64,000 nt of DNA from Thermococcus barophilus MP. GTDB taxonomy: Archaea > Methanobacteriota_B > Thermococci > Thermococcales > Thermococcaceae. Shown in pieces: positions 1 through 64,000 of the stretch. The DNA lies in assembly GCF_000151105.2 (NCBI RefSeq), contig NC_014804.1:1054001-1118000 (forward strand), given 5' to 3'. The stretch's first letter is position 1, and the number at the start of each line of letters is the position of its first letter. Under the pieces are notes generated by a model, which was given only the letters and a program-made list of their open reading frames with translations, was not told the origin of the DNA and did not search any database. Position numbers and translations under genes: made by a program.

Positions 1-65
1 CGGGATTCGAACCCGCGACCTCCGGCTTAGAAGGCCGGCGCCCTATCCTGCTAGGCTACGGGCCC
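1..65 (-). tRNA. tRNA-Arg (anticodon UCU), 3' end cut by window edge
   Basis: Read on the minus strand from 65, the sequence gives an acceptor 5' strand GGGCCCG, a four-pair D stem, an anticodon stem CCGGC/GCCGG around the loop CTTCTAA, and a T arm with GGGTTCGAATCCC. The anticodon is UCU, which reads AGA. The 3' acceptor strand and CCA lie beyond base 1. All visible stems pair well. Confidence 0.95.
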
Positions 66-90
66 TCGAACTTCTATGGGCTTAATTGCA

Positions 91-99
91 TTTATAAAT
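91..99 (-). promoter_or_regulatory. TATA box for tRNA-Arg
   Basis: TTTATAAAT on the minus strand is centred about 30 bases upstream of the tRNA 5' end, the normal spacing for an archaeal TBP/TFB promoter. The rest of the 200-base gap up to the next gene is AT-rich and shows no other gene. Confidence 0.7.
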
Positions 100-265
100 C
101 TTACGATTCCCAAGGAAGCTAAGACTATTAAAAATAAGTCTGAGGTATAATGAGAACGTATTTCATGTTTTTTACAAGCAATTTACGGTATCTCTTTGCT
201 TTTTCTGTGTTCTCTTATCCTTAAGTCTCATTCCCTGAAAAGGACAAAAATAAATGGTACAACTT

Positions 266-1381
266 TTATATACTTGATTTTACTATCTGTATAGCTTTGT
301 CTATTTCTCCTCTTTTCTTGAAAACTTCGTAGAATTTGACCATCATCATTACTGCCCACTCTTTTATGTTTTCGTCATTTAGGGCATTGTCTAAACTGCC
401 GACCAATTTTTCAACATAGATTTTTCTCCACTTACTCCCAAGTTTTCCAAATTTTATATCCATTATCTCCTTTCTGAGACCCTCCTCTTTAGACTTGAAA
501 TACTCAAGTAACTTTTGATTTAACATTTCATTAACATCTTCAAAGTGCAATCCAACTTCTAACATCTTGTTTGGCTCTCTTCCTCGGAAGAGCCACTCAA
601 AATGAATCGGACCAAACCCAGTAGGAATTTGTAACCAATTATCACAAGTTGCTCTTCTCTCAGTTGCTCCTTCTTCGATTTCTTTGAATCGTGAAAGTAT
701 TTCAGAAAAGAATCTTAAATACTTCTTTTGTGTCTCTGTTAGTGTTTTCTTACTGCTAGCTTTCTTAATATCTCCAATATCTAATAGTTTTGGAACGAAT
801 ATCTCTTTGTCTTCGCTTTTATAGTACTCGAACTCTACGCAAAGGATATTTATTCCAAAATTTCTGAGCCACTCTACGAGTCTTTTAGTATCATCCCCGA
901 TTATGTACGAAGCCAAGACAAGTTGGATTTTCATAGGGTCTTTAATAGACTTTAAAAAATTTTGTCTAAACTCTTCATAACTGTATTCCTCTCCATTTCC
1001 ATAAAAACTTCTGAAAACCTCTTCCAAAGAATTAAATTGGGTTTTTCCAGAGTTAAAAATTTCATTTTCATCCATTTGTTGAAGATCAGATGCATAATCG
1101 AGCAACTGAGCAATGGCTTCTCTGTGCCCTTTACCTCTTTTTAATTCCACTATCGTTAGACTTCCACTGGAATCTACCAATAAGAGATCCAGCTCTCCGC
1201 CACTAGGGAGTCTTAAATGGCTTGCTAATGTTTTAACATCCCTCTCTGCGATATCTTTTAAAATTATTTGAGGAGTTCCCTCAATAAGTTTATGCAAATA
1301 TTCCTCCCTTTTATCAGCTGAAAAGTTCTCCTCCTCAATGATTTCTATATTGCTACTGTTTTTAATAACAACGTAGCTCAT
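266..1381 (-). CDS. PD-(D/E)XK nuclease-like protein, function unknown
   Basis: This is a 371-residue soluble protein. Residues about 60-95 carry a likely PD-(D/E)XK nuclease core: an acidic strand GELDLLLVD, then IVELKRG with the E-x-K signature, then QLLDY, which resembles the glutamine-containing helix of NucS/DUF91-type and restriction-like nucleases. The C-terminal half is rich in charged residues, has no recognised domain and resembles accessory regions of DUF4268-type proteins. It stands alone between tRNA-Arg and asnS, with no methylase or other defence partner in view. A nuclease role in repair or defence is inferred from the motif only. The ATG start follows an AT-rich leader with no strong ribosome binding site. 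Confidence 0.55.
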   Translation of the reverse strand: MSYVVIKNSSNIEIIEEENFSADKREEYLHKLIEGTPQIILKDIAERDVKTLASHLRLPSGGELDLLLVDSSGSLTIVELKRGKGHREAIAQLLDYASDLQQMDENEIFNSGKTQFNSLEEVFRSFYGNGEEYSYEEFRQNFLKSIKDPMKIQLVLASYIIGDDTKRLVEWLRNFGINILCVEFEYYKSEDKEIFVPKLLDIGDIKKASSKKTLTETQKKYLRFFSEILSRFKEIEEGATERRATCDNWLQIPTGFGPIHFEWLFRGREPNKMLEVGLHFEDVNEMLNQKLLEYFKSKEEGLRKEIMDIKFGKLGSKWRKIYVEKLVGSLDNALNDENIKEWAVMMMVKFYEVFKKRGEIDKAIQIVKSSI

Positions 1382-1477
1382 AATTGAAAATTTTGCATTA
1401 AGAAATATTTAATTTTTTCTTTCCCAAAGATTATGTACACCCTCAGTTTTAAAAATTAAAAGCAACAGAAGAAAAGC

Positions 1478-2770
1478 TCATGGATAGAGCCTTGTTGGGG
1501 TTCTCGGGAACAGGGTTGCCCATCTGACGTGGTCAAGGTTGAGGATCCATGCAACTACCCTCTCAACTCCAAGTCCAAAGCCGCTGTGCGGGACGCTTCC
1601 ATACTTTCTGAGGTCAAGATACCACTCGTAGTCCTTTGGATCCATGCCTTCCTCCAAAATACGCTGCACAAGCTTGTCATAATCATCCTCTCTCTCTGAA
1701 CCACCAATTATTTCACCATATCCTTCAGGTGCAAGCATGTCAGCTGCTAAGACCTTTCTTGGATCACTTGGGTCCTCCTTCATGTAGAACGCCTTGATAT
1801 GCTTTGGATAGCCATAGACGAAGAACGGCCTGTCGAATTCTTCTGTCAAAACTCTCTCTTCATCTGCACCCATGTCTTCGCCCCACTCTATGTTGACGCC
1901 TTTGCTCTGAAGGATATCAATTGCCTCATCGTAACTTATTCTCGGGAATGGCGGCTCTGTGTTCTTTAAGGTTGTGAAGTCTTTTCTGTACATTTCAATC
2001 TCTTTTCTTCTCAGCTCTAAAGTTCTCTGAACCATATAGCTCACAAGCTCCTCTTCAACCTTCATGATGTCCCAGAGATCCATCCATGCAGCCTCAAGCT
2101 CAAGGTGCCAGAACTCTGTTAAGTGCCTCCTCGTTCTGCTCTTCTCTGCTCTGAAGCTTGGTGTTAGAGACCAAACCTTTTCAAGACCAAATATAGCTGC
2201 TTCAAGATAAAGCTGAGCTGATTGGCTCAGATAGGCGGTTTTATCGAAGTACTTTAGCTTAAATAGAGTGGCCCCACCCTCAACAGCGCCTGTGACCAAT
2301 ATTGGTGGGAATACCTCATACCAGCCGTCTTGAAGAAGCCACTCACGAGCTGCCTGGATCATAGTTGCTTTGACTTTCATTATTGCCGCAACTTTTGGCG
2401 ATCTTAGGTGGAGATGTCTTACATCCAAAAGAAATTCTGGACTTGCGTCCTTGGTAATCGGGAAAAACTCGACGTTTTGAATAACCTCAATCTTATCTGC
2501 CTGAATTTCGACTCCTCCGGGAGCTCTCTTATCTTGTTTAACGGTGCCCTCAATTATTACGCTTGACTCTATTCCGGTTTTCTTTGCAGTCTCATAAGCC
2601 TCTTTGCTAATTTCCTCTTTGAACACGGTTTGAATAATTCCGCTCGAGTCTCTAAGGACTATAAACACCTTGTCTTTAATTTCCCTCTTTCTATACACCC
2701 AGCCAGCCAATCTAACCCTTTTTCCTTCCATCTCGGGTTTAACTTGAGCACAGTAAATTTTCTCAATCAT
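1478..2770 (-). CDS. asnS: asparaginyl-tRNA synthetase
   Basis: Class IIb aminoacyl-tRNA synthetase that charges tRNA-Asn with asparagine. The N-terminal OB-fold anticodon-binding domain (about residues 1-100, with VRLAGWVYRKR) is followed by the class II catalytic core: motif 2 around FRAEKSRTRRHLTEFWHLE and motif 3 GFGLGVERVVAWIL. The block EIIGGSEREDDYDKL and the segment EDMGADEERVL are typical of archaeal AsnRS; AspRS has a different residue set there. About 430 residues is the usual family length. The start is taken at ATG 2770, because GGGGTGAT lies just upstream and homologues begin MIEK; the codons before it overlap the ribosome binding site. It is divergent from mtaD. Confidence 0.93.
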   Translation of the reverse strand: MIEKIYCAQVKPEMEGKRVRLAGWVYRKREIKDKVFIVLRDSSGIIQTVFKEEISKEAYETAKKTGIESSVIIEGTVKQDKRAPGGVEIQADKIEVIQNVEFFPITKDASPEFLLDVRHLHLRSPKVAAIMKVKATMIQAAREWLLQDGWYEVFPPILVTGAVEGGATLFKLKYFDKTAYLSQSAQLYLEAAIFGLEKVWSLTPSFRAEKSRTRRHLTEFWHLELEAAWMDLWDIMKVEEELVSYMVQRTLELRRKEIEMYRKDFTTLKNTEPPFPRISYDEAIDILQSKGVNIEWGEDMGADEERVLTEEFDRPFFVYGYPKHIKAFYMKEDPSDPRKVLAADMLAPEGYGEIIGGSEREDDYDKLVQRILEEGMDPKDYEWYLDLRKYGSVPHSGFGLGVERVVAWILNLDHVRWATLFPRTPTRLYP

Positions 2771-3029
2771 AATCATCACCCCACAACTTTTTGAAAGTTA
2801 AACTGAGGGTTTATTAAACTAACCGTGAGCAGTGAAGAAAAGCTAACCCTCAATTTATCCACAGTACTAACGCTTTAACTTTCAATCTAAGCTCAATTAA
2901 CATCGGCATTGTGCATCGAGTTTTCTTCAGATAATCATTATTTAAATTCTTTGCTATTTTAGTTGGCAGAATGACAAAAAGCTTTAATATCCTGTTAGCT
3001 GAAACTATTTTCCCGCTGGAGGTGATAGG

Positions 3030-4259
3030 ATGAAGGCGATACTTGCAAAGTACATTCTGGATGTTAACGGAGTAAGGGAGGACATGGCAGTTTTGATAGA
3101 GGGGAATAAAATCTATGATGTCATTCCGAAGGATAAGCTCAAAGAATATGATGTTGATGAAACTTTTGGTGGAGAGAAGTATCTCTTGATTCCCGGGCTT
3201 ATTAATGCCCATACCCACGTAGCAATGACAAAATTTAGGGGAATCGGGGATGACTTGCCTCTTGATAAGTGGCTGAATGAAGTCATTTGGCCCATGGAAA
3301 AGGAGTGGAGCAAAGAGGAAATCCATAAATGGGCACTTATTGGAATTGCAGAGGCTATCGCCAACGGTTCAACGGTAATCAACGACCATTACTTCTTTGC
3401 GGATGAAATAGCCAAAGCAGCTCAAAAGCTTGGCATTAGAGCGTTCGTTGGACAGACCATGTTGGATTTAGTTGAATTTCCAATTGCAGAGCCAGAAGAT
3501 GGATTTAGGTTTTTCAAGAGATGGAAAGACAGGGATGAGCTTGTTAAACCTGTGTTAGCACCTCATGCCACTGACACGGTTTCTCTTGATCTTTTAAAAG
3601 AAATCAAAGAGTTCTCTGAAAACGAAAAGGCGTTAATTCATATGCACGTTTCCCAGAGCAGGGAAGAAGTTTTGAGAGTCAAAAGGAGAGAAGGAATCTT
3701 GCCCGTTGAATACCTCAAGAAAGCTGGAGTTTTAAATGAGAGCTTCATCGGCGTTCATGGCGTCTATCTGAGTGAGAAAGAAGTTGGGCTTTATGCAAAA
3801 AGTGGAGCAACATTGGTGCATTGTGCAATCAGTCTGGCAAAGCTTGAGGGAAGTATCGCACCAATAGTTGATTTATGGGAAAAGGGAGGCAACATTGCAC
3901 TTGGAAACGACTGTGCGGCTTCAAATAATTCACTTGACATGATCCAGGAGATGAAGTTTGCAGCGATACTAAATAAAGTCAGAAACCATGATCCAACCAA
4001 AGCCTCAGCAAAGGACGTATTTTACTGGGCAACGCTTGGAGGAGCAAAAGCATTGAAAATTAAAGCGGGGTTGATAGAGAAAGGATATCTTGCAGATTTA
4101 GTTCTTATAAATATAAATAAGCTGCATTTCCTACCGGAGACCAATATATTGTCGCACCTTGTGTACTCCGCCAAAGGAAGTGATATTGAAATGGTCTTTG
4201 TGGACGGAGAGTTAATCTACCAGTTGGGAAACTTTACAAAAGAGCAAATCATTTTTTAA
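3030..4259 (+). CDS. mtaD: 5-methylthioadenosine/S-adenosylhomocysteine deaminase-type amidohydrolase
   Basis: A 409-residue TIM-barrel metal-dependent amidohydrolase of the MtaD/SsnA/ATZ-TRZ group. Metal ligands are visible: H61 and H63 in NAHTHVAM, the histidine of HMHVSQSREEV, the histidine of IGVHGVYL, and the aspartate of LGNDCAASN. The family deaminates methylthioadenosine or SAH to inosine derivatives, linking to methionine salvage and SAM turnover. The substrate cannot be fixed from sequence; guanine or chlorohydrolase-like activity is the alternative. The start has a strong ribosome binding site, GGAGGTGAT, and a TATA-like CTTTAATATC lies about 50 bases upstream. Confidence 0.85.
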   Translation: MKAILAKYILDVNGVREDMAVLIEGNKIYDVIPKDKLKEYDVDETFGGEKYLLIPGLINAHTHVAMTKFRGIGDDLPLDKWLNEVIWPMEKEWSKEEIHKWALIGIAEAIANGSTVINDHYFFADEIAKAAQKLGIRAFVGQTMLDLVEFPIAEPEDGFRFFKRWKDRDELVKPVLAPHATDTVSLDLLKEIKEFSENEKALIHMHVSQSREEVLRVKRREGILPVEYLKKAGVLNESFIGVHGVYLSEKEVGLYAKSGATLVHCAISLAKLEGSIAPIVDLWEKGGNIALGNDCAASNNSLDMIQEMKFAAILNKVRNHDPTKASAKDVFYWATLGGAKALKIKAGLIEKGYLADLVLININKLHFLPETNILSHLVYSAKGSDIEMVFVDGELIYQLGNFTKEQIIF

Positions 4260-4380
4260 AATTATAGTTTTTTGTTTAATATATTAAGCAGTAAACCTTA
4301 TATAGGATATTCTCCAAAAGATTCTGGTGCTCTTTGGATAAACTATAAGTACTTGGCATTGTTATTTGGGGGGATTATAG

Positions 4381-4701
4381 TTGTTTATAGATCCCTTTGT
4401 AATTCGCTCTATTAACAGAAGTGAGCTCCGAAAGCGAATTCTCTTGTATTTATACAATATATACCCTTCTTTTACGTATCTTGCTGAAATCGCAAGAGTT
4501 GTTCGTTCTGATCCTTCAAATGTAAAAGGAGCTCTTGTGGGGTTGGGGAACAGGTATAATGGACATAGTTCCCTTGTTAGCTTAGGATTAGTTGAAATAA
4601 TTGAAGAAAATGGATTCAAATATTATAGACTTTCTGAATATGGGAAAAGAGTTGTCGAAATGCTGAAGTCATATCAATCCTATTATAGAAAATTTATGTG
4701 A
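4381..4701 (+). CDS. winged-helix regulator next to the archaellum operon (EarA candidate)
   Basis: A 106-residue winged-helix protein. Helices cover SELRKRILLYLYNIYP, then TYLAEIARVVRSDPSNVKGAL as the helix-turn-helix, and a wing around FKYYRLSEYGKR. EarA is the known activator of archaellum genes in Methanococcus maripaludis, where it binds TACATA repeats, and homologues occur in Thermococcales. This gene's position directly before the archaellum genes, and the TACATATGTA palindrome at 5727-5744, support that identity. Translation starts at TTG behind a run of six G residues. It precedes the methyltransferase by 11 bases, so the two are probably co-transcribed. Assignment as EarA is inferred from location and fold, not from an alignment. 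Confidence 0.65.
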   Translation: MFIDPFVIRSINRSELRKRILLYLYNIYPSFTYLAEIARVVRSDPSNVKGALVGLGNRYNGHSSLVSLGLVEIIEENGFKYYRLSEYGKRVVEMLKSYQSYYRKFM

Positions 4702-4712
4702 GGTGTTAAAAA

Positions 4713-5678
4713 ATGGAGTCGCTTGCCAAGAAAATTGATAAAAACATCTCAGCAATGATTCAGGTAGCTGTGCTAAACATACTAAAATTGGGGATGGAAT
4801 ACAGGATATTTAATAAACTAATTTCAAAGAAACATTATCTTGACATCCTTAACATGAACTCTATCAAGAATAAACCTCTGCTAAAAGATCTCTTGGATAC
4901 CTATGTTGAGATCGGAATAGTAGAGAGAACTCTAAATGAAATAAGAATGCGGGATTTTTCTTACACCATTACATTCAGCAGGGAGAGCATCAGCTATATA
5001 CAACCAGATTGGATATCAGTATTCGAAGAAATGTATAAAATGATCACATACTCATTTATCAGCCCAGAGCATCCTAAAATTCTAATGGATTTCGATAAGG
5101 ATGCAGATTTCTGGGATATGAGGCTTTCCTTAGAATTCAACAGTACTTACAGAAGGTTAATAGCATCCATAGGAAAGCTAAGAGACGAAATGACAGTTTT
5201 AGATTTGGGCTGTGGTTCTGTTTCCCCCGTAGAGATTGGAAAATTAGTAGGATCTAACGGGAAATACGTGGGTGTGGACTTCTCTCCTGGCATGTTAAGC
5301 ATAGCAAAGAGTAAAATAAAAGAATTAGGGCTCGATTGGGTAATCCTCAGGGAACTTGACATTAGGACAATGATCCCCCGCAGCAAATATGACATAATCA
5401 TAATGAGCTTTGTCCTTGAGTACCTTCCCACGCTTTCACTTTTAAAAGTCATAGATACTGCCATGGCTGCGTTAAATGAGGGTGGAAAATTGATTATTAT
5501 AGAGCCATTTAGGGAAAATTACCCGCAGATTGCTGCATGGGAGTTCTTTGAAAAACTGACAAAGGAGTTTACCAAATTCCCCAGCAAATCTGCGATAATA
5601 AATTCTCTCGAACAAACAAACTATAATTTTAGGCTTCATGAAATTGGAAAATCTGTTCTTGTTGTAGAAAAACTCTAA
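4713..5678 (+). CDS. SAM-dependent methyltransferase at the head of the archaellum locus (Fam-like)
   Basis: A 321-residue protein. The N-terminal ~100 residues are helical and may be a small winged-helix or dimerisation region. A Rossmann class I methyltransferase domain follows: motif I VLDLGCGSVSPVEIG, then KYVGVDFSPGML, a DIIIMSFVLEYL strand and GGKLIIIEPF. Pyrococcus furiosus has a flagellin-associated methyltransferase gene, fam, at the same place before its flagellins, so this is probably its orthologue. The target may be archaellum protein, glycan or lipid carrier and is not evident. It starts at ATG 4713 after GAGGTG and lies 11 bases behind the winged-helix gene. Confidence 0.75.
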   Translation: MESLAKKIDKNISAMIQVAVLNILKLGMEYRIFNKLISKKHYLDILNMNSIKNKPLLKDLLDTYVEIGIVERTLNEIRMRDFSYTITFSRESISYIQPDWISVFEEMYKMITYSFISPEHPKILMDFDKDADFWDMRLSLEFNSTYRRLIASIGKLRDEMTVLDLGCGSVSPVEIGKLVGSNGKYVGVDFSPGMLSIAKSKIKELGLDWVILRELDIRTMIPRSKYDIIIMSFVLEYLPTLSLLKVIDTAMAALNEGGKLIIIEPFRENYPQIAAWEFFEKLTKEFTKFPSKSAIINSLEQTNYNFRLHEIGKSVLVVEKL

Positions 5679-5726
5679 TCTTATTTATTTTTCTAAATCT
5701 TGTTATTTACTAAATTTTTTGGTAAA

Positions 5727-5744
5727 TACCTACATATGTAGGTA
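5727..5744. promoter_or_regulatory. 18-bp perfect palindrome with TACATATGTA core, probable archaellum activator site
   Basis: TACCTACATATGTAGGTA is a perfect inverted repeat. Its core contains TACATA, the six-base element reported for EarA binding in Methanococcus, on both strands, and a further near-copy TACATT follows at 5743. It lies 36-53 bases upstream of the likely TATA box for the flagellin gene, as expected for an activator. That the neighbouring winged-helix protein binds here is inference. Confidence 0.65.
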
Positions 5745-5779
5745 CATTGCTATATGCTTATGCAAAAACAAAAAATTGA

Positions 5780-5787
5780 TTTATATT
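5780..5787 (+). promoter_or_regulatory. probable TATA box of the flagellin/archaellum operon
   Basis: TTTATATT, preceded by an A-rich stretch that could serve as BRE, lies about 50 bases before the flagellin ATG at 5837. It would place the transcript start near 5808, followed by the ribosome binding site GGGAGGTG at 5822. Confidence 0.5.
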
Positions 5788-5836
5788 CAAGACATAATAT
5801 TATAAATTGCAAACTTTCCAAGGGAGGTGCCAAAAG

Positions 5837-6493
5837 ATGGGATACCTCATAAAGAAGAGGAGAGGTGCCGTTGGTATCGGTACCTTGATTGTGTTTATAG
5901 CCATGGTACTAGTAGCTGCAGTTGCTGCAGCCGTTTTGATTAACACAAGTGGGTACCTACAACAGAGAGCTGAAGCAACAGGAAGGCAGACCACCCAGGA
6001 GGTTTCAACGGGCATAAAGATCGATGCGGTGACCGGCTATGCCCCGAGCGCGAACAACATGACTTTGATGACAATACAGGTCTCCCTTAACGCCGGAAGC
6101 ACTCCCATTGACCTCAACCAGACGAAAATCTACCTTGACAACGGCCAGAAGCAGGTCGTTCTCTCCTACGGAAACGCCAAGGCCGCTATAAGTGGCGACA
6201 TGTTTGACACGACCTCTGCCGCCTGGGACAGCACCAAGGTTGATGGGACCCACTTTGGAATCCTCATTGTCCAGGATGCCGACAACTCCCTCAACGGGAA
6301 CATTCCGACCCTCACCACCGGCGACATAGCACTGCTCACCGTCAACCTTACCGCTGTCTTTGGCGGTGTTGAGCCGAGGACTCCGATAACCATCAGAGTC
6401 GTTCCGGAGTTCGGTGCTCCAGGCTTTACCAAGGTCATCACCCCGACCGCCTACGGTCTCAGCACCACCGACAAGATTGTCGACCTCAAGTGA
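5837..6493 (+). CDS. arlB: archaellin (flagellin) precursor
   Basis: The structural subunit of the archaellum filament, 218 residues. It has a class III signal peptide: the basic leader [10 protein letters not shown], a FlaK-type cleavage site before [10 protein letters not shown], and a long hydrophobic helix for filament core packing. The globular part has N-glycosylation sequons, including NMT, NQT and NLT. The start is ATG 5837 behind GGGAGGTG; an upstream TTG would put residues ahead of the leader. It is the only flagellin in the locus, whereas relatives such as T. kodakarensis have five. From about base 6000 the gene is much richer in GC and in C-ending codons than its neighbours, which suggests gene conversion, transfer or strong expression bias. 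Confidence 0.95.
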
Positions 6494-6501
6494 TGCTTAA
6501 T

Positions 6502-6527
6502 GTTTCTTTTTGAATTTTTACTACTTT
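6502..6527 (+). terminator. T-rich partial terminator between flagellin and arlC
   Basis: The gap after the flagellin stop holds two T tracts, TTTCTTTTTG and TTTTTACTACTTTC. Archaeal RNA polymerase terminates at such tracts without a hairpin. Partial termination here would let flagellin mRNA exceed that of the motor genes. This is inference from composition only. Confidence 0.35.
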
Positions 6528-6554
6528 CTCCATTAATTTCTGGAGGGGCAGAGA

Positions 6555-7046
6555 ATGTCGTTCTCGTATCTAAAAAATAAATTTAAGAAAAAAAACGGGG
6601 GGGCTACACAGGATGATAATGTAGAAATAATCAGATTAGATGAGCTCAACGAAAGTGAGGCTACGGAGGAAAAGAAAAAAGAGGAAGAGGAACTGCTGAA
6701 CCAAGTTATGACAAGAATAAATGAAATCGAAAATGACATCCCAAGAATAAAAGTCAGCATAGATACCCTGAAATCTCAAATACAAGAAGTTCAGGAGGAA
6801 GTTGAAAAGTTGAACAAGACTATCAAAGATGTTATGATGCTTTATGAGGTAGTGTCTCAAGAAATCAATCCATTTAAAGACCAAGAAAAAGACAATCCTC
6901 TACTTAATGAAATCCAGGAACTCAAAAGACAGTTAGAGGAACTAAGAACCGAGATTGTTCAACTAAAATCAGATTTGAAGTTGTTGGCAACACATGGAAT
7001 TGATCTCGACGAAGTTATATATGAGGTAATTTCGGAGGGGAGATAA
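6555..7046 (+). CDS. arlC: archaellum cytosolic ring protein ArlC (FlaC)
   Basis: A 163-residue acidic protein. Residues about 1-45 are basic then Glu/Lys-rich, and residues about 46-95 form a predicted coiled coil. The conserved FlaC/E motif DVMMLYEVVSQEINPF follows, and the C-terminal stretch ends in LLATHGIDLDEVIYEV. ArlC and ArlD/E form the cytosolic switch scaffold around the ArlHIJ motor and receive chemotaxis signals through CheF. The strong ribosome binding site GGAGGGG precedes ATG 6555. The gene overlaps arlD by one base at TAATG, so translation is coupled. Confidence 0.88.
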   Translation: MSFSYLKNKFKKKNGGATQDDNVEIIRLDELNESEATEEKKKEEEELLNQVMTRINEIENDIPRIKVSIDTLKSQIQEVQEEVEKLNKTIKDVMMLYEVVSQEINPFKDQEKDNPLLNEIQELKRQLEELRTEIVQLKSDLKLLATHGIDLDEVIYEVISEGR

Positions 7047-7846
7047 TGATTACTGAGATAGAGATCGAGGAGAGACTCAAAAAACTCCGAGGAAAAATTC
7101 CCAATGTGCTCATAGAGGACTTAAGAGAAAGATTACTCAGTAAAATGGATATTCTTACTCCAGAGCAAGTCGACAAAATAATCGAGAGAATACTCCAGAC
7201 ATACTCCGGACAAGTAGAGAGGCTTATCAAGCTTGACAAACGCGTTGAAGAAATTGGAAAACATATTGAGGAAATTCGAAGCTATCTGATAGAGAAAAAA
7301 GGCATTGGTAGAGATCAAGCAATTATTGAGGAAATGGCTGTTGAAGAAAAACTCCCCCCTAATTATGAAGAAATCGACATTACAAACTCTGAGAAAGTTA
7401 AAAAGGAGGAAGAGATTATGGAGAAAAGTTTTGAGATACCTCAAGAAATTAAAGATGTATTGGCTGTTTCATCAAATGGTAAGGCTCGGCTTGAAAGGAT
7501 CCCTCAAGACATGACATCCACAATGATAGCTCTAAAGTGGTTAGGATTTCTAATAGATCGCGTTGGTATGCAGAATCTCGAAAATATACTGGAGTTCTAT
7601 TATGAAATCGGCTGGATATCTGAAAACGTCCTGAATACCTTGCTAAAATATGCCAATGGAACCAAACCACACCATAGGGAACCTAATTGGAGGCCCGAGG
7701 ATAAGCTGACTATCCAAGACCACTTAATTTCACTGTTGTTCATAGAAAGGCTTAGAGGCGTTAGAATAACTCGAGAAATTCTTGACTCAATAGAACGCGA
7801 AATGAAGGTGATAAATAGAATCTTAGAGGAAGTGTACGGCGTATAG
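7046..7846 (+). CDS. arlD: archaellum protein ArlD (FlaD)
   Basis: A 266-residue partner of ArlC in the cytosolic ring. The N-terminal part (about 1-130) is charged and coiled-coil-like. The C-terminal ArlD/E domain begins near RLERIPQDMTSTMIALKWLG and runs through LEFYYEIGWIS and EDKLTIQDHLISLLFIERL, blocks characteristic of the family. No separate arlE is present, as in Pyrococcus. It starts at ATG 7046 overlapping the arlC stop and is followed after nine bases by arlF. Confidence 0.9.
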   Translation: MITEIEIEERLKKLRGKIPNVLIEDLRERLLSKMDILTPEQVDKIIERILQTYSGQVERLIKLDKRVEEIGKHIEEIRSYLIEKKGIGRDQAIIEEMAVEEKLPPNYEEIDITNSEKVKKEEEIMEKSFEIPQEIKDVLAVSSNGKARLERIPQDMTSTMIALKWLGFLIDRVGMQNLENILEFYYEIGWISENVLNTLLKYANGTKPHHREPNWRPEDKLTIQDHLISLLFIERLRGVRITREILDSIEREMKVINRILEEVYGV

Positions 7847-7855
7847 GGGATTCCA

Positions 7856-8371
7856 ATGGGTTTCAGTGTCTCAGCGTCGTTTGCACTATTGCTCACGGTC
7901 ACTTTGATTTCCTTTGCTATAATGTACACAGCTATAGACAATACTTATAGTAATGTACTCGACGCAATTGAAGATCATGCTAATATTGTAACCATAACTA
8001 AGTCTTCACAGCTTTATGTATCACTTTATGATTATACTACCCAGCTTAATGTGTCTGTTTATGATGTTATATTTAACATTACAAATAGCGGCACAACACT
8101 CTCTCCACCCCGCTGGAACTTTGTATATGATGGAGTACTAACCTCAACTAACATTGACATTGAGAACAAACAGTATATTGTACCTGGAGACTCTTTGCTC
8201 CTAACAGTACTAAACGTTCCAAAAACTACAGATGTCCATGCTTTAGTTGTGGTTACAGAAACTGGATGCAATCTGAAATTCAAATGGCGATGGATATGGT
8301 TGAATCAAACTGCAGGCACGGGAACTGTGGAGGTAATTAATAGTGCATGGTATTGTCCAAGGGAGGGATAA
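7856..8371 (+). CDS. arlF: archaellum stator protein ArlF (FlaF)
   Basis: A 171-residue protein with an N-terminal membrane helix (ASFALLLTVTLISFAIMYTA) and a pseudoperiplasmic beta-sandwich rich in Asn and Thr. Family members bind the S-layer and, with ArlG, anchor the rotating archaellum. Neighbours on both sides are archaellum genes. It lies nine bases after arlD and ends three bases before the arlG ATG. Confidence 0.85.
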   Translation: MGFSVSASFALLLTVTLISFAIMYTAIDNTYSNVLDAIEDHANIVTITKSSQLYVSLYDYTTQLNVSVYDVIFNITNSGTTLSPPRWNFVYDGVLTSTNIDIENKQYIVPGDSLLLTVLNVPKTTDVHALVVVTETGCNLKFKWRWIWLNQTAGTGTVEVINSAWYCPREG

Positions 8372-8373
8372 AC

Positions 8374-8835
8374 ATGGCAAGTAACGTTGCATCAGAACTC
8401 ATACTCTTCATAGCATCTCTGCTGGTAGCAGGGATGGTTGCTGGAGGATTATACGTTGTAACACAGGATATTTCTGATGGGATAACGGTTAGAGGAAAAG
8501 ACTTGGCATATAATCTGAGACTGAATTTTGAGATTATAAACGATCCTGAGAACATCCCCACTGATAATACTGGGGCTTATATCTTTTATATCAAGAATAT
8601 TGGAAAAGTGCCATTCACATTTGAATCCAACTCCATTATTGTCTTTATTGATGGGAATATGATACCTTCTTCGAATCTGACCTTCGTTAACTTAAATAAT
8701 CCCACATCAAATCAGCTCTATCCCTATGATGTTGGTGAGATTCATGTTGCAACCTCCCTTTCATCAGGGTATCATAAAATTGTTGTTGTTCTTTCAAATG
8801 GAAAGCAAAGAGCACTAATATTCAGGATAGGGTGA
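8374..8835 (+). CDS. arlG: archaellum stator protein ArlG (FlaG)
   Basis: A 153-residue protein with one N-terminal membrane segment (SELILFIASLLVAGMVAGGL) and an extracytoplasmic beta-rich domain, the FlaG layout. ArlG forms filaments capped by ArlF in the stator. The start is ATG 8374, because GGGAGGG precedes it at a normal distance; an earlier GTG would place polar residues before the membrane helix. The stop overlaps the GTG that could open the next gene. Confidence 0.85.
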   Translation: MASNVASELILFIASLLVAGMVAGGLYVVTQDISDGITVRGKDLAYNLRLNFEIINDPENIPTDNTGAYIFYIKNIGKVPFTFESNSIIVFIDGNMIPSSNLTFVNLNNPTSNQLYPYDVGEIHVATSLSSGYHKIVVVLSNGKQRALIFRIG

Positions 8836-8840
8836 GAAGC

Positions 8841-9536
8841 ATGGGGACACTCCTTAAAATCCAAATTCCAAACGACGAACTACATAGAAGATTAGGGGGA
8901 GGGATACCCTCGGGAAGTATAATGCTAATTGAGGGAGATAGAGGTACTGGCAAGTCTATTTTCTCCCAAAGACTTCTCTATGGATTTTTAAGGAACAATC
9001 ATACTGCTTCTTATATTTCGAGTCAGTATACAACACCCGAATTTATAAATCAAATGGAATCCTTAGGTTACAGTATTATTACGGACTTAATTAGACGACG
9101 TTTGATTTTTGTATCTGTGTATCCTCTTTTAGTCGGAGTTTCAAAAAGAGAGAAGTTCCTAACAAGATTTTTAAGTGAATCAAGAATCTGGGATAGAGAT
9201 GTTGTGATTATTGACTCAATCTCTTCCCTGCTACCAACTACTCTCGATGAAGATGAGTTGAGGAGATTGGCAGACCATATTAAAAAATTGAGCTCCCTAG
9301 GTAAGGTAATAATGCTAACAGTCAATCCCAACGATATTGATGGGGACATCTTAAGAATCTTGGAAGAAATCTCCACCATATTAGTTAGACTGCAAGTGAA
9401 AGTTTTTGGGGGAGACTTGAAGAATTCTGCGACTATTGTGAAATATAACAATGCAATGGGAATATTCCAGAAGATTATCCCATTTAGAGTAGAACCGAGA
9501 GTAGGATTTATTGTAGAAATTGCTGCGGTGGTGTAA
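8841..9536 (+). CDS. arlH: archaellum motor regulator ArlH (FlaH)
   Basis: A RecA/KaiC-family protein of 231 residues that binds ATP and docks on the ArlI hexamer. Walker A is GDRGTGKS (residues 32-39), and Walker B is the hydrophobic strand VVIIDSISSL. ATP-bound ArlH is needed for motor assembly. ATG 8841 is chosen because GGTGA at 8831-8835 is well spaced from it; GTG 8832 in the same frame is possible. The stop abuts the arlI ATG. Confidence 0.9.
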   Translation: MGTLLKIQIPNDELHRRLGGGIPSGSIMLIEGDRGTGKSIFSQRLLYGFLRNNHTASYISSQYTTPEFINQMESLGYSIITDLIRRRLIFVSVYPLLVGVSKREKFLTRFLSESRIWDRDVVIIDSISSLLPTTLDEDELRRLADHIKKLSSLGKVIMLTVNPNDIDGDILRILEEISTILVRLQVKVFGGDLKNSATIVKYNNAMGIFQKIIPFRVEPRVGFIVEIAAVV

Positions 9537-11162
9537 ATGGCTGAAAAATTCAGTGATAGCTTAGAGGTTGCAATGGCACGTAATCCCCATTTAAGGAGAT
9601 ATATAAACAGTTTTGTCAAACAAACTGGAAAGTTCCCGGAGTTTCATGTCCAGCTTAGTAGGAGCATGAAAGAAATAAAATATCCAAACATAATCTATCC
9701 TGTTGGAGATCCGATTTTTATCCATATATACGGTGATCCAAAAACAGAAAGGAAGTATATAGTCATAGAACCTCGCATAACAAGTCCCCAAGAGGAAGAA
9801 AAGTACGAGCTTATCAAGGATAAGATCTTAGAAATGGCACCTACAAAGAGAATACCCGAAGACAAAGAGGAATTCGAAATGTTTCTTGATTCCCTATTTG
9901 ATGAGGCTCTAAGTAAAGTAAGCAAAGGCGGACTGTTTAGAAGAAATACTGTAAATATCACAAGAGAAGAAGCAGAGAAATTCAGATATCTCCTAAAACG
10001 AGACATTGTTGGCATTGGACCCTTAGAACCCCTAATTCGGGATCCGTACATTGAGGATATTCACATAATCGGAGCAAATTACGTTTCTTTGGTTCACAAA
10101 ATTTTCGAGTCCTTACCTACTAACATCACATTTGGGGACAACATAAGATTAGCTGACTATTTCAAAAACTTAAGTGAGAGAATGGGAAGACCTGTAAGTG
10201 ATAAGAATCCTATAGTCGATGGTACCCTTCCAGATGGATCAAGAATTAACATCATATATAGCCCAGATGTCAGTATAAAAGGCCCCAGTGCTACTATAAG
10301 AAAGTTCTCAGCAACGCCCTTGAGTGTTGTACAGCTTGTTAATTGGAACACATTCTCTGCAGAAATTGCGGCATACTTATGGATTGCGCTTGAATATGGC
10401 ATGAGTATATTCGTATGTGGAGAAACAGCAAGTGGAAAAACTACAACGCTGAACTCTATCATTCCCTTTATCAAGCCTAATGCAAAAATTTATACTGCAG
10501 AGGACACTCCAGAGGTTGTAGTTCCACATCCTACTTGGCAGAGGCTAACCACAAGAGAAAGAGGCCCAGAAGAGTCAAGGGTTACACTATTTGATCTTCT
10601 AAAAGCAGCTTTAAGATCAAGACCAAATTATATTATTGTCGGTGAGATTAGAGGTGCAGAAGGTGCAATAGCATTTCAAGCGATGCAGACAGGACATCCC
10701 GTGCTCTCTACCTTCCACGCAGGGGATATAAAAAAGATGATTCAGCGCTTTACGGGTTCACCTATTAATGTTCCTGTCACATTTATAGACAACTTAAATA
10801 TTGCCATTTTCCAACAAGCTGTTTACGTTAGAGGGAAATTTCTGAGAAGGGTTGTCAGTGTTGTTGAGATTGAAGGTTACTACGAAGAACTTGGAGGAGT
10901 TGCTACAAGAAATGTGTTCGAATGGGATTCTGTTTCAGACAGGCACATTTTCAGAGGCATGAACAACTCATATATCCTCGAAAGGAAAATAGCAGAAGTT
11001 GCAGGATATGAAGATCCCAAAGATATATACAACGAACTGTTCTTGAGGGCAAGAATAATCAAAAGGATGATAGAATTAGGCATAATGGACTATTACTCGG
11101 TTTACAGGGAGATTAAGAATTTCTATGAGAAGGGAATAGAGGGATTAAGCTTTAGGCTATGA
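9537..11162 (+). CDS. arlI: archaellum motor ATPase ArlI (FlaI)
   Basis: A 541-residue hexameric secretion/rotation ATPase of the PilT/VirB11 class. The N-terminal domain is family-typical. The C-terminal domain has Walker A GETASGKT (about residues 295-302), an aspartate box YTAEDTPE, Walker B with the GEIRGAEG signature (about 367) and the His box STFHAGD (about 391). It powers both filament assembly and rotation with ArlJ. It begins directly after the arlH stop and is followed by arlJ after nine bases. Confidence 0.95.
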   Translation: MAEKFSDSLEVAMARNPHLRRYINSFVKQTGKFPEFHVQLSRSMKEIKYPNIIYPVGDPIFIHIYGDPKTERKYIVIEPRITSPQEEEKYELIKDKILEMAPTKRIPEDKEEFEMFLDSLFDEALSKVSKGGLFRRNTVNITREEAEKFRYLLKRDIVGIGPLEPLIRDPYIEDIHIIGANYVSLVHKIFESLPTNITFGDNIRLADYFKNLSERMGRPVSDKNPIVDGTLPDGSRINIIYSPDVSIKGPSATIRKFSATPLSVVQLVNWNTFSAEIAAYLWIALEYGMSIFVCGETASGKTTTLNSIIPFIKPNAKIYTAEDTPEVVVPHPTWQRLTTRERGPEESRVTLFDLLKAALRSRPNYIIVGEIRGAEGAIAFQAMQTGHPVLSTFHAGDIKKMIQRFTGSPINVPVTFIDNLNIAIFQQAVYVRGKFLRRVVSVVEIEGYYEELGGVATRNVFEWDSVSDRHIFRGMNNSYILERKIAEVAGYEDPKDIYNELFLRARIIKRMIELGIMDYYSVYREIKNFYEKGIEGLSFRL

Positions 11163-11171
11163 GGTGATAAT

Positions 11172-12881
11172 GTGGGAAGGAAAAAGGCTGGAATATTTAC
11201 CCAGTCAGATTTGACAATAAGAAGTTACCTGAAGGCAGTATTAGGGCCGAGCATAGCTATTTCAGTGGTTCTCTTCATCATAATATCGATTGCTCCACGC
11301 TTTGTAGGTATTCCCCACATGGTAAGCATAGCCCTCTATGCAATACCGTTACTGCCTTTGATTTATGCTGTCTCGTACCCCTACGCAAAAGCAAGCAGTA
11401 AAAAAGTTAAAATAAACTCAAAGATACCATATTTTGCTACATATTTCGCAGTTCTATCCACAAGCGATGTGAGTAGAAGTGATTTGATATGGAATTTATC
11501 TACAGAGCAAATCTTAGAACCCATTGCAACAGATATGAAGAAAGTTTACTACTTAATAGCCAAGCTTCATCGTGGAATGCCCGAAGCACTGAGATTTCTT
11601 GCAAAAAGAACACCAAGCAAAGTTTTTTCTGATTTTCTTGAAAGGCTGGCATATTCATTGGACAGTGGTGTTGAACTAAAAGACTATCTGCTCCAAGAAC
11701 AGAAAACTGTTATGGATGATTATGAAACATTCTATGAGAATGCCCTCTATGATTTAGATGTATTTAAGGAGATCTACTCGTCACTCATAATTTCTGTCGT
11801 GTTTATGGTTACATTTGTCATAATTGGTCCAATAATAACAGGCCAAGATATTGTGAGCCTTAGTATTTTTATGTTTGTACTTATCTTGGCCACGGAAATT
11901 GGTGTTTTGGTAGTTATAAAGCATAAAATGCCCGAAGACAAAATATGGTCAGAAACTGCAATGATACCTATTCGCAAGTCAAAAATAATTAAAGCAGCTA
12001 TAATATCAATTATTGGAATGATAATAATGGCAATTTTATACATCTTTGTAATAAAGCCAAGGTTTGACGTGCCTCTTCTTATGAGTATTGCAGTAGTCTT
12101 AACCCCTCTGGCATATGTTGGTAAGGTTATTGGAAATGAAGAGGAGAGCATAATTATAAAAGATGAAAACTTCCCAGCATTTATAAGGAGTTTAAGCTCG
12201 TCATTGGCAGCGAGTGGTGCTTCTCTTCATCTCGTTCTCAAGTATCTTAGCTCTCATGACTTTGGAACATTAACCCATGACATACGAAATCTTTACCGCA
12301 GAGTTGCCATGAGAATAAATGATTCAAGGGCATGGGATTATTTTGTTTCAGATACAGGGAGCTGGCTTATAAGCATATTTTCAGAGATATTTAAAAAGAG
12401 CATAAAACTTGGAGCAGAACCAGATTACGTGGGTATGGTAATTTCGAGAAACTTTGAGCGTCTTGTTAGACTCAGAAGGAAGAGACAACAAAATGTAGCC
12501 AGTTTCAAAGGTGTGATTTATGGGATTACAGGAGCTTTTGCATTTTCAGTTGCAGCAGCATTCCAAGTTGCCGTATACATGAATTACCTGTTCTCAAATA
12601 TACAGGTCAGCGGAGAGTTTCTACAAAGCATAATATTTGTACCGTCTTCAAGCGGCTTACGGCTAACGAGTTATATTTTAGTTGCAATTCTCTTGCTTCA
12701 TGCTTTTTTATCTTCCTTCTCAATAAAATTAGCAGATGGGGGGCATTTAGGGATCTCAATTTATCATTTTGTCATATTAACATGGATTGCTGCTCTCTCA
12801 ATGTATATCGGAGAGCTTGCCATGAAAAAGATGATGACATTTGCAGGAATACTCTGGCCACTTTTGGGGGTGATTCTATGA
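11172..12881 (+). CDS. arlJ: archaellum membrane platform protein ArlJ (FlaJ)
   Basis: A 569-residue polytopic membrane protein of the T2SF/GspF class that forms the platform under the filament. Membrane segments appear near residues 25-75, 210-255, 270-330 and 450-565, and two cytosolic basic helical domains lie between them. GTG 11172 follows GAGGTGA; the nearby ATG is in another frame. The stop overlaps the next gene's start as ATGA, so the downstream secreted protein is translationally coupled to the motor genes. Confidence 0.92.
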   Translation: MGRKKAGIFTQSDLTIRSYLKAVLGPSIAISVVLFIIISIAPRFVGIPHMVSIALYAIPLLPLIYAVSYPYAKASSKKVKINSKIPYFATYFAVLSTSDVSRSDLIWNLSTEQILEPIATDMKKVYYLIAKLHRGMPEALRFLAKRTPSKVFSDFLERLAYSLDSGVELKDYLLQEQKTVMDDYETFYENALYDLDVFKEIYSSLIISVVFMVTFVIIGPIITGQDIVSLSIFMFVLILATEIGVLVVIKHKMPEDKIWSETAMIPIRKSKIIKAAIISIIGMIIMAILYIFVIKPRFDVPLLMSIAVVLTPLAYVGKVIGNEEESIIIKDENFPAFIRSLSSSLAASGASLHLVLKYLSSHDFGTLTHDIRNLYRRVAMRINDSRAWDYFVSDTGSWLISIFSEIFKKSIKLGAEPDYVGMVISRNFERLVRLRRKRQQNVASFKGVIYGITGAFAFSVAAAFQVAVYMNYLFSNIQVSGEFLQSIIFVPSSSGLRLTSYILVAILLLHAFLSSFSIKLADGGHLGISIYHFVILTWIAALSMYIGELAMKKMMTFAGILWPLLGVIL

Positions 12882-14815
12882 GAAAAGTCTTTTTAGCTGT
12901 TGTAATCTTTCTTATTTCCCTTCCACAAACAATAGCAGACTCTGTATTCTACGGATGGGTACAAATACCAACGACAATAACGATTGGAAGCACACAAATA
13001 ATGCTTAAAGATATATCTGGGGTAGATGGTTCAATTTTTGCCGTATTTAAGGATGACAAAGACTCCAACATAGAAATCCTCCCACTTAGTAACTATATCC
13101 ATTGGGAGGAATACAATCTCAGCTCCGAATATGTGCTACTAATAAATGAGAAAGGATACGCAAAACTGAAGCTCAACTTCCCATACTTGCTTGAGGGAGA
13201 AACCATGCGCTTTGGAGATTACAAAATATATTTGAAGTCTGTGACAAAAAAGCAAGCACAGTTGGAGCTGAGTTATAAAAATATTACAAGAAAATTTACA
13301 TACAAAGGAGGGGAAATAAATTTCGAAAATCTAAAGCTTTCTTTGATATTAGCCCCGACAATTTTTGATGGGTATATATCTAGAGGATATCCAAAAAAAA
13401 TAGATGAATGGAGCATAACTTTTGTGTCATATAATATCACAAAAGAAGACGGCATATTAAAGGAAATTGTTGAGCTCAAAATTAATCAAAAAACTTACTG
13501 GAGTGAAGTTGGAGATGTCCTTGAGGCCGAAGGGCTTAGAATAGAAATAAAGGATTTAGTTGGATCTACCTATTTGAGGATGGAGGTAGAACTTAAAGGT
13601 GCCTACCTTAACATTAGCTTAACTCCCTATTTTGAAAGCTGGCTAAGTGAAGGAAAAACAACCAAAATTGGACCCTATATTGTAAAAATAGAGAAAATAT
13701 TCTCTGATCAAGCATATGTTTCAATTAAAAATCCTTGTGGGATGCCACTCAAAAGCGGTTTAGTTAAAATTGACAAGTTTTCACGCATGCTTTCATATGA
13801 CGGAATTTCAGTAGGATTCATTGAAACAAAGGAGGAAAATGGAGAAAAAAAGGTCAAGACCGTAATTATCATAGATAATGAAAAGATACCAAAAATTGAA
13901 GATGTTGCCTTTCTCAATGTTTCCTATGAAGTGCCGACCAGAGCTACACAGTACAGCACTTTTGAAACTAAGGTTATATTAGAAAACACTGGAAAAAGCG
14001 ATCTTAGATATGTCGAGATACTTCCAAATGTCTCAAAAATATTCTCTATTGTAAATAACTATCCGAGATACATTCCCACAATCAAAAGAGGAGAGAAAAT
14101 TGAGCTTACCCTCGTACTACAATCCCAAGCTTATGGAAATTTAACAGTGGGGAACATCAGAGTACTGGCACATGCTCCTTACGAGCTTTCATGCTATGGT
14201 GTAGGAGAAGTTGAATTTTCTTCAGAAACAAAAAGAGTAGAAATTCTAAAAGCAGAGCCAAACTATAGCATTGATGTAAGGACTTTAAACGGAACAGTCG
14301 GGAGTCCTATTCCACTTAATATTACGATAGCAAATTTAGGTAATGTAGATAGCCCGTTTGATTTGACTGTTGCGCTCCCAAAGGAATTCGGTGTTGTCGC
14401 AGAGAACTTTACGATATACAGAAAGTGGCTTCACTTAAGGGATACCTTAAAACCTGGTACCTCAAAGACATATAAAATGTTCTTAATCTCCACAAAAGAG
14501 GGACAGTACGAAGTGGAAGTTTTAGTAAAAAGCTTTGGAAAGTTATTCCAAAAATCTACAACATTAACAGTAACCTCATTAGTGAAGGAACATACTGAGA
14601 ATATTTTATTAAATCAAAATGTCACATGTACCCCAAAAGTCATAGAAAGAGTTGTAGAGGTTTCCAAGATTACCCAACAAAACAGCACTGTTACAGTGGA
14701 ACCTGTTTCACTGAAGTGGAAAATTGTGTATGGTGGAGGATTCTTTGTAGGTGGAGTAATATTTATTTTAGCCCTGGCATGGATAGCAGCGAAATTGGAA
14801 GAACGGAAGGAATAG
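12878..14815 (+). CDS. secreted, C-terminally membrane-anchored protein coupled to the archaellum operon
   Basis: A 645-residue protein of unknown function. It has a signal peptide (MRKVFLAVVIFLISLPQTIA), a long beta-rich ectodomain, two Ig-like CARDB/NEW3-type modules near residues 350-560 (FETKVILENTGKSDLRYVEI and PIPLNITIANLGNVDSPFDL), and a C-terminal membrane helix followed by a short basic tail. The layout is that of S-layer-associated proteins facing outward. ATG 12878 overlaps the arlJ stop. It may be a stator, sheath or S-layer adaptor for the archaellum, but only the position supports that. Its codon use matches the AT-rich neighbours, unlike the flagellin. Confidence 0.7.
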   Translation: MRKVFLAVVIFLISLPQTIADSVFYGWVQIPTTITIGSTQIMLKDISGVDGSIFAVFKDDKDSNIEILPLSNYIHWEEYNLSSEYVLLINEKGYAKLKLNFPYLLEGETMRFGDYKIYLKSVTKKQAQLELSYKNITRKFTYKGGEINFENLKLSLILAPTIFDGYISRGYPKKIDEWSITFVSYNITKEDGILKEIVELKINQKTYWSEVGDVLEAEGLRIEIKDLVGSTYLRMEVELKGAYLNISLTPYFESWLSEGKTTKIGPYIVKIEKIFSDQAYVSIKNPCGMPLKSGLVKIDKFSRMLSYDGISVGFIETKEENGEKKVKTVIIIDNEKIPKIEDVAFLNVSYEVPTRATQYSTFETKVILENTGKSDLRYVEILPNVSKIFSIVNNYPRYIPTIKRGEKIELTLVLQSQAYGNLTVGNIRVLAHAPYELSCYGVGEVEFSSETKRVEILKAEPNYSIDVRTLNGTVGSPIPLNITIANLGNVDSPFDLTVALPKEFGVVAENFTIYRKWLHLRDTLKPGTSKTYKMFLISTKEGQYEVEVLVKSFGKLFQKSTTLTVTSLVKEHTENILLNQNVTCTPKVIERVVEVSKITQQNSTVTVEPVSLKWKIVYGGGFFVGGVIFILALAWIAAKLEERKE

Positions 14816-14874
14816 CAGTATAGCTCAACCTAAGTATTATAAACCCTCTCCCTTTCTTTCCTTTAGGTGAGAAG

Positions 14875-16767
14875 ATGAGAAGAGGTCCAGTATTTTTAGG
14901 GAAAGCTTATATTCACTGGTGTGAGAAGTGCAATGTTCCTCTAATCAGCGAAAAGTGTGACGTTCATGGAAAAGAGGGAGTTTTCAAATTAGATTTAACT
15001 CCCCCAGCAGATGTTAGATTCGCTTTTGAAAAAGATTTAGAATTCATCAAGAGGGAGTTTAAAAAGCACTATGGTGTTAATATCGGCGAGATAATTGATG
15101 GAAAGATAGTTCTCCTGAATAAAACTCCGGGAGAGGATGATATCTACGAGATAATACTTGATGGTTACATTTTTGGATGGCTACGCTTTGACCCATTAGA
15201 ACTTAAATGGAAGCCAGGGCTTAAGGTTGAAGGAGCGATTGCACTTTGGAAGCGCTTTGGAAAGAATATGAGAAAATGGGTTGTTGTAGATGAAGGTGCT
15301 GTGGAGCCAATAAAGAAAGGTGCAAATGTTCTGCCTGTAGGCATAATTGAAGCTGATCCCTCAATTAAGATAGGAGACGACGTCATAATTGTGAGTGAAA
15401 GTGGAGAAGTAATTGCTACGGGAATAGCAAAGAAAGACTATGAACAGCTTATAAATCCAAAAGAGAGAGGAACAGGCATTAAAACGAGGCACCAGAGAAA
15501 CATTAAGTACAGAGAGGGAAAAAATGCCACCATTGATGATGTGATCAGAGCTAACAAATCAGCACTTGAAGAAAGGGTTGGAGAAGCAAGAGAGTTTATG
15601 AGAAGGACTGCTGAGAAGATAAAGCTTCCAATGGCTGTTGCATTTTCTGGGGGCAAAGATAGTCTGGCTGTTCTTGGACTGATGCTTGAGGAATTTGAAG
15701 AGGGTTTTACGATTTTCTTCAACAACACAGGGATAGAATTCCCAGAGACTCTGCAGTACATTGAGGAAATGAAAAAAGAGCTTAAAGACAAAAATATTGA
15801 GTTTATAGTCGCCGATGCTAAAGACGCTTTCTGGCATGCTATAAATGTCTTTTCTCCGCCTGGAAGAGACTATCGCTGGTGCTGTAAGGTCACAAAACTC
15901 GGCCCTATAACGCTGACAATCAAAAAACACTACCCTCAGGGTGTTTTGATGTTTGTGGGACAGAGAAAATATGAGAGCATTCAGAGATACAAGCAGCCAA
16001 GAATTTGGAAAAATCCCTGGGTGCCCAATGAGATAGGAGCCTCTCCAATATTTCACTGGAACGCCCTTGAAGTCTGGCTTTACATATTCTCAAGGAAGCT
16101 GAAGTATAATCCACTGTATGAACACCGTTTGGACAGAATCGGATGCTTCCTATGTCCGAGCTCATCTTTAGCTGAAATTTATACTCTTAAGGAGGAGAAA
16201 TCAGGGCTGTGGGATAAATGGGAAGAAGAACTCGAAAAATGGAGGAAGCGTCTTAATCTTCCTAAAGAATGGATAACCTACGGGTTCTGGAGATGGAAGC
16301 AGCTTAGCAGAGGACAAAAGATGTTGGCAGAGCAGCTTGGAATTGATCTCCCAGAGAAGAGAGTCTGGGAACCTGTGAAGTATTCAATTGAAGAGCACGA
16401 AAATGGGTATTTAGTAAAGCTAAACACAGCAATAAACTTGGAGAGGATTAAAGAAGTTGCCCCCATTCTTGGTGAAGTCGAAATAGGGGAAAATTACATA
16501 AAGGTCAGCGAAATAGTTTTCAGAGAAGAGGGAATATTTGCTCCTGAACGGAGAGAAGGCATTCAGGCATACTATCTTATTAAGAGAGCCTATGAATGTG
16601 TTGGCTGTGGAGTTTGTGTTGGAAGATGCAAAGAAAATGCACTGAGCATAAATCCAAAGACGAGAAAAATTGTCGTTGATTATGGAAGATGCATTCACTG
16701 TAGGGAGTGTATGGAGGTATGTCCCCTGTTGAAAATCAAAAATCCAAGAGAAGGAAGTCAGCTTTAA
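14875..16767 (+). CDS. PUA / PAPS-reductase-like PP-loop / diferredoxin fusion protein
   Basis: A 630-residue multidomain protein. A zinc-ribbon-like start (CEKC at about 17-20, then C and H) is followed by a PUA-like RNA-binding region near 110-200. A PP-loop ATPase domain of the PAPS reductase family has SGGKDS at about 257-262, WCCKVTKLGP near 330 and RIGCFLCPSS near 423. Two 4Fe-4S ferredoxin motifs close it: CVGCGVCVGRC near 577 and CIHCRECMEVC near 608. The PUA domain, the PP loop and the clusters together suggest sulfur or redox chemistry on RNA rather than classical sulfate reduction; that is inference. A TATA-like ATTATAAAC lies upstream. The end overlaps the next gene. Confidence 0.75.
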   Translation: MRRGPVFLGKAYIHWCEKCNVPLISEKCDVHGKEGVFKLDLTPPADVRFAFEKDLEFIKREFKKHYGVNIGEIIDGKIVLLNKTPGEDDIYEIILDGYIFGWLRFDPLELKWKPGLKVEGAIALWKRFGKNMRKWVVVDEGAVEPIKKGANVLPVGIIEADPSIKIGDDVIIVSESGEVIATGIAKKDYEQLINPKERGTGIKTRHQRNIKYREGKNATIDDVIRANKSALEERVGEAREFMRRTAEKIKLPMAVAFSGGKDSLAVLGLMLEEFEEGFTIFFNNTGIEFPETLQYIEEMKKELKDKNIEFIVADAKDAFWHAINVFSPPGRDYRWCCKVTKLGPITLTIKKHYPQGVLMFVGQRKYESIQRYKQPRIWKNPWVPNEIGASPIFHWNALEVWLYIFSRKLKYNPLYEHRLDRIGCFLCPSSSLAEIYTLKEEKSGLWDKWEEELEKWRKRLNLPKEWITYGFWRWKQLSRGQKMLAEQLGIDLPEKRVWEPVKYSIEEHENGYLVKLNTAINLERIKEVAPILGEVEIGENYIKVSEIVFREEGIFAPERREGIQAYYLIKRAYECVGCGVCVGRCKENALSINPKTRKIVVDYGRCIHCRECMEVCPLLKIKNPREGSQL

Positions 16768-17651
16768 TCATAATGCTATTTGTTATTTTCCTTCTTCCGT
16801 TTGCTTCTTCCCAAGGGGAATATGACTACAACATTGAAAGCTACTCAATTTATTTTGATATAGTTAATGACAACACAATAAAGGAAACGATTGAAATCAG
16901 TTTAACAGCAAATACAAACTTCAGCAGGTATGTCTTTTACTCGGACTACCCCATAGAAAACCCTGATGCAATAGTTAAAATCAATGGAGAGATGAAGATT
17001 GTGAATGTAAGCGTGAGTAAAATAGTCGGCGGGATAAATGCCGTGTATGTAAAATTTCCACCAGTTAAAAAAGGGGATCGTATTACAATCAAAATAAGCT
17101 TTTATTCTTCTGGGATGCTGCAAAATGTTCAGAATAAAAAGCAATTTGCTTATTATATAAGATTCAATCAGCCTGTCAATCTTTTCTATGTAAGACTGTT
17201 TATTCCAAAAGGATATGCAATTCTCTCCCCGATAATACCATCTCCGGACATGGTAGAAAGCTCAGAAAACAGACTTGTCTTGGAATGGAGAAGAGAGAAC
17301 ATTAAGGCAGGGGAGGAGTTCTATTTCATAGTTGGATTTTCCGGTGAAATCAAGGGATTTTCCCCTCTGTGGCTTGTGGTGATATTTGTATCTGCATTTG
17401 CGGGAGGATTCTTTGCGGGAATGCTATATAAGGAGAGGAAAGGTAAAGAGAAAGTGGAGGTACTTAGGAGCGATGAAGAGAAAGTCATTGAACTCTTAAA
17501 GAATGGGCCTGTTTTGCAAAGTGAACTCGTTAAAAAGCTTGGTGTCTCAAAGGCAAAGGTCAGCCTTCTCCTAAAAGATATGGAGAAAAAAGGACTAATC
17601 GAGCGTGTTAAAGAGGGTAGAAGTTACCTCGTTAGACTCAAAGAAAGCTAA
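16719..17651 (+). CDS. membrane-bound winged-helix protein with extracellular sensor-like domain
   Basis: About 310 residues. It has a signal peptide or signal anchor (ALIIMLFVIFLLPFASS), an extracytoplasmic beta-rich domain of about 180 residues, one membrane helix (LWLVVIFVSAFAGGFFAGML) and a cytosolic winged helix of the MarR/ArsR type (QSELVKKLGVSKAKVSLLLK, then a wing). This is the layout of a one-component transmembrane regulator that reads an outside signal and binds DNA at the membrane. The frame opens inside the previous gene; ATG 16719 or GTG 16707 could start it. Overlap with the PP-loop fusion implies one transcript. Ligand and target are unknown. Confidence 0.7.
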   Translation: MSPVENQKSKRRKSALIIMLFVIFLLPFASSQGEYDYNIESYSIYFDIVNDNTIKETIEISLTANTNFSRYVFYSDYPIENPDAIVKINGEMKIVNVSVSKIVGGINAVYVKFPPVKKGDRITIKISFYSSGMLQNVQNKKQFAYYIRFNQPVNLFYVRLFIPKGYAILSPIIPSPDMVESSENRLVLEWRRENIKAGEEFYFIVGFSGEIKGFSPLWLVVIFVSAFAGGFFAGMLYKERKGKEKVEVLRSDEEKVIELLKNGPVLQSELVKKLGVSKAKVSLLLKDMEKKGLIERVKEGRSYLVRLKES

Positions 17652-17699
17652 GGTTTATAAACCATGGAAATTAGCTCATAAAACTGCGAGGTGAATGAA

Positions 17700-19011
<1,312 letters not shown>

Positions 19012-19012
19012 A

Positions 19013-19651
19013 GTGGAAATTAGACTAATAGCTTTTGATTTAGAGGGAACATTAGTAAAATCAAAGTCAAGCTGGGTAGAACTGCACAAGCGCTTTGGTA
19101 CTTGGGATAAGGGAAGAGAATATGCCGAGAGATTTTTCAGAGGAGAGTTTGACTATCAAACATGGGCGGATTTGGATGCATCTCTCTGGAAAGGACGTAA
19201 GAGGGAGGAAATACTGGAGTGGGCAAATTCTGTTGAGTACATGGATGGAGTTAAAGAGCTCTTTGAATTTTTGAGAGAGAACAACTTTAAAATCGCCATA
19301 ATCAGCGGGGGTTTAATGTGTCTTGCAAAGAGGGTCGCAGATGAGCTTAACGCAGATTATGTGTTTGCAAATGAGCTCATTTTTGATGAAGAGGGCAGGG
19401 TAACAGGAAAAGTCATTGCAAGGGTTGATTTCCAGAATAAAGGAGAAATTCTGGCAAAGCTAAAAGAAGACCTCAAGCCTTCATTAACAATAGCTGTGGG
19501 AGATGGACACAACGACATTGCGATGTTCAAAGTGGCTGATGTCAGCATAGCGGTAAATCCTCACGAAGGTGTTGAAGGTGATTATGTTGCAAATGACTTG
19601 AAAGAAGTGATAGAAATCATCAGAAAGATTTTAGAAGAAAGAGGTCAGTGA
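19013..19651 (+). CDS. HAD phosphatase, SerB-like
   Basis: A 212-residue HAD-superfamily hydrolase. Motif I is FDLEGTLV, with Glu at the second acidic position in place of the usual Asp. IISGGL is motif II, and GDGHNDIAMF supplies the motif IV acids. The cap is the small helical type of phosphoserine phosphatases (subclass IB). Whether the substrate is phosphoserine is unproven, and the Glu variant suggests another substrate is possible. GTG 19013 follows GGAGGGA at 19001. Its 3' end overlaps a C/D guide RNA on the other strand. Confidence 0.75.
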   Translation: MEIRLIAFDLEGTLVKSKSSWVELHKRFGTWDKGREYAERFFRGEFDYQTWADLDASLWKGRKREEILEWANSVEYMDGVKELFEFLRENNFKIAIISGGLMCLAKRVADELNADYVFANELIFDEEGRVTGKVIARVDFQNKGEILAKLKEDLKPSLTIAVGDGHNDIAMFKVADVSIAVNPHEGVEGDYVANDLKEVIEIIRKILEERGQ

Positions 19652-19694
19652 AGGGCGTGCTCATCACTCTTCAGCAAAGCAAAAGCTCATCATC
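19644..19694 (-). ncRNA. C/D box guide RNA
   Basis: On the minus strand the order is C box ATGATGA (19693-19687), 12-nt guide GCTTTTGCTTTG, D' box CTGA (19674-19671), AGA, C' box GTGATGA (19667-19661), 12-nt guide GCACGCCCTTCA and D box CTGA (19648-19645). The box spacing is exactly that of archaeal 2'-O-methylation guides that assemble with L7Ae, Nop5 and fibrillarin. The D box overlaps the last codons of the plus-strand HAD gene. Targets were not assigned. Confidence 0.88.
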
Positions 19695-19696
19695 CC

Positions 19697-19759
19697 TGTG
19701 TAGGCCCAGCCGGAACCCCCGCTTCACTGCTCCGCGGAGAGGGCGGGAGCTGGGCCTAC
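19697..19759 (-). ncRNA. probable H/ACA guide RNA
   Basis: On the minus strand an 11-bp perfect lower stem (GTAGGCCCAGC with GCTGGGCCTAC) encloses a pocket of about 8 nt on the 5' side and 5 nt on the 3' side. A 7-pair upper stem follows, capped by an 11-nt loop with GGA and GTGA elements as in an L7Ae k-loop. ACA follows the stem directly, 16 nt beyond the pocket. This matches archaeal single-hairpin pseudouridine guides. The C/D RNA begins three bases downstream on the same strand, so the two may be co-transcribed. A simple terminator is the alternative but would not explain the ACA. Confidence 0.68.
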
Positions 19760-19792
19760 TGATAAAGCATTAGGTAATGACAGTTTAAAAAC

Positions 19793-20920
19793 TTAGAGTC
19801 CACTCATCTTTTGGAGCAATAACCAAAACAGATCACCATAAAAGACAGAGATTAAAAATCCCAAAAAGAGCGCCGGTGCAAAGGGCATGGCTTTTCTAAC
19901 GATGAACTCATTTTCAAGCCTTCCTTCCTCAACAAGCTTTTTGAGCTTTTCTATTTGCTCTTTTGTTAAGCCTTCAGCAGTAGGGGAGGCTATAACATTT
20001 TCATAACTGAGCTTTAGGAGACTTAAATTCCCAGCAACTAAAGCTTTTTTGAATTTATCTGTGAAGCTTTCTCTATCTCTTAGAATTTCCCCATTCTTTT
20101 CGTAAATCCATTCTCCCAAAATGTCCCATTCTTTTAGCTCTTCAATAGGTTTTCGCTCTATGAGGATTTCCTCCCTGAGTACTTTAGTAAGAGAGAAGAA
20201 AACTTTGAAAATGTAAAATATGACTAAAAGCTTAACAAAAGATCTCAAAAAGACAGATCCCGTAATATAAGTGAAAATTGCCAACGATGCAACTCCAATT
20301 GTGTTACCAACTTTTTTATATTTTCCAAGTATTCCCACCAGTACCAAAGTCCCAATCCACCTAACCAGTGGATGCAATGCAACCCCAAGGTAATATTGCA
20401 AAACCACAAAAAACCCCAACGAAACCGTAATCCAGAGAGTTAGTTCAACAGTTAGCACCACGTTTTCAGTAAAAACAGCCTTCAGCCTATCGATTTTTTT
20501 CTTTACAATTAAGCTTGCAAGGGCATATATGAAAAGAAATGGAAAGACTCCAATTATGCTGTTAAAAAAGAGAGTCAAAGCATGCAGAGGATAATAAACG
20601 GCATAAGGGGCTTTTATTTTCGCATATTCCGAAGCATAAGGAAAGAGCGCAGAATATCCAGCCAAGATTATGACATCCCCACTTGCCCATCCTCCCAGTA
20701 GATACATGAGATATCCTATTAAAAACCCCGCCCCGAGACCAATCAACCCTGAGGATGCATAAAAGAGGTCTCCAACTTTAAGACCACTATAGACATAATA
20801 GACTATCCCCAAAGCTACAAAAGGAAAAATATGCTTGTCGTCAATAAAGCCAGTTTTTATGTCAGTGTAAGAAGTTAGAACCCCCATAATAACCCCAAGA
20901 GCAATTAATAAAAATTGCAC
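19793..20920 (-). CDS. archaeal prepilin peptidase (A24 family, EppA-like)
   Basis: A 375-residue membrane aspartyl protease that cleaves leader peptides from type IV pilin precursors. The first catalytic Asp is D20 in SYTDIKTGFID, and the second is D82 in GGWASGDVIIL, with Ala where the usual GxGD motif has Gly. About eight membrane segments are visible, and a soluble loop of ~120 residues near 245-345 precedes the last helix, longer than minimal FlaK enzymes. It directly follows two DUF361-type pilin genes, which points to EppA-like rather than flagellin processing. GTG 20920 is used behind GAGGTGA, which overlaps the stop of the preceding pilin. Confidence 0.82.
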   Translation of the reverse strand: MQFLLIALGVIMGVLTSYTDIKTGFIDDKHIFPFVALGIVYYVYSGLKVGDLFYASSGLIGLGAGFLIGYLMYLLGGWASGDVIILAGYSALFPYASEYAKIKAPYAVYYPLHALTLFFNSIIGVFPFLFIYALASLIVKKKIDRLKAVFTENVVLTVELTLWITVSLGFFVVLQYYLGVALHPLVRWIGTLVLVGILGKYKKVGNTIGVASLAIFTYITGSVFLRSFVKLLVIFYIFKVFFSLTKVLREEILIERKPIEELKEWDILGEWIYEKNGEILRDRESFTDKFKKALVAGNLSLLKLSYENVIASPTAEGLTKEQIEKLKKLVEEGRLENEFIVRKAMPFAPALFLGFLISVFYGDLFWLLLQKMSGL

Positions 20921-20929
20921 TATCTCACC

Positions 20930-21094
20930 TCAAAGGTTTTGTATGATTTCCTCTCTAATCGTTGCTGTATAATTGGAAATCACTCCATTTATACTCCTCA
21001 CACTACTTAAAATAACCCGAAGAGTTATAGCAACAAGTATCAAAGCTACAGCAACCATAAACAGATACTCTAAGGCACTTTGAGCTCGTCTCAA
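20930..21094 (-). CDS. mini type IV pilin, 54 residues
   Basis: A short gene reading MRRAQSALEYLFMVAVALIL at its start. It has a basic leader, the QSALEYL motif of the DUF361/EppA-type pilin leader (Q-x-S-x-E-x-x-x-L), a hydrophobic helix and about 25 polar residues ending in EEIIQNL. It resembles the next gene upstream over the leader and helix. TTG 21094 is the likely start behind GGTGGG, by comparison with that paralogue. Its stop overlaps the ribosome binding site of the peptidase gene, so the peptidase and its substrate are one operon. A mature form of about 49 residues would be among the smallest pilins. Confidence 0.8.
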   Translation of the reverse strand: MRRAQSALEYLFMVAVALILVAITLRVILSSVRSINGVISNYTATIREEIIQNL

Positions 21095-21129
21095 CACTCC
21101 CACCAAGATAATTTACATTACCAACAAAT

Positions 21130-21315
21130 TTAAAGATTGCTGTACTCATTCTTTACCTGATTTGTAAGATTTGAAGTCACATTGGAGATTGTTTCTCCCA
21201 ATTGTTCTGCATTTCCTGAAGTTGATTGGGGATGAACACGATAAATTATGATGATCACCATAAGTGCTATTGCCATCATGAAAAGATACTCAAGTGCCCC
21301 TTGTGCTCTTCTCAT
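21130..21315 (-). CDS. mini type IV pilin, 61 residues
   Basis: A class III signal peptide pilin: RRAQGALEYLFMMAIALMVI has the conserved Gln and Glu of the DUF361 leader, and cleavage before the Gln is expected. A short tail with two N-x-[ST] sequons (NVT and NLT) follows. ATG 21315 sits behind GGTGGC. It lies 35 bases ahead of the 54-residue pilin, and both precede the A24 peptidase. It probably forms an adhesive or secretion pilus distinct from the archaellum. Confidence 0.85.
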   Translation of the reverse strand: MRRAQGALEYLFMMAIALMVIIIIYRVHPQSTSGNAEQLGETISNVTSNLTNQVKNEYSNL

Positions 21316-21352
21316 CTATGCCACCCCACACTACTTTTTACAGTGGAAGGAA

Positions 21353-21360
21353 GATATAAA
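21353..21360 (-). promoter_or_regulatory. TATA box of the pilin-peptidase operon
   Basis: TTTATATC on the minus strand lies about 40 bases before the pilin ATG at 21315, a normal distance for a transcript with a short leader holding GGTGGC. Confidence 0.5.
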
Positions 21361-21451
21361 CATATTTCCCCAAAATTGAGCGATGTTTACCAAAAATTGT
21401 GGGATTATAACATTTTTAAACATCCTGAGCATGGTATTGAATGGTGAGATA

Positions 21452-21805
21452 ATGAAAATATACAAGCTTTATGTGAGAGATGAATACCTTGAAATGATAA
21501 AAAGTGGAAAAAAGAAAATTGAAGTTAGAGTGGCTTATCCACAGATAAAGGGCATTAAACCAAAAGATAAGATACTCTTTAATGATCTCGTGCCTGCCGA
21601 AGTAATCAGTGTAAAAAGATATGAGACATTTAGGCAAGTGCTCAGAGAGGAACCAATTGAAAAAATTTTCCCAGACAACCCAAGCTTCGAAAAAGCCTTA
21701 GGAAGATTTCACGAAATGTATCCAAAATGGAAGGAGAATCGCTATGGCGTCATAGCCATTAAATTCCACCTTCTAAAACCAAAATCGAAAGGTGAGCAAA
21801 AGTGA
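21452..21805 (+). CDS. ASCH domain protein
   Basis: A 117-residue single ASCH domain (PUA-like beta barrel). It has the conserved [16 protein letters not shown] segment with the G-x-K-x-x-E-x-R pattern, and a strand at [25 protein letters not shown] proteins bind RNA, and some hydrolyse N4-acetylcytidine. ATG 21452 follows GGTGAGAT; the open frame upstream is not needed. It overlaps the next gene, also an ASCH protein, by four bases, so the pair is coupled. Confidence 0.75.
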
Positions 21806-22374
21806 AGAACCTAAAATTCGACGGACGCTACAAGGATATGCTACTCAGCGGAAGAAAAAGAGCGACCATAAGATTAGGAAAAAAGATAAATCTAAAGCCT
21901 GGTGATGAGGTTTTGATACATTCTGGGGGATACGTATTGGGAAAAGGCATTATAAAGAGAGTTGAAACAAAGAAAGTTTCTGAGCTCACTGACGAAGATG
22001 CTCGTTTGGATGGATTTAAAAACAAAGAGGAGCTGATAAAAGCTTTAAAAGAGCACTACAAACATTTAACCCCAGAAACCCCAGCAACAATAATAGAATT
22101 TGAGATAACCAAGCTCATGGATAAACCTATCCTTTCAGCGGACTTTCCATATGAAGGGAACAATCCAATAGAAATTGCCGAAAAGGCACTCAAATACCTC
22201 GACAATCTAAGCTTTGAGGAAATTGCACTTTTGAACCTCTTCCTGAAAGAGGGAAGCCTCAGGAAAGCAGCATATAAGCTTGGAGGGTTGAACAAGAGAT
22301 ATAAAATTAGAGAAGTTTTAAGAAAGGCATACGAAGAGCTCAAAAAGAAGGGTTTAATGGAACCAAAAATTTAA
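21802..22374 (+). CDS. ASCH domain protein with C-terminal helix-turn-helix-like region
   Basis: A 190-residue protein. Residues 1-110 form an ASCH domain ([27 protein letters not shown], then [12 protein letters not shown]). Residues about 125-188 are helical ([20 protein letters not shown], then an arginine-rich helix), resembling a small helix-turn-helix. GTG 21802 overlaps the stop of the first ASCH gene. Two ASCH paralogues in one operon, one with an extra DNA/RNA-binding-like tail, suggest a joint RNA-related role. It overlaps by four bases with the convergent RAM-domain gene. Confidence 0.7.
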
Positions 22375-22655
22375 TACACCCATATCTGCTGTCTTGAATT
22401 CCAGTATTCTTTTAATTCCTCCTTTGTATGATGTTCTGCCACTGGATAAATTCTCACTGAATACACACCCCTCATTTGAGATATTTCAAGGGCAATGTCT
22501 CTTAAGCTTCTTTCGTTTTCAACTTTTATAACTGCAACTATATTTGAATCTCCTACAGTTTGGTATATCTCCTCTATTAGCCCTCTCTTCCACAGTTGTC
22601 TCTGAACTTCGGTAGCCTTTTCCTCAGCCGCACTTATGAACAGTATAACTTTCAT
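22371..22655 (-). CDS. stand-alone Lrp/AsnC RAM-domain protein
   Basis: A 94-residue protein equal to the ligand-binding RAM domain of Lrp/AsnC regulators (beta-alpha-beta-beta-alpha-beta), with no DNA-binding helix-turn-helix. The glycine-containing turn VGDSNIVAVIKV is typical. Such half-size proteins form oligomers that bind amino acids and may modulate full-length Lrp proteins. GGGGGTGAGA precedes ATG. A divergent sister lies 86 bases upstream on the same strand. Confidence 0.72.
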   Translation of the reverse strand: MKVILFISAAEEKATEVQRQLWKRGLIEEIYQTVGDSNIVAVIKVENERSLRDIALEISQMRGVYSVRIYPVAEHHTKEELKEYWNSRQQIWVY

Positions 22656-22741
22656 ACTCTCACCCCCATACTATAATAGATCTAAAACAATTTATACGCT
22701 CTATGCTAACTCTAAGTGGTGAAAAATTGCAAAATAAGACC

Positions 22742-23029
22742 TTAGAATACATAAAAAATACTATCCTCCTGTATTTCATTGAACTGATGCTTTTCTGCAG
22801 AGTTTTTAAGTGCGTTGCTTGACAGTTTAACCGGGAAAAGTTTGAACTTTCCACTTCCTATGAGTCTTATTAACTCCAAACTGAACTCTTTAAGCTCATT
22901 TTCGTCAGTAAATTCAATCTTAGCTATGAAATCGTACTCCCCATAGAGCCAATATCCCTCTACGGGAAGCTTTTTGAGCACCTCATCCCTTACTCCCCAT
23001 ACCAGCAGTATAGCCTCGAGCTCAATCAC
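22742..23029 (-). CDS. RAM-domain-like protein, divergent Lrp/AsnC relative
   Basis: A 95-residue protein with a ferredoxin-like alpha/beta order: an IELEAILLVWGV strand, a helix, a GYWLYGEYDFIAKIEF hairpin, a LKEFSLELIRLIG helix and a KFKLFPV strand. That matches a stand-alone RAM domain, followed by a 25-residue tail. It lacks a DNA-binding domain. It precedes the first RAM gene on the same strand and may act with it. The ribosome binding site GGGGGGTGA is strong. The 189 bases upstream hold back-to-back promoters. Confidence 0.55.
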   Translation of the reverse strand: MIELEAILLVWGVRDEVLKKLPVEGYWLYGEYDFIAKIEFTDENELKEFSLELIRLIGSGKFKLFPVKLSSNALKNSAEKHQFNEIQEDSIFYVF

Positions 23030-23218
23030 CCCCCAAGAGTTTTCAGCTATCAGATGCAGTAGGTGTATAAATCACTTTCGTATACTTTTCAGATAAAATG
23101 GCAAAATTTAGAAAACTTTTTGGCAACTCTCTGTCATCTATGCAACATCGTTTTCATAGGCTCTAAATATTTAATCCATAAATAACAAAGAGTTTTAACC
23201 TGAGAATCGGAGATAAAC

Positions 23219-23929
23219 ATGGTGGTGTTAATGATCAAGGCTGTATTCTTCGATTTTGTTGGAACTCTTTTGAGCAAAGAGAGTGAAGCTGTTACCCATC
23301 TCAAAATCATGGAAGAAGTTCTAAAGAATGCGAATGCAGAAATTAACACAAAACAGCTTTTGGAGGAATATGATCACCTCACAAAAGAGGAGTTCAGCAA
23401 ACTGGCAGGAAAACCTTACAAGCCAATACGCATTATAGAAGTTGAAATTACCGAAAGGCTTGCCAAAAAATACAATTTTGAAGTTCCAGAGGATTTCTGG
23501 CAAATCCACTTGAAAATGCACCAACTCTATGGAAAGCTTTACCCAGAAGTCGTTGAAACTCTAAAAGAGCTCAGAAAGAGAGGTTATCACGTTGGACTTA
23601 TTACAGACTCAGATAATGACTATTTAAGGGCTCATTTAGAAGCATTGGGAATTTTTGACCTCTTTGACAGCATAACAACAAGTGAAGAGGCAGGATTCTT
23701 TAAGCCGCATCCGAAAGTTTTCGAAACTGCACTTAAAAAAGCTGGAGTTAAAGGAGAAGAAGCGGTTTATGTTGGTGATAACCCCCTCAAAGACTGTGTT
23801 GGTGCAAGACAAGTTGACATGATAAGCATCTTGCTTGACAAAACAGGAGAAAAGAGAGAGCTTTGGGGAGAGTGCGAGTTCATAATAAGCGACTTGAAGG
23901 AAGTTTTGGACATAGTATCTGAGATCTGA
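23219..23929 (+). CDS. HAD-superfamily phosphatase (TIGR02253-like)
   Basis: A 236-residue HAD hydrolase with a helical C1 cap. Motif I is FFDFVGTLL, where the usual second Asp is replaced by Val, which would weaken phosphatase chemistry. Motif II lies in LITDSDN, Lys in FKPHPKVF, and GDNPLKDCVGA is motif IV. Thermococcales relatives such as PH1421 are magnesium-dependent phosphatases with a complete DxD motif. ATG 23219 follows CGGAGAT; ATG 23231 behind GGTGGTG is equally possible. A guide RNA on the opposite strand follows the stop directly. Confidence 0.72.
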   Translation: MVVLMIKAVFFDFVGTLLSKESEAVTHLKIMEEVLKNANAEINTKQLLEEYDHLTKEEFSKLAGKPYKPIRIIEVEITERLAKKYNFEVPEDFWQIHLKMHQLYGKLYPEVVETLKELRKRGYHVGLITDSDNDYLRAHLEALGIFDLFDSITTSEEAGFFKPHPKVFETALKKAGVKGEEAVYVGDNPLKDCVGARQVDMISILLDKTGEKRELWGECEFIISDLKEVLDIVSEI

Positions 23930-23930
23930 G

Positions 23931-23982
23931 GTCAGCAACGGCAGGGTTCATCACAACTAAGCCAGCGAAATTGTCATCATCC
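23931..23982 (-). ncRNA. C/D box guide RNA
   Basis: On the minus strand the order is C box ATGATGA (23980-23974), 12-nt guide CAATTTCGCTGG, a degenerate D' box CTTA (23961-23958), GTT, C' box GTGATGA (23954-23948), 12-nt guide ACCCTGCCGTTG and D box CTGA (23935-23932). It fits exactly between the HAD stop and the convergent lipid synthase gene. Only the D' box departs from consensus. Targets were not assigned. Confidence 0.82.
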
Positions 23983-23990
23983 CTCTTTTT

Positions 23991-24551
23991 TCAGCTCAGC
24001 CTTTTCTTTGCCTCCCATAGCCTTTGAAAGGCTGTAATCCAAGCCAAGAGTGCAACAATGTAAACCCCCACATCCACTCTGTTAAAGAGTGCTGCAGTTA
24101 TTAAAATCAGCAGTCTCTCGGCTCTCTCCGCAATACCCACAGCTAAAGTTCCACTTCCAGCAAGCTCTGCTCTGCATCTTTCGTAACTTACCAGATATGA
24201 CCCAATTAGAGCTATAAATGCAATTTTCCAATCAACCAGACCACCATAAGCAATTCCAAATAAAACTACCCCATCACTGACCCTATCAGTTGTTGAATCT
24301 AAAAACGCCCCAAAACGGGAAGTTTTGCCGGTTAGCCTTGCCAAAGTGCCGTCAAGGGCATCAATTAACGAACCAAAGATTAAAGTTAAAGCGGCTAATC
24401 TCTGCTCTCCCATAGCAAAGAAGTAAGCAGCCAATAGGGAGATCAGCATCCCAATGACAGTTAGCTGATTTGGAGTCATGCCGATTTTCGCCAGAGGTCT
24501 GACAATTGTTTCCAAGTAACCTTTGAAAACTGGCCTGTATCTATTGAGCAT
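23991..24551 (-). CDS. archaetidylinositol phosphate synthase-type CDP-alcohol phosphatidyltransferase
   Basis: A 186-residue membrane enzyme with the CDP-alcohol phosphotransferase signature spread over [13 protein letters not shown] and then [14 protein letters not shown], which supplies all the Asp ligands of the two metals. The family joins CDP-archaeol to inositol-1-phosphate to make archaeal inositol phospholipids. Six membrane helices are visible. ATG 24551 overlaps the end of trm56 by 11 bases, so the genes are co-transcribed. Inositol phosphate as acceptor is assumed from archaeal relatives. Confidence 0.82.
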
Positions 24552-25080
24552 TTTTCCCGACCTCTATCACTTTCTTCCCCCTCTCTTGGGGTATTATCTT
24601 AAGTTTAGCATTTTCGAATTCCTTTCTTAGTCCTTCCCCCTCTAAGAGTCTGTCCAAAAATACTGCTAACGCTGCAACCTCACTGTGAGGCTGGTTTCCA
24701 ATTGCAACGTTGTAATGAGCAAGCTCATAAACTTCTCTTGGAACTTTTTCTGCCCCTACAACAACTAAGATGTTTTCTCCATGTCTTAAATGCTCCCTGA
24801 TTTTAGGCAGTGCGTCATCCACATGAATTCCATACATCGTGAGGTGGACTATCTTCCCTTTCCATTCCCGCATTATCCTCTTCCAGTGAGGGTCAAATTT
24901 GATAAAGAACGGCCCTCCCCAACGCTTTATAACGTCCTCAACACTTTCCCTTACATGTTCATCTTCATCAGCTGCAATTATTATCCCATCCGCTCCAAAA
25001 GCTCTTGCTGTCAATGCCACATGAGTTGTTATCCTTTTATCTCTCTCAGGTCTGTGTCCCAATCGTAGCACCACTATCAT
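24541..25080 (-). CDS. trm56: tRNA (cytidine-56 2'-O)-methyltransferase
   Basis: The archaeal aTrm56 SPOUT enzyme, which methylates the ribose of C56 in the T loop in place of a guide RNA. Its 179 residues start [20 protein letters not shown], the typical N terminus, and the knot region contains [18 protein letters not shown] and [18 protein letters not shown] 25080 matches the conserved start and overlaps the previous stop by four bases; the longer open frame lies inside the neighbouring gene. It forms a compact operon with the lipoprotein and the lipid synthase. Confidence 0.9.
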
Positions 25081-26675
25081 TTGTATACCCCCCTTAGAAT
25101 GTACCAGTACTTTCTGAAGTTCTCGGGCCAAGGTTTATCCTTATAAAACTCATAAAGTGCTGTCATACTTCTTTCAATATCTTTATAATCGTACTTCAGA
25201 AGCATCTCATTAAGCTCCTTTTCAGGAGCTGATGCAAATATAAAGAGAGCAAATATCTGCTCATTTTCATTCATCCTGTTGAGCATTAGAGTCAGCTTTG
25301 TCTTCAGCATTGGATTAAGTTTTTTCTCTACTTGTGTCATGAGTTTGTCCTTAAGATTTGCAAGGTAGTCAGGGCCAACATCCACATGCTCATGTCCCTT
25401 CAGCTCTTCTGGAGCCTGAGCAACAAGCTTAAAGTTTCCTTGAGTTAGGAGCTGATATACCCTTGGAAAATACGGAGTTGCAATGTACTCATTCCTTGTG
25501 CCAATAAAGCCGTGTTTGAAGTCAACAACATACCATCTTCCTCCAGAGTAGAATTCTGAGAGGGGATTTATAATGCAGTCTGTACCGTTGTATAGGCTGA
25601 CGATTCTTGAGGGTACGTTTATCGATTTCATCATTGCTGTGAAGAGAAGCTGCCCTTCAGCATAACTAATCTTATTCTGCTGAAGTATTTTCTGTGGATC
25701 CACCGATGCCGTCGTATCTCCAAATTTATAGTGCTCAAGGATCCACGAGTATATTTTCTTCGCAGCTTCAACTTCGGATTTCGATTTAAGGACAAGCGGC
25801 AAGGCATAGTTCCTTAAAATGCTAACATTTGCATAAGGGGTGGAATTGAACCGTTCAATCCAGTAGCCATCAACCAGATATTTGTTTTCAATCCAGTAAT
25901 ACTTATCACCATATGCCTTCCTTAAAGTTTCGTTATTAGCGAACCAAGGAGCCCAGGTAATCTCAATGTACCTGCTGACAATTTCCTTTTTTTCATTCCC
26001 ATTTTCAAAGTAGTTTACAATAACTGTCACATATCCGGAAACATGCCTATACGGAGCATCTATTTGGTAGACTATCTTATATGACTGTCCTCCATATATT
26101 TTCTCAGGAATCTTACTCCTGTTAATGATTTTCAAGCCATCAAGGAGATTAACGGAAACCTCTCCTATCTCTATTGGTGTCATACCACTGTTTTTTAGTT
26201 CAACAGTTATGTTGAAGATTTTTCCACCGCTGACACTTGACGGGACATTCACCTCCATAGAAAGTTCTCCAGGGGGCATCTTTGTTTCTTCTTTAACAAC
26301 AGTTATTGTGAACTCATGGTAGAACCCCTTCCACGTTCTGTGAAGCTCATCAATGAGCTCCAGGGGGACTCCTATTGTATACACCCCGGGTTTATCCGGA
26401 GCTTTCACTATCCAAACAAGCTCTACTTTCTCCCCCACCTTTAACGGGGAAGGGAACTTAGGATTTTGGAGAATTTTAAAGTCTGGATTGTTAATCGCCA
26501 GATCTGCTCCAATGAAGGCAACTTTCCCTGTGTTGTTGATAGTTACAATTATATGGAATGTCCCCCCGGCTTTTACAACAGTCCTATCAATCTCAAAGGT
26601 AACCACAGCCGGTTGCTTAATCAGGCATCCCGATGCAAAAATTATCAAGAGCAAAAGGAAGGCAGATTTTTTCAA
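25077..26675 (-). CDS. lipoprotein with Ig-like domains and a catalytically dead transglutaminase-like domain
   Basis: A 532-residue secreted lipoprotein. The lipobox is FASGC at the end of the signal peptide (Cys near 17). Two CARDB-like beta-sandwich repeats follow (about 25-130 and 140-245). A transglutaminase-like fold (about 290-420) has the helix [16 protein letters not shown] and the strand GGRWYVVDF. The nucleophilic Cys position is Tyr in [10 protein letters not shown], and the His before the GGRW strand is also absent, so it is probably a binding or scaffold domain. A helical C-terminal region of ~110 residues completes it. It overlaps trm56 and follows the SPOUT-like gene by five bases. 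Confidence 0.7.
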
Positions 26676-26680
26676 CTATC

Positions 26681-27112
26681 TCACCTTTTCAGCTCATGAA
26701 GGAGGATTGCCAATTCTCCAAGCTCACCAATCTCCCACTTTATATTAATTGGCGTTCCCATTTCAATTTCTTTCTTGCCAAGCCCCGGCTCAGTTCCACC
26801 AAAGATAAACATCACCTTCTTCTCTTTCAATTTTTCCCTCAATTCCTCCCAATTAGTTGGTTTCCCAAACTTCGTGATTGTATAGATTTTGTCGGGCTGA
26901 ACTACCTCAATTGCGTCGGGCAGATCTCCCACGATTAAGACATTTTTGCCTCTTTTGAATGCCTCCTTATGTATCTCCGGCACTCCCATTTGTGCTGCAG
27001 TACCTGTAGGCTTTGAAATCACTAATAAGTCAACGTCAAAGCCAAATGCTATTTTAGCAAACTCCTCAAGCTTCCTTGTTGCATTGATGTTGTGATACAC
27101 AACGATTATCAT
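26681..27112 (-). CDS. conserved archaeal protein, possibly SPOUT-like, unknown function
   Basis: A 143-residue alpha/beta protein with alternating strands and helices: IIVVYHNINATRKL, VDLLVISKP, NVLIVGDLPDA, KVMFIFGGTEPGLGKKE and a terminal ELGELAILLHELKR. The glycine-rich loop GGTEPGLG near the C terminus followed by a helix recalls the knot of SPOUT methyltransferases such as the DUF531 group, but I cannot confirm it. It sits in the same strand run as trm56. RNA methylation is a weak inference. Confidence 0.5.
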   Translation of the reverse strand: MIIVVYHNINATRKLEEFAKIAFGFDVDLLVISKPTGTAAQMGVPEIHKEAFKRGKNVLIVGDLPDAIEVVQPDKIYTITKFGKPTNWEELREKLKEKKVMFIFGGTEPGLGKKEIEMGTPINIKWEIGELGELAILLHELKR

Positions 27113-27162
27113 TCCCTCACCTCCAAAGGCTCTTTAAAGGATTGAACCTTAATAACCTTTAG

Positions 27163-27939
<777 letters not shown>

Positions 27940-27943
27940 TTGG

Positions 27944-28507
27944 ATGCCAAAACGCGGCTTATTTGTTGGTCGCTTTCAGCCTGTTCATAACGGACACATA
28001 AAAGCTTTAGAATTCGTTTTTTCTCAGGTTGATGAGGTGATAATAGGTATAGGAAGTGCACAGGCAAGCCACACCCTGAAAAATCCGTTTACAACAAGTG
28101 AAAGAATGGAGATGCTGATAAGGGCATTAGATGAGGCGGGGTTTAAAAGAAAGTACTATCTAATTCCTCTGCCGGATATAAACTTTAACGCAATCTGGGC
28201 AACCTATGTGGTCAGCATGGTTCCAAAATTTGACGTGGTGTTTACTGGTAATTCCTTGGTGGCCCAGCTTTTCCGTGAGAAAGGTTATGAGGTCATAGTA
28301 CAGCCAATGTTCAGGAAGGACATCCTTTCGGCTACAGAAATAAGAAAAAGAATGATCGAGGGCAAGCCTTGGGAAGAACTTGTTCCAAAGAGCGTTGCAG
28401 AATTCATAAAGGAAATAAAAGGAGTCGAAAGGATAAGAATGCTGGCGACAAATCTCGAGAAAAACGAGAAAGAGCTTCAGGCACCGATCAGGATTCCTGA
28501 GTTTTAG
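27944..28507 (+). CDS. nadM: nicotinamide-nucleotide adenylyltransferase
   Basis: The archaeal NMN adenylyltransferase that completes NAD synthesis. Its 187 residues show the nucleotidyltransferase signature GRFQPVHNGH (about 9-18) and the second motif ILSATEIRKRM. ATG 27944 follows GAGGTGA. It is coupled to the SAM hydrolase gene. Length and motifs match the NadM family. Confidence 0.93.
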   Translation: MPKRGLFVGRFQPVHNGHIKALEFVFSQVDEVIIGIGSAQASHTLKNPFTTSERMEMLIRALDEAGFKRKYYLIPLPDINFNAIWATYVVSMVPKFDVVFTGNSLVAQLFREKGYEVIVQPMFRKDILSATEIRKRMIEGKPWEELVPKSVAEFIKEIKGVERIRMLATNLEKNEKELQAPIRIPEF

Positions 28508-28519
28508 CTCCAGCTTCTG

Positions 28520-29332
28520 CTAAAATCCATGAATTCCCCTCTTTCTCATCTTCCTCTCGAGCAGTATATAACTAACTGTGCCCAAAGCAAAATATCCAAA
28601 AGAAAGCAGTAAAAACACTTTAATTTCAGATCCAATGTTGAGAATTGTTTTAGAACTCAACAACAAAGCTCTCAATAAATCAAGGCTCCATGTGAATGGC
28701 AGAGAATAGGCAAGGTATCGGAGGGGAATTGGAAGAATCGCTATTGGAAAATAAAGCCCACCCAAGAGGGGTGCAGCATTGCCAAGAAGTGAAACTATTT
28801 CATCTCCCTCCTTAACAACAAGTGTCAGCCCAAATATAAGAAAAGCAAAGCCAAAAGAAGCTATCAAAGAAATTAGAAATATTAGAACTGCCAAAATCAG
28901 CTTTTCTATATTTAGATGCTGAACATTTAAAAGCAAAGCTATGAGAATTAAGGGCAAAGAGCTCACTGTTGTTAGAGCAAAAGAAAGAAATGACCACCCT
29001 AATATGTACTCCCAAGGTTTTAGTGGGGTTAATATAAGTTCCTCAAGCTGTCCAATTCTCATATGCTCTCTGAGAGAAAAAATCGAACTCCAAACTGACT
29101 CGATGTAGTTCCAGTACGCTATCCCTAAAACGTAATACTCCAATAAATTTTCTGTCCCAATAATGCTCGAAAAATTCAAAAGTCCAAGCTTATTTCCAAA
29201 CCATATGGCGATTATTACAGGGAGAACTCCCAATATGGGCATTAAAACGTTCCCATACCAGTCAATTTTATACCTTTTTGCTGTCAACAGAGATGCCTTA
29301 GCCAAGTACAAAAACCTCACCAAGCCTCCCAC
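28520..29332 (-). CDS. ABC-2 type exporter permease
   Basis: A 270-residue membrane protein with six predicted helices and the ABC-2 permease pattern, including the EELILTPLKPWEYILGWS cytosolic loop and a GGLYFPIAILPIPLRYLAY segment near the end. It is the last gene of a three-gene exporter operon, overlapping the other permease by 16 bases. Substrate unknown; drugs, lipids or a secreted compound are all possible. Confidence 0.8.
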   Translation of the reverse strand: MGGLVRFLYLAKASLLTAKRYKIDWYGNVLMPILGVLPVIIAIWFGNKLGLLNFSSIIGTENLLEYYVLGIAYWNYIESVWSSIFSLREHMRIGQLEELILTPLKPWEYILGWSFLSFALTTVSSLPLILIALLLNVQHLNIEKLILAVLIFLISLIASFGFAFLIFGLTLVVKEGDEIVSLLGNAAPLLGGLYFPIAILPIPLRYLAYSLPFTWSLDLLRALLLSSKTILNIGSEIKVFLLLSFGYFALGTVSYILLERKMRKRGIHGF

Positions 29333-30072
29333 TCTCCATAAATTCTCAATTTCTGCTCAGCTTTTTTCAGCATTAAAGCACCAATTATGAAATAAATAAT
29401 CGTTACAGCTGTTAAAATTCCTAAATCCTTTACAATATAGTCGAGAGAGGCTCCTTTAAAAATCATTCTTCCAATCTTTATTGTGTAAGTTAATGGAACC
29501 GCATATGCAGCAAAGCGGATGAACTTGGGGTAAGCACTCACATCGGCAGTGATTCCAGATGTTAGACCTAAAACCTCTTGAACGATAAAATTTATTCCAC
29601 CAATTCTCCTAAACCACAGAATCAGAGCTCCCCAAAGAATTGAGAATGCAAACATATACAGTCCTGAGACTACATAGAGAAGGAGCATCTTTAGAGATAA
29701 AGCTTGAGAAATCCCAAGCATCCAAAAAATTAGCATTGTAACAACCGTTATGTATACACACTCAACGAGCATCCAAAGACCTTTTCCAATTAAAAACTCA
29801 AGGAGGGAGATGGGAGACAAAGCGATGCTTACCAATGTTCCCTCTTCCCGCTCCTCCTCGAAAGCTTCCTGCACACCGAAAAAGTACTGGTTAAGCCAGT
29901 ACCACATAAGGGATCCTATTAAAACAGCCTCTCCAAACTCCACTGAAAAGGACTTAGCCGTAAGAATCCAGGGAGATATAATGAAAAAAGGTGTCAAAGC
30001 AAAGTTCAGCCAGACTATTCTATAGCGAAGTTGAATCTTAGCCTCCTTCCTAGCAATTGCCAATATCCTCAT
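29317..30072 (-). CDS. ABC-2 type exporter permease
   Basis: A 251-residue permease, paralogous in plan to the next gene: six membrane helices, a cytosolic EEEREEGTLVSIALSPISLL loop (the conserved coupling region) and LTYTIKIGRMIF near the C terminus. Its ATG overlaps the ATPase stop by one base. Together the two permeases form a heterodimeric channel driven by the ATPase. Confidence 0.8.
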   Translation of the reverse strand: MRILAIARKEAKIQLRYRIVWLNFALTPFFIISPWILTAKSFSVEFGEAVLIGSLMWYWLNQYFFGVQEAFEEEREEGTLVSIALSPISLLEFLIGKGLWMLVECVYITVVTMLIFWMLGISQALSLKMLLLYVVSGLYMFAFSILWGALILWFRRIGGINFIVQEVLGLTSGITADVSAYPKFIRFAAYAVPLTYTIKIGRMIFKGASLDYIVKDLGILTAVTIIYFIIGALMLKKAEQKLRIYGEWEAW

Positions 30073-30908
30073 TAGAGAATCCTCCTCAAAATCGCATACA
30101 GATCATCACGTTCAATCATGATATTTTCTGCTCCAACTTCCGTAAGCTCCTTAATAACCTTAGTCAGCTCACTTTCGTCAACCGTCTTTTCAATTTTTTC
30201 TCCTCCAATAACAGCTTTTACTTTAACAGTTTTCATGTTTTTGAAGTTTCTAAGGGCATCATCAAGAATTATCTTGCCATCTTTCATAACTATTAACCTT
30301 GAATTTGAAGGCAGACTATGGAGTATGTGGCTCACGAGAACAATTGTTATTCCATCCCTGTTTAGCTCTTCAAGGAAGCTTACTATTTCAATCATTGACT
30401 TTGGGTCAAGTCCGTTCAGAATTTCATCAAGAAAAAGGATTTTTGGAGAATGAATAAGAGATTTTGCAAGTAGAAGCTTTCTCCTCATACCAGTTGAATA
30501 GTTTTCAACCAGCATGTCTTTAACATCAATTAAGTCCAATCGCTCTAAAAGCGCCAAAGCTTTCTTTTTTGCATCTCTAACTCCATAAATGCCACCGAAT
30601 ATTTCAAGATTCTCCATACCTGTGAGCTTCCAGTATAAGCTCCTCTCATTAGCCAAAGCTACACCAATGTGTTTAGCTAATTCTTTCCATTCCTCAACAA
30701 CATCAAATCCCAGAACAGTGACTTCACCATTGTCTGGAATTAAGAGTCCAGTCATAATTTTAAGCAGTGTTGATTTTCCACTTCCATTTTCTCCTGCTAT
30801 CACCACAAATTCACCCTGTTCAATTTCAAGGTCAATATTTCTAAGTGCCACAACATCTCCAAAGCGCTTTGAGACATTTCTGATTTTGACAATCGGCAAG
30901 GGTGACAC
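30072..30908 (-). CDS. ABC exporter ATP-binding protein
   Basis: A 278-residue ATPase of the CcmA/DrrA type. Walker A is GENGSGKST, the Q loop lies near the LANERSLYWKLT segment, the signature is YSTGMRRKLLLAKSL, Walker B is ILFLDEILNGLD, and the H loop is in VSHIL. The C-terminal ~70 residues form a small beta-rich regulatory tail. A GTG at 30908 opens the frame; a TTG three codons on could also start it, since the ribosome binding site is weak. Confidence 0.88.
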   Translation of the reverse strand: MSPLPIVKIRNVSKRFGDVVALRNIDLEIEQGEFVVIAGENGSGKSTLLKIMTGLLIPDNGEVTVLGFDVVEEWKELAKHIGVALANERSLYWKLTGMENLEIFGGIYGVRDAKKKALALLERLDLIDVKDMLVENYSTGMRRKLLLAKSLIHSPKILFLDEILNGLDPKSMIEIVSFLEELNRDGITIVLVSHILHSLPSNSRLIVMKDGKIILDDALRNFKNMKTVKVKAVIGGEKIEKTVDESELTKVIKELTEVGAENIMIERDDLYAILRRIL

Positions 30909-30934
30909 CCCAAATGAATTTTTCTTTCACTTTT

Positions 30935-32097
30935 TTAAGGCTTACGAGCAGCTTCGATAAATAATACTCCTATCAGCAGGAACAAAAGGAAGCTCGCCGC
31001 ATAGGGTAATGTAGCGTGGATGCTTGCCAAAGCTCCAGCCACAAAGGGTGTAAAAAGACCTATAAGCCTGCGATAGCTCGATATTGCTGCATGAAACTCG
31101 CTTGCTTTTTCCTTTGGAATGAGAGAAAACATCCAAGAGCGGTAAAATGGGAAAGCCAGTGTATCTCCGAAGCGTCCTATGAAGTAAGCAGCCAGCACAA
31201 GCCAAAATGGAGGTGAGAATGACATAATCAAGGCATAGATAGAAAGGAGAAGCATCCCACTTCCGATAACCCTAAAGCCTTTATCCTTTGGAATCCTTTC
31301 GCTCACATAAGTTGCCGTGATGGTTGCCACTGAAATTGCTCCTTCAATGAGCATCACTTCAAAGATTGTTTTGTGAAGTTTAAATATGACATAGTTGAGG
31401 AGGACAATTTCTGGAGCCAAAGACCATGCTAATGTAAACAAAGCTTCAATTAAAAGCAAAAATTTGAATTCTTTGTCTATTTTGAATGTAAAGCTCTCTG
31501 GAGTTATTCTTTCCTCCTTGCTAACAGAAGGAAGGAACTTCCAAAGATAGGCGATAGTAAAGACAGAGAAAAGACCAAAGGCAATGAAGGCTTTTCTGTA
31601 GTGTTCTACTGTATTCCAGATATACCCAAAGAGGTAGCCGAGGATAAGAAAACCAATTAGCTGGCTGATTTCTGGTAAGCGAAGATGCCACGCAAAGATT
31701 TCCTCGTATTTGTCCTCCGGGTAGATTATCTGCTCATAAGCTTGGTAAAGGGGTAAAAGAGAGCTGAGATTTCTTCAATGGTGTAGCCCAAAAAGAGCAT
31801 AAGAGGAGCAATTGAGCCTTTGGCAAAGCCATAGAGGATGTATGCAATCCCATCGAGAGCATCTATCAGAATTAAACCAGTTTTAAGAGGGTACTCGTTG
31901 AAGAAGCGACCAATTAGATAAGTCAGTGGGATTGAGACGATATTGACTGCTGTGAAAAACGCTCCAACCTCTAAGACCGAATAACCCGAGTACATCATGT
32001 AAAGCGGAAGCAGATACCAGACTATAAGTTGCGGGGCTATGATCGTGTGGTAGAGCATGTACGCCTTGGCATCTCTTGGAACCTCGCTCCAGCGCAT
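30935..32097 (-). pseudogene. MFS transporter interrupted by a one-base frameshift
   Basis: A 12-helix major facilitator split in two frames. The first 123 codons (ATG 32097) end at 31726, just after LFYPFTKL. The other frame continues from about 31745 with YQAYEQIIYPEDKYEEIF and runs to 30935. Adding one C to the run of four C residues (plus-strand G at 31750-31753) restores a single frame of about 387 codons. The rest of the sequence is well preserved, so this is either a very recent mutation, a phase-variable tract or a sequencing error. A second member of the family is broken the same way at 35.9 kb. Confidence 0.85.
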
Positions 32098-32164
32098 TAG
32101 AGGGCACCTTCTTCAAAGCTATCGTGATCTGAATTTAAAAGTTTATAATGAAACATGTCACAAA

Positions 32165-32174
32165 ATATTTATAA
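32165..32174 (+). promoter_or_regulatory. TATA box of the AAA ATPase gene
   Basis: ATATTTATAA sits about 40 bases before ATG 32209. Because a promoter element would otherwise lie inside the coding region, it argues against the longer open frame that begins at 32155. Confidence 0.6.
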
Positions 32175-32176
32175 GG

Positions 32177-32196
32177 TTGGTCATTCTAATGATCAA
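32177..32196. promoter_or_regulatory. imperfect inverted repeat at the ATPase transcript start
   Basis: TTGGTCATT and AATGATCAA are separated by two bases and match as an inverted repeat at 8 of 9 positions. It lies just downstream of the TATA box, where a bound protein would block initiation. The cognate repressor is unknown. Confidence 0.4.
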
Positions 32197-32208
32197 AATG
32201 GTGATGTT

Positions 32209-33516
32209 ATGGTTCATCCAGATGACTATATTACGGAACATCTGCTTAATCTTCCAACTCTTCTAAAGCCATACAACAAACCAGAAAAGCGAGAGCTCTA
32301 TGACTGGCTTGTCTCTAAGATCAATTTATATCTGAAATACGGGAAAGCTGATACAATCTTACTTCTTGGCATAAGAGGAGTTGGAAAGACAACGCTTTTA
32401 GCACAGCTCTACTTTGATGCAATTTCAAAAACGAATCCAAATCAGGTGCTCTATCTACCCCTTGATAGGCTCCAAGCTTTTGGGCTAAGCCTCTTAGATG
32501 TAGTAGAAGCTTATAAAAGGATGATAAAGCCAGAAAAAGCTGTGATGCTCTTCGATGAAGCTCAGTATGAGGAAAGCTGGGACTTGAAGCTCAAACTACT
32601 CCACGATGAGAGGAAATTTCTTATTGTTGTAACGGGTTCCTCGGCGATGAGGCTCAGAGAAAGTCCCGATTTGGCAAGAAGAGCTCTTCATAGAGAGCTT
32701 TTCCCAATGACTTTCAGAGAATATTATCGCCTCAAAACTGGTGAGTCTCTTCCAGAACTCATGTGGAAGATTCTTAATTTGGAAGAAACTGAGCTCCCAC
32801 CCCTCAGGAAAGAGATTGCCGAGTACGTAAGAGTTGGTTCCATGCCACTTTCGCTTGAGATGGAAGAATGGGAAGTTTATGAGAGGCTCATCACGATGCT
32901 TGATAGAGTTGTTTACCGTGACCTTAGAGAAGTCCATGAATTCGACGCTGAAACGCTTGACAAAGTCTTCAACCTGCTCTACTTAATAGCAAATCCAAAG
33001 GCAGAAAGATTCAGCTACGAGAGACTTTCCAGAACACTTAGCTTGGCTAAAGGGACTGTTATAAAGCTTGTAAATGCTCTTGAGAAAGCTGGAATTGTTC
33101 AAAAAATTCCAATTCATGGCTCACTTTCTAAGAACATCAGGAGAAATCCGAAGATAAAGTTTCTTGCAGTTCCGATAAAATCCGCCCTTCTTTACAAAGC
33201 TGGCATAAACATCAACAAAGAAGAAGTCTTCGCCTCTCTTCTTGAAGATGTCGTGGCATTCTACCTTTATTTGATTGCAAAGGCAAAAAAGGGGAGACTA
33301 AGCTACGAGCCGAGTAAAGGAAGTGCTGATTTTGTGCTTGAGCTTGGTAGTGAAAAAATTGTTATTGAAGTTGGACTTGGAAAAGAAAAGAAATACCAAG
33401 TTGAGAGGACAATGGAAAGAGTTGGAGCAGAGAAGGGCATTGTAATCGGAAAGAGGTATCAGATTGATGAGAAAGTTGCCTTTTATCCATGGCAGGTGTT
33501 TGTGGCAGGGTTGTAG
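32209..33516 (+). CDS. archaeal AAA ATPase (AAA_14/DUF4143 type)
   Basis: A 435-residue STAND-like archaeal ATPase. Walker A is LLGIRGVGKTTLL, Walker B is AVMLFDEAQY, sensor 1 is IVVTGSSAMRL, and FPMTFREYYRL is typical of the family. A winged helix near 265-320 (YERLSRTLSLAKGTVIKLV) precedes a C-terminal nuclease-like fold (DFVLELGSEKIVIEVGLG), the DUF4143 region whose acid-x-E-x-G pattern resembles PD-(D/E)XK proteins. These genes are abundant and mobile in archaea, and their function is unresolved. ATG 32209 follows GGTGATG; an earlier in-frame ATG would include the TATA box. Confidence 0.78.
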   Translation: MVHPDDYITEHLLNLPTLLKPYNKPEKRELYDWLVSKINLYLKYGKADTILLLGIRGVGKTTLLAQLYFDAISKTNPNQVLYLPLDRLQAFGLSLLDVVEAYKRMIKPEKAVMLFDEAQYEESWDLKLKLLHDERKFLIVVTGSSAMRLRESPDLARRALHRELFPMTFREYYRLKTGESLPELMWKILNLEETELPPLRKEIAEYVRVGSMPLSLEMEEWEVYERLITMLDRVVYRDLREVHEFDAETLDKVFNLLYLIANPKAERFSYERLSRTLSLAKGTVIKLVNALEKAGIVQKIPIHGSLSKNIRRNPKIKFLAVPIKSALLYKAGININKEEVFASLLEDVVAFYLYLIAKAKKGRLSYEPSKGSADFVLELGSEKIVIEVGLGKEKKYQVERTMERVGAEKGIVIGKRYQIDEKVAFYPWQVFVAGL

Positions 33517-33568
33517 GGTACAAACAATGTTAATTCATCCAAAAAATTTTTAAGTAATTATCTGATTA

Positions 33569-33590
33569 CATGTTATTAAGTGATAACATG
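33569..33590. promoter_or_regulatory. 22-bp operator-like inverted repeat over the ArsR-type gene start
   Basis: CATGTTAT and ATAACATG are perfect 8-base inverted arms separated by TAAGTG, and the right arm includes the ATG of the regulator. The position suits autorepression by the dimeric winged-helix protein encoded next. Confidence 0.55.
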
Positions 33591-33881
33591 AATGCCGAAA
33601 AGCTCGCCAAAATGCTTGATGGACTTGGACATCCACTCAGACTTAAGATAGTTGCACTGCTTGCAAGAGAAAATAGGGTGATGTACCTAAATGAGATAGC
33701 AAACAGTCTTGGGATAAGCAGGGCATTAGCTAAAGTTCACCTCAAAAAGCTTGAAAAAGCTGGGATAGTTAAGAGCAAGATCATACTTGATGAGGAGAAG
33801 GGGAAAGCTCTGAGATTTTATGAGCTTGTGCCTTTTGAAATCCATATCTCACCTGAAATCCTGAAGGAGGTGGTTGAATGA
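33588..33881 (+). CDS. ArsR-type winged-helix regulator
   Basis: A 97-residue winged-helix protein. The ArsR-like start LAKMLDGLGHPLRLKIVALL is followed by the recognition region LNEIANSLGISRALAKVHLK and a wing with KGKALRFYEL. No metal-binding Cys motif is seen, so the signal is unlikely to be a classic ArsR metal. ATG 33588 is preceded by a perfect inverted repeat that probably serves as its own operator. It overlaps the membrane protein gene by four bases; such pairs in archaea often couple a regulator with a small membrane partner. Confidence 0.8.
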   Translation: MNAEKLAKMLDGLGHPLRLKIVALLARENRVMYLNEIANSLGISRALAKVHLKKLEKAGIVKSKIILDEEKGKALRFYELVPFEIHISPEILKEVVE

Positions 33882-34168
33882 GAACAAGAGATGTTGTTAT
33901 TTTAGCAAGTTGGTTAGCTGCAATAGTTATTTCAGCTGTCATAATTATAAAAGGCGGGGCAACATACGCAAACATAGGCATAGCACTGCTTCTGTTCTTC
34001 ATGGCGAGTGGCATATCTTTTGCCGTGGGTTACTCATTATACGATACTGAAGAGCTAAAACTGTCCAAAGAACTCTCATCGCTGAATTCAAAGCTTGAGA
34101 AAATTGAAAAGAAAATTAGCAGCATAGAGGGGAAAGTTGAAAAAGTGGAGAAGTTTTTGGAAGAGTAA
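33878..34168 (+). CDS. small membrane protein with coiled-coil tail, partner of the ArsR-type regulator
   Basis: A 96-residue protein. Two membrane helices (DVVILASWLAAIVISAVIII and IGIALLLFFMASGISFAVGY) are joined by a short loop, and a cytosolic coiled coil of about 40 residues follows. ATG 33878 overlaps the regulator's stop. The coiled coil might hold the regulator at the membrane or act as a sensor, which is inference from the gene pair. No family name is evident. Confidence 0.65.
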   Translation: MRTRDVVILASWLAAIVISAVIIIKGGATYANIGIALLLFFMASGISFAVGYSLYDTEELKLSKELSSLNSKLEKIEKKISSIEGKVEKVEKFLEE

Positions 34169-34309
34169 TTCTGGGCAGGTTTTTACTTATTTTCAATTTA
34201 TTAGTCTGGTTTCCAATTACTCGAAGTCTTATTTCTCAGAATAGGGGATTATAATTCATCTCCTCTTGTTAACAAAGTATTTTTAAGGCATTTGATTTAA
34301 GATTTTTTG

Positions 34310-35044
34310 ATGATAAGGAGAGCAAAAATTGAGGACAAGAGTATTTTAGAAGAAATACACGGTGGAGAACCTCCATGGGAAAACTTTGAAGTTTACCTAA
34401 AAGCTATTAGGGACTCAGGTGGGGACATATTTCTTTACGGGGATAAGGGAGAGATTGAGCTTTTGCCGTTTAATGGGAAAGCTCACATCCATGTTCTTTG
34501 GGTTCAAGAAGGATATAGAGGCAAAGGTATCGGTTCAAAGCTTTTAGCATTCGCCGAGAAATGGGCAAAGAAACGAGGTCTGAAAGGACTAAGCGTCATT
34601 CCAGAAGATGGAAATGCCATGCGGTTTTATATGAAAAACGGATTTGGATTTAAAGAATGGCAGGTGAAAGTTATAAAGGATGTTGAAGGATGCGATGTAA
34701 AAGTGGAGTCCCATTATGACAATCCTCCGAAGTTTCCGAACGTTTCAGCCGTTTATACCTCCGGTCTTTTCCTTTGGAACCTCCACAAAAAAGCTCCCCG
34801 AGTTAGATTTAGAGACTTTACAATACTTCTTATTGATGAAGGAAGCTGTGTAAATGCTGTTATCTATGGGGAGAGACTCAACAGAAGAATTGTGAAAGTT
34901 GCTGAGTGTCTTGCCGGAAAAATTGGAAAGAAGTTATTCCTTCAAGTTTGGATGAAAGACTGGAAGATTTTAGAGGAAGAAGGCTTTAAAAAATCGGTAA
35001 AGTTGAGTGGATGGAGAAGATTTTCACTTGAACCACTATTTTAA
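34310..35044 (+). CDS. GNAT-family N-acetyltransferase
   Basis: A 244-residue protein with a GNAT domain in residues 1-125; the acetyl-CoA loop is EGYRGKGIGSKLLAFAE (R-x-x-G-x-G pattern) and FYMKNGFGFKEW follows. The C-terminal ~115 residues are a beta-rich extra domain of unknown role. A TATA-like TATTTTTAAGG about 27 bases upstream and no ribosome binding site suggest a leaderless mRNA starting at ATG 34310. Substrate unknown. Confidence 0.75.
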   Translation: MIRRAKIEDKSILEEIHGGEPPWENFEVYLKAIRDSGGDIFLYGDKGEIELLPFNGKAHIHVLWVQEGYRGKGIGSKLLAFAEKWAKKRGLKGLSVIPEDGNAMRFYMKNGFGFKEWQVKVIKDVEGCDVKVESHYDNPPKFPNVSAVYTSGLFLWNLHKKAPRVRFRDFTILLIDEGSCVNAVIYGERLNRRIVKVAECLAGKIGKKLFLQVWMKDWKILEEEGFKKSVKLSGWRRFSLEPLF

Positions 35045-35052
35045 TTCCCTGT

Positions 35053-36239
35053 TCACACCTCTTCTTTTGTGAAACCTCTCTTTTTGATGCCACACATCAA
35101 AATGAAAAAGCCCGCTGTGCTCAAAACACCCAATCCAAACATTCCAGCAGCCAGCATTGAAATATCAACGCCATGCTCAATCAGCAATGCAAAAGTCAAC
35201 TGTGATAAGGGAATTATAAGTGTAGCCAATGCATCAAAAATTCCCCTGTAAGTGCCGAGCTTTTTAAGCGGGATTATCCTCTGAAACAGGCTGTCAAATG
35301 AGACGTTTAGAATCCCACCTCCAAAGTTCAAAAGCAAGATTCCAGAGAAAAGTGAAACTAACGAAGGTAATCCCAAAAGCAGAACCGCAAAGCTTTCAAA
35401 GAGCATTCCAACGATAAGGGGTTTTGAGATCCCAATTTTACGCTTGTGGGCAAAGAGGGTTATTCCAACCACTCCAGCCAAGCTCCCCAAGGTTCCAGTG
35501 GATCTCAGCAAACCGTAAATGACCTCCTTCCTGGTTAGACTTTTAAGAGCGTTGAAGACAAAAATCCTCGCTGGAGCTATTGCAAAGTTGAATAGCAAAA
35601 TTAGCACAATTCCTGCAAAAACAACTTTGGGAGAGATTGTAGGCTGGGTTGATTTGTTTTCATTCTCAGCTATCTCCCTCCGCCTCACTACAACGTTGAT
35701 GTATGGAGCAAGAAGCAGTGCCCCAATTAAGAGAAAAACTGCATCCAAAAGCATAAGCTTAACCCCAAAAAGGTAAGCAAGATAACCCACAACGGGAAAC
35801 GCAAGAAGAGAAGTTACCTCTCCGACGGTTTGTACCTTTGCGTTGAGCTTCTGAAGCTCAGACTCTTCAAGAGTCATGGAGGCTATAAGCGTAAAGCCGA
35901 AGTATCTGTGAAGAATGTCAAGGGCGGAGATAAGCGAAATTAAAACGTAAAAGCCCAGATATTTGAAGCGAACTTTATTATTGTCAGAGCAAAGAAAGAC
36001 TGAATGAACAATGCGAGAAAAGCAAGTCTAACTTTTTTCTCAGTCTTATCAAGAAAGCGACCCATCAACGGAGGGAATATAACCCAGGGAAGCATGGAAG
36101 CCAATGAGTAGCCAGCAACACTTAAGAGGGAACTCGTTTGGTTAAGGAGATGCCAAGGTAAGGCAATACTTTCAATTGCATCTCCAGTGACTCTGAGCAC
36201 AGTTGTGAGAAGCAAAAGGGGGTAGAGTTTAGATTTCAT
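35053..36239 (-). pseudogene. MFS transporter interrupted by a one-base frameshift
   Basis: The frame from ATG 36239 (behind GGTGGC) ends at 35940 after IKFASNIWAFTF. The continuation with ISLISALDILHRYFGF lies in another frame and runs to 35053. One extra G in the GGG run of the minus-strand sequence near 35954-35958 would join the two into about 395 codons with the natural reading NIWGFYVLISL. The rest looks intact. It is related in plan to the broken MFS gene at 30935-32097. Confidence 0.82.
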
Positions 36240-36317
36240 CGAAGCCACCAATGAGTTCTCTTTTACTTTTGGAATTACCTCAGATAAAAGTTATAAACTT
36301 TCTGGAGAACTTTAAAC

Positions 36318-36794
36318 ATGCCATTCACACCTTTCCACTTTGGGCCAGCGTTATTATTTGCGGCACTTTTTGGATATTTGGATTTCCTGACTTTCATGAT
36401 TGCTAATGTAATAGTAGACTTTGAGCCATTCTTGGTTTTGATCCTTGGCTTAGACCTGCGCTATGGCTATCCACTTCACGGCTTCTTTCACACTTTTATT
36501 GGAGGCTCTCTGGTTGCCTTAGCTTTGGCTGAGGTTATAGCAAAATTCTACAAACATCTGGGAAAGGAGATAAGTGTCAAAAAGCTTAAAATTACAGCCC
36601 TGAGTGGGGTCTGGCTTCACATAGTTCTTGATTCATTCCTCTACACAGACATAAAGCCCTTCTTTCCTCTGAGCTGGAATCCATTTTATGGTGTATTTTC
36701 TGCTTTCGAAGTTTATGGATTTTGCATAGTGGCTTTCCTTTTAGGGATGTCATTGTATCTGCTGATAAACTTAAAGTTCCATCCTAAACACTAA
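36318..36794 (+). CDS. membrane-bound metal-dependent hydrolase-like protein (DUF457/YdjM type)
   Basis: A 158-residue membrane protein with four or five helices and conserved His and Asp residues facing a common site: PFHFGPALLF, NVIVDFEPF, HGFFHTFIGG and WLHIVLDSF. This pattern is typical of the YdjM/DUF457 group, annotated as membrane-associated hydrolases with few studied members. The last 24 bases overlap the 3' end of the convergent GNAT gene. Confidence 0.6.
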   Translation: MPFTPFHFGPALLFAALFGYLDFLTFMIANVIVDFEPFLVLILGLDLRYGYPLHGFFHTFIGGSLVALALAEVIAKFYKHLGKEISVKKLKITALSGVWLHIVLDSFLYTDIKPFFPLSWNPFYGVFSAFEVYGFCIVAFLLGMSLYLLINLKFHPKH

Positions 36795-37589
36795 AACGTC
36801 TGGCTCCTTAAAGTTCGTCCAGTTTTTAAAACCAAGCTCCTTTAAGGGCTCAATCAAATCTTGCTTATCTTCGGGGAGCATTATATCAATGCTATCATAG
36901 CCGATTTTTTCAGCCTCAAAACTCATCGCAGGCAAAAGGGTCTCTATGCTCTCAGCAGAAAGCCTAAAAGGTGTAAATGTGGGCTCATTTTCATACATTG
37001 GGGCATAAGAGAACTTAAATCCACTGTATTCTCTAATTTCTGCCTTTTTGTTCAGCCACTTAAGACTTTCTTTGCATTTATGCAGAAACTTCCAGCCGTA
37101 GGGGATGTAATCTTTATAGTCGAGCTCATCTAAAGAGTGAATTTTTGAAGGTCTTGGGTGTTCTCCATCTCCAAGCGCTCTCTTAATGTAGTAAAACCGC
37201 TCCACAATCTTAAAACCATCCTTTTTTGCCATTGTAATACTCTCTTTGTTGAGGAAGTAGGTTGAGAACTCCAATGTAGTTATAATGCCTTTCTCTGCCA
37301 ATTCTTCTCCTCTCTGGAGCATAAAATTATGGAGAACCCTCCCAAAGCCGCGTTTTTGGTAGTTAGGATGAACTCTAAGCCCTTCAAGCCAGCCGACTTT
37401 GTCAGGTAAGATAGTGAGCTTTGCCGTTCCGATAACTTTTCCTTCCAGCTCGAGAACATAGAAGTTTCCGTCCTTAAGCCAATTCTCAAAAACCCGAGCG
37501 AGGTAGTCCTCGCCTTCCCATGTTAGCTTTGCAATTTCCTCGATGAAGGGCTTATCTTCAGGTTTAGCTTCCCTGATAAGGGGCTTCAT
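36771..37589 (-). CDS. GNAT-family N-acetyltransferase with extra C-terminal domain
   Basis: A 272-residue protein. GNAT signature: GWLEGLRVHPNYQKRGFGRVLHNFML (first 20: GWLEGLRVHPNYQKRGFGRV) holds the acetyl-CoA-binding R-x-x-G-x-G loop, and FLNKESITMAKKDGFKIVER completes the fold by residue 145. A second half (about 150-272) may be a degenerate GNAT repeat. ATG 37589 follows GGGGATAAG. Substrate unknown. It overlaps the neighbouring gene tail to tail by 24 bases. Confidence 0.78.
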   Translation of the reverse strand: MKPLIREAKPEDKPFIEEIAKLTWEGEDYLARVFENWLKDGNFYVLELEGKVIGTAKLTILPDKVGWLEGLRVHPNYQKRGFGRVLHNFMLQRGEELAEKGIITTLEFSTYFLNKESITMAKKDGFKIVERFYYIKRALGDGEHPRPSKIHSLDELDYKDYIPYGWKFLHKCKESLKWLNKKAEIREYSGFKFSYAPMYENEPTFTPFRLSAESIETLLPAMSFEAEKIGYDSIDIMLPEDKQDLIEPLKELGFKNWTNFKEPDVLVFRMEL

Positions 37590-37645
37590 TCTTATCCCCA
37601 AACATTTTTTATGAGTTTCAAGATATAAATCTTTGAGACGCTGAT

Positions 37646-38128
37646 ATGATCTCTAAATCCCACCTTAAAGTTCTCCGCAAACTATATGAACGGCTGAAGG
37701 ATAGCAATGTGAACTGGGTCGTTACCGGGAGTCTCGGCTTTGCATTTCAGGGCCTTTCCATTGAGCCCAATGATATTGATATCCAGACAGACAAAAAAGG
37801 AGCTTATGAGATTGAGTGTCTCTTTTCTGAGTTCGTTATCAAGAAAGTGACGTTCTCATCAAGGGAGAAGATTTGCTCACACTTTGGAGCGCGGATGATT
37901 GATTGGATTAAAGTTGAGATAATGGGAGATATTCAAAAGAAGGTCTATGATGAGTGGGAACCTCCTGTGGATATAAATAGGTACAAACGCTTTGTGCAAA
38001 TCGAAGGCATGAAAATCCCCGTTTTGGATTTAGAATATGAGTACCAAGCCTATCTCAAGCTTGGCAGGATTGAAAAAGCGAGGATGCTGAAGAAGTTTTT
38101 TAGAAAAAAGATAAGAGCAAGTCATTAG
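37646..38128 (+). CDS. nucleotidyltransferase-fold protein
   Basis: A 160-residue protein with the polymerase-beta-like nucleotidyltransferase core: VNWVVTGSLGFAFQGL (the GS motif) followed by PNDIDIQTDKKGAYEI (D-x-D), then a strand with VKVEIMGD-like sequence that could give the third acid (WIKVEIMGD). The pattern fits the NTP_transf_5/MJ1215-like group often seen near toxin-antitoxin loci, but no HEPN partner is adjacent. A TATA box AGATATAAA ends about 15 bases before the ATG, so the leader must be very short. Confidence 0.65.
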   Translation: MISKSHLKVLRKLYERLKDSNVNWVVTGSLGFAFQGLSIEPNDIDIQTDKKGAYEIECLFSEFVIKKVTFSSREKICSHFGARMIDWIKVEIMGDIQKKVYDEWEPPVDINRYKRFVQIEGMKIPVLDLEYEYQAYLKLGRIEKARMLKKFFRKKIRASH

Positions 38129-38131
38129 GAT

Positions 38132-38808
38132 CTAAACCTTCCTTGCAACCACTATTATGCGTGGCGCTTTTAGTGAGAGTTCCCTTCCATCAAAGCCTCC
38201 ATAAACCTTTTCTATTTCAAAACCCGCTCTTTTTAGGAGCTCTTTTAGTTCCGTGAATGTGTAGATTCTCATTGAAAAAGAAAACCCCCTCCTCTTGTTG
38301 TCTCTAATGATTATTCTTCTCGTGTTTGCCCTGCCCGAAAAACATCAAAGTCCGTTATGTCGATCATCATATCCTTCCTTTCTCAAGCACATAATACCGT
38401 TGAATGTTCTTTACAAAAACTCCGTATTTGGAACATCAAGAACAAAGTGCCCGCTGGGTTTTAGAGCAGCGTACACATTTTTCAGCACTCTAAAGTTTTC
38501 CTCGTCACTAAAGTAGCCGAAGCTGGTGAAAAGCAAGAGTACAATGTCAAACTTATTCTTAAAATCAAGCGCAATCTCGAGGAAGCCGTCCATAATGTCA
38601 ACACCAACAACCTCATGCCCCAATTCCGCCAGCTTTATTGCATCCTTCCAAAGCCGCAGGCCAAATCTAAAATCCTCTTTGGCTCCTCCAATTCAAGAGC
38701 TTTTACCAGAAACTCAACTTCCTTTTGTGCTCTCTCCTCGGTCAGCTTTTCAGATTAGAAGTACATGTAGTCATCAACGTTGAAGACCTCTTCAATGTTA
38801 AAGGTCAT
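38132..38808 (-). pseudogene. degraded class I methyltransferase
   Basis: Read from ATG 38808, a methyltransferase can be followed across several lesions. There is a stop after DDYMYF, then motif I ILDLACGFGR, a frameshift, ELGHEVVGVDIMDGFLEIA, and a deletion of roughly 25 codons. DFKNKFDIVLLLFTSFGYF follows, then frameshifts after VPNTEFL, the stretch MMIDITDFDVFR, and finally RIYTFTELKELLKRAGFEIE to the stop at 38132. The number of lesions rules out sequencing error. Its ATG overlaps the stop of the beta-propeller gene (ATGA), so the two were once an operon. Confidence 0.88.
38256..38272. repeat. 17-bp direct repeat, copy 1
   Basis: AATGTGTAGATTCTCAT occurs here, inside the methyltransferase pseudogene, and again at 39827-39843. 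The two copies bracket the truncated beta-propeller gene and most of the pseudogene. Confidence 0.85.
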
Positions 38809-39797
38809 CCCATATCCCCCCTTAAAATATTCACAACTTCCACAGTCCTCCTTGCTAAATAATCAACCAATATTTGTATCTTTGATTCTTTTACAGTTTT
38901 CTCTTTTTCTTGATATCCAGGCACAACAGCAACACCAGCCACAAAAATCCTATCTTCAGCCCGCTTGACAACCTCCACCCATCCGTTCTCCCAGAATTCC
39001 TTTTTCCAGATTAACTTTCCATCAAAGCCCAGCTTGGTAACAATGGCACTTCCGTCGAGTTCTCCACCAACGAGTATTCCATCACTAAGGATTTGAATGG
39101 CCGTTCCAACACCCTCTCCGAGCGCTGTTTCCCACTTCCCGATTAGGGAAACCCAAAACTCCCCATTCTTGTCGCCCGTAATGAGAATTTTGCCGTTTAA
39201 ATCCGTGACATCGAGGGCTATTCCATCGCCAAGAATCCTGTCTTTGATTGTGTTTCCTTTCTCATCAAGCTCAAAAGCCACTACACTCCAGCCGGTATCT
39301 TTCACGCTCCCTATCAGAGTGAAGCCGTCTCTACCTTCAACAATGCCTCCAAAAATTGCATCCTCCCATGCACCGAGCGTTCTCTTCCAGAGCTGGTCAC
39401 CCTTAAGGTCTGTCTTCATAACGAAGAAACCTCTTCTGCTGCCGCCCGAGACCTCACCGCCCAGAAGAATGCCGTCATCAAGGGGGACTATGGAGTACAC
39501 ACACTCATTGCCCAGAATGCGGTACTTCCTCTCCCAGATTTTGTTTCCATTCCCATCTACCTTTGCAAGGTAAGCCTTCCAGCTCTTCCCGCCGTCTGGA
39601 GTCGCTACTCCCTCGACGGCTCCACCGATGAGGTAGCCATCGTCCACCTTAGCTATCGAATGCCCCTCCCAGTCATCTTTGCCGCCAAAGAACTTGAACC
39701 ACTCAAGCTCCTCTTCATAGTTCAATTTGATGAGCATAATCTTGTAGTTCTCATTCTTCACACTACCAATGATTAAAATGCAGTCTTTTGTAGACAT
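38805..39797 (-). CDS. beta-propeller-like protein, probably 5'-truncated
   Basis: About 330 residues made of six or seven repeats of roughly 45-50 residues with a shared pattern: G-G-x-x-(D/E)-G at strand ends and K-W-x-(K/R) between them, for example GGKDDWEGHSIAKVDDGYLI, GYLIGGAVEGV, DGILLGGEVSGG and DGILVGGELDGS. This is a beta-propeller of the kind seen in secreted archaeal proteins, yet there is no signal peptide. The frame opens exactly at the edge of a 17-bp direct repeat (39827) and ATG 39797 lacks a ribosome binding site, so the 5' end seems to be lost. It runs into the methyltransferase pseudogene. Confidence 0.6.
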   Translation of the reverse strand: MSTKDCILIIGSVKNENYKIMLIKLNYEEELEWFKFFGGKDDWEGHSIAKVDDGYLIGGAVEGVATPDGGKSWKAYLAKVDGNGNKIWERKYRILGNECVYSIVPLDDGILLGGEVSGGSRRGFFVMKTDLKGDQLWKRTLGAWEDAIFGGIVEGRDGFTLIGSVKDTGWSVVAFELDEKGNTIKDRILGDGIALDVTDLNGKILITGDKNGEFWVSLIGKWETALGEGVGTAIQILSDGILVGGELDGSAIVTKLGFDGKLIWKKEFWENGWVEVVKRAEDRIFVAGVAVVPGYQEKEKTVKESKIQILVDYLARRTVEVVNILRGDMG

Positions 39798-39826
39798 TCC
39801 AGGTGCTGGAACGGTTTCTTCTTCCA

Positions 39827-39843
39827 AATGTGTAGATTCTCAT
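39827..39843. repeat. 17-bp direct repeat, copy 2
   Basis: Identical to 38256-38272. It spans the stop codon of the intact methyltransferase gene (39840-39842) and the point where the beta-propeller frame opens, as a recombination junction would. Confidence 0.85.
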
Positions 39844-40553
39844 GGTTTGACCCCTATAGTCACCACTATTCTCTCGCTTGTATAGTGGCTTTTCACGTCA
39901 AATCCAGCTTTTCTAAGGATGAACTCCACAATCCATGGTGCCCAGACATTAATCTTCACTCTAAAGAAATAGCCCTTCTCGAGGTTAATGAAAAGCCGCT
40001 CTACTTGGCCCTTTGTCGTATCGAGGGAAACATGGAAAGAAATGAATGGATCTTCAACGAGCACGTGCTTATAGCCGTCATGTAAAAGCTTAACCCAGTC
40101 CGCATACTCAATGAACAGGGCTCCCCCGGGCTTCAGCACCCTGAAGGCCTCCTGGACAATCCTGTCAAAATCATAAACGCTCAGGTGGGGGAGAGGGTTC
40201 CCTAAAAGCGCAACTAAATCAAAGCTCTCATTTGGAAAATCGAGCTTCCTGGCGTCCATGACCATGAATTTTGCTTTATATCCAATATCTCCTGCGATTT
40301 CCTTCGCCTTTTCCACAAGCTCTTCCTGAACGTCAATTCCAGTAACTTCAAAGCCAAGTTCTTCAAGAGCAAAGGTTGAGATTCCCATGCCACAGCCGAT
40401 GTCCAAAGCCTTACCGCTTTTTATGGGGAGAAACTTCCCAAGTAGGGCTTTCTGCTTCTCCATTCTTCTCTTCCCGGCTTCACTCCTCGGGTCGTACATC
40501 CAGAGCTTTTCCTTATAGGTTGGTTCAAAAGTCTCTCCAAGATCCCTGAACAT
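39840..40553 (-). CDS. class I SAM-dependent methyltransferase
   Basis: A 237-residue methyltransferase of the Methyltransf_11 type: motif I ALDIGCGMGISTFALEELG, then FEVTGIDVQEELVEKA, a FDLVALLGNPLPH strand and VLKPGGALFIEY. ATG 40553 is chosen because GGGTGA precedes it; the open frame continues 63 codons upstream, but that part is antisense to a nucleoside phosphorylase remnant. A TTTTAAAAC TATA-like element lies about 30 bases upstream. The substrate is unknown; small molecule or lipid are typical for the family. Confidence 0.75.
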   Translation of the reverse strand: MFRDLGETFEPTYKEKLWMYDPRSEAGKRRMEKQKALLGKFLPIKSGKALDIGCGMGISTFALEELGFEVTGIDVQEELVEKAKEIAGDIGYKAKFMVMDARKLDFPNESFDLVALLGNPLPHLSVYDFDRIVQEAFRVLKPGGALFIEYADWVKLLHDGYKHVLVEDPFISFHVSLDTTKGQVERLFINLEKGYFFRVKINVWAPWIVEFILRKAGFDVKSHYTSERIVVTIGVKP

Positions 40554-40596
40554 AGCTTCACCCGAGATTACTACATCAGAAAGTTTTAAAACTCTT

Positions 40597-40980
40597 TTGG
40601 GACAGTTAAAAGGGATTGCCCCGTTAAGATGCAATTCCCGGAACGGCAAAAGCTCGAGTGAAAAAGAGTTCTTGTTGGTTGAGGAGACAGGCGCAATAAG
40701 GGAAGAGGTACAATTGGTGATGTTATACTGCCCACTCATCATTCAAGGGGACGGGAATAAAGTCAGAGATTACTCAAGCCGGGGAATTCTCGGCGTTGAA
40801 ATGGAAGCTTCAGCTTTGATGAGTGTTGCCAGCTTTAGAGGAGTTGATTTGGCAGTTGCATTGGCAGTATCGGACGAACTTTATAAAGGGAAATGGAATC
40901 CCGGATTCGGGAGTAAGAAGTTAAAAAGAACTGAAAGACTCTTAGTCAAAGCTGCTTTGGAGACATTGATATCACTTTGA
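40597..40980 (+). pseudogene. remnant of a purine/uridine phosphorylase gene
   Basis: The plus strand keeps pieces of a PNP/UDP-family phosphorylase. VEETGAIREE is followed, in a neighbouring frame, by the expected EEGTIGDVILP, and then back in frame by the catalytic block GVEMEASALMSVASFRG and AVALAVSDEL to a normal C terminus at 40980. The N-terminal half and most of the middle are missing. The open frame of 127 codons is probably not a functional gene. Confidence 0.7.
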
Positions 40981-41079
40981 AATATTGGGTTAAATTTCTT
41001 CGAATTTTCGTTCATTTCAATTTCCATCTTCAAAAAACTAATAAATCAAAAGATAAGACAGAATATAAGGGTGGTATTC

Positions 41080-41754
41080 GTGGATAATGGCGTGGAAAAC
41101 CTTATCAGGCTTTGGGAGTCCCTTGCCCCAGGAGAGAGCATTTTGGCTGAATATGATTCTCTGGTGCTTCCTTACAAAGGATTTCACTATCTAATTAGCT
41201 GGGCTGAGAAAAGAGGACACTCAATAATGATTATTGATGTCCTTGATACATTGTACCTTTACAAAACTCAGCTCAAGCTTGCTGGAGTTGACACCGGCAT
41301 CATTGATAAAGCATCAGTGGTTAAAATTGGAGGGAGGCTCAAAGTTGGAAACGTGTTGAAAAGGCTTCCAGCAAATGACATCCCCAAACTCCTCAAAGAT
41401 TTTGAAGGATTTTACAGTGAATATCTCCGGAAAGTTCAAAATCACTCCGGTATAGTTATAGTATTGGGGCTTTCAAAACTTCTGCTTCTTGCAGAATCCA
41501 AGTTTGAGGGACTCATGGTAATTGATCTGCTTATTAAATACACCGGAACTTCTGGAAGGATAGCGTTTTATTTTGTAAATGTTGATGTGCTGGAGAACAG
41601 CTCCCGGTATTTAATTCCGCTCTTGGAGGAGCTTGCAACCACCGTGATAAGGGTGGAAAGAGCAAGAAAAGAGGAGGATATAGAACCTTATGTCTATGTT
41701 ACCGTTGCAAAGGCCATTAATGCTGAGCTTGAAGGGTTTAAGATTAAGATCTAA
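41080..41754 (+). CDS. DUF257 family protein
   Basis: A 224-residue protein typical of Thermococcales DUF257. It has a RecA-like alpha/beta order without a P-loop: LAEYDSLVLPYKGFHYLISW, HSIMIIDVLDTLYLY and GIVIVLGLSKLLLLAE. No catalytic residues are known for the family. GTG 41080 is preferred behind GGTGGT; GTG 41071 is in frame. It resembles in plan the KaiC-like protein at 48.3-49.1 kb. Confidence 0.7.
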   Translation: MDNGVENLIRLWESLAPGESILAEYDSLVLPYKGFHYLISWAEKRGHSIMIIDVLDTLYLYKTQLKLAGVDTGIIDKASVVKIGGRLKVGNVLKRLPANDIPKLLKDFEGFYSEYLRKVQNHSGIVIVLGLSKLLLLAESKFEGLMVIDLLIKYTGTSGRIAFYFVNVDVLENSSRYLIPLLEELATTVIRVERARKEEDIEPYVYVTVAKAINAELEGFKIKI

Positions 41755-41759
41755 CCTTT

Positions 41760-42875
41760 TTAACTTTCATTTAGCGAGATTTTAACCCAAATGAAACAGA
41801 CAAAGTTTGTAGCTGCTTTAAATATGAAAGGCACTCCAACCCCAAAGCGTAGCAGAACGCCGCCAAAAGAGGGAGCGGGGATTGAAATTAGTGTAGTCAT
41901 GGCATTAATTGTTCCAAATGCTGACGCTTTTATGTCACTGAAGTACCTTTCAATTAGCAGGGGCAAAGCGGCAAAGCCAATCATTCCAAATGTTTTCCAT
42001 AGTAAATAAGCCAAAGCAAGAATCCAGCCTTTTCCAAGCGAGAATGCCAAAAGGGACATAGCAACAACCAGATAACTCAAACCCAAAGCATTGACCGGCT
42101 CAAATCTGTCCACAAAGATACCAGCAAAAGTTCCTCCAAAAGCTATTATCAGCGTTTGGGCTGAGATTAAGAACCCATAATCCAAGACAGAATACCCAAG
42201 CTCCCTCAGGTAAAGCGGCACAATCCATTGCACTGCCTCAGTGGAAAATGCATCAAGGGAGTATAAGAAGAGTAAATCCGTAAAAGATTTTGACCTTAAA
42301 AGATTAAAGTCAAATGGATTTTGAGCTCTTTCTCTCTTGGTGTCCTTCAAAAATACCAGCAGAAGGAGAGAGATTAACAACCCAAAAAAGCCCATGAAGA
42401 CAGCAACATAGTATTTCCCCATCTCATAGAGCTTAGCACCTACTGGAGCCGTCAGCGCTGGAGGAATCGAAGGCAGCACTCTTTGAACGAGCATATAAGT
42501 TAGGCCCTTTCTCCTTTGAGTCTGCTCCACTATAAAGAGAGACTTTGCTGGGGTTCCAATTCCAGAGCCAAGGCTCATAATGGGATAGACCAGAGAGGCA
42601 AAAAGAGCGTTGTGAAGTAGAAATAGTAATGGTGGAAAAGCATAGATGGTGTATCCTACGAGCAAGGTTCTTTTATACCCGAGCAAGTCAGCTATTTTAC
42701 CTCCAATAATGTTTCCAAAGGCTCTCATCAGAAGTGCGAGGCTAAATACTAATCCTATTTTAGCTTTTGCTAATCCTAAATCAAGGAGAAAATATTGGAT
42801 GTACATAATCCAGAGCGCATTCGAGGAGACTAATATTACGTTTGAGAGCGTGATTAAGGAGAGATTTCTATTCAT
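41760..42875 (-). CDS. MFS transporter
   Basis: A 371-residue major facilitator with about 11-12 helices. The cytosolic loop motif between helices 2 and 3 is present as GGKIADLLGYKRTLLVG (G-x-x-x-D-x-x-G-x-x-R/K). A second-half counterpart, GIFVDRFEPVNALG, marks the internal repeat. Substrate unknown; drug or metabolite efflux is usual. It is intact, in contrast to the two frameshifted MFS genes at 31 and 35 kb. It converges with the DUF257 gene at five bases. Confidence 0.8.
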   Translation of the reverse strand: MNRNLSLITLSNVILVSSNALWIMYIQYFLLDLGLAKAKIGLVFSLALLMRAFGNIIGGKIADLLGYKRTLLVGYTIYAFPPLLFLLHNALFASLVYPIMSLGSGIGTPAKSLFIVEQTQRRKGLTYMLVQRVLPSIPPALTAPVGAKLYEMGKYYVAVFMGFFGLLISLLLLVFLKDTKRERAQNPFDFNLLRSKSFTDLLFLYSLDAFSTEAVQWIVPLYLRELGYSVLDYGFLISAQTLIIAFGGTFAGIFVDRFEPVNALGLSYLVVAMSLLAFSLGKGWILALAYLLWKTFGMIGFAALPLLIERYFSDIKASAFGTINAMTTLISIPAPSFGGVLLRFGVGVPFIFKAATNFVCFIWVKISLNES

Positions 42876-42977
42876 TTTGCTCCCCTTTTAGGAAGTTTTT
42901 AAACACTCTGCTATGTTATTTTTTCTTTTGAAAGCCTTACCCTTTATGGCAGGGAAGTCAGAAAAACCTAAAATCAA

Positions 42978-43541
42978 TTAAAACCCATTAAAACTGACAA
43001 CTTCTTCCAGCTTCTTTCTTTCATATTTCGGCTTTGGATCTGCAGGATAACCAACTGGAAGGATTACTTGAAGCTTGTATTCTTTAGGAGCATTGAGTAG
43101 CTTTTCCACAGCTCTTGGATTTGGCGGTGTGTATGTCACAGTTCCCAAACCAAGTTCTTCCAGTGCAAGAAGGAGGTAACCCACAGCAATCCACGTTGAG
43201 TGCAGCCAATACGGGGCTTTGGTGTAACCGAAGACGAGGATGAGGTAAGGTGCTTCACTTAAAAAAGGCTTTTCTGGTGAAAATCCTTTCTCCTTAAGCC
43301 ACTCTCCAAGCTTTCCACTTACTTTTTCATAGAACTTTCTTTCCCCGATTTCGCATACCTCCCTAATCCTCTCCTTAATCCAAGGATCATCTACAATTAC
43401 AAAATGCCACGGCTGAGCATTCATACCAGATGGAGCCTCTTTTGCAGCATCTATTGCTTTCAAGATATCTTCAAAAGGAGGCTTCTCTGGGAGGAACTTT
43501 CTTACAGTCTTTCTTCTTCTTGCAAGCTCCAAAACTTTCAT
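42978..43541 (-). CDS. nitroreductase-family flavoprotein
   Basis: A 187-residue FMN-dependent oxidoreductase. The start ELARRRKTVRKFLPEKPPFE and PSGMNAQPWHFVIVDD are the FMN phosphate- and ring-binding blocks, and VILPVGYPADPKPKYERKKL closes the domain. It probably acts as an NAD(P)H-linked reductase of quinones, nitro compounds or a cofactor. No ribosome binding site is obvious beyond GGTGATTGG. It is monocistronic. Confidence 0.82.
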   Translation of the reverse strand: MKVLELARRRKTVRKFLPEKPPFEDILKAIDAAKEAPSGMNAQPWHFVIVDDPWIKERIREVCEIGERKFYEKVSGKLGEWLKEKGFSPEKPFLSEAPYLILVFGYTKAPYWLHSTWIAVGYLLLALEELGLGTVTYTPPNPRAVEKLLNAPKEYKLQVILPVGYPADPKPKYERKKLEEVVSFNGF

Positions 43542-43647
43542 CCAATCACCATAAAGTCTCTCAATAAATCAAAGATAAAACGATAACGGTAATGTCATGC
43601 TTCAAGTAGCTGTTGAAAAATAATTAAGTAAGAAAGAGAAACAACGA

Positions 43648-44391
43648 TCATCCAACGTGTCCCATTTCCATTGGTGTATTTATTATCTGCTCATACTGAT
43701 CCTGAGGCAACACCTGCGGCTGATATGTTATGCCATAGTTCTCAAGGTTCCTGACAAATGCTCTCAGGTGATTTCTTGAGCCCATCATGAGGTTCTCATA
43801 AACGAACTTTATATCTTCGTTGTCGCTCTTTGCAAGCCATTCCTCCAAATCTTTGATGTCAACCTCTTCAATGAGTGCACCAACTTTGAGGGCATCCTCA
43901 ACACTTTTGCTCCCTTCAGCAACGAGCTTGTCATAAAGGGCTTGAATCTCCGGATTTGTAAACTCGCCGATGCCGTTGTCTCCCACAGGGTCAGTTAAAT
44001 TGTACTTCTCAATCAAAGCCAGCACCATGTCCATATGCGTCTGCTCGCTCCTTGTGGCAATGTTGTAAAATATCTGCAACCCCCACTTTTCATAAAGCGT
44101 CAGATAAACGTCCCTTGCAAGCTTCTCCTCCTCACGCATCCAGAGGATCCCATCAATTTCATCCTGGGTAAGCTCTTCAACCGGATATGAACTAACCAGA
44201 TCAGCAACTGCCTGGTAGCCTGTAGGTGCTGTGACCGCTCCACCAGCATTTTCAAGATTTGTCGGCTGCTGAGTTGCAGTTTTGGTGAGCGTTATTGTCT
44301 GAGTGATCGTTTCTGTGGTGGTTAAACAGCCAGCCGCTATTGTAAGCAGCATAACTCCAACCAGCATCAGACCAAACAATTTCTTTTTCAT
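43648..44391 (-). CDS. DUF2202 ferritin-like lipoprotein (copy 1)
   Basis: A 247-residue secreted lipoprotein. Lipobox TIAAGC is followed by a Thr-rich linker (TTTETITQTITLTKTATQQ). A four-helix ferritin-like DUF2202 domain holds candidate di-iron ligands: WMREEEKLARDVYLTLY, SEQTHMDMVLALIE (E-x-x-H) and LMMGSRNHLRAF. The exact function is unknown; oxygen or peroxide handling outside the membrane is a reasonable inference. Its promoter holds TTTATAAA (44444-44451) and TACATATGTA, the same element as at the archaellum promoter. A paralogue lies at 47046-47768. Confidence 0.82.
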   Translation of the reverse strand: MKKKLFGLMLVGVMLLTIAAGCLTTTETITQTITLTKTATQQPTNLENAGGAVTAPTGYQAVADLVSSYPVEELTQDEIDGILWMREEEKLARDVYLTLYEKWGLQIFYNIATRSEQTHMDMVLALIEKYNLTDPVGDNGIGEFTNPEIQALYDKLVAEGSKSVEDALKVGALIEEVDIKDLEEWLAKSDNEDIKFVYENLMMGSRNHLRAFVRNLENYGITYQPQVLPQDQYEQIINTPMEMGHVG

Positions 44392-44426
44392 GATTCACAA
44401 CCTCCATCCATATGTAACTTTGATAT

Positions 44427-44436
44427 TACATATGTA
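44427..44436. promoter_or_regulatory. TACATATGTA palindrome in the DUF2202 promoter
   Basis: This 10-base palindrome is identical to the core at 5731-5740, and a related CATATGTA follows at 44409-44416. Here it lies between the TATA box (44444-44451, minus strand) and the ATG at 44391, near the expected transcript start, so a bound protein would more likely repress than activate. Confidence 0.5.
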
Positions 44437-44510
44437 GTTCGACTTTATAAATCTTTTGGTTCACAAAATTGGGCAATATCCTTATATCCTCAAACATAGA
44501 AGGTTTAGCT

Positions 44511-45200
44511 ATGAAAGCTGATATCAAAATCGCCTTGGTATTCATTGTTCTTGCAAATATAATGAAAAAGTCGCCTGTGTATCTTCTTCTCTATCTTTTC
44601 GGTTTTGCAATATTGTCTCAAAGAGCCTGGAAATCTTTACCCAAACTTCTCCTCTGGGCGTTAGTAGTTGGATTTTCGGCCGAAATTATCGGCACACATG
44701 TGTGCTTACCTTTCGGATGCTATGAATACGTAAATTTGAGACCCCAAATTTTTGGTGTTGGATTGTTTGTTCCCCTTGCATGGGGAATTTTTGGAGCAGT
44801 TGCATATCTGACAGCAAGCTATTTCTTCAGGAACTGGGGTAAAAGACTCCTTTTTGCTGCTCTTCTGATGGTCATTATTGATCTCTCTGTTGACCCAATA
44901 ATGACCTCTTGGAAAGCCTGGATCTGGAAGAGAACAACAGCCATAAACTGGTTCGGAATCCCATGGACAAATTATCTGGGCTGGTTTGTGGTATCATTGA
45001 TATTCTTCTACCTGTATGAACGTTTTTCAAGGGTTGAAGTTGAGGATGCGCTTTTAAAGCTCGGCCCTCCGATTTACCTTCTGGAAATGCTAACATTCAT
45101 GATTTATGCTCCCCAGAGCGTAAGAACTCCTACAGAGATTGCGTTTTTGATGTCTTTAGCTGTGATTCTCCCGCTGTATTTATGGAGGCGGATGAAATGA
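44511..45200 (+). CDS. CruF/DUF422-type carotenoid biosynthesis membrane protein
   Basis: A 229-residue membrane protein with about seven helices. Family blocks: GFSAEIIGTHVCLPFGCYEY, LFVPLAWGIFGAVAYL, DLSVDPIMTSWKAWIW and INWFGIPWTNYLGWF. In haloarchaea the family hydrates bisanhydrobacterioruberin. No other carotenoid gene is in the window, so the substrate here could be another isoprenoid. The frame upstream of ATG 44511 includes a probable TATA box (CTTATATCC), so the mRNA is likely leaderless. Its stop overlaps the nitrilase ATG. Confidence 0.75.
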   Translation: MKADIKIALVFIVLANIMKKSPVYLLLYLFGFAILSQRAWKSLPKLLLWALVVGFSAEIIGTHVCLPFGCYEYVNLRPQIFGVGLFVPLAWGIFGAVAYLTASYFFRNWGKRLLFAALLMVIIDLSVDPIMTSWKAWIWKRTTAINWFGIPWTNYLGWFVVSLIFFYLYERFSRVEVEDALLKLGPPIYLLEMLTFMIYAPQSVRTPTEIAFLMSLAVILPLYLWRRMK

Positions 45201-45862
45201 GGGTAGCTCTAATTCCAATGAATGTTGAAGCTGGGAACTTTGAGGCGAACTGGCAGGAGTTTAAAAGGAGGTTCGAGGAGGCGCTGGAACACAGCCCTGA
45301 CATCATGGTTTTCCCTGAGTACTGCCTCACGGGCTTTGATGAGTGGGACTTCAGCGGGGCAAAGCTCTACGATGAGATTGTGAACAGGGTGAGCACACTT
45401 GCGAAGGAGAACTCTGTCTATGTAATACTCGGTCTTCTTGAGCCATACAAGCGTTGCGTTTACAACTCTGCGCTACTCTTCAACAGGGGAGGTGAGGTTA
45501 TCTTAAAGCACCGCAAGTTTCAGGAGCCGATGAAGTTCTGCACTGGTAACACTGTAAAAACTGCCAAAACAGAATTTGGAAAATTTGCGATAATTATCTG
45601 TGGCGATCTTTACAACAAACGTATACTGAAGTGGGTGAAGCTGAAAAAACCCGACTACATCTTCGTGCCGATGGAGTACTCACCGGACTATGGCAAACTC
45701 AACGAAGAAGACGTTGAGGCGATGGGAAAGAGGGTTAAACTTCTCTCGACCAAAACTTTCATTGTGAACAGCTATCCGCCAGGCGGTGCGTGGGTCTTCG
45801 ATGAGGAGGGAAAGCTTCTGACATCATCCAAGGGGAAAGAAATTCTGGGGGTAAAAATTTGA
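45197..45862 (+). CDS. carbon-nitrogen hydrolase (nitrilase superfamily)
   Basis: A 221-residue amidase with the Glu-Lys-Cys triad in place: MVFPEYCLTGFDEW (Glu), LKHRKFQEP (Lys) and IIICGDLYNK (Cys). It is somewhat shorter than most family members (~260). ATG 45197 is coupled to the carotenoid-type gene by ATGA, with GGAGGCGGAT as ribosome binding site. GC content and codon use look slightly higher than in the flanking genes. Substrate unknown; a small amide is expected. Confidence 0.8.
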   Translation: MRVALIPMNVEAGNFEANWQEFKRRFEEALEHSPDIMVFPEYCLTGFDEWDFSGAKLYDEIVNRVSTLAKENSVYVILGLLEPYKRCVYNSALLFNRGGEVILKHRKFQEPMKFCTGNTVKTAKTEFGKFAIIICGDLYNKRILKWVKLKKPDYIFVPMEYSPDYGKLNEEDVEAMGKRVKLLSTKTFIVNSYPPGGAWVFDEEGKLLTSSKGKEILGVKI

Positions 45863-45946
45863 TTTCATTTGGGGTTCCATTTTCAATCAATATTGCTTGG
45901 AGACATAACCTAAAAGTTTAAATTTTCAATTTCACACTTCTGTACC

Positions 45947-46741
45947 ATGAAACGGGGAATAGTTGTAGCATGGATACTGTTCATAGTGTTTGCTTCAATG
46001 CCGTTCATCGTGAACTGGTCACTGAAAAAAGGTAGTGAAGTTTCTCCCGTTCCGAAAGCACCTTCAGAAAACATCACAGTAGAGGGTGTCATTTATGTGG
46101 GCTATGTTACATCGCACACTGGCTCGGATATGCTCTGCGTTGTTCCAGGTGAAGCCTATGTTCCAAGTGCCGGTAAAATGGTCACCTTAAATGTCACCGT
46201 AAAGTTCAAGCATGCCCAGCCGTGTCCATATTCAGACTGGAAGATAGTGGCTGAAAACCTGAAGAACGTTGAAATCGTCAAAGAAACCAAGACAGAACTC
46301 AAAGATCCTTACACCGCTTTCAAACAGTACGTTGTAAAAGTCCTTGGTAACGGGAGCATTGACATTGTTTTCAAATACGGAACCGGATGTCCATATGGAA
46401 CGGAAGAGAGAGCAACAGTGAAGTTCTACATTGGCACACCTCCAGAAAATGTTAATGTAAGTACCTCAAATCCTAAAGAACTGCCTGCAACAAACGTCTT
46501 TAATATAACGGGAATTGTAAAGGAAATTAACCTTAATGGTAAATACGTGGTTGTTGGCAATACAACCGTCTACATAAAAGGCAGATGGCACGATGAGTAC
46601 GGGGTGGAATATCAATGGAGGGTTATGCTCGGAGAAGTTTTAAAGGTCGGAGAAAGTGTCAAAATAGTCGCAACTGAAGAGAATGGCAAACTCGTTGCCA
46701 GCGAAATTATCGTAAATGGACATAAATACACCAAGGGGTGA
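45947..46741 (+). CDS. secreted or membrane-anchored protein with CPY motifs
   Basis: A 264-residue protein with an N-terminal signal anchor (GIVVAWILFIVFASMPFIV) and an exported beta-rich domain. Three Cys lie in similar contexts: DMLCVVPGEAY, QPCPYSDW and TGCPYGTEE. The last ~80 residues look like an OB-type beta barrel (FNITGIVKEINLNGKYVVVG). The Cys pattern could bind metal or heme or form a disulfide. It lies four bases ahead of a DUF4405-like membrane protein with spaced His residues, so they may form a small redox unit. I do not recognise the family. Confidence 0.6.
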   Translation: MKRGIVVAWILFIVFASMPFIVNWSLKKGSEVSPVPKAPSENITVEGVIYVGYVTSHTGSDMLCVVPGEAYVPSAGKMVTLNVTVKFKHAQPCPYSDWKIVAENLKNVEIVKETKTELKDPYTAFKQYVVKVLGNGSIDIVFKYGTGCPYGTEERATVKFYIGTPPENVNVSTSNPKELPATNVFNITGIVKEINLNGKYVVVGNTTVYIKGRWHDEYGVEYQWRVMLGEVLKVGESVKIVATEENGKLVASEIIVNGHKYTKG

Positions 46742-46745
46742 GGAT

Positions 46746-46979
46746 ATGAGGATGTGGGTCTCTCTTGCACTTTTCGTCACATGGCTTATCACAGGGATAA
46801 CGGGAGTAATACTCCTTGTTGCTCCGCTGGCAGTGCAATATGGCATAAACCTGCCCGTTGATACGGCAGATACAATACATTCTTATGTCGGCTTCATGTT
46901 CTTCGGCCTCTCTTTTGTGCACCTGGCACTTAACTGGGGAGCTATGAAAACCTACTTCAGGAGGATGTTCAAGAAGTAA
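46746..46979 (+). CDS. small DUF4405-like membrane protein, possible heme binder
   Basis: A 77-residue protein with two helices: WVSLALFVTWLITGITGVIL and HSYVGFMFFGLSFVHLALNW. Two His residues, 15 apart, face one side of the second helix, as in cytochrome b-type and DUF4405 proteins. ATG 46746 follows GGTGAGG that overlaps the previous gene's end, so the genes are coupled. Heme binding is an inference from the His spacing. Confidence 0.6.
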   Translation: MRMWVSLALFVTWLITGITGVILLVAPLAVQYGINLPVDTADTIHSYVGFMFFGLSFVHLALNWGAMKTYFRRMFKK

Positions 46980-47045
46980 TTTAATTTCTTTTCAATATTT
47001 GTCCATATTCTAAGAAATCCAAAAAGATTAAATTGAAAGCCAAAA

Positions 47046-47768
47046 TTAGGGTTTTTCACCCATTCCTTGACCCTTTTCCATCGGACTGCTGATTATTTGT
47101 TCATATTCATCCTTCGGCAAAACCTGTGGCTCGTATGTTACTCCTCTGTTCTTCAGTTGACTTACAAATGCCCTGAGGTGATTTCTTGAACCCATCATAA
47201 GGTTTTCGTATACCGTTATTATGTCAAGTTTATTTGTTTCTGCTATTCTTTCTTGGAGATCGATGATATCGACTTCCTCTATCAGGGCACCTACTTTTAG
47301 GGCATCAATTTCGCTCTTCATGCCCTGCTCTATCAGTTTGTTGTATAAGTCTTGGAGCTTTTTATTTTTGAACTCTCCTATCTTTGAATCTGCTGTTGGA
47401 TCGGGCAGATTGTACTTCTTAAGCAACATCCTAACGGACTCAACATGGGTTGTTTCACTTTTGGCAATATTGCTGAATATCTGCAATCCCCACTTTTCGT
47501 AGAGTTTAGTGTAAACATCATGAGCGAGCTTTTCCTCCTCAACCATGTACAGAAGACCATCCTTTTCAGCTTCAGTTAGCTCTCCAGCCGGCAAGGACTC
47601 AATGTAAGATTGCAACTCTTGGGTATTTACATTACCATTTGTGTCAGCGGTTAAAGGAATTGTATCAGTTACCGTTGCAGTTTCGGTCTTTGTTTCCCCT
47701 ACACAGCCAGAAGAGCTCACTACTCCAAGCAAGATCACGATAACAAACAATGCCAGTAGCTTTCTCAT
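47046..47768 (-). CDS. DUF2202 ferritin-like lipoprotein (copy 2)
   Basis: A 240-residue paralogue of the protein at 43648-44391: signal peptide with SSSGC lipobox, Thr-rich linker and the same DUF2202 domain (YMVEEEKLAHDVYTKLYEKW, SETTHVESVRMLLKKY, LMMGSRNHLRAFVSQL). The glutamates and histidines match copy 1, so the di-iron site is conserved. Its promoter carries one TACATA on the minus strand at 47787-47782. The two copies bracket the carotenoid-type, nitrilase, CPY and DUF4405 genes. Confidence 0.82.
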   Translation of the reverse strand: MRKLLALFVIVILLGVVSSSGCVGETKTETATVTDTIPLTADTNGNVNTQELQSYIESLPAGELTEAEKDGLLYMVEEEKLAHDVYTKLYEKWGLQIFSNIAKSETTHVESVRMLLKKYNLPDPTADSKIGEFKNKKLQDLYNKLIEQGMKSEIDALKVGALIEEVDIIDLQERIAETNKLDIITVYENLMMGSRNHLRAFVSQLKNRGVTYEPQVLPKDEYEQIISSPMEKGQGMGEKP

Positions 47769-47875
47769 TTTTAATCCCCTGTATGTAAATTATCCTTGGA
47801 ACTTAAAAGGATTTCTTTACTTCCAACAAAAAGTTAAAATTCTGTCCACAAGAGAAGAACACTGGGGTGATTCAA

Positions 47876-48331
47876 ATGATAATTCCAAAGTTCATAACTG
47901 ACAAAGTTGCCTTTTCCCCTATGCCACATCCAGAAGAGATTGCAGAACTTGCAAAGGAGTTCCAAGCCGTTGTGGTGCTTACGTATGAATACGAGCTCTA
48001 CTATGATTTGAAGGAGTGGGAGAAGCATGGGGTGGAAGTCCTTTACAGTCCCATTGAGGATTTCTCAGCTCCTACACTGGAGCAGCTGATTAATATCGTC
48101 AGATGGATAGATGAAAAAGTCAGAGATGGAAAGAAAGTCCTGATTCACTGCTTTGGGGGAAGCGGAAGAAGCGGAACAATAGCGGTTGCATATCTAATGT
48201 ATTCCCAAGGTTTGAGCCTGAGAGATGCCCTTACAAGGGTTCGTTCACTTAAGCCCTCAGCCGTTGAAACCTGGAGCCAGATGGACATCCTCAGGAAGTT
48301 CGAAAGATACCTAAAGGGAGTTACTGGGTAA
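47876..48331 (+). CDS. dual-specificity protein phosphatase
   Basis: A 151-residue tyrosine-phosphatase-superfamily enzyme. The P-loop is VLIHCFGGSGRSGT (C-x5-R-S), and the general acid is probably the Asp in SPIEDFSAP. The size and motif match the small archaeal phosphatases such as Tk-PTP. ATG 47876 follows GGTGA. Its end overlaps the convergent KaiC-like gene by 11 bases. Targets in archaeal phosphosignalling are not known. Confidence 0.82.
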   Translation: MIIPKFITDKVAFSPMPHPEEIAELAKEFQAVVVLTYEYELYYDLKEWEKHGVEVLYSPIEDFSAPTLEQLINIVRWIDEKVRDGKKVLIHCFGGSGRSGTIAVAYLMYSQGLSLRDALTRVRSLKPSAVETWSQMDILRKFERYLKGVTG

Positions 48332-49079
48332 CCTTTTTAAATGAGAATTTGCCACCTTTTTCTTTCTCTGTCTCTCCAATGAGAAATTCAAAAATTTCTG
48401 GGCTGAATTCTGGCGTTAGGGCTTTTGATATAATTACATCCTCAACTATACCCTTTTTAGTTACTTGGCTTCTAAAATCAATTACATAGTCACTTATATC
48501 AACGACCCTTGCAACAAAATGCTTGGAAACAGCATCTTTATTCACCAAGAGAATCGTTACAGAATTAGGAAACATGTCCATAAACTTTGCCAAATCAAAG
48601 TATAGCAGCTTTAGTGCAGTGTTCTCTCCAAAGAAAAACGCCAGTCCATCAAGGGTGTATATAACCCTGACCAGCAGCCTATCACCTAAGTTTGGAAGGA
48701 TCTTTTCTTGGTATATCAGGAATGTCTTTGGATTAAGTGTTTCCTCCCCGACATGGCCTGAAAAAGTATACACGAATGGGTATCGTGGCATAATACCGTA
48801 TCTTGATGAGAAGTAATCTATAACGAAGAGATTCCCCTCTTTTCCCTCAGAAACCAAGTCCAAACCCGCGAATTGAGCTCCTCTTATGAGCCTGCCGATG
48901 GGATAGCTGTAGTTTGAGATTATTCCCAAATCGCCTTTTTTGATCCTTTTTGCAAGAATGTGCAATGCAAAGTACTGTGCAAATGAATATGTGTCATATA
49001 ATATTGCCATTGCAGAACCTTGTGACAGTCCTCCGCCCATAACTTCATCCAACTCGTTATACAGAGTTTTAACCATCAT
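48321..49079 (-). CDS. KaiC/RecA-like protein lacking a Walker A motif
   Basis: About 252 residues. The entry segment LYNELDEVMGGGLSQGSAMA matches the GGG-(I/L)-x-x-G-S lead-in of KaiC and ArlH proteins, but where the P-loop should follow it reads ILYDTYSFAQYFAL, without Gly-Lys-Thr. A Walker B-like strand (RLLVRVIYTLDGLAFF) remains. It should not hydrolyse ATP and may serve as a structural or signalling partner. GGTGAGG precedes ATG 49079; the second ATG is also possible. Confidence 0.6.
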   Translation of the reverse strand: MMVKTLYNELDEVMGGGLSQGSAMAILYDTYSFAQYFALHILAKRIKKGDLGIISNYSYPIGRLIRGAQFAGLDLVSEGKEGNLFVIDYFSSRYGIMPRYPFVYTFSGHVGEETLNPKTFLIYQEKILPNLGDRLLVRVIYTLDGLAFFFGENTALKLLYFDLAKFMDMFPNSVTILLVNKDAVSKHFVARVVDISDYVIDFRSQVTKKGIVEDVIISKALTPEFSPEIFEFLIGETEKEKGGKFSFKKVTQ

Positions 49080-49240
49080 CTGCCTCACCTACATCTCTCT
49101 TAGTAGAACTGCAGTTCTTAGGAGTAAAAAAACTTTTTGTAAAAATAACCTCAATTACTTAAAAGATATGCGAAAATTGAACCAGATAACAAAAATTCAT
49201 TCTGAATTTCAAATTCAAAAATAAACATACATAAGGAAAT

Positions 49241-49987
49241 TCAAATGTTAACTATTAACCCATCATAAGCAACTCTAACTTTGCTTCCATATCTCTTTTT
49301 AACATACGCCAAGAGCTGGAGAAAAGGCATGTTTTTATGTGAAATGTGTGAGAGATACACCTCCTCTGCAATCTCACTTCCAACTTCAGCTCCTTCATCA
49401 ACATTGTTGTGATAGGGATCATTGACACCCGGAGCATAGGTGGCATCAACAACGGCAACATCCGGGGATTTCTCCCTTAAAATAGCCATGGTTTCTGGGG
49501 GAATGCCTTTTGTGTCATAAAGCAGGGCAAACCTCTTTCCATCCTCTTCGATTAAAAAACCCAAAGTCTCAATTTCATGATTCAGCTTGAGAGCAGTGAT
49601 TTTCAGCGAGTCAATTTTCAGGACATCACCAGCCTTAATTGTCTTCGGCTTTAAGTTTTTGGGATCATTTAGAATTAATGCATCCGCATGACCCTCGGGA
49701 GCGTACAGCTCTGTTTCCTGTGCTATCCATCTGAGCTTATACAGTCCATAGATGTGATCATGGTGCCAGTGTGTGAGAAGGATTGCCTTTAGAGGAACAT
49801 GGAGGAGGTCTCTTATGTCGGTCCCTACATCAATCAAAATCGCTTCGTTGTTTTTGGTTATTACCGCCAGTGTTGAGGGCTTTCTTTGAGCAAAACCTAA
49901 TCTACGAGCTTCTTCACAGGTTCTACATGTGCAGAGGTGGGCTGGAATCCCTTCGGATCCTCCTGTCCCTATGAAATAGACTATCAT
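49241..49987 (-). CDS. MBL-fold metallo-hydrolase (PhnP/RNase Z-like)
   Basis: A 248-residue metallo-beta-lactamase fold enzyme. The metal site is LLTHWHHDHIYGL, with further His in KLNHEIETLG and Asp in LLYDTKGIPPE, and SHISHKNMP near the end. The N-terminal GTGGSEGIPAHLCTCRTC segment with three Cys is like PhnP, where Cys residues bind zinc. PhnP cleaves cyclic ribose phosphates; the substrate here may be a cyclic nucleotide. The 150-base gap upstream of 49241 is AT-rich with no further gene. Confidence 0.78.
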   Translation of the reverse strand: MIVYFIGTGGSEGIPAHLCTCRTCEEARRLGFAQRKPSTLAVITKNNEAILIDVGTDIRDLLHVPLKAILLTHWHHDHIYGLYKLRWIAQETELYAPEGHADALILNDPKNLKPKTIKAGDVLKIDSLKITALKLNHEIETLGFLIEEDGKRFALLYDTKGIPPETMAILREKSPDVAVVDATYAPGVNDPYHNNVDEGAEVGSEIAEEVYLSHISHKNMPFLQLLAYVKKRYGSKVRVAYDGLIVNI

Positions 49988-50021
49988 TAAATCACCTATT
50001 TTACAGCCATAAAATACCTAT

Positions 50022-50378
50022 TTAAACCTTTCTGAATTTGACCCTCAAAGTTTCTACATACCACTTAAAACCCTCTTCATCAACTAAGTGCAACTCAAAA
50101 GGATGATCATAGGGCAAACCGGCTTTTTCTTCTATTTCAACAATAATGGAAGCTCTTTCTTTTACATTTTTGGGAATTTTCTCAACTTTTATCAGAATAT
50201 CAACATCACTTCCAGCCGTGAACTTCCCTTCAACTACGCTACCAAATACGTACACCTCACATTTCCCCAAAACTTCCTCGCAAGCTTTTTTGATCAGAGG
50301 GAGGTAGTATTCATAATTTTTTATCATATTGTATCTCCGCTTCCCTTTCTTGAGCAACCAGGCTCTTATATTAGCCAT
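50022..50378 (-). CDS. MNT-type minimal nucleotidyltransferase (antitoxin candidate)
   Basis: A 118-residue nucleotidyltransferase. EVYVFGSVVEGKFTAGSDVD contains the GS-x-x-x-G...SD-x-D active site, and the third acid is in FELHLVDEE. Such MNT proteins neutralise HEPN toxins, in studied cases by adenylylating a tyrosine. The start lies two bases after the HEPN stop; ATG 50327 is a possible shorter start. Its HEPN partner is frameshifted in this sequence. Confidence 0.78.
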   Translation of the reverse strand: MANIRAWLLKKGKRRYNMIKNYEYYLPLIKKACEEVLGKCEVYVFGSVVEGKFTAGSDVDILIKVEKIPKNVKERASIIVEIEEKAGLPYDHPFELHLVDEEGFKWYVETLRVKFRKV

Positions 50379-50380
50379 AT

Positions 50381-50714
50381 TTATCCCACCAGACTCCTCA
50401 CAAATTGGAGACTTAACTCAGCAGCAGCTTTTATAGCCTCGGCATCATAATCCCTGTACACAACGGGCTCATATCTTGTGTCTGTGTAAGCATCTTCTAA
50501 TGCTTTAATGTCATTTCTGTGTCTTCTTATAAATTCCCTAACTTCACTTTCTTTTCCGAAGTATTCAAGTAAAATAGCTTTTAGTTCAAGCTGGACTGAT
50601 TGCCCAAAATTAAATGATGCGAGATCATAAGCACCTTTTTCAAAGAAAATATTCCCCTGCCTCCCAAAGCACCTTCGCCCTTCTTTTTAAAAGTTCAACT
50701 TCCTCGTAATGCAT
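50381..50714 (-). pseudogene. HEPN-domain (toxin-like) gene with a one-base frameshift
   Basis: ATG 50714 opens MHYEEVELLKRRAKVLWEAG and stops after EYFL. One T too many in a TTTT run (plus-strand A at 50646-50649) shifts the frame; removing it gives EYFFEKGAYDLASFNFGQSV and an intact HEPN domain to the stop at 50381, about 110 codons. The RNase motif R-x5-H is visible as REFIRRH. The pair with the adjacent MNT gene is a known toxin-antitoxin type. The shift may be real inactivation of a toxin or a homopolymer reading error. Confidence 0.82.
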
Positions 50715-50765
50715 AGTATCACCAAAAGGACTTTTAATCCTGAATCTTAATAACTTTTGGTAAAA

Positions 50766-51224
50766 ATGAAGCCGAAGCTTATAGCTGATATGATGCTTGG
50801 CCGCTTAGCAAGGTGGTTAAGGCTTTACGGCTATGATACAGTGTATGGGGTTAAAGATGATGACGAAATCATTGAGATTGCTAAAAAAGAGGGGAGAATA
50901 ATTCTTACAAGAGACGAGGAGCTGGCAAAGAGAGCAAAAAATGCCATTCTGATAAGCTCAAATAAATTCGAGGAGCAGATAAAACAGCTTATGGAGCTTG
51001 GATTCACATTCAATGAACTGTTCCCAGAGAATGCAAGATGCCCAAAGTGCAATGGGCTGATAAAAGAGATACCTAAAGAAAAAATAAAAGATAAAGTTCC
51101 CCCAGGAGTTTATGAGAAATACAACGAATTCTATATCTGCACTGAATGCGGTCAAATTTACTGGCCTGGGAGGCAGTGGCAAGAGATGGTAAAGATAGAC
51201 AAAAAACTGAGGGAGAGCATATGA
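50766..51224 (+). CDS. Mut7-C RNase domain protein with zinc ribbon
   Basis: A 152-residue PIN-like protein. The Mut7-C core starts LIADMMLGRLARWLRLYGYD and includes IILTRDEELAKRA with Asp residues of a PIN-type RNase site. A C-terminal zinc ribbon is formed by CPKC and CTEC around a KEIPKEKIKDKVPPG spacer. ATG 50766 is about 30 bases from a TTTTTAATCC TATA-like element, so the message is probably leaderless. The stop overlaps mptE by four bases. It may be an RNase acting on tRNA or mRNA. Confidence 0.78.
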   Translation: MKPKLIADMMLGRLARWLRLYGYDTVYGVKDDDEIIEIAKKEGRIILTRDEELAKRAKNAILISSNKFEEQIKQLMELGFTFNELFPENARCPKCNGLIKEIPKEKIKDKVPPGVYEKYNEFYICTECGQIYWPGRQWQEMVKIDKKLRESI

Positions 51225-51967
51225 AATTCGAAGAGTGGAAGCCGTTTTACAATGAGATAGTTACTACAATGGGATATGATGTGATGAAAGATAGGGAGGC
51301 AGCTGAAATCCTCCAGGAGTTGCTCCTTAAGAACAAAAACTACATAAAGCCTCATTATCTGAGAGAGATAATCGAAGGCAAAAAGGTGTACATTTTTGGA
51401 GCAGGACCGAGTTTGGAGCTTGCTTTGAAGTATCTGTCATTTAAAGATGGGATTAAGATCTCCGCGGATGGAGCAACCTCCGCGCTTTTGGAGTTTGGAT
51501 TAGTCCCAGACATCGTCGTTACAGATCTTGACGGACGTTTTGAAGACATAAGGAGGGCTGACTTACTTGGAGCATACATCGTGGTTCATGCTCATGGGGA
51601 CAACATTGAGAAGCTAAAAGAATACGTCCCACAGCTCGAAAAGGTTCTCGGTACATGCCAGACAGAACCTTTGGATATAGTCCACAACTTTGGCGGCTTT
51701 ACTGATGGAGATAGAGCTGTCTTCCTGGCAGAAGAATTTGGAGCGGAGGAAATAATATTAGTAGGGTTTGATTTTGGGGATGTGGTCGGAAAGTGGAGCA
51801 AGCCACATCTAAAGGAACACGCACCAATCTGGGAGTCCAAAAGGAAAAAGTTTGAATTTGCCCAGAAGCTCTTACAGTGGCTGAAAAAGAATGGAAAGGC
51901 TAAGATAAGGCGTATAGTGTGTCATCCAATTGATTATGCAATATCCAAATGCTACATTGAAAGGTAG
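51221..51967 (+). CDS. mptE: 6-hydroxymethylpterin diphosphokinase MptE-like protein
   Basis: A 248-residue DUF115 protein. The family core is KVYIFGAGPSLELAL followed by ISADGATSALLEFGLVPDIV and VTDLDGRFEDI, with the acidic residues of the diphosphokinase site, and later LVGFDFGDVVGKW. In methanogens MptE makes the pterin diphosphate for methanopterin; in Thermococcales it would serve the modified folate. ATG 51221 overlaps the Mut7-C stop. A C/D guide RNA on the opposite strand starts just past its stop codon. Confidence 0.82.
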   Translation: MKFEEWKPFYNEIVTTMGYDVMKDREAAEILQELLLKNKNYIKPHYLREIIEGKKVYIFGAGPSLELALKYLSFKDGIKISADGATSALLEFGLVPDIVVTDLDGRFEDIRRADLLGAYIVVHAHGDNIEKLKEYVPQLEKVLGTCQTEPLDIVHNFGGFTDGDRAVFLAEEFGAEEIILVGFDFGDVVGKWSKPHLKEHAPIWESKRKKFEFAQKLLQWLKKNGKAKIRRIVCHPIDYAISKCYIER

Positions 51968-51968
51968 C

Positions 51969-52019
51969 TCAGTCACTCCCGTACTCATCATGTATCAGAT
52001 GGTCAAAGTGTCATCATCA
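51969..52019 (-). ncRNA. C/D box guide RNA
   Basis: On the minus strand the order is C box ATGATGA (52017-52011), 12-nt guide CACTTTGACCAT, D' box CTGA (51998-51995), TAC, C' box ATGATGA (51991-51985), 12-nt guide GTACGGGAGTGA and D box CTGA (51972-51969). All four boxes match consensus with canonical spacing. The D box lies two bases beyond the mptE stop. Targets not assigned. Confidence 0.9.
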
Positions 52020-52037
52020 CTAAGACCGCTTTTAAGA

Positions 52038-52862
52038 TCACAGTTCCCTGATTTTTCTGACTTTGTTTCCTTTTATATCTATGTAGCCAAATTTCTCAAG
52101 TTCCTTTAAAATGGCATAAAGGGATCTCTCAGTTGCATTGATTACCATCACCCCTCTTTCCGTTGGAATTTCAAATGGAAATATCCTCAAGAACTCCTTA
52201 ATGATAACATCTACAGGAATCTTTTCATTTCCGAGAGACTTTAGAATTTCGTTGGCAAGTATTGATTTCCCAATCAAAGCGAAGTATACATTCATTACAT
52301 CTTTTTCTGGGAAATACTTTGCCGCAATTTGCAGGGCTTGATTTACCCTTTCAATTCTGAGTTCCTTTATCTCAATCTCCCACTCAGGAACTAAATCGAT
52401 AAAAGCAAACTGCTTTGCAACTTTTTCGATGACATCAACCTGCTTTGCCAATTCATAAGGGAAGCGGAATTGAAATTTTAGCTTTGTGGCATCAATCCTC
52501 TCCTTCAGCTTCACCTTGTTCTCCTTAATATCAAGAGCAGAATTCTTCATGAGCTGGTCTATTATATCTCCCATCCAATAGCCTTCGCTCAGCAGATTCT
52601 CAAAGGTCTCTCCTTCTTTTAAGTGCTCAAGTGCATGAAAGATTTGTTCCTTAAACGACTGAAACCCTCTCAGGATGACCTCTTTCTCCTCACCGCTTAG
52701 AGCATCGATCTGTGCTCTAATCTCTTCGAGAGTCCCCTCAATCATGTAGCCAATAAAAGTCTCATAGCTGAGCCTTTCTTTAACTTTAAATCTTATCCCA
52801 CTATTTTTCAGTTCGTTAATGAAGGCATCCTTCACAGCCTCATTTTTAGTTGCAAACCTCAT
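52038..52862 (-). CDS. conserved archaeal protein of unknown function
   Basis: A 274-residue soluble, mainly helical protein. Its last ~60 residues look like a winged helix (GVMVINATERSLYAILKELE, then FGYIDIKGNKVRKIREL). The middle is rich in charged amphipathic helices. No catalytic motif is evident. ATG 52862 follows GGTGATC; a longer frame upstream is unlikely. It is divergent from the LSm-mobB operon, and its terminal winged helix would allow DNA or RNA binding. Confidence 0.55.
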   Translation of the reverse strand: MRFATKNEAVKDAFINELKNSGIRFKVKERLSYETFIGYMIEGTLEEIRAQIDALSGEEKEVILRGFQSFKEQIFHALEHLKEGETFENLLSEGYWMGDIIDQLMKNSALDIKENKVKLKERIDATKLKFQFRFPYELAKQVDVIEKVAKQFAFIDLVPEWEIEIKELRIERVNQALQIAAKYFPEKDVMNVYFALIGKSILANEILKSLGNEKIPVDVIIKEFLRIFPFEIPTERGVMVINATERSLYAILKELEKFGYIDIKGNKVRKIREL

Positions 52863-52925
52863 GTGATCACCAGAAACGGAAAGGATAAAAAGGCTTATAG
52901 ACTTTTGCATGATAGGTGAGCAATT

Positions 52926-53138
52926 ATGAGTGAACCCCTACTCGACGAGACCCTAAAAAAGTGGAAAGATAGGAAAATCGCACTGGCAGTTAATGGAGAG
53001 CATTCATTCATCGGTATTCTCAGGGAATTTGACGGAGAGTCTCTCCTCCTCGAAGATGTTACAGATGTTGTTGGAAACAAGGGAAAACAGCTTTTAGTCA
53101 GAATTGACGATGTGAGCTGGATAATGCTCATGGAGTGA
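52926..53138 (+). CDS. LSm-like small protein
   Basis: A 70-residue protein with the Sm fold order: a short helix (LLDETLKKWKDR), then ALAVNGEHSFIGILREFD as Sm1 and GESLLLEDVTDVVGNKGKQL with VRIDDVSWIMLM as the Sm2 part. The canonical Sm RNA-binding Asn/Asp pair is only partly kept. Archaeal LSm proteins form rings that bind oligo(U) RNA. It starts the operon with mobB, whose ribosome binding site overlaps its stop. Confidence 0.7.
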   Translation: MSEPLLDETLKKWKDRKIALAVNGEHSFIGILREFDGESLLLEDVTDVVGNKGKQLLVRIDDVSWIMLME

Positions 53139-53143
53139 TAAAT

Positions 53144-53872
53144 ATGAAAGCTGTTGCATTTGTGGGATATAAAAAAAGTGGAAAGACTGCAAGTTTACAA
53201 AGAGTTGCTAAAGTGCTAAAAGAGAGGGGTTACAAAATAGGCATAGCAAAAAGCATGCATGCAGATCTTGACAAGGAGGGAAGTGATACATGGAAGTTCA
53301 GGCAGATCGCAGACTATGTCCTCGTTAAAGCCCAAGATACCGATGCTCTTCTGTTCAAAGCAGATGATATAAACGCATTCTTCTCAGTTATGCCGGAAGT
53401 GGATTTCCTTTTACTTGAAGGATTTAAGAGCATAAAGCACGTACCTAAGATCATCTGTGCCAGGGATGAAAGTGATGTCAAAGAGCTGAACGACGGGCTT
53501 GCCATAGCCGTGAGTGGGATTATAGCCAATGAAAAGATGGGAAATATTGACGGCTTGCCAATAATAAACGCTTTTGAAGAACCAGAGAAGCTCGCTGACT
53601 TGATTGAGAAAAAAGCATTCATGCTCCCTAACATTGACTGCCATATGTGCGGGTTCACGTGCTATGAGATGGCAAAGTTCATCGTTAAAGGCGAAAAAAC
53701 TCTCAACGACTGTAAGGTCATAAGCTCGAAGCCAAAAGTTGTTGTCAAGATTGATGGAAAGACTCTTCCAATGAAGGACTGGGTGCAGGAAATGGTGGAG
53801 AAAACAATAAGAGGTCTGCTTTCCTCGATGAAGGGATACAGAGACGGAAAGATCGAGATCAAGATCGAATAA
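53144..53872 (+). CDS. mobB: molybdopterin-guanine dinucleotide biosynthesis protein MobB with Cys-rich tail
   Basis: A 242-residue GTPase-like protein of molybdenum/tungsten cofactor synthesis. P-loop FVGYKKSGKTASLQ, then GIAKSMHADLDKEGSDTWKF and VDFLLLEGFK are MobB blocks. An added C-terminal region has DCHMCGFTCYEMAKF and a further Cys (LNDC), resembling a 4Fe-4S site as in archaeal MobB fusions. Thermococcales depend on tungstopterin enzymes, which fits. ATG 53144 follows GGAGTGAT. It overlaps the JAMM gene tail to tail by 14 bases. Confidence 0.82.
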   Translation: MKAVAFVGYKKSGKTASLQRVAKVLKERGYKIGIAKSMHADLDKEGSDTWKFRQIADYVLVKAQDTDALLFKADDINAFFSVMPEVDFLLLEGFKSIKHVPKIICARDESDVKELNDGLAIAVSGIIANEKMGNIDGLPIINAFEEPEKLADLIEKKAFMLPNIDCHMCGFTCYEMAKFIVKGEKTLNDCKVISSKPKVVVKIDGKTLPMKDWVQEMVEKTIRGLLSSMKGYRDGKIEIKIE

Positions 53873-54260
53873 CCTCAACTTCCACCTCCTTAATTTTCCC
53901 GTCTTTTAAGATGAACGCCCCATAACTCCCTTTGTTGTCCACGATAAGCCATACATTTCTCCAGAGCTTCATTCCCCTAATGTCCCTCCCTGAAGGAATA
54001 GGTTTGCATAAATGGGAGTGAAAGATTCCTACAGGCTCAAGGTTCTTCTCATCTGCATAGTCAAGAACCTCAACAATCTCAAGAGGATCTATTTCAAAAG
54101 CGGTTGGAGAATTCAGCTTGTTCTTTGTGAAAATAACCTCTTTAACGACGATGACATCATCTTGTTGTTTTCCCAAGAGGAAGCCGCATATCTCAATTTT
54201 GCTTTCCTTAGCCCTCTCTAAAATCATGAATAGATGTTCATGTTTGATGATCAGCCTCAT
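53859..54260 (-). CDS. JAMM/MPN-domain metalloprotease-like protein
   Basis: A 133-residue single JAMM domain: the upstream Glu is in IEICGFLLGK, and the zinc motif is GIFHSHLCKPIPSGRD (H-x-H...S-x-x-D), with Leu-Cys where many have Pro. In archaea JAMM proteases remove SAMP or ubiquitin-like modifiers or cleave sulfur-carrier fusions. Proximity to mobB suggests a sulfur-carrier role in cofactor synthesis, but that is inference. Confidence 0.8.
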   Translation of the reverse strand: MRLIIKHEHLFMILERAKESKIEICGFLLGKQQDDVIVVKEVIFTKNKLNSPTAFEIDPLEIVEVLDYADEKNLEPVGIFHSHLCKPIPSGRDIRGMKLWRNVWLIVDNKGSYGAFILKDGKIKEVEVEVIRS

Positions 54261-54406
54261 AGATGTTCATTTTTCGTCAATGACAGTTAAATTTTTCTGT
54301 TCATTAATGATCGTTTTAATACAAAAACGTTTAAATACTTGACACACTCATCAAATGAGGACTGCAATGTCATAACACTAATGGTGATATACAGGAGGGT
54401 AAGAGC

Positions 54407-54553
54407 ATGTTGGCAAGAATAGTCTACTACAAACTAAACTCGCTTCCAGAGGAGGAAATTGTGGTTGTGAACAGCTTTGAAAAAGCTGTTGAAATTGCGA
54501 GAAGGAAGATAAGAATGATGGGAGCAGTTAAAGTCGAAGTTGAGATCATATAA
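54407..54553 (+). CDS. small conserved-looking protein, 48 residues
   Basis: A short gene reading MLARIVYYKLNSLPEEEIVV at its start and ending in KVEVEII. It has a strong ribosome binding site, AGGAGGGT (54393-54400), a TATA-like GTTTAAATAC about 75 bases upstream, and a balanced beta-alpha-beta pattern (VVNSFEKAVEIARRKIRMM as the helix). No known family is recognised. It lies in the gap between the JAMM gene and the phosphoglycerate mutase gene. Confidence 0.65.
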   Translation: MLARIVYYKLNSLPEEEIVVVNSFEKAVEIARRKIRMMGAVKVEVEII

Positions 54554-54586
54554 CGCTCCGCTTTTGCCTTCTTCTCCCCACTTTTT

Positions 54587-55294
54587 TTACTCAATCAGCT
54601 TATTTATAAATCCCCTTTCTGTAAGATACCCTTTCCTAATGAGCTTTCTATTTTTATACTCATAGATTAGGGGTATTCCCGTAGGTATGTTGAGTCTAAG
54701 CACCTCTTCCTTTGTGAGATTTTCAATATGCATTACGACCGACCTTAAACTGTTTCCATGGGCTGAAACCAAGACATTCTTACCTTTCTCAAGCTCTGGA
54801 ATTATTCTCTCTTTTAGATAAGGTATCGTTCTTTTGGCAGTATCTTTTAAACTCTCCCCTCCCGGTGGTGCTATGTCATAGCTTCGTCTCCAAAGCAGAA
54901 CTTGTTCATCACCATAAACCTTTCTTGCATAATCCTTGTTCCAGCCTTGGAGCTTTCCATAATAGCGCTCATTAAGCTGCCAAGCCTTATAAACAGGAAT
55001 GTAATTTCTTCCGTGTTCTCCGTAAACAGTGCCCCATTCTTTCATCTTTCCATTTTCATGCTCAATCTTTGCAACTCCGTGCTTATTTCTGCTCATTATC
55101 AGCATTGCCGTCTGAATGGCTCTCACAAGCTCAGAAGTAAAAATCACGTCAAACTTGTAATCCTTCAGAAGATCGCCAGCCTTTAATGCCTCTCGAATAC
55201 CATTTTCGCTTAAAGGAATATCCACCCAGCCTGTAAAAATGTTCAGCCTGTTCCACAGGCTTTCGCCATGTCTGACTAAAACCAATAATGCCAT
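54587..55294 (-). CDS. gpmA: 2,3-bisphosphoglycerate-dependent phosphoglycerate mutase
   Basis: A 235-residue histidine phosphatase-superfamily enzyme interconverting 3- and 2-phosphoglycerate. LVLVRHGESLWN has the phosphorylated His, AWQLNERYYGKLQGWNK is diagnostic of true dPGM, and LVSAHGNSLRSVV has the second His. The length is that of bacterial dPGM. Thermococcales usually use the unrelated cofactor-independent ApgM, so this gene may be acquired from bacteria. ATG 55294 follows GGTGGATT. Confidence 0.85.
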   Translation of the reverse strand: MALLVLVRHGESLWNRLNIFTGWVDIPLSENGIREALKAGDLLKDYKFDVIFTSELVRAIQTAMLIMSRNKHGVAKIEHENGKMKEWGTVYGEHGRNYIPVYKAWQLNERYYGKLQGWNKDYARKVYGDEQVLLWRRSYDIAPPGGESLKDTAKRTIPYLKERIIPELEKGKNVLVSAHGNSLRSVVMHIENLTKEEVLRLNIPTGIPLIYEYKNRKLIRKGYLTERGFINKLIE

Positions 55295-55337
55295 TAAATC
55301 CACCTAAGAAAAACAAATAAAAAGGAGTTAAAAACAT

Positions 55338-55485
55338 TGTTCTCCATTTCCTTCAGCATGCAAGCATCACAAAAGCAACACCGCCTTTGTACCTTGCCTC
55401 AGTGAAGCTCAAAACATTACCCTGACTATTCATGTCCTCATATTTCCTAACTTGCTTCTTGGTATGCTGAGCAGAACTCCGTAAA
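55338..55485. other. intergenic stretch with a short open frame of doubtful status
   Basis: The minus strand of this gap can be read without a stop for about 40 codons, ending in EARYKGGVAFVMLAC at 55347. It begins out of frame within the end of the neighbouring membrane-protein gene and lacks a clear start. It may be the decayed C-terminal end of a gene. I see no RNA or promoter element. Confidence 0.3.
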
Positions 55486-55947
55486 TCACTCCATAACCTC
55501 ATTTTTCTTTTTAAGACTGAGCAGAAAGAGGATTAACCCAATCCACGTCAGGATGAAATACAATTTGAGGCTTAGCAGATGAAGGGGAACCGCTATTAGC
55601 ATTGCAAGACCTCCAGTTCTTCCGTATTTTCCGATGCTCTTTGAAACGCAGTAGATGTAGTAAATAGCCAGCGTTTGAAGAGTCGTGAATAACAGATAAA
55701 CCGCCCACCTGATGAAAGGTGAAACACTGAGGGTAGATATTCCGAGGATTTTCGCCCAACCCGAAATTCCAAGGAATATTTTGGCCCCGTATAATGGTAT
55801 TGATGCTCCTATGAACAGGGCAGACTTCATCCACTCCTCCCTAAATTCTCCCCATTCCCGGGCGAGGATTAGAAGCGGGAGTATCGAAAGGGGATAGAAG
55901 TACATCATCAAAACTATTGCAAGAAAAACCAGAAACATCTTCTTCAT
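55486..55947 (-). CDS. integral membrane protein of unknown function
   Basis: A 153-residue protein with about four hydrophobic helices (MFLVFLAIVLMMYFYPLSIL, SALFIGASIPLYGAKIFLG, FIRWAVYLLFTTLQTLAIYY and LKLYFILTWIGLILFLLSL). No conserved polar motif is recognised. ATG 55947 follows GGGTGATC. It stands between cdc48 and the phosphoglycerate mutase gene on the same strand but is separated from both. Confidence 0.6.
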   Translation of the reverse strand: MKKMFLVFLAIVLMMYFYPLSILPLLILAREWGEFREEWMKSALFIGASIPLYGAKIFLGISGWAKILGISTLSVSPFIRWAVYLLFTTLQTLAIYYIYCVSKSIGKYGRTGGLAMLIAVPLHLLSLKLYFILTWIGLILFLLSLKKKNEVME

Positions 55948-55996
55948 ATGATCACCCAAATGTATGAGGCAAAAAAGATTAAAAATGTAGGGGCAA

Positions 55997-58387
55997 TCAA
56001 CCCCTCATCTTCTTGAACTGCTCCTCTATCTTCTTGTAGTACTCCATCGTTTCCTTGCTAACACTTGGCCCAACTTTCTCAAGAGCTTCTTCGAAGTCCT
56101 TCATTGTAACTTTGACTTTCTGCTTAACCTCATCCATCTTAACGCCTGGCTTGATAATCCCTTCCTTGAGTGCTCTTCTCATTGCGTTCATTGCCGCCTC
56201 TCTGCAGACCGCCGCGATGTCTGCACCTGTGTATCCTTCAGTTCTCTTGGCCAACTCTTTGAGGTCAACATCCTCAGATAGAGGCATCTTTCTCGTGTGC
56301 ACCTTGAATATCTCATATCTTGCTTTTTCGTCTGGTGCTGGGACTAAGATTAACCTGTCAAATCTTCCAGGCCTGAGCAAAGCTGGATCCAAGATATCAG
56401 GTCTGTTAGTTGCTGCAATGACAACAACACCACTGTTCTCTTCAATACCGTCCATCTCTGTGAGGAGCTGGTTGATTAGTCTGTCTGTCACCCTGTTCAC
56501 GTCGGTTCCTCTTCTTGGTGCTATAGCATCAATTTCGTCAATGAATATCACCGTTGGTGCAGCCTGCCTTGCCTTCCTGAAGATTTCCCTGATGTTCTTT
56601 TCGCTCTCACCAACCCATTTGCTCAACACTTCCGGACCCCTGATTCCAATGAAGTTAGCCTCGCTCTCCGTTGCCACTGCCTTAGCTAACAACGTTTTAC
56701 CTGTTCCTGGCGGTCCGTAAAGGAGGATTCCCTTTGGTGGGTTAATTCCCAATGCCTGAAACGCCTCTGGATACTTGAGCGGCCACTCAACTGCCTCTCT
56801 CAAAGCCTCCTTAACCTCCTCAAGCCCACCTATGTCGTCCCATCTTACATTTGGAATCTCAAGGAGTACTTCTCTGAGTGCTGAGGGTTCTATCATTTTC
56901 AATGCTTCGTAGAAGTCTCTCTTAGTAACTTTGAGCTCCTCCAGCACTTCCTTTGGAATGTGCTCCGCCTCAAAGTCAATCTTACCTTCTTTGATTAATC
57001 TCCTCAGTGCAGCCATTGCAGCTTCTCTTGCTAAAGCTGCCAAATCTGCACCTACGAATCCATGCGTCTTATCTGCAAGCTCCTCTAATAGTGCATCAAT
57101 TAAGCGGTGCTTGACCTCATCGTAAAGTCTCTCATCAAGGTTTTTGAGTATGTCTTGAATTTCCTTTTCATCCTTGGCTCTCTCGACTTTCTCAATCGCC
57201 CTATTGATGATATCCCTGAACCTCTCATCTCCTCTAAGTCCTTCCAAGATTCTCTTAACCTCGCTCTTTCTGAATTCTGGCTCAATTGGCATCCCCCTTG
57301 TGTGAATCTGGAGGATTTCTTTTCTTCCCTGTCTGTCTGGAACACCAACCTCAATTTCTCTGTCGAATCTTCCAGGCCTTCTTAAAGCTGGGTCTAGGGC
57401 ATCTGGTCTGTTAGTTGCACCTATGACAATGACCTTTCCTCTGCTCTTGAGACCATCCATTAATGCCAAGAGCTGAGCAACTACCCTCTTCTCGACCTCT
57501 CCAGTAACCTCACCTCTCTTAGGTGCAATTGCATCAATCTCGTCAATGAAGATTATGCTCGGAGCGTTTTCCTCAGCCTCTTTAAAGACTTCTCTCAGTC
57601 TTTCTTCGCTCTCTCCATAGTATTTGCTCATGATTTCCGGACCGTTGATGGCTATAAAGTGAGCGTTTGCTTCATTTGCAACAGCCTTTGCGAGCAAAGT
57701 TTTACCGGTTCCCGGTGGACCATAAAGCAAAACTCCCTTAGGCGGCTCAATTCCAAGCTTTTCAAAGATCTCGGGGTGTTTAAGTGGGAGTTCAATCATC
57801 TCCCTGATCTTCTGGATTACATCCTTGAGACCACCGATGTCCTCGTAGGTAACTCCTAATGCTGCAGTCTTTGCAACCTCTTTAACAGGTTTTTCACTAA
57901 CTGTGAAGTCTGTAAACTCTGTGATCTGGACGATTCCGGCTGGTGTCGTTGCTGTTACAACGAAGGTAAGCTCCTGTCCAAGGACGCCGATCTTGATGTA
58001 GTCCCCTCTAACCACTGGTCTTCCAATGAGCCTTGAGTGTAGCCAGTCAACGAAGTCTGCTCCAAATCTGATTGGCTCCGTTGGAGCCAAGACAACTTTC
58101 TTTGCCTCTTTGACCTCAGCCTTTCTTACAGTCACCTCGTCTCCAAGTCCAACCCCTGCATTCTTTCTGATTGTACCGTCCATCCTGATGATGTCCAATC
58201 CTTCATCCTCTGGATATGCCGGCCAGACAACTGCCGCTGTGTTCTTTGTCCCAATTATCTCTACTATGTCCCCTGGTTGAACGCCAATTGTACGCATAGC
58301 CTTTCTATCAATCCTAACTATCCCCCTACCAACATCTCTCTGGTAAGCGGAAGCAACCTTAAGCTTAATTTCCCTTTTATCTGCCAT
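55997..58387 (-). CDS. Cdc48/VCP-type AAA+ ATPase
   Basis: A 796-residue double AAA+ unfoldase of the Cdc48/p97/VAT family. The N domain (about 1-180, double-psi barrel) starts [20 protein letters not shown]. Both AAA rings are complete: each has GPPGTGKT and a Walker [11 protein letters not shown], with ATNRPD sensor and RPGRFDR arginine-finger blocks. It extracts and unfolds proteins for the proteasome. D1 holds an insertion (about 370-435, charged helices) as in Thermococcales. In P. furiosus the AAA+ gene beside hsp20 belongs to the Phr heat-shock regulon. ATG 58387 follows GAGGTGGTG. Confidence 0.95.
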
Positions 58388-58466
58388 TAACACCACCTCA
58401 CTTCTTTTTGATGAGCAGATGATCGTGAGTAGCTAAAACAAAAATTTTGAAAAAAATGAAACTCCT

Positions 58467-58970
58467 TCACTCCACCTTAACCTCAAATCCTTCCCCTTCC
58501 TTCTTTGTTGGGTGCTTCTTTGGAATCCTGATCTCAAGGACACCGTTGTTGTACTTTGCTTTCGCTTTCTCCGGAATAACCTCCTCTGGAAGCCTGATGA
58601 CTCTTCTGTAACCGCTGTAGTACCTTTCAACCCTTATTGCTCCTTCTCTCTCAAGTTCCTTCTCTCTCCTCACTTGAGCTTCAATATAGACAGTGTCATC
58701 AGTTACCCTAACCTTAATGTCTTCTTTCCTTACACCTGGGAGCTCAGCGGTAATTATGAACTCGTTGCCGTTGTCAAAGATGTCAACGAACGGCTCTCTC
58801 CAGACCCCCTCAATTCTCTCCTCAAAATACTCTGGTTCGCTCCATCTTCTGTAGCTCCAGAGCCTTGGGCCTCTGAAGAACTCGTTGAAGATGCTATCAA
58901 TTTCCTCCTGAATCTCTCTCATTATGTCGAACGGATCCCAGATATCCCACCTTCTCACCCTTCTCACCAT
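58467..58970 (-). CDS. small heat shock protein Hsp20
   Basis: A 167-residue alpha-crystallin chaperone: a tryptophan-rich N-terminal arm, the alpha-crystallin domain from about residue 60 (EPFVDIFDNGNEFIITAELP), the GVLEIRIPKK block, and a short C-terminal tail with an I-x-I-like motif (IRIPKK). It holds denatured proteins during heat stress. ATG 58970 follows GGGGGGTGAG. It precedes the cdc48 gene as in P. furiosus, where Phr represses both. Confidence 0.93.
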   Translation of the reverse strand: MVRRVRRWDIWDPFDIMREIQEEIDSIFNEFFRGPRLWSYRRWSEPEYFEERIEGVWREPFVDIFDNGNEFIITAELPGVRKEDIKVRVTDDTVYIEAQVRREKELEREGAIRVERYYSGYRRVIRLPEEVIPEKAKAKYNNGVLEIRIPKKHPTKKEGEGFEVKVE

Positions 58971-58988
58971 ACCTCTCACCCCCCCATT

Positions 58989-59011
58989 TTTGGTTACCAA
59001 TAGTTACTAAA
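58989..59011. promoter_or_regulatory. imperfect 23-bp inverted repeat at the hsp20 transcript start (Phr-like operator candidate)
   Basis: On the minus strand TTTAGTAAC and GTAACCAAA, separated by five bases, match as an inverted repeat at 7 of 9 positions. The repeat lies about 10-30 bases downstream of the TATA box CTTTATAAAG (59021-59030), covering the expected start. A second element, TGGTAACCA, lies upstream of the TATA box at 59044-59052. Phr control is known for the P. furiosus homologue; identity of this site is inferred. Confidence 0.5.
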
Positions 59012-59090
59012 ATATTCAATCTTTATAAAGTTTTCGTGCCAAGTGGTAACCATCGGTGAACTTAAGTGTTCATCTTCCTAAACCGCAAGG

Positions 59091-59098
59091 TTTATAAG
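59091..59098 (+). promoter_or_regulatory. TATA box of the tRNA-Phe/tRNA-Gly unit
   Basis: TTTATAAG lies 31-38 bases before the tRNA-Phe 5' end, the usual distance for an archaeal tRNA promoter. Only seven bases separate the two tRNAs, so they are probably one transcript. Confidence 0.65.
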
Positions 59099-59128
59099 CC
59101 AGAATCTTTCCTTTATTCTTTGGACGGT

Positions 59129-59205
59129 GGGGCGGTAGCTCAGCCTGGGAGAGCGCCGGACTGAAGATCCGGGTGTCGGGGGTTCAAATCCCCCTCGCCC
59201 CACCA
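59129..59205 (+). tRNA. tRNA-Phe (anticodon GAA), CCA encoded
   Basis: Acceptor GGGGCGG pairs with TCGCCCC followed by ACCA. The anticodon stem CCGGA/TCCGG holds the loop CTGAAGA with GAA. D and T arms are normal (GGGGGTTCAAATCCCCC). Length 77 with encoded CCA. Confidence 0.96.
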
Positions 59206-59212
59206 CTTTTGT

Positions 59213-59290
59213 GCGGTGGTAGTCTAGCCTGGTCCAGGACGCCGGCCTTCCAAGCCGGCGACCCGGGTTCAAATCCCGGCCACCGCACCA
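59213..59290 (+). tRNA. tRNA-Gly (anticodon UCC), CCA encoded
   Basis: Acceptor GCGGTGG pairs with CCACCGC followed by ACCA. The anticodon stem CCGGC/GCCGG holds CTTCCAA with UCC, which reads GGA. The D loop is slightly long, and the T arm is CCGGGTTCAAATCCCGG. CCA is encoded. Confidence 0.96.
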
Positions 59291-59319
59291 CAATCTGTTC
59301 TGAGGTTTTGGTGGTCCAA

Positions 59320-60066
59320 ATGGATATAGATGGTATTAGAGCCGAAATTAGGGAGAAAATCTGGAGACTGCTGGAGGAAACTGGAGAAGCAATGCCACCA
59401 AAACCAATTCGAGGAAGGATACCCAACTTTAGAGGTGCCGAAATTGCCGCAAAAAGATTATCCTCACTTGAGGAATGGAAAAAAGCTGAGGTCATTAAGA
59501 TAAATCCTGACAGTCCACAGAGACCAGTAAGAGTGCAAGCACTGAAGGAGGGAAAACTGCTCATCATGCCAACTCCAAGGATAAAGAGAGGGTTCCTCCT
59601 CATAAATCCAAGTTTAATTCCCAAGAGCTACTACTCTTTTGCTTCCACAATTAGAGGCGCTTTTAAATTTGGAAAACTGCTACCCACTCTAAGGGACATT
59701 GAAAAAGAAATTCCAAAAATTGACCTCGTGGTTGAGGGCAGTGTTGCCGTTGATAGGAACTGCAACAGGCTGGGAAAGGGAGAGGGGTATGGGGACATAG
59801 AGTGGGGGATTCTTTCTCTACTGGGAAAAGTAGATAAGAACACCCCAATTGCAACAACTGTGTCTGAGCTTCAGATAGTCGATAATATTCCAAAGAAGCC
59901 TCACGATCTTCCACTTAACATAATTGTGACTCCAAAGAGAGTTATAAGATGTAACCGATGCGATAAGCCATTTGGAATAATTCCGGAAAGTTTGAAGAAA
60001 GAGAAAATCAATGAGATACCTCTGCTTGATGAACTTATAAGACTCGGCTACGTCAAAGTCAGATGA
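59320..60066 (+). CDS. 5-formyltetrahydrofolate cyclo-ligase-like protein
   Basis: A 248-residue archaeal protein of the MTHFS/5-FTHF cyclo-ligase superfamily, starting MDIDGIRAEIREKIWRLLEE. The family blocks are PNFRGAEIAAKRL near 45, the KVNPDSPQ-like KINPDSPQRPVRVQAL and GEGYGDIEWGIL near 160, which is the nucleotide-binding stretch. The C-terminal RCNRCDKPFG has a CxxC. In archaea the function is uncertain, and ATP-dependent ligation on a folate-like or other substrate is inferred. ATG 59320 follows GGTGGT; earlier frame is inside the tRNAs. Confidence 0.72.
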   Translation: MDIDGIRAEIREKIWRLLEETGEAMPPKPIRGRIPNFRGAEIAAKRLSSLEEWKKAEVIKINPDSPQRPVRVQALKEGKLLIMPTPRIKRGFLLINPSLIPKSYYSFASTIRGAFKFGKLLPTLRDIEKEIPKIDLVVEGSVAVDRNCNRLGKGEGYGDIEWGILSLLGKVDKNTPIATTVSELQIVDNIPKKPHDLPLNIIVTPKRVIRCNRCDKPFGIIPESLKKEKINEIPLLDELIRLGYVKVR

Positions 60067-60075
60067 TCCGGGATC

Positions 60076-61407
60076 TCACCAGCCCTTCACTATTTTCAAA
60101 ACTTTGTCATCAACTTTCCCATTTTCAACGTCTTCAATTGCTTGCTCCAGTTTATCCAAGCCCTCATCCAGAAGCTCCTTCTCTATCGTCAAAGGTGGCT
60201 GGATTCTGAGGACATTCCCATGGAGGAATGCCAATATTAGACCGAGCTCATAAGCTCTCCAAACAACTTTCTTAGCCTCGTCGAAAGCTCTCTCCTTTGT
60301 TTCTCTGTTTTTCACTAAATCTATACCGATCATCAGACCTTTTCCCCTGACATCACCAATAAGTTCATGCTCTTTCTGCATTTTTTTGAGTCTTCTCATA
60401 GTGTACTCTCCAAGCTCTTCAGCTCTTTTGAGCAAATTCTTTTCTTCAATTTCTTCAATAACCGCTAAAGCTGCTCTGCTTGTTACTGGGTTCCCACTGA
60501 GTGTAAACGTATGTCCCAAAGCCGGTAACGACTCCATGATCTCCCCCCGTCCGATGATAGCGCTTATCGGTAATCCCCCTCCCAAAGGTTTTGCAATAGT
60601 TATTATGTCTGGTGTAACTCCAAAGTGCTCAATTGCAAACCATTTTCCTGTCCTTCCTAACCCGCTTTGAACTTCGTCAACAACTAAGAGAATTCCATAT
60701 TCGTCAAGAATTTTCTTCAGCTTTCTAAAATAGTCATCAGGCGGGACTATCATCCCAGCATCTCCCTGGATAGGCTCAGCAAACAGAGCAGCGACCCCTT
60801 CTGCATACACTTCACGTTCAAATTTATATTCAAGGTAGGATATGCACTCAAAGTGACATTTTCCTCTTTCCTGTCCGAAGGGACATCTGTAACAGTCAGG
60901 AAATGGAATGTAGTGGATATCACTTAGCTCACCAACCAGTGCCCTAATTTCAAAATCAAGCCCAGTTATGCTCATAGCACCATACGTTGCCCCGTAATAG
61001 CTTCCTAAATATCCCAGGAGTGTCCTCCTTCCAGTGTATGCCCTTGCAAACTTTATTGCACCATCATTTGCATCACTGCCACTCAATCCCAAGACGACTT
61101 TGGCGCTTTTTATTGGTGAGATCTCAACAAGTTTCTCCGCCAACAAAAGGGGCTCTATGGGAAAACCATAGATGAATGTGAAGTGAACTAATCTGTCCGT
61201 CTGCTCTTTTATAGCTTTTACAACCCTATCATTGTTATGCCCGACGTTTTGGACGGCAGCATCAGAGAGGAAGTCTATGTATTCCCTTCCCTCAATGTCC
61301 CAAACTTTGGCGTTTTTTGCCTTAACACCAACAATGGGAGCATAGGTAACACGGGCTGCCTTTGGAAACACTTTTGAATATCGAGAAATAATCTCGTCTC
61401 TTTTCAT
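60076..61407 (-). CDS. class III PLP-dependent aminotransferase or racemase
   Basis: A 443-residue fold type I class III enzyme. [17 protein letters not shown] and the Schiff-base lysine in [16 protein letters not shown] are diagnostic, with [17 protein letters not shown] for PLP phosphate. The insert [18 protein letters not shown] carries four Cys and is found in Thermococcales paralogues, some of which are amino acid racemases (broad-substrate, Ala/Ser or Leu/Met) and others ornithine aminotransferases. Sequence alone does not decide among these. ATG 61407 is the conserved start ([10 protein letters not shown]). It lies 68 bases after a small membrane gene. Confidence 0.82.
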
Positions 61408-61475
61408 AATTATCGCCACAGCATAAGTAAGATTAACATCTAAATAGGATTTTTGGCTATAGGTTTGAACAAATG

Positions 61476-61802
61476 TCAAACTTTTAAATTCATACGAACG
61501 TCTTCATCCAGTAGGAGAAAAAGAGCCAATGCCGACAGTATGGCAAGTGTGAAGGATGACAGTGTAAGTCCCACTATGCCCCACAACAGACCAAACAGGA
61601 AATCCAAAAGAGCTACATAAGTGGCGGTTGTTATTGCGATGTCTTTTCCAAGAAAAATTCCAAAGCTAATCAGGAGATGAATTGAACCAATACCCCAGAA
61701 TCCCAGAAACATGAGCTTGTCACTAATGCTCAGCAAGCCCAATCCATAGAAGTATATGCTCATTAAAAGAAAGAAAAGAATTAAGATGGGCCTTGGTTTC
61801 AT
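61476..61802 (-). CDS. small membrane protein coupled to an MFS carrier
   Basis: A 108-residue protein with four predicted helices ([60 protein letters not shown] and [18 protein letters not shown]). ATG 61802 overlaps the MFS stop by four bases. No known family is recognised; it could be an accessory subunit for the carrier. Confidence 0.65.
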
Positions 61803-62992
61803 TCTCCGAACTCCTCCACGGGCATCTTCATTCTTGAAACTGCAATCAATGTTAGTATACCCACCAGGGGCATGAGTGCCAGTTCACCAAATGCCAATCC
61901 AACGCTATGCCTCGCCAGTAGATCCGTAATTGAAGGTGCTACTATGTTTGCCGTGTTTGAAATAAGCCCCAATGCGAATGAAGCTCTTGGATAAACACTC
62001 TTTGGATATGTTGCCGGTGCTGATGTCCAGAATGCTGGACCTGTTCCTTGAATTGTTCCAACAAGCCAGACTGCTGCTAAAGCAATGGTATAGTTTCCGC
62101 TGAGCATTGCTTTGGCGTAGACAATCAGTCCCACAAAAGATAACATATATGATATTACCATAACCTGGACAATAGCCCTAAATAGACCTCTTGAGGTTGG
62201 ATTCTTCCTTGAAAGCAGATATCCTATGTATCCAAATACAATTGACCAGATTGCCTTGGAGATATTGAGGTTCGTGCTTAGTGTTGCTACATGAGCCTTT
62301 GTCCAGCCCATGTCATAGGCGATTGAGGCTGAGAAGCCAACAATCGTGAAGATTACCCATAAAGCCGGAAAGAACGTGAATCCCAAAACCCATGTAAACT
62401 TGAGCTTCCAGACGTTTATCTTTGCTTCTCCCCTTTCGTGGATTATTTCAAAGTCCTCTGTAAAGAGCCACCATATCAGTAGAACTGCGTACATTATGAG
62501 GACTGTAACTAAAAAGCCCCCCTTCCATCCAAATGCATGGATTAAATATTTAGCACTCATTGAGCCAAAAACCCCGCCCCAGAAGATTCCAGAAAGGATT
62601 ATACCCTTTGCAAATGGCCTTTCAGCAACAAAGTACCTTGCTATCTGAGTGCTGAAGAGTGGAACGAGAGTAACCACGAAACCTTGGATGAATCTTAAGA
62701 AAACTGCAACATACCAGTTTGGAGCGTAAGGAATGAGCAGTTGCGGAACTGCAGCCCAGCTTAGGGCTATTGCAACGCTCCTCTTAAAGCTCCCTTCATA
62801 AATTCTTGTATGCCCCAAAAGAAATGCGACAAAAAGACCAAAAACATAGGCTATGTGCTGCAGATCAAAGGCATCGCTGCTGATTCCAAAATGGGCAATC
62901 ACATCTGGCTTAGCGACGCTCATCATGGTGAGCGTTCCAAATCCAGCGGTCATGACAATTGTATTCAGGATCACAGACCTCCAGCGATTCAT
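61799..62992 (-). CDS. MFS transporter
   Basis: A 397-residue major facilitator with 12 helices. The helix 2-3 loop is atypical (FLLGHTRIYEGSFKRSVAI), while the second half has YIGYLLSRKNPTSRGLF at the matching place. The pattern resembles organic anion or sugar-acid carriers, substrate unknown. It heads a unit with the small membrane protein and possibly the aminotransferase or racemase, so an amino acid or keto acid is a reasonable guess. Confidence 0.78.
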   Translation of the reverse strand: MNRWRSVILNTIVMTAGFGTLTMMSVAKPDVIAHFGISSDAFDLQHIAYVFGLFVAFLLGHTRIYEGSFKRSVAIALSWAAVPQLLIPYAPNWYVAVFLRFIQGFVVTLVPLFSTQIARYFVAERPFAKGIILSGIFWGGVFGSMSAKYLIHAFGWKGGFLVTVLIMYAVLLIWWLFTEDFEIIHERGEAKINVWKLKFTWVLGFTFFPALWVIFTIVGFSASIAYDMGWTKAHVATLSTNLNISKAIWSIVFGYIGYLLSRKNPTSRGLFRAIVQVMVISYMLSFVGLIVYAKAMLSGNYTIALAAVWLVGTIQGTGPAFWTSAPATYPKSVYPRASFALGLISNTANIVAPSITDLLARHSVGLAFGELALMPLVGILTLIAVSRMKMPVEEFGE

Positions 62993-63004
62993 TTTCTCAC
63001 CCCA

Positions 63005-63268
63005 CTAAATTTTTCCAAAGAACATCAGCAAGCCGAATATAATGAACAGCACTCCTGCTCCTTTGTGGATTATCTCCACGGGTAGGGCTTCCCCAATTTT
63101 TTCACCAACAAAAGCACCTATCAAATTCACCAGAGCGAGTCCCAAAATAGCGCCGGTAAACGCTTTAGCCCATCCATATTTTGATGCAAACGCTATTGTA
63201 GCCAACTGTGTTTTATCACCAAGCTCGGCAAGGAATATTGCAACAAAGACATAGAGCACTTCTTTCAT
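63005..63268 (-). CDS. TMEM165/GDT1-type (UPF0016) membrane transporter, half-size
   Basis: An 87-residue protein with three helices and the family signature AELGDKTQLATIAFA (E-x-G-D-K-(S/T)). Full-length eukaryotic members have two such halves, and half-size archaeal ones are expected to dimerise. The family exports Mn2+ or Ca2+. ATG 63268 follows GGAGGTC. It lies 12 bases before the MFS start. Confidence 0.83.
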   Translation of the reverse strand: MKEVLYVFVAIFLAELGDKTQLATIAFASKYGWAKAFTGAILGLALVNLIGAFVGEKIGEALPVEIIHKGAGVLFIIFGLLMFFGKI

Positions 63269-63307
63269 TTGACCTCCTCCCAAAGATGTGAAAAGGAAAA
63301 TGAAACT

Positions 63308-64000
63308 TCAAAGCTCTTCCAAAGCTTTCTTCATCCTTTTCATAGCTTCAATGAGTTTTTCTTTCTTTGTTGCATAGCTTATCCTTACATATCCTTCTCC
63401 ATTCTTTCCAAATGCTGTTCCTGGAATTACAACTACCTTAGCTTTCTCCAAAAGCCATTCACTGAACTCCTCACTTGTCATCCCAGTCTCTTTTATGTTT
63501 GCAAAGATGTAAAATGCACCTTTAGGTTCGAATGCAGAAATATAAGGCATTTCTTTAATTGCATCGAGAACTATCTTTCTTCTCTCAGCATATTCCTCTC
63601 TCATCTTCTCAACAGCTTCCCAGCTCTTTGGACTCCTTAAGGCTTCAATTCCCGCAACCTGAACAAAGGACGCAACGTTTCCGATAACATATGCATGGAG
63701 CTTTATCATGTCCCTGATAATGTCCTTTGGTGCGATTGCAAAGCCCAAACGCCAGCCGGTCATCGCAAATGTTTTGGAGAAGCTATTTGCCAAAATCGTA
63801 TTGTCCGGGGCATATTTAAGCATTGGGTAGTGCTTTGCACCATCATAAAGAAAGTGCTCATAAGGTTCATCGCTGAGAATGTAGAGATTATAGTCTTCAG
63901 CAATATCCGCAACAGCTTTTGCAGTTTCTTCATCCATTGTAGCACCAGTTGGATTGTTGGGATAGTTAATCACTATCATCCTTGTCCTCTTTGTTATGAG
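63308..64000 (-). CDS. class I PLP aminotransferase, N terminus beyond window
   Basis: The C-terminal ~230 residues of an aspartate/aromatic-type aminotransferase. INYPNNPTGATMDEE, the PLP ring pocket ILSDEPYEHFLYDG, the Schiff-base lysine in ANSFSKTFAMTGWRLG, and the substrate Arg in GYVRISYATKKE are all visible. The frame stays open to base 64000, so the start lies outside. Specificity is not evident. Confidence 0.9.
   Translation of the reverse strand, partial: LITKRTRMIVINYPNNPTGATMDEETAKAVADIAEDYNLYILSDEPYEHFLYDGAKHYPMLKYAPDNTILANSFSKTFAMTGWRLGFAIAPKDIIRDMIKLHAYVIGNVASFVQVAGIEALRSPKSWEAVEKMREEYAERRKIVLDAIKEMPYISAFEPKGAFYIFANIKETGMTSEEFSEWLLEKAKVVVIPGTAFGKNGEGYVRISYATKKEKLIEAMKRMKKALEEL

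What the first reader, a model, noticed from the sequence alone, without database searches (positions are those of the whole stretch)
44405..44440. The archaellum-promoter palindrome recurs in a DUF2202 lipoprotein promoter
TACATATGTA at 44427-44436 is identical to the archaellum element, with a second CATATGTA at 44409-44416. By base composition I estimate less than one chance copy of the 10-mer in 64 kb, yet two appear and both are in promoter regions. Here the site overlaps the expected transcript start, suggesting opposite control: archaellum on, lipoprotein off. The paralogous DUF2202 promoter at 47.8 kb also has one TACATA.
Basis: partly seen in the sequence, partly recalled or inferred. 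Interest (0 to 1): 0.66.

Follow-up and report, generated by a model that had tools for sequence, protein, structure and literature searches.

The report
An ArsR operator, not archaellum's
The repeated DNA word next to this lipoprotein gene is real, but it is half of a 26-base mirror-image docking site that follows a different switch protein (an ArsR-like regulator) across heat-loving archaea, so the match to the archaellum promoter is shared spelling rather than shared control.

Summary
TACATATGTA occurs twice in the window (0 expected) and four times in the 2.06-Mb genome, and CATATGTA lies at 44409-44416. The interpretation mostly does not hold. The two words at the DUF2202 gene are the arms of one dyad, CATATGTAA-N8-TTACATATG (44409-44434), about 10 bp downstream of the TATA box, across the predicted transcript start. 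The genome's other two copies sit in the same dyad before a second DUF2202 gene and a secreted-protein gene at 684-687 kb. The archaellum copy has CC..GG flanks, no second arm, and lies 40 bp upstream of its TATA box, as published EarA sites do. Across 94 Thermococcaceae genomes the dyad tracks an ArsR-like winged-helix regulator (54/0/2/19 in near-complete genomes, p about 1e-15). It does not track EarA (p = 1), and ten near-complete EarA-less genomes keep it. Regulator homologues fetched by protein alone carry the dyad in Archaeoglobales (6/6), Bathyarchaeota (4/4, weaker) and one bacterium (exact). Best reading: an uncharacterised ArsR-type operator and small redox/ferritin-like regulon, probably repressed. 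The regulator gene is followed by a small membrane coiled-coil protein gene in nearly every locus examined. The gene neighbourhood was published in 2015; I found no report of the operator.

The parts
44409..44434 (-). Operator dyad CATATGTAA-N8-TTACATATG (+ strand CATATGTAACTTTGATATTACATATG); contains both words of the finding
   Evidence: conserved in 62/94 Thermococcaceae genomes
44427..44436 (.). TACATATGTA, the 10-mer of the finding; its outer two bases are not part of the conserved dyad
44444..44451 (-). TATA box TTTATAAA of the DUF2202 promoter; 15 nt before the 28-mer search pattern, as in nearly all relatives
44452..44460 (-). BRE-like ACCAAAAGA upstream of TATA, conserved at this spacing in relatives (ACCGAAAA)
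44401..44405 (-). Shine-Dalgarno GGAGG, just after the operator
43648..44391 (-). DUF2202 (PF09968, E 1.4e-62) lipoprotein gene controlled by the operator; ferritin-like by its PDB relative MJ0754
   Evidence: close paralogue matches 3q4n at 3.1e-63
47046..47768 (-). Paralogous DUF2202 gene without the dyad (one stray TACATA only)
44511..45200 (+). Divergent CruF-like carotenoid biosynthesis gene (PF04240); considered as alternative target, less likely by promoter geometry
5731..5740 (+). Archaellum-promoter TACATATGTA: part of the EarA repeats ACCTACAT/ATGTAGGTACAT, 40 bp upstream of the arl TATA box (5780-5787)
   Evidence: motif published in PMC10665913
4381..4701 (+). EarA gene (PF07381, 1.6e-33), the archaellum activator; not the binder proposed here
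33552..33571 (+). Related dyad AAGTAATTATCTGATTACAT just upstream of the paralogous ArsR gene
33570..33881 (+). Paralogous ArsR-like regulator (37% identical to the operon regulator); a possible cross-binder
33878..34168 (+). Its partner: small protein with N-terminal hydrophobic segment(s) and C-terminal coiled coil

Best explanation
The site is the operator of an uncharacterised ArsR-type winged-helix regulator (gene at genome C1:682731-683033, outside the window), not an EarA/archaellum site. SHOWN: a 26-bp inverted repeat, CATATGTAA-N8-TTACATATG, lies at fixed spacing just downstream of the TATA box of DUF2202 and a few other genes across Thermococcaceae. Its presence matches the regulator's, not EarA's, and it reappears upstream of regulator homologues in other phyla. 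INFERRED: a regulator dimer (symmetry), perhaps more than one, binds the dyad over the transcript start, blocks RNA polymerase recruitment or opening, and releases it on a metal, redox or envelope signal. The regulon is then induced: secreted ferritin-like DUF2202 proteins, a secreted 154-aa protein and, in some loci, a cytochrome-b-like DUF4405 protein. A small membrane coiled-coil protein encoded directly downstream of the regulator may report the signal or tether the regulator. The shared TACATATGTA spelling with the arl promoter comes from two winged-helix proteins having similar TACAT half-sites.
For: Dyad in 62/94 Thermococcaceae genomes at up to 2 mismatches; reversed control in 1. At up to 1 mismatch none of 115 genomes has the control. 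Regulator versus dyad in near-complete genomes 54/0/2/19, p 7e-16; EarA versus dyad 46/16/10/3, p 1. 45 of 61 regulator genes lie within 5 kb of a dyad. TATA-to-operator distance is 14-16 nt in 75 of 77 promoters. Columns left free in the search (positions 13-17) are also conserved, with BRE and TATA fixed. Downstream genes are of unrelated families. Homologues fetched by protein only: dyad in 6/6 Archaeoglobales with 0-3 mismatches, in 4/4 Bathyarchaeota with 3-4 mismatches just upstream of the regulator gene, and exact in a Thermoactinomycetaceae bacterium after a TTGACA box; rarely or never reached in 100 shuffles each. Dyads occur without DUF2202 where the regulator is present (G021, G037, G093). 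Regulator followed by a TM/coiled-coil gene.
Against: Three draft genomes (G054, G055, G064) have the dyad and DUF2202 but no detected regulator, and two incomplete ones have the regulator without a dyad. Inside Thermococcaceae DUF2202 presence correlates as well as the regulator does, so only the distant homologues and the three DUF2202-less genomes separate them. The Bathyarchaeota and bacterial homologues belong to a sister branch nearer the window paralogue. Shared ancestry of genomes and possible duplication of promoter plus signal peptide inflate the statistics. Repression and signal are not shown. The regulator lacks the classical ArsR metal-box cysteines.
Confidence: 0.8

Rival explanations
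1. One reading: EarA (4381-4701) binds TACATATGTA at both promoters, activating the archaellum and repressing the DUF2202 lipoprotein.
For: Identical 10-mer in both promoters; two in the window against 0 expected. The arl copy is itself conserved in relatives. EarA is next to the arl operon.
Against: Dyad independent of EarA (p 1 in near-complete genomes); ten near-complete EarA-less genomes keep it, sixteen EarA-bearing genomes lack it. Different flanks and geometry. Outer TA of the 10-mer not conserved at DUF2202. The published EarA motif lies 9-11 bp upstream of BRE (PMC10665913).
Confidence: 0.05
2. The regulator and dyad are right, but the protein activates transcription from the dyad or has a dual role.
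For: Position alone does not prove repression; other Thermococcales regulators have dual roles (CopR, PMC7830388).
Against: Dyad overlaps the predicted start, downstream of TATA, in 75 of 77 promoters; activator sites such as EarA and CopR lie upstream of BRE.
Confidence: 0.12
3. The window's paralogous ArsR-like protein (33570-33881), not the 683-kb regulator, binds the DUF2202 dyad.
For: Its own promoter carries a related dyad AAGTAATTATCTGATTACAT; it is nearest to Bathyarchaeota proteins with a similar dyad.
Against: Paralogue-like matches occur in genomes that have no dyad (e.g. G040, G075, G080, G091) while the dyad follows the operon regulator.
Confidence: 0.07
4. The dyad spread only by duplication of a promoter plus signal-peptide cassette and has no regulator of its own.
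For: Two T. barophilus promoters share the signal-peptide region too (63% over 35 residues).
Against: Dyad conserved across genera and before unrelated genes, and found with regulator homologues in Archaeoglobales, Bathyarchaeota and a bacterium; most arm columns reach 1.7-2.0 bits while nearby columns vary.
Confidence: 0.03

Closest known systems
Thermococcales gene neighbourhood arCOG04002 (cytochrome-b-like) / arCOG03957 (ferritin-like) / ArsR arCOG01679 / arCOG07800 / arCOG08354, e.g. CL1_0239-CL1_0246 (Makarova et al. 2015, PMC5898192)
   Same: Very likely the same genes: ArsR-family regulator, ferritin-like proteins, secreted proteins, DUF4405 protein, aldehyde ferredoxin oxidoreductase; proposed there to serve iron-dependent electron transfer
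   Different: The passage read there describes no operator, regulon or regulator-operator pairing; it was found here
EarA / arl promoter (Pyrococcus furiosus, PMC10665913; Methanococcus maripaludis)
   Same: TACAT half-sites; winged-helix type regulator; promoter location
   Different: EarA sites carry A(C/G)(C/G)TACA(T/C), lie upstream of BRE and activate; this dyad is downstream of TATA and independent of EarA
ArsR/SmtB family winged-helix regulators (PF01022)
   Same: Regulator matches PF01022 at 1.9e-13; small protein; symmetric operator over the core promoter
   Different: No metal-box cysteines (KEWYVYEL in place of the ELCVCDL type); paired with a membrane coiled-coil protein; ligand unknown
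SdpR/SdpI of Bacillus subtilis (recalled from memory, a lead only)
   Same: An ArsR-type repressor beside a membrane protein gene
   Different: SdpI is a multi-pass immunity protein; here the partner is small with a coiled coil; no sequence link was tested beyond a weak SdpR profile match of the regulator
CopR copper regulon (PMC7830388)
   Same: Thermococcales regulon with a palindromic site near core promoters
   Different: CopR consensus TTNNCAWWWTGNNAA lies upstream of BRE; CopR is an Lrp/AsnC protein

Membership tests
EarA regulon | Motif A(C/G)(C/G)TACA(T/C) about 9-11 bp upstream of BRE | tested here: not met
   DUF2202 dyad flanks are AT-rich, outer TA not conserved, dyad is downstream of TATA (motif)
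EarA regulon | Site present where EarA is present | tested here: not met
   46/16/10/3 in near-complete genomes, p 1
EarA regulon | EarA binds the site | not testable with these tools
   needs EMSA or ChIP
ArsR-family regulon | Regulator has the ArsR winged-helix domain | tested here: met
   PF01022 E 1.9e-13
ArsR-family regulon | Symmetric operator overlapping the promoter of the regulator's own operon | tested here: met
   operon C1:682.7-684.4 kb; 45 of 61 regulators within 5 kb of a dyad
ArsR-family metal sensors | Conserved metal-binding cysteines in the DNA-binding region | tested here: not met
   52 aligned regulators: one Cys, replaced by V or S in some, no ELCVCDL-type box
ArsR-family repressors | Represses, released by a ligand | not testable with these tools
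   inferred from operator position only
DUF2202 (PF09968) | Full-length match to PF09968 | tested here: met
   E 1.4e-62 over model positions 1-161 of 162
Ferritin-like proteins | Relative of a solved ferritin-like structure | tested here: inconclusive
   Paralogue at 684 kb is similar to MJ0754 (3q4n, 3.1e-63); arCOG03957 called ferritin-like in PMC5898192; metal ligands not checked
CopR regulon | TTNNCAWWWTGNNAA upstream of BRE | tested here: not met
   CATATG has two, not three, W between CA and TG, and the dyad is downstream of TATA

The most novel reading that the evidence does not exclude
An ancient two-protein signalling module shared by archaea and bacteria: a cysteine-poor ArsR-type repressor and a small membrane coiled-coil partner, using nearly the same operator (ATGTAA-N8-TTACAT) from Thermococcales and Archaeoglobales to Bathyarchaeota and a thermophilic bacillus relative, with the membrane partner relaying an envelope or redox signal to the repressor.
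Probability: 0.3. Interest if true: 0.7.

Novelty: new member of a known kind. Interest (0 to 1): 0.5.

Why it matters
It assigns an operator, a likely regulator and a small regulon to DUF2202 and neighbouring proteins of unknown role, with a sharp promoter signature in 62 of 94 Thermococcaceae genomes that can be tested in genetically tractable Thermococcus or Pyrococcus. It removes a false link between the archaellum and lipoproteins. If the membrane partner proves to control the repressor, it would be a simple membrane-to-DNA signalling route conserved between archaea and bacteria.

Tried and rejected
EarA as binder: rejected by presence/absence, flanks and geometry. CopR: motif and position do not fit. 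Divergent CruF-like gene as main target: BRE, TATA, operator and SD line up with the DUF2202 strand as in relatives, but an effect on it is not excluded. DUF2202 paralogue at 47.8 kb as operator-bearing: one stray TACATA, no dyad. Strong autoregulatory operator at the regulator's own internal promoter: only degenerate half-sites in one clade, left open. Structure of the secreted 154-aa protein: model only partly confident (mean pLDDT 68.5), no structural match below E 0.2. Naming the organism through its plasmid: no match returned. Literature: no paper on DUF2202 or MJ0754 in the held library; a search for the operator's letters gave only unrelated papers among those listed. Transcriptome papers on T. 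barophilus and on T. gammatolerans cadmium response gave nothing that could be tied to these genes.

Full report
Observation. TACATATGTA is at 5731-5740 and 44427-44436 only, with CATATGTA at 44409-44416. Shuffles expect none. In the whole genome (C1 2,010,078 bases and C2 54,159 bases, which from memory match Thermococcus barophilus MP; could not confirm this) there are four copies against one of the reversed control. Two of them, at 684,378 and 687,516, precede a second DUF2202 gene and a 154-residue secreted protein gene.

Anatomy. At 44.4 kb, 684 kb and 687 kb the same promoter recurs: BRE, TTTATAAA, then an inverted repeat CATATGTAA-N8-TTACATATG, a Shine-Dalgarno sequence and the start codon. 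The finding's two words are the two arms. ATGTAA-N8-TTACAT is exact only at these three places in the genome. At the archaellum promoter the same 10-mer has ACC/G flanks, is followed by another EarA half-site, has no second arm and lies 40 bp upstream of the TATA box at 5780, as described for EarA (PMC10665913).

Conservation. With a first pattern and up to 3 mismatches, 59 of 94 Thermococcaceae genomes match and none has the reversed control. With the dyad and up to 2 mismatches, 62 match and one has the control. With up to 1 mismatch, none of 115 genomes in the phylum has the control and matches stay within Thermococcaceae. TATA lies 14-16 nt before the pattern in 75 of 77 promoters. In 75 aligned promoters the arms are nearly invariant, the free positions 13-17 are conserved too, and the first two bases of TACATATGTA are weak (0.31 and 0.86 bits). 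Downstream genes: 51 DUF2202, 19 of the 154-aa family, 3 of another family, plus a few unassigned.

Which regulator. The second DUF2202 operon encodes a 101-residue ArsR-type protein (PF01022). Its close homologues (E below 1e-20) and the dyad co-occur: 54 both, 0 regulator only, 2 dyad only, 19 neither in genomes at least 90% complete. EarA gives 46, 16, 10, 3, that is no association. DUF2202 itself gives 53, 0, 3, 19, so inside the family it cannot be separated from the regulator except by three genomes (G021, G037, G093) that keep regulator and dyad without DUF2202. The separating test is outside: 62 regulator relatives were fetched by protein only. All six Archaeoglobales loci (L243-L248; L247 is titled only 'archaeon' and is placed here by its 60% identity) carry the dyad upstream (0-3 mismatches), in the two read in full with secreted, DUF4405 and (in one) DUF2202 genes before the regulator. 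Four Bathyarchaeota loci carry it, with 3-4 mismatches, just upstream of the regulator gene. A Thermoactinomycetaceae locus has it exact, after a TTGACA box, before a COX1-like gene, the regulator and a membrane protein. In 100 Markov shuffles each, such matches were reached 0 times in nine loci, 1 time in L247 and 2 times in L253. A 12-sequence tree puts Bathyarchaeota and bacterial proteins on a sister branch with the window's own paralogue. Actinobacterial relatives (L251, L252 and others) and one archaeal MAG (L242) show no dyad.

The partner. In 20 of 21 loci examined by script the regulator is followed by a 66-113 residue protein with an N-terminal membrane segment and C-terminal coiled coil (segments judged by eye from the sequences); in the remaining one (L255) a similar frame overlaps the regulator's end. 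A paralogous pair with its own dyad lies in the window at 33552-34168.

Mechanism. The position over the transcript start suggests repression (inferred). The regulator lacks the classical ArsR metal-box cysteines, so the signal is unknown. The regulated proteins, secreted ferritin-like DUF2202 (relative MJ0754 solved) and cytochrome-b-like DUF4405, suggest iron or redox stress at the cell surface (inferred). Makarova et al. 2015 described this neighbourhood and proposed iron-dependent electron transfer (PMC5898192).

Verdict. The finding's sequence claim is right, its archaellum link is not. The element is an ArsR-type operator with a conserved small regulon: ordinary in kind, apparently undescribed as a regulator-operator pair, and easy to test.

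Noticed in passing
window 33552-34168: Paralogous ArsR-like regulator and membrane/coiled-coil partner with its own dyad AAGTAATTATCTGATTACAT, nearest to Bathyarchaeota pairs.
   Followed up: partly
L022:7524-7724 (-) and equivalents in L230-L263: Small membrane coiled-coil gene directly downstream of the regulator in archaea, Thermoactinomycetaceae and Micromonospora; function unknown.
   Followed up: partly
L250:1287-2319: Bacterial operon with an exact copy of the archaeal operator, a COX1-like membrane protein, the regulator and a membrane coiled-coil protein.
   Followed up: partly
L022:9388-12525: Two neighbouring T. barophilus operator promoters also share their signal-peptide region, suggesting duplication of a promoter plus signal-peptide cassette.
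   Followed up: no
window 5731-5755 and L100-L129: The arl promoter's ACCTACATATGTAGGTACAT block is strongly conserved across Thermococcaceae, wider than the published 8-bp EarA motif: an inverted pair of EarA half-sites.
   Followed up: partly
L210-L229, L080 upstream of regulator genes: Degenerate half-operators near a TATA box before the regulator gene in one Thermococcus clade, a hint of weak autoregulation.
   Followed up: partly
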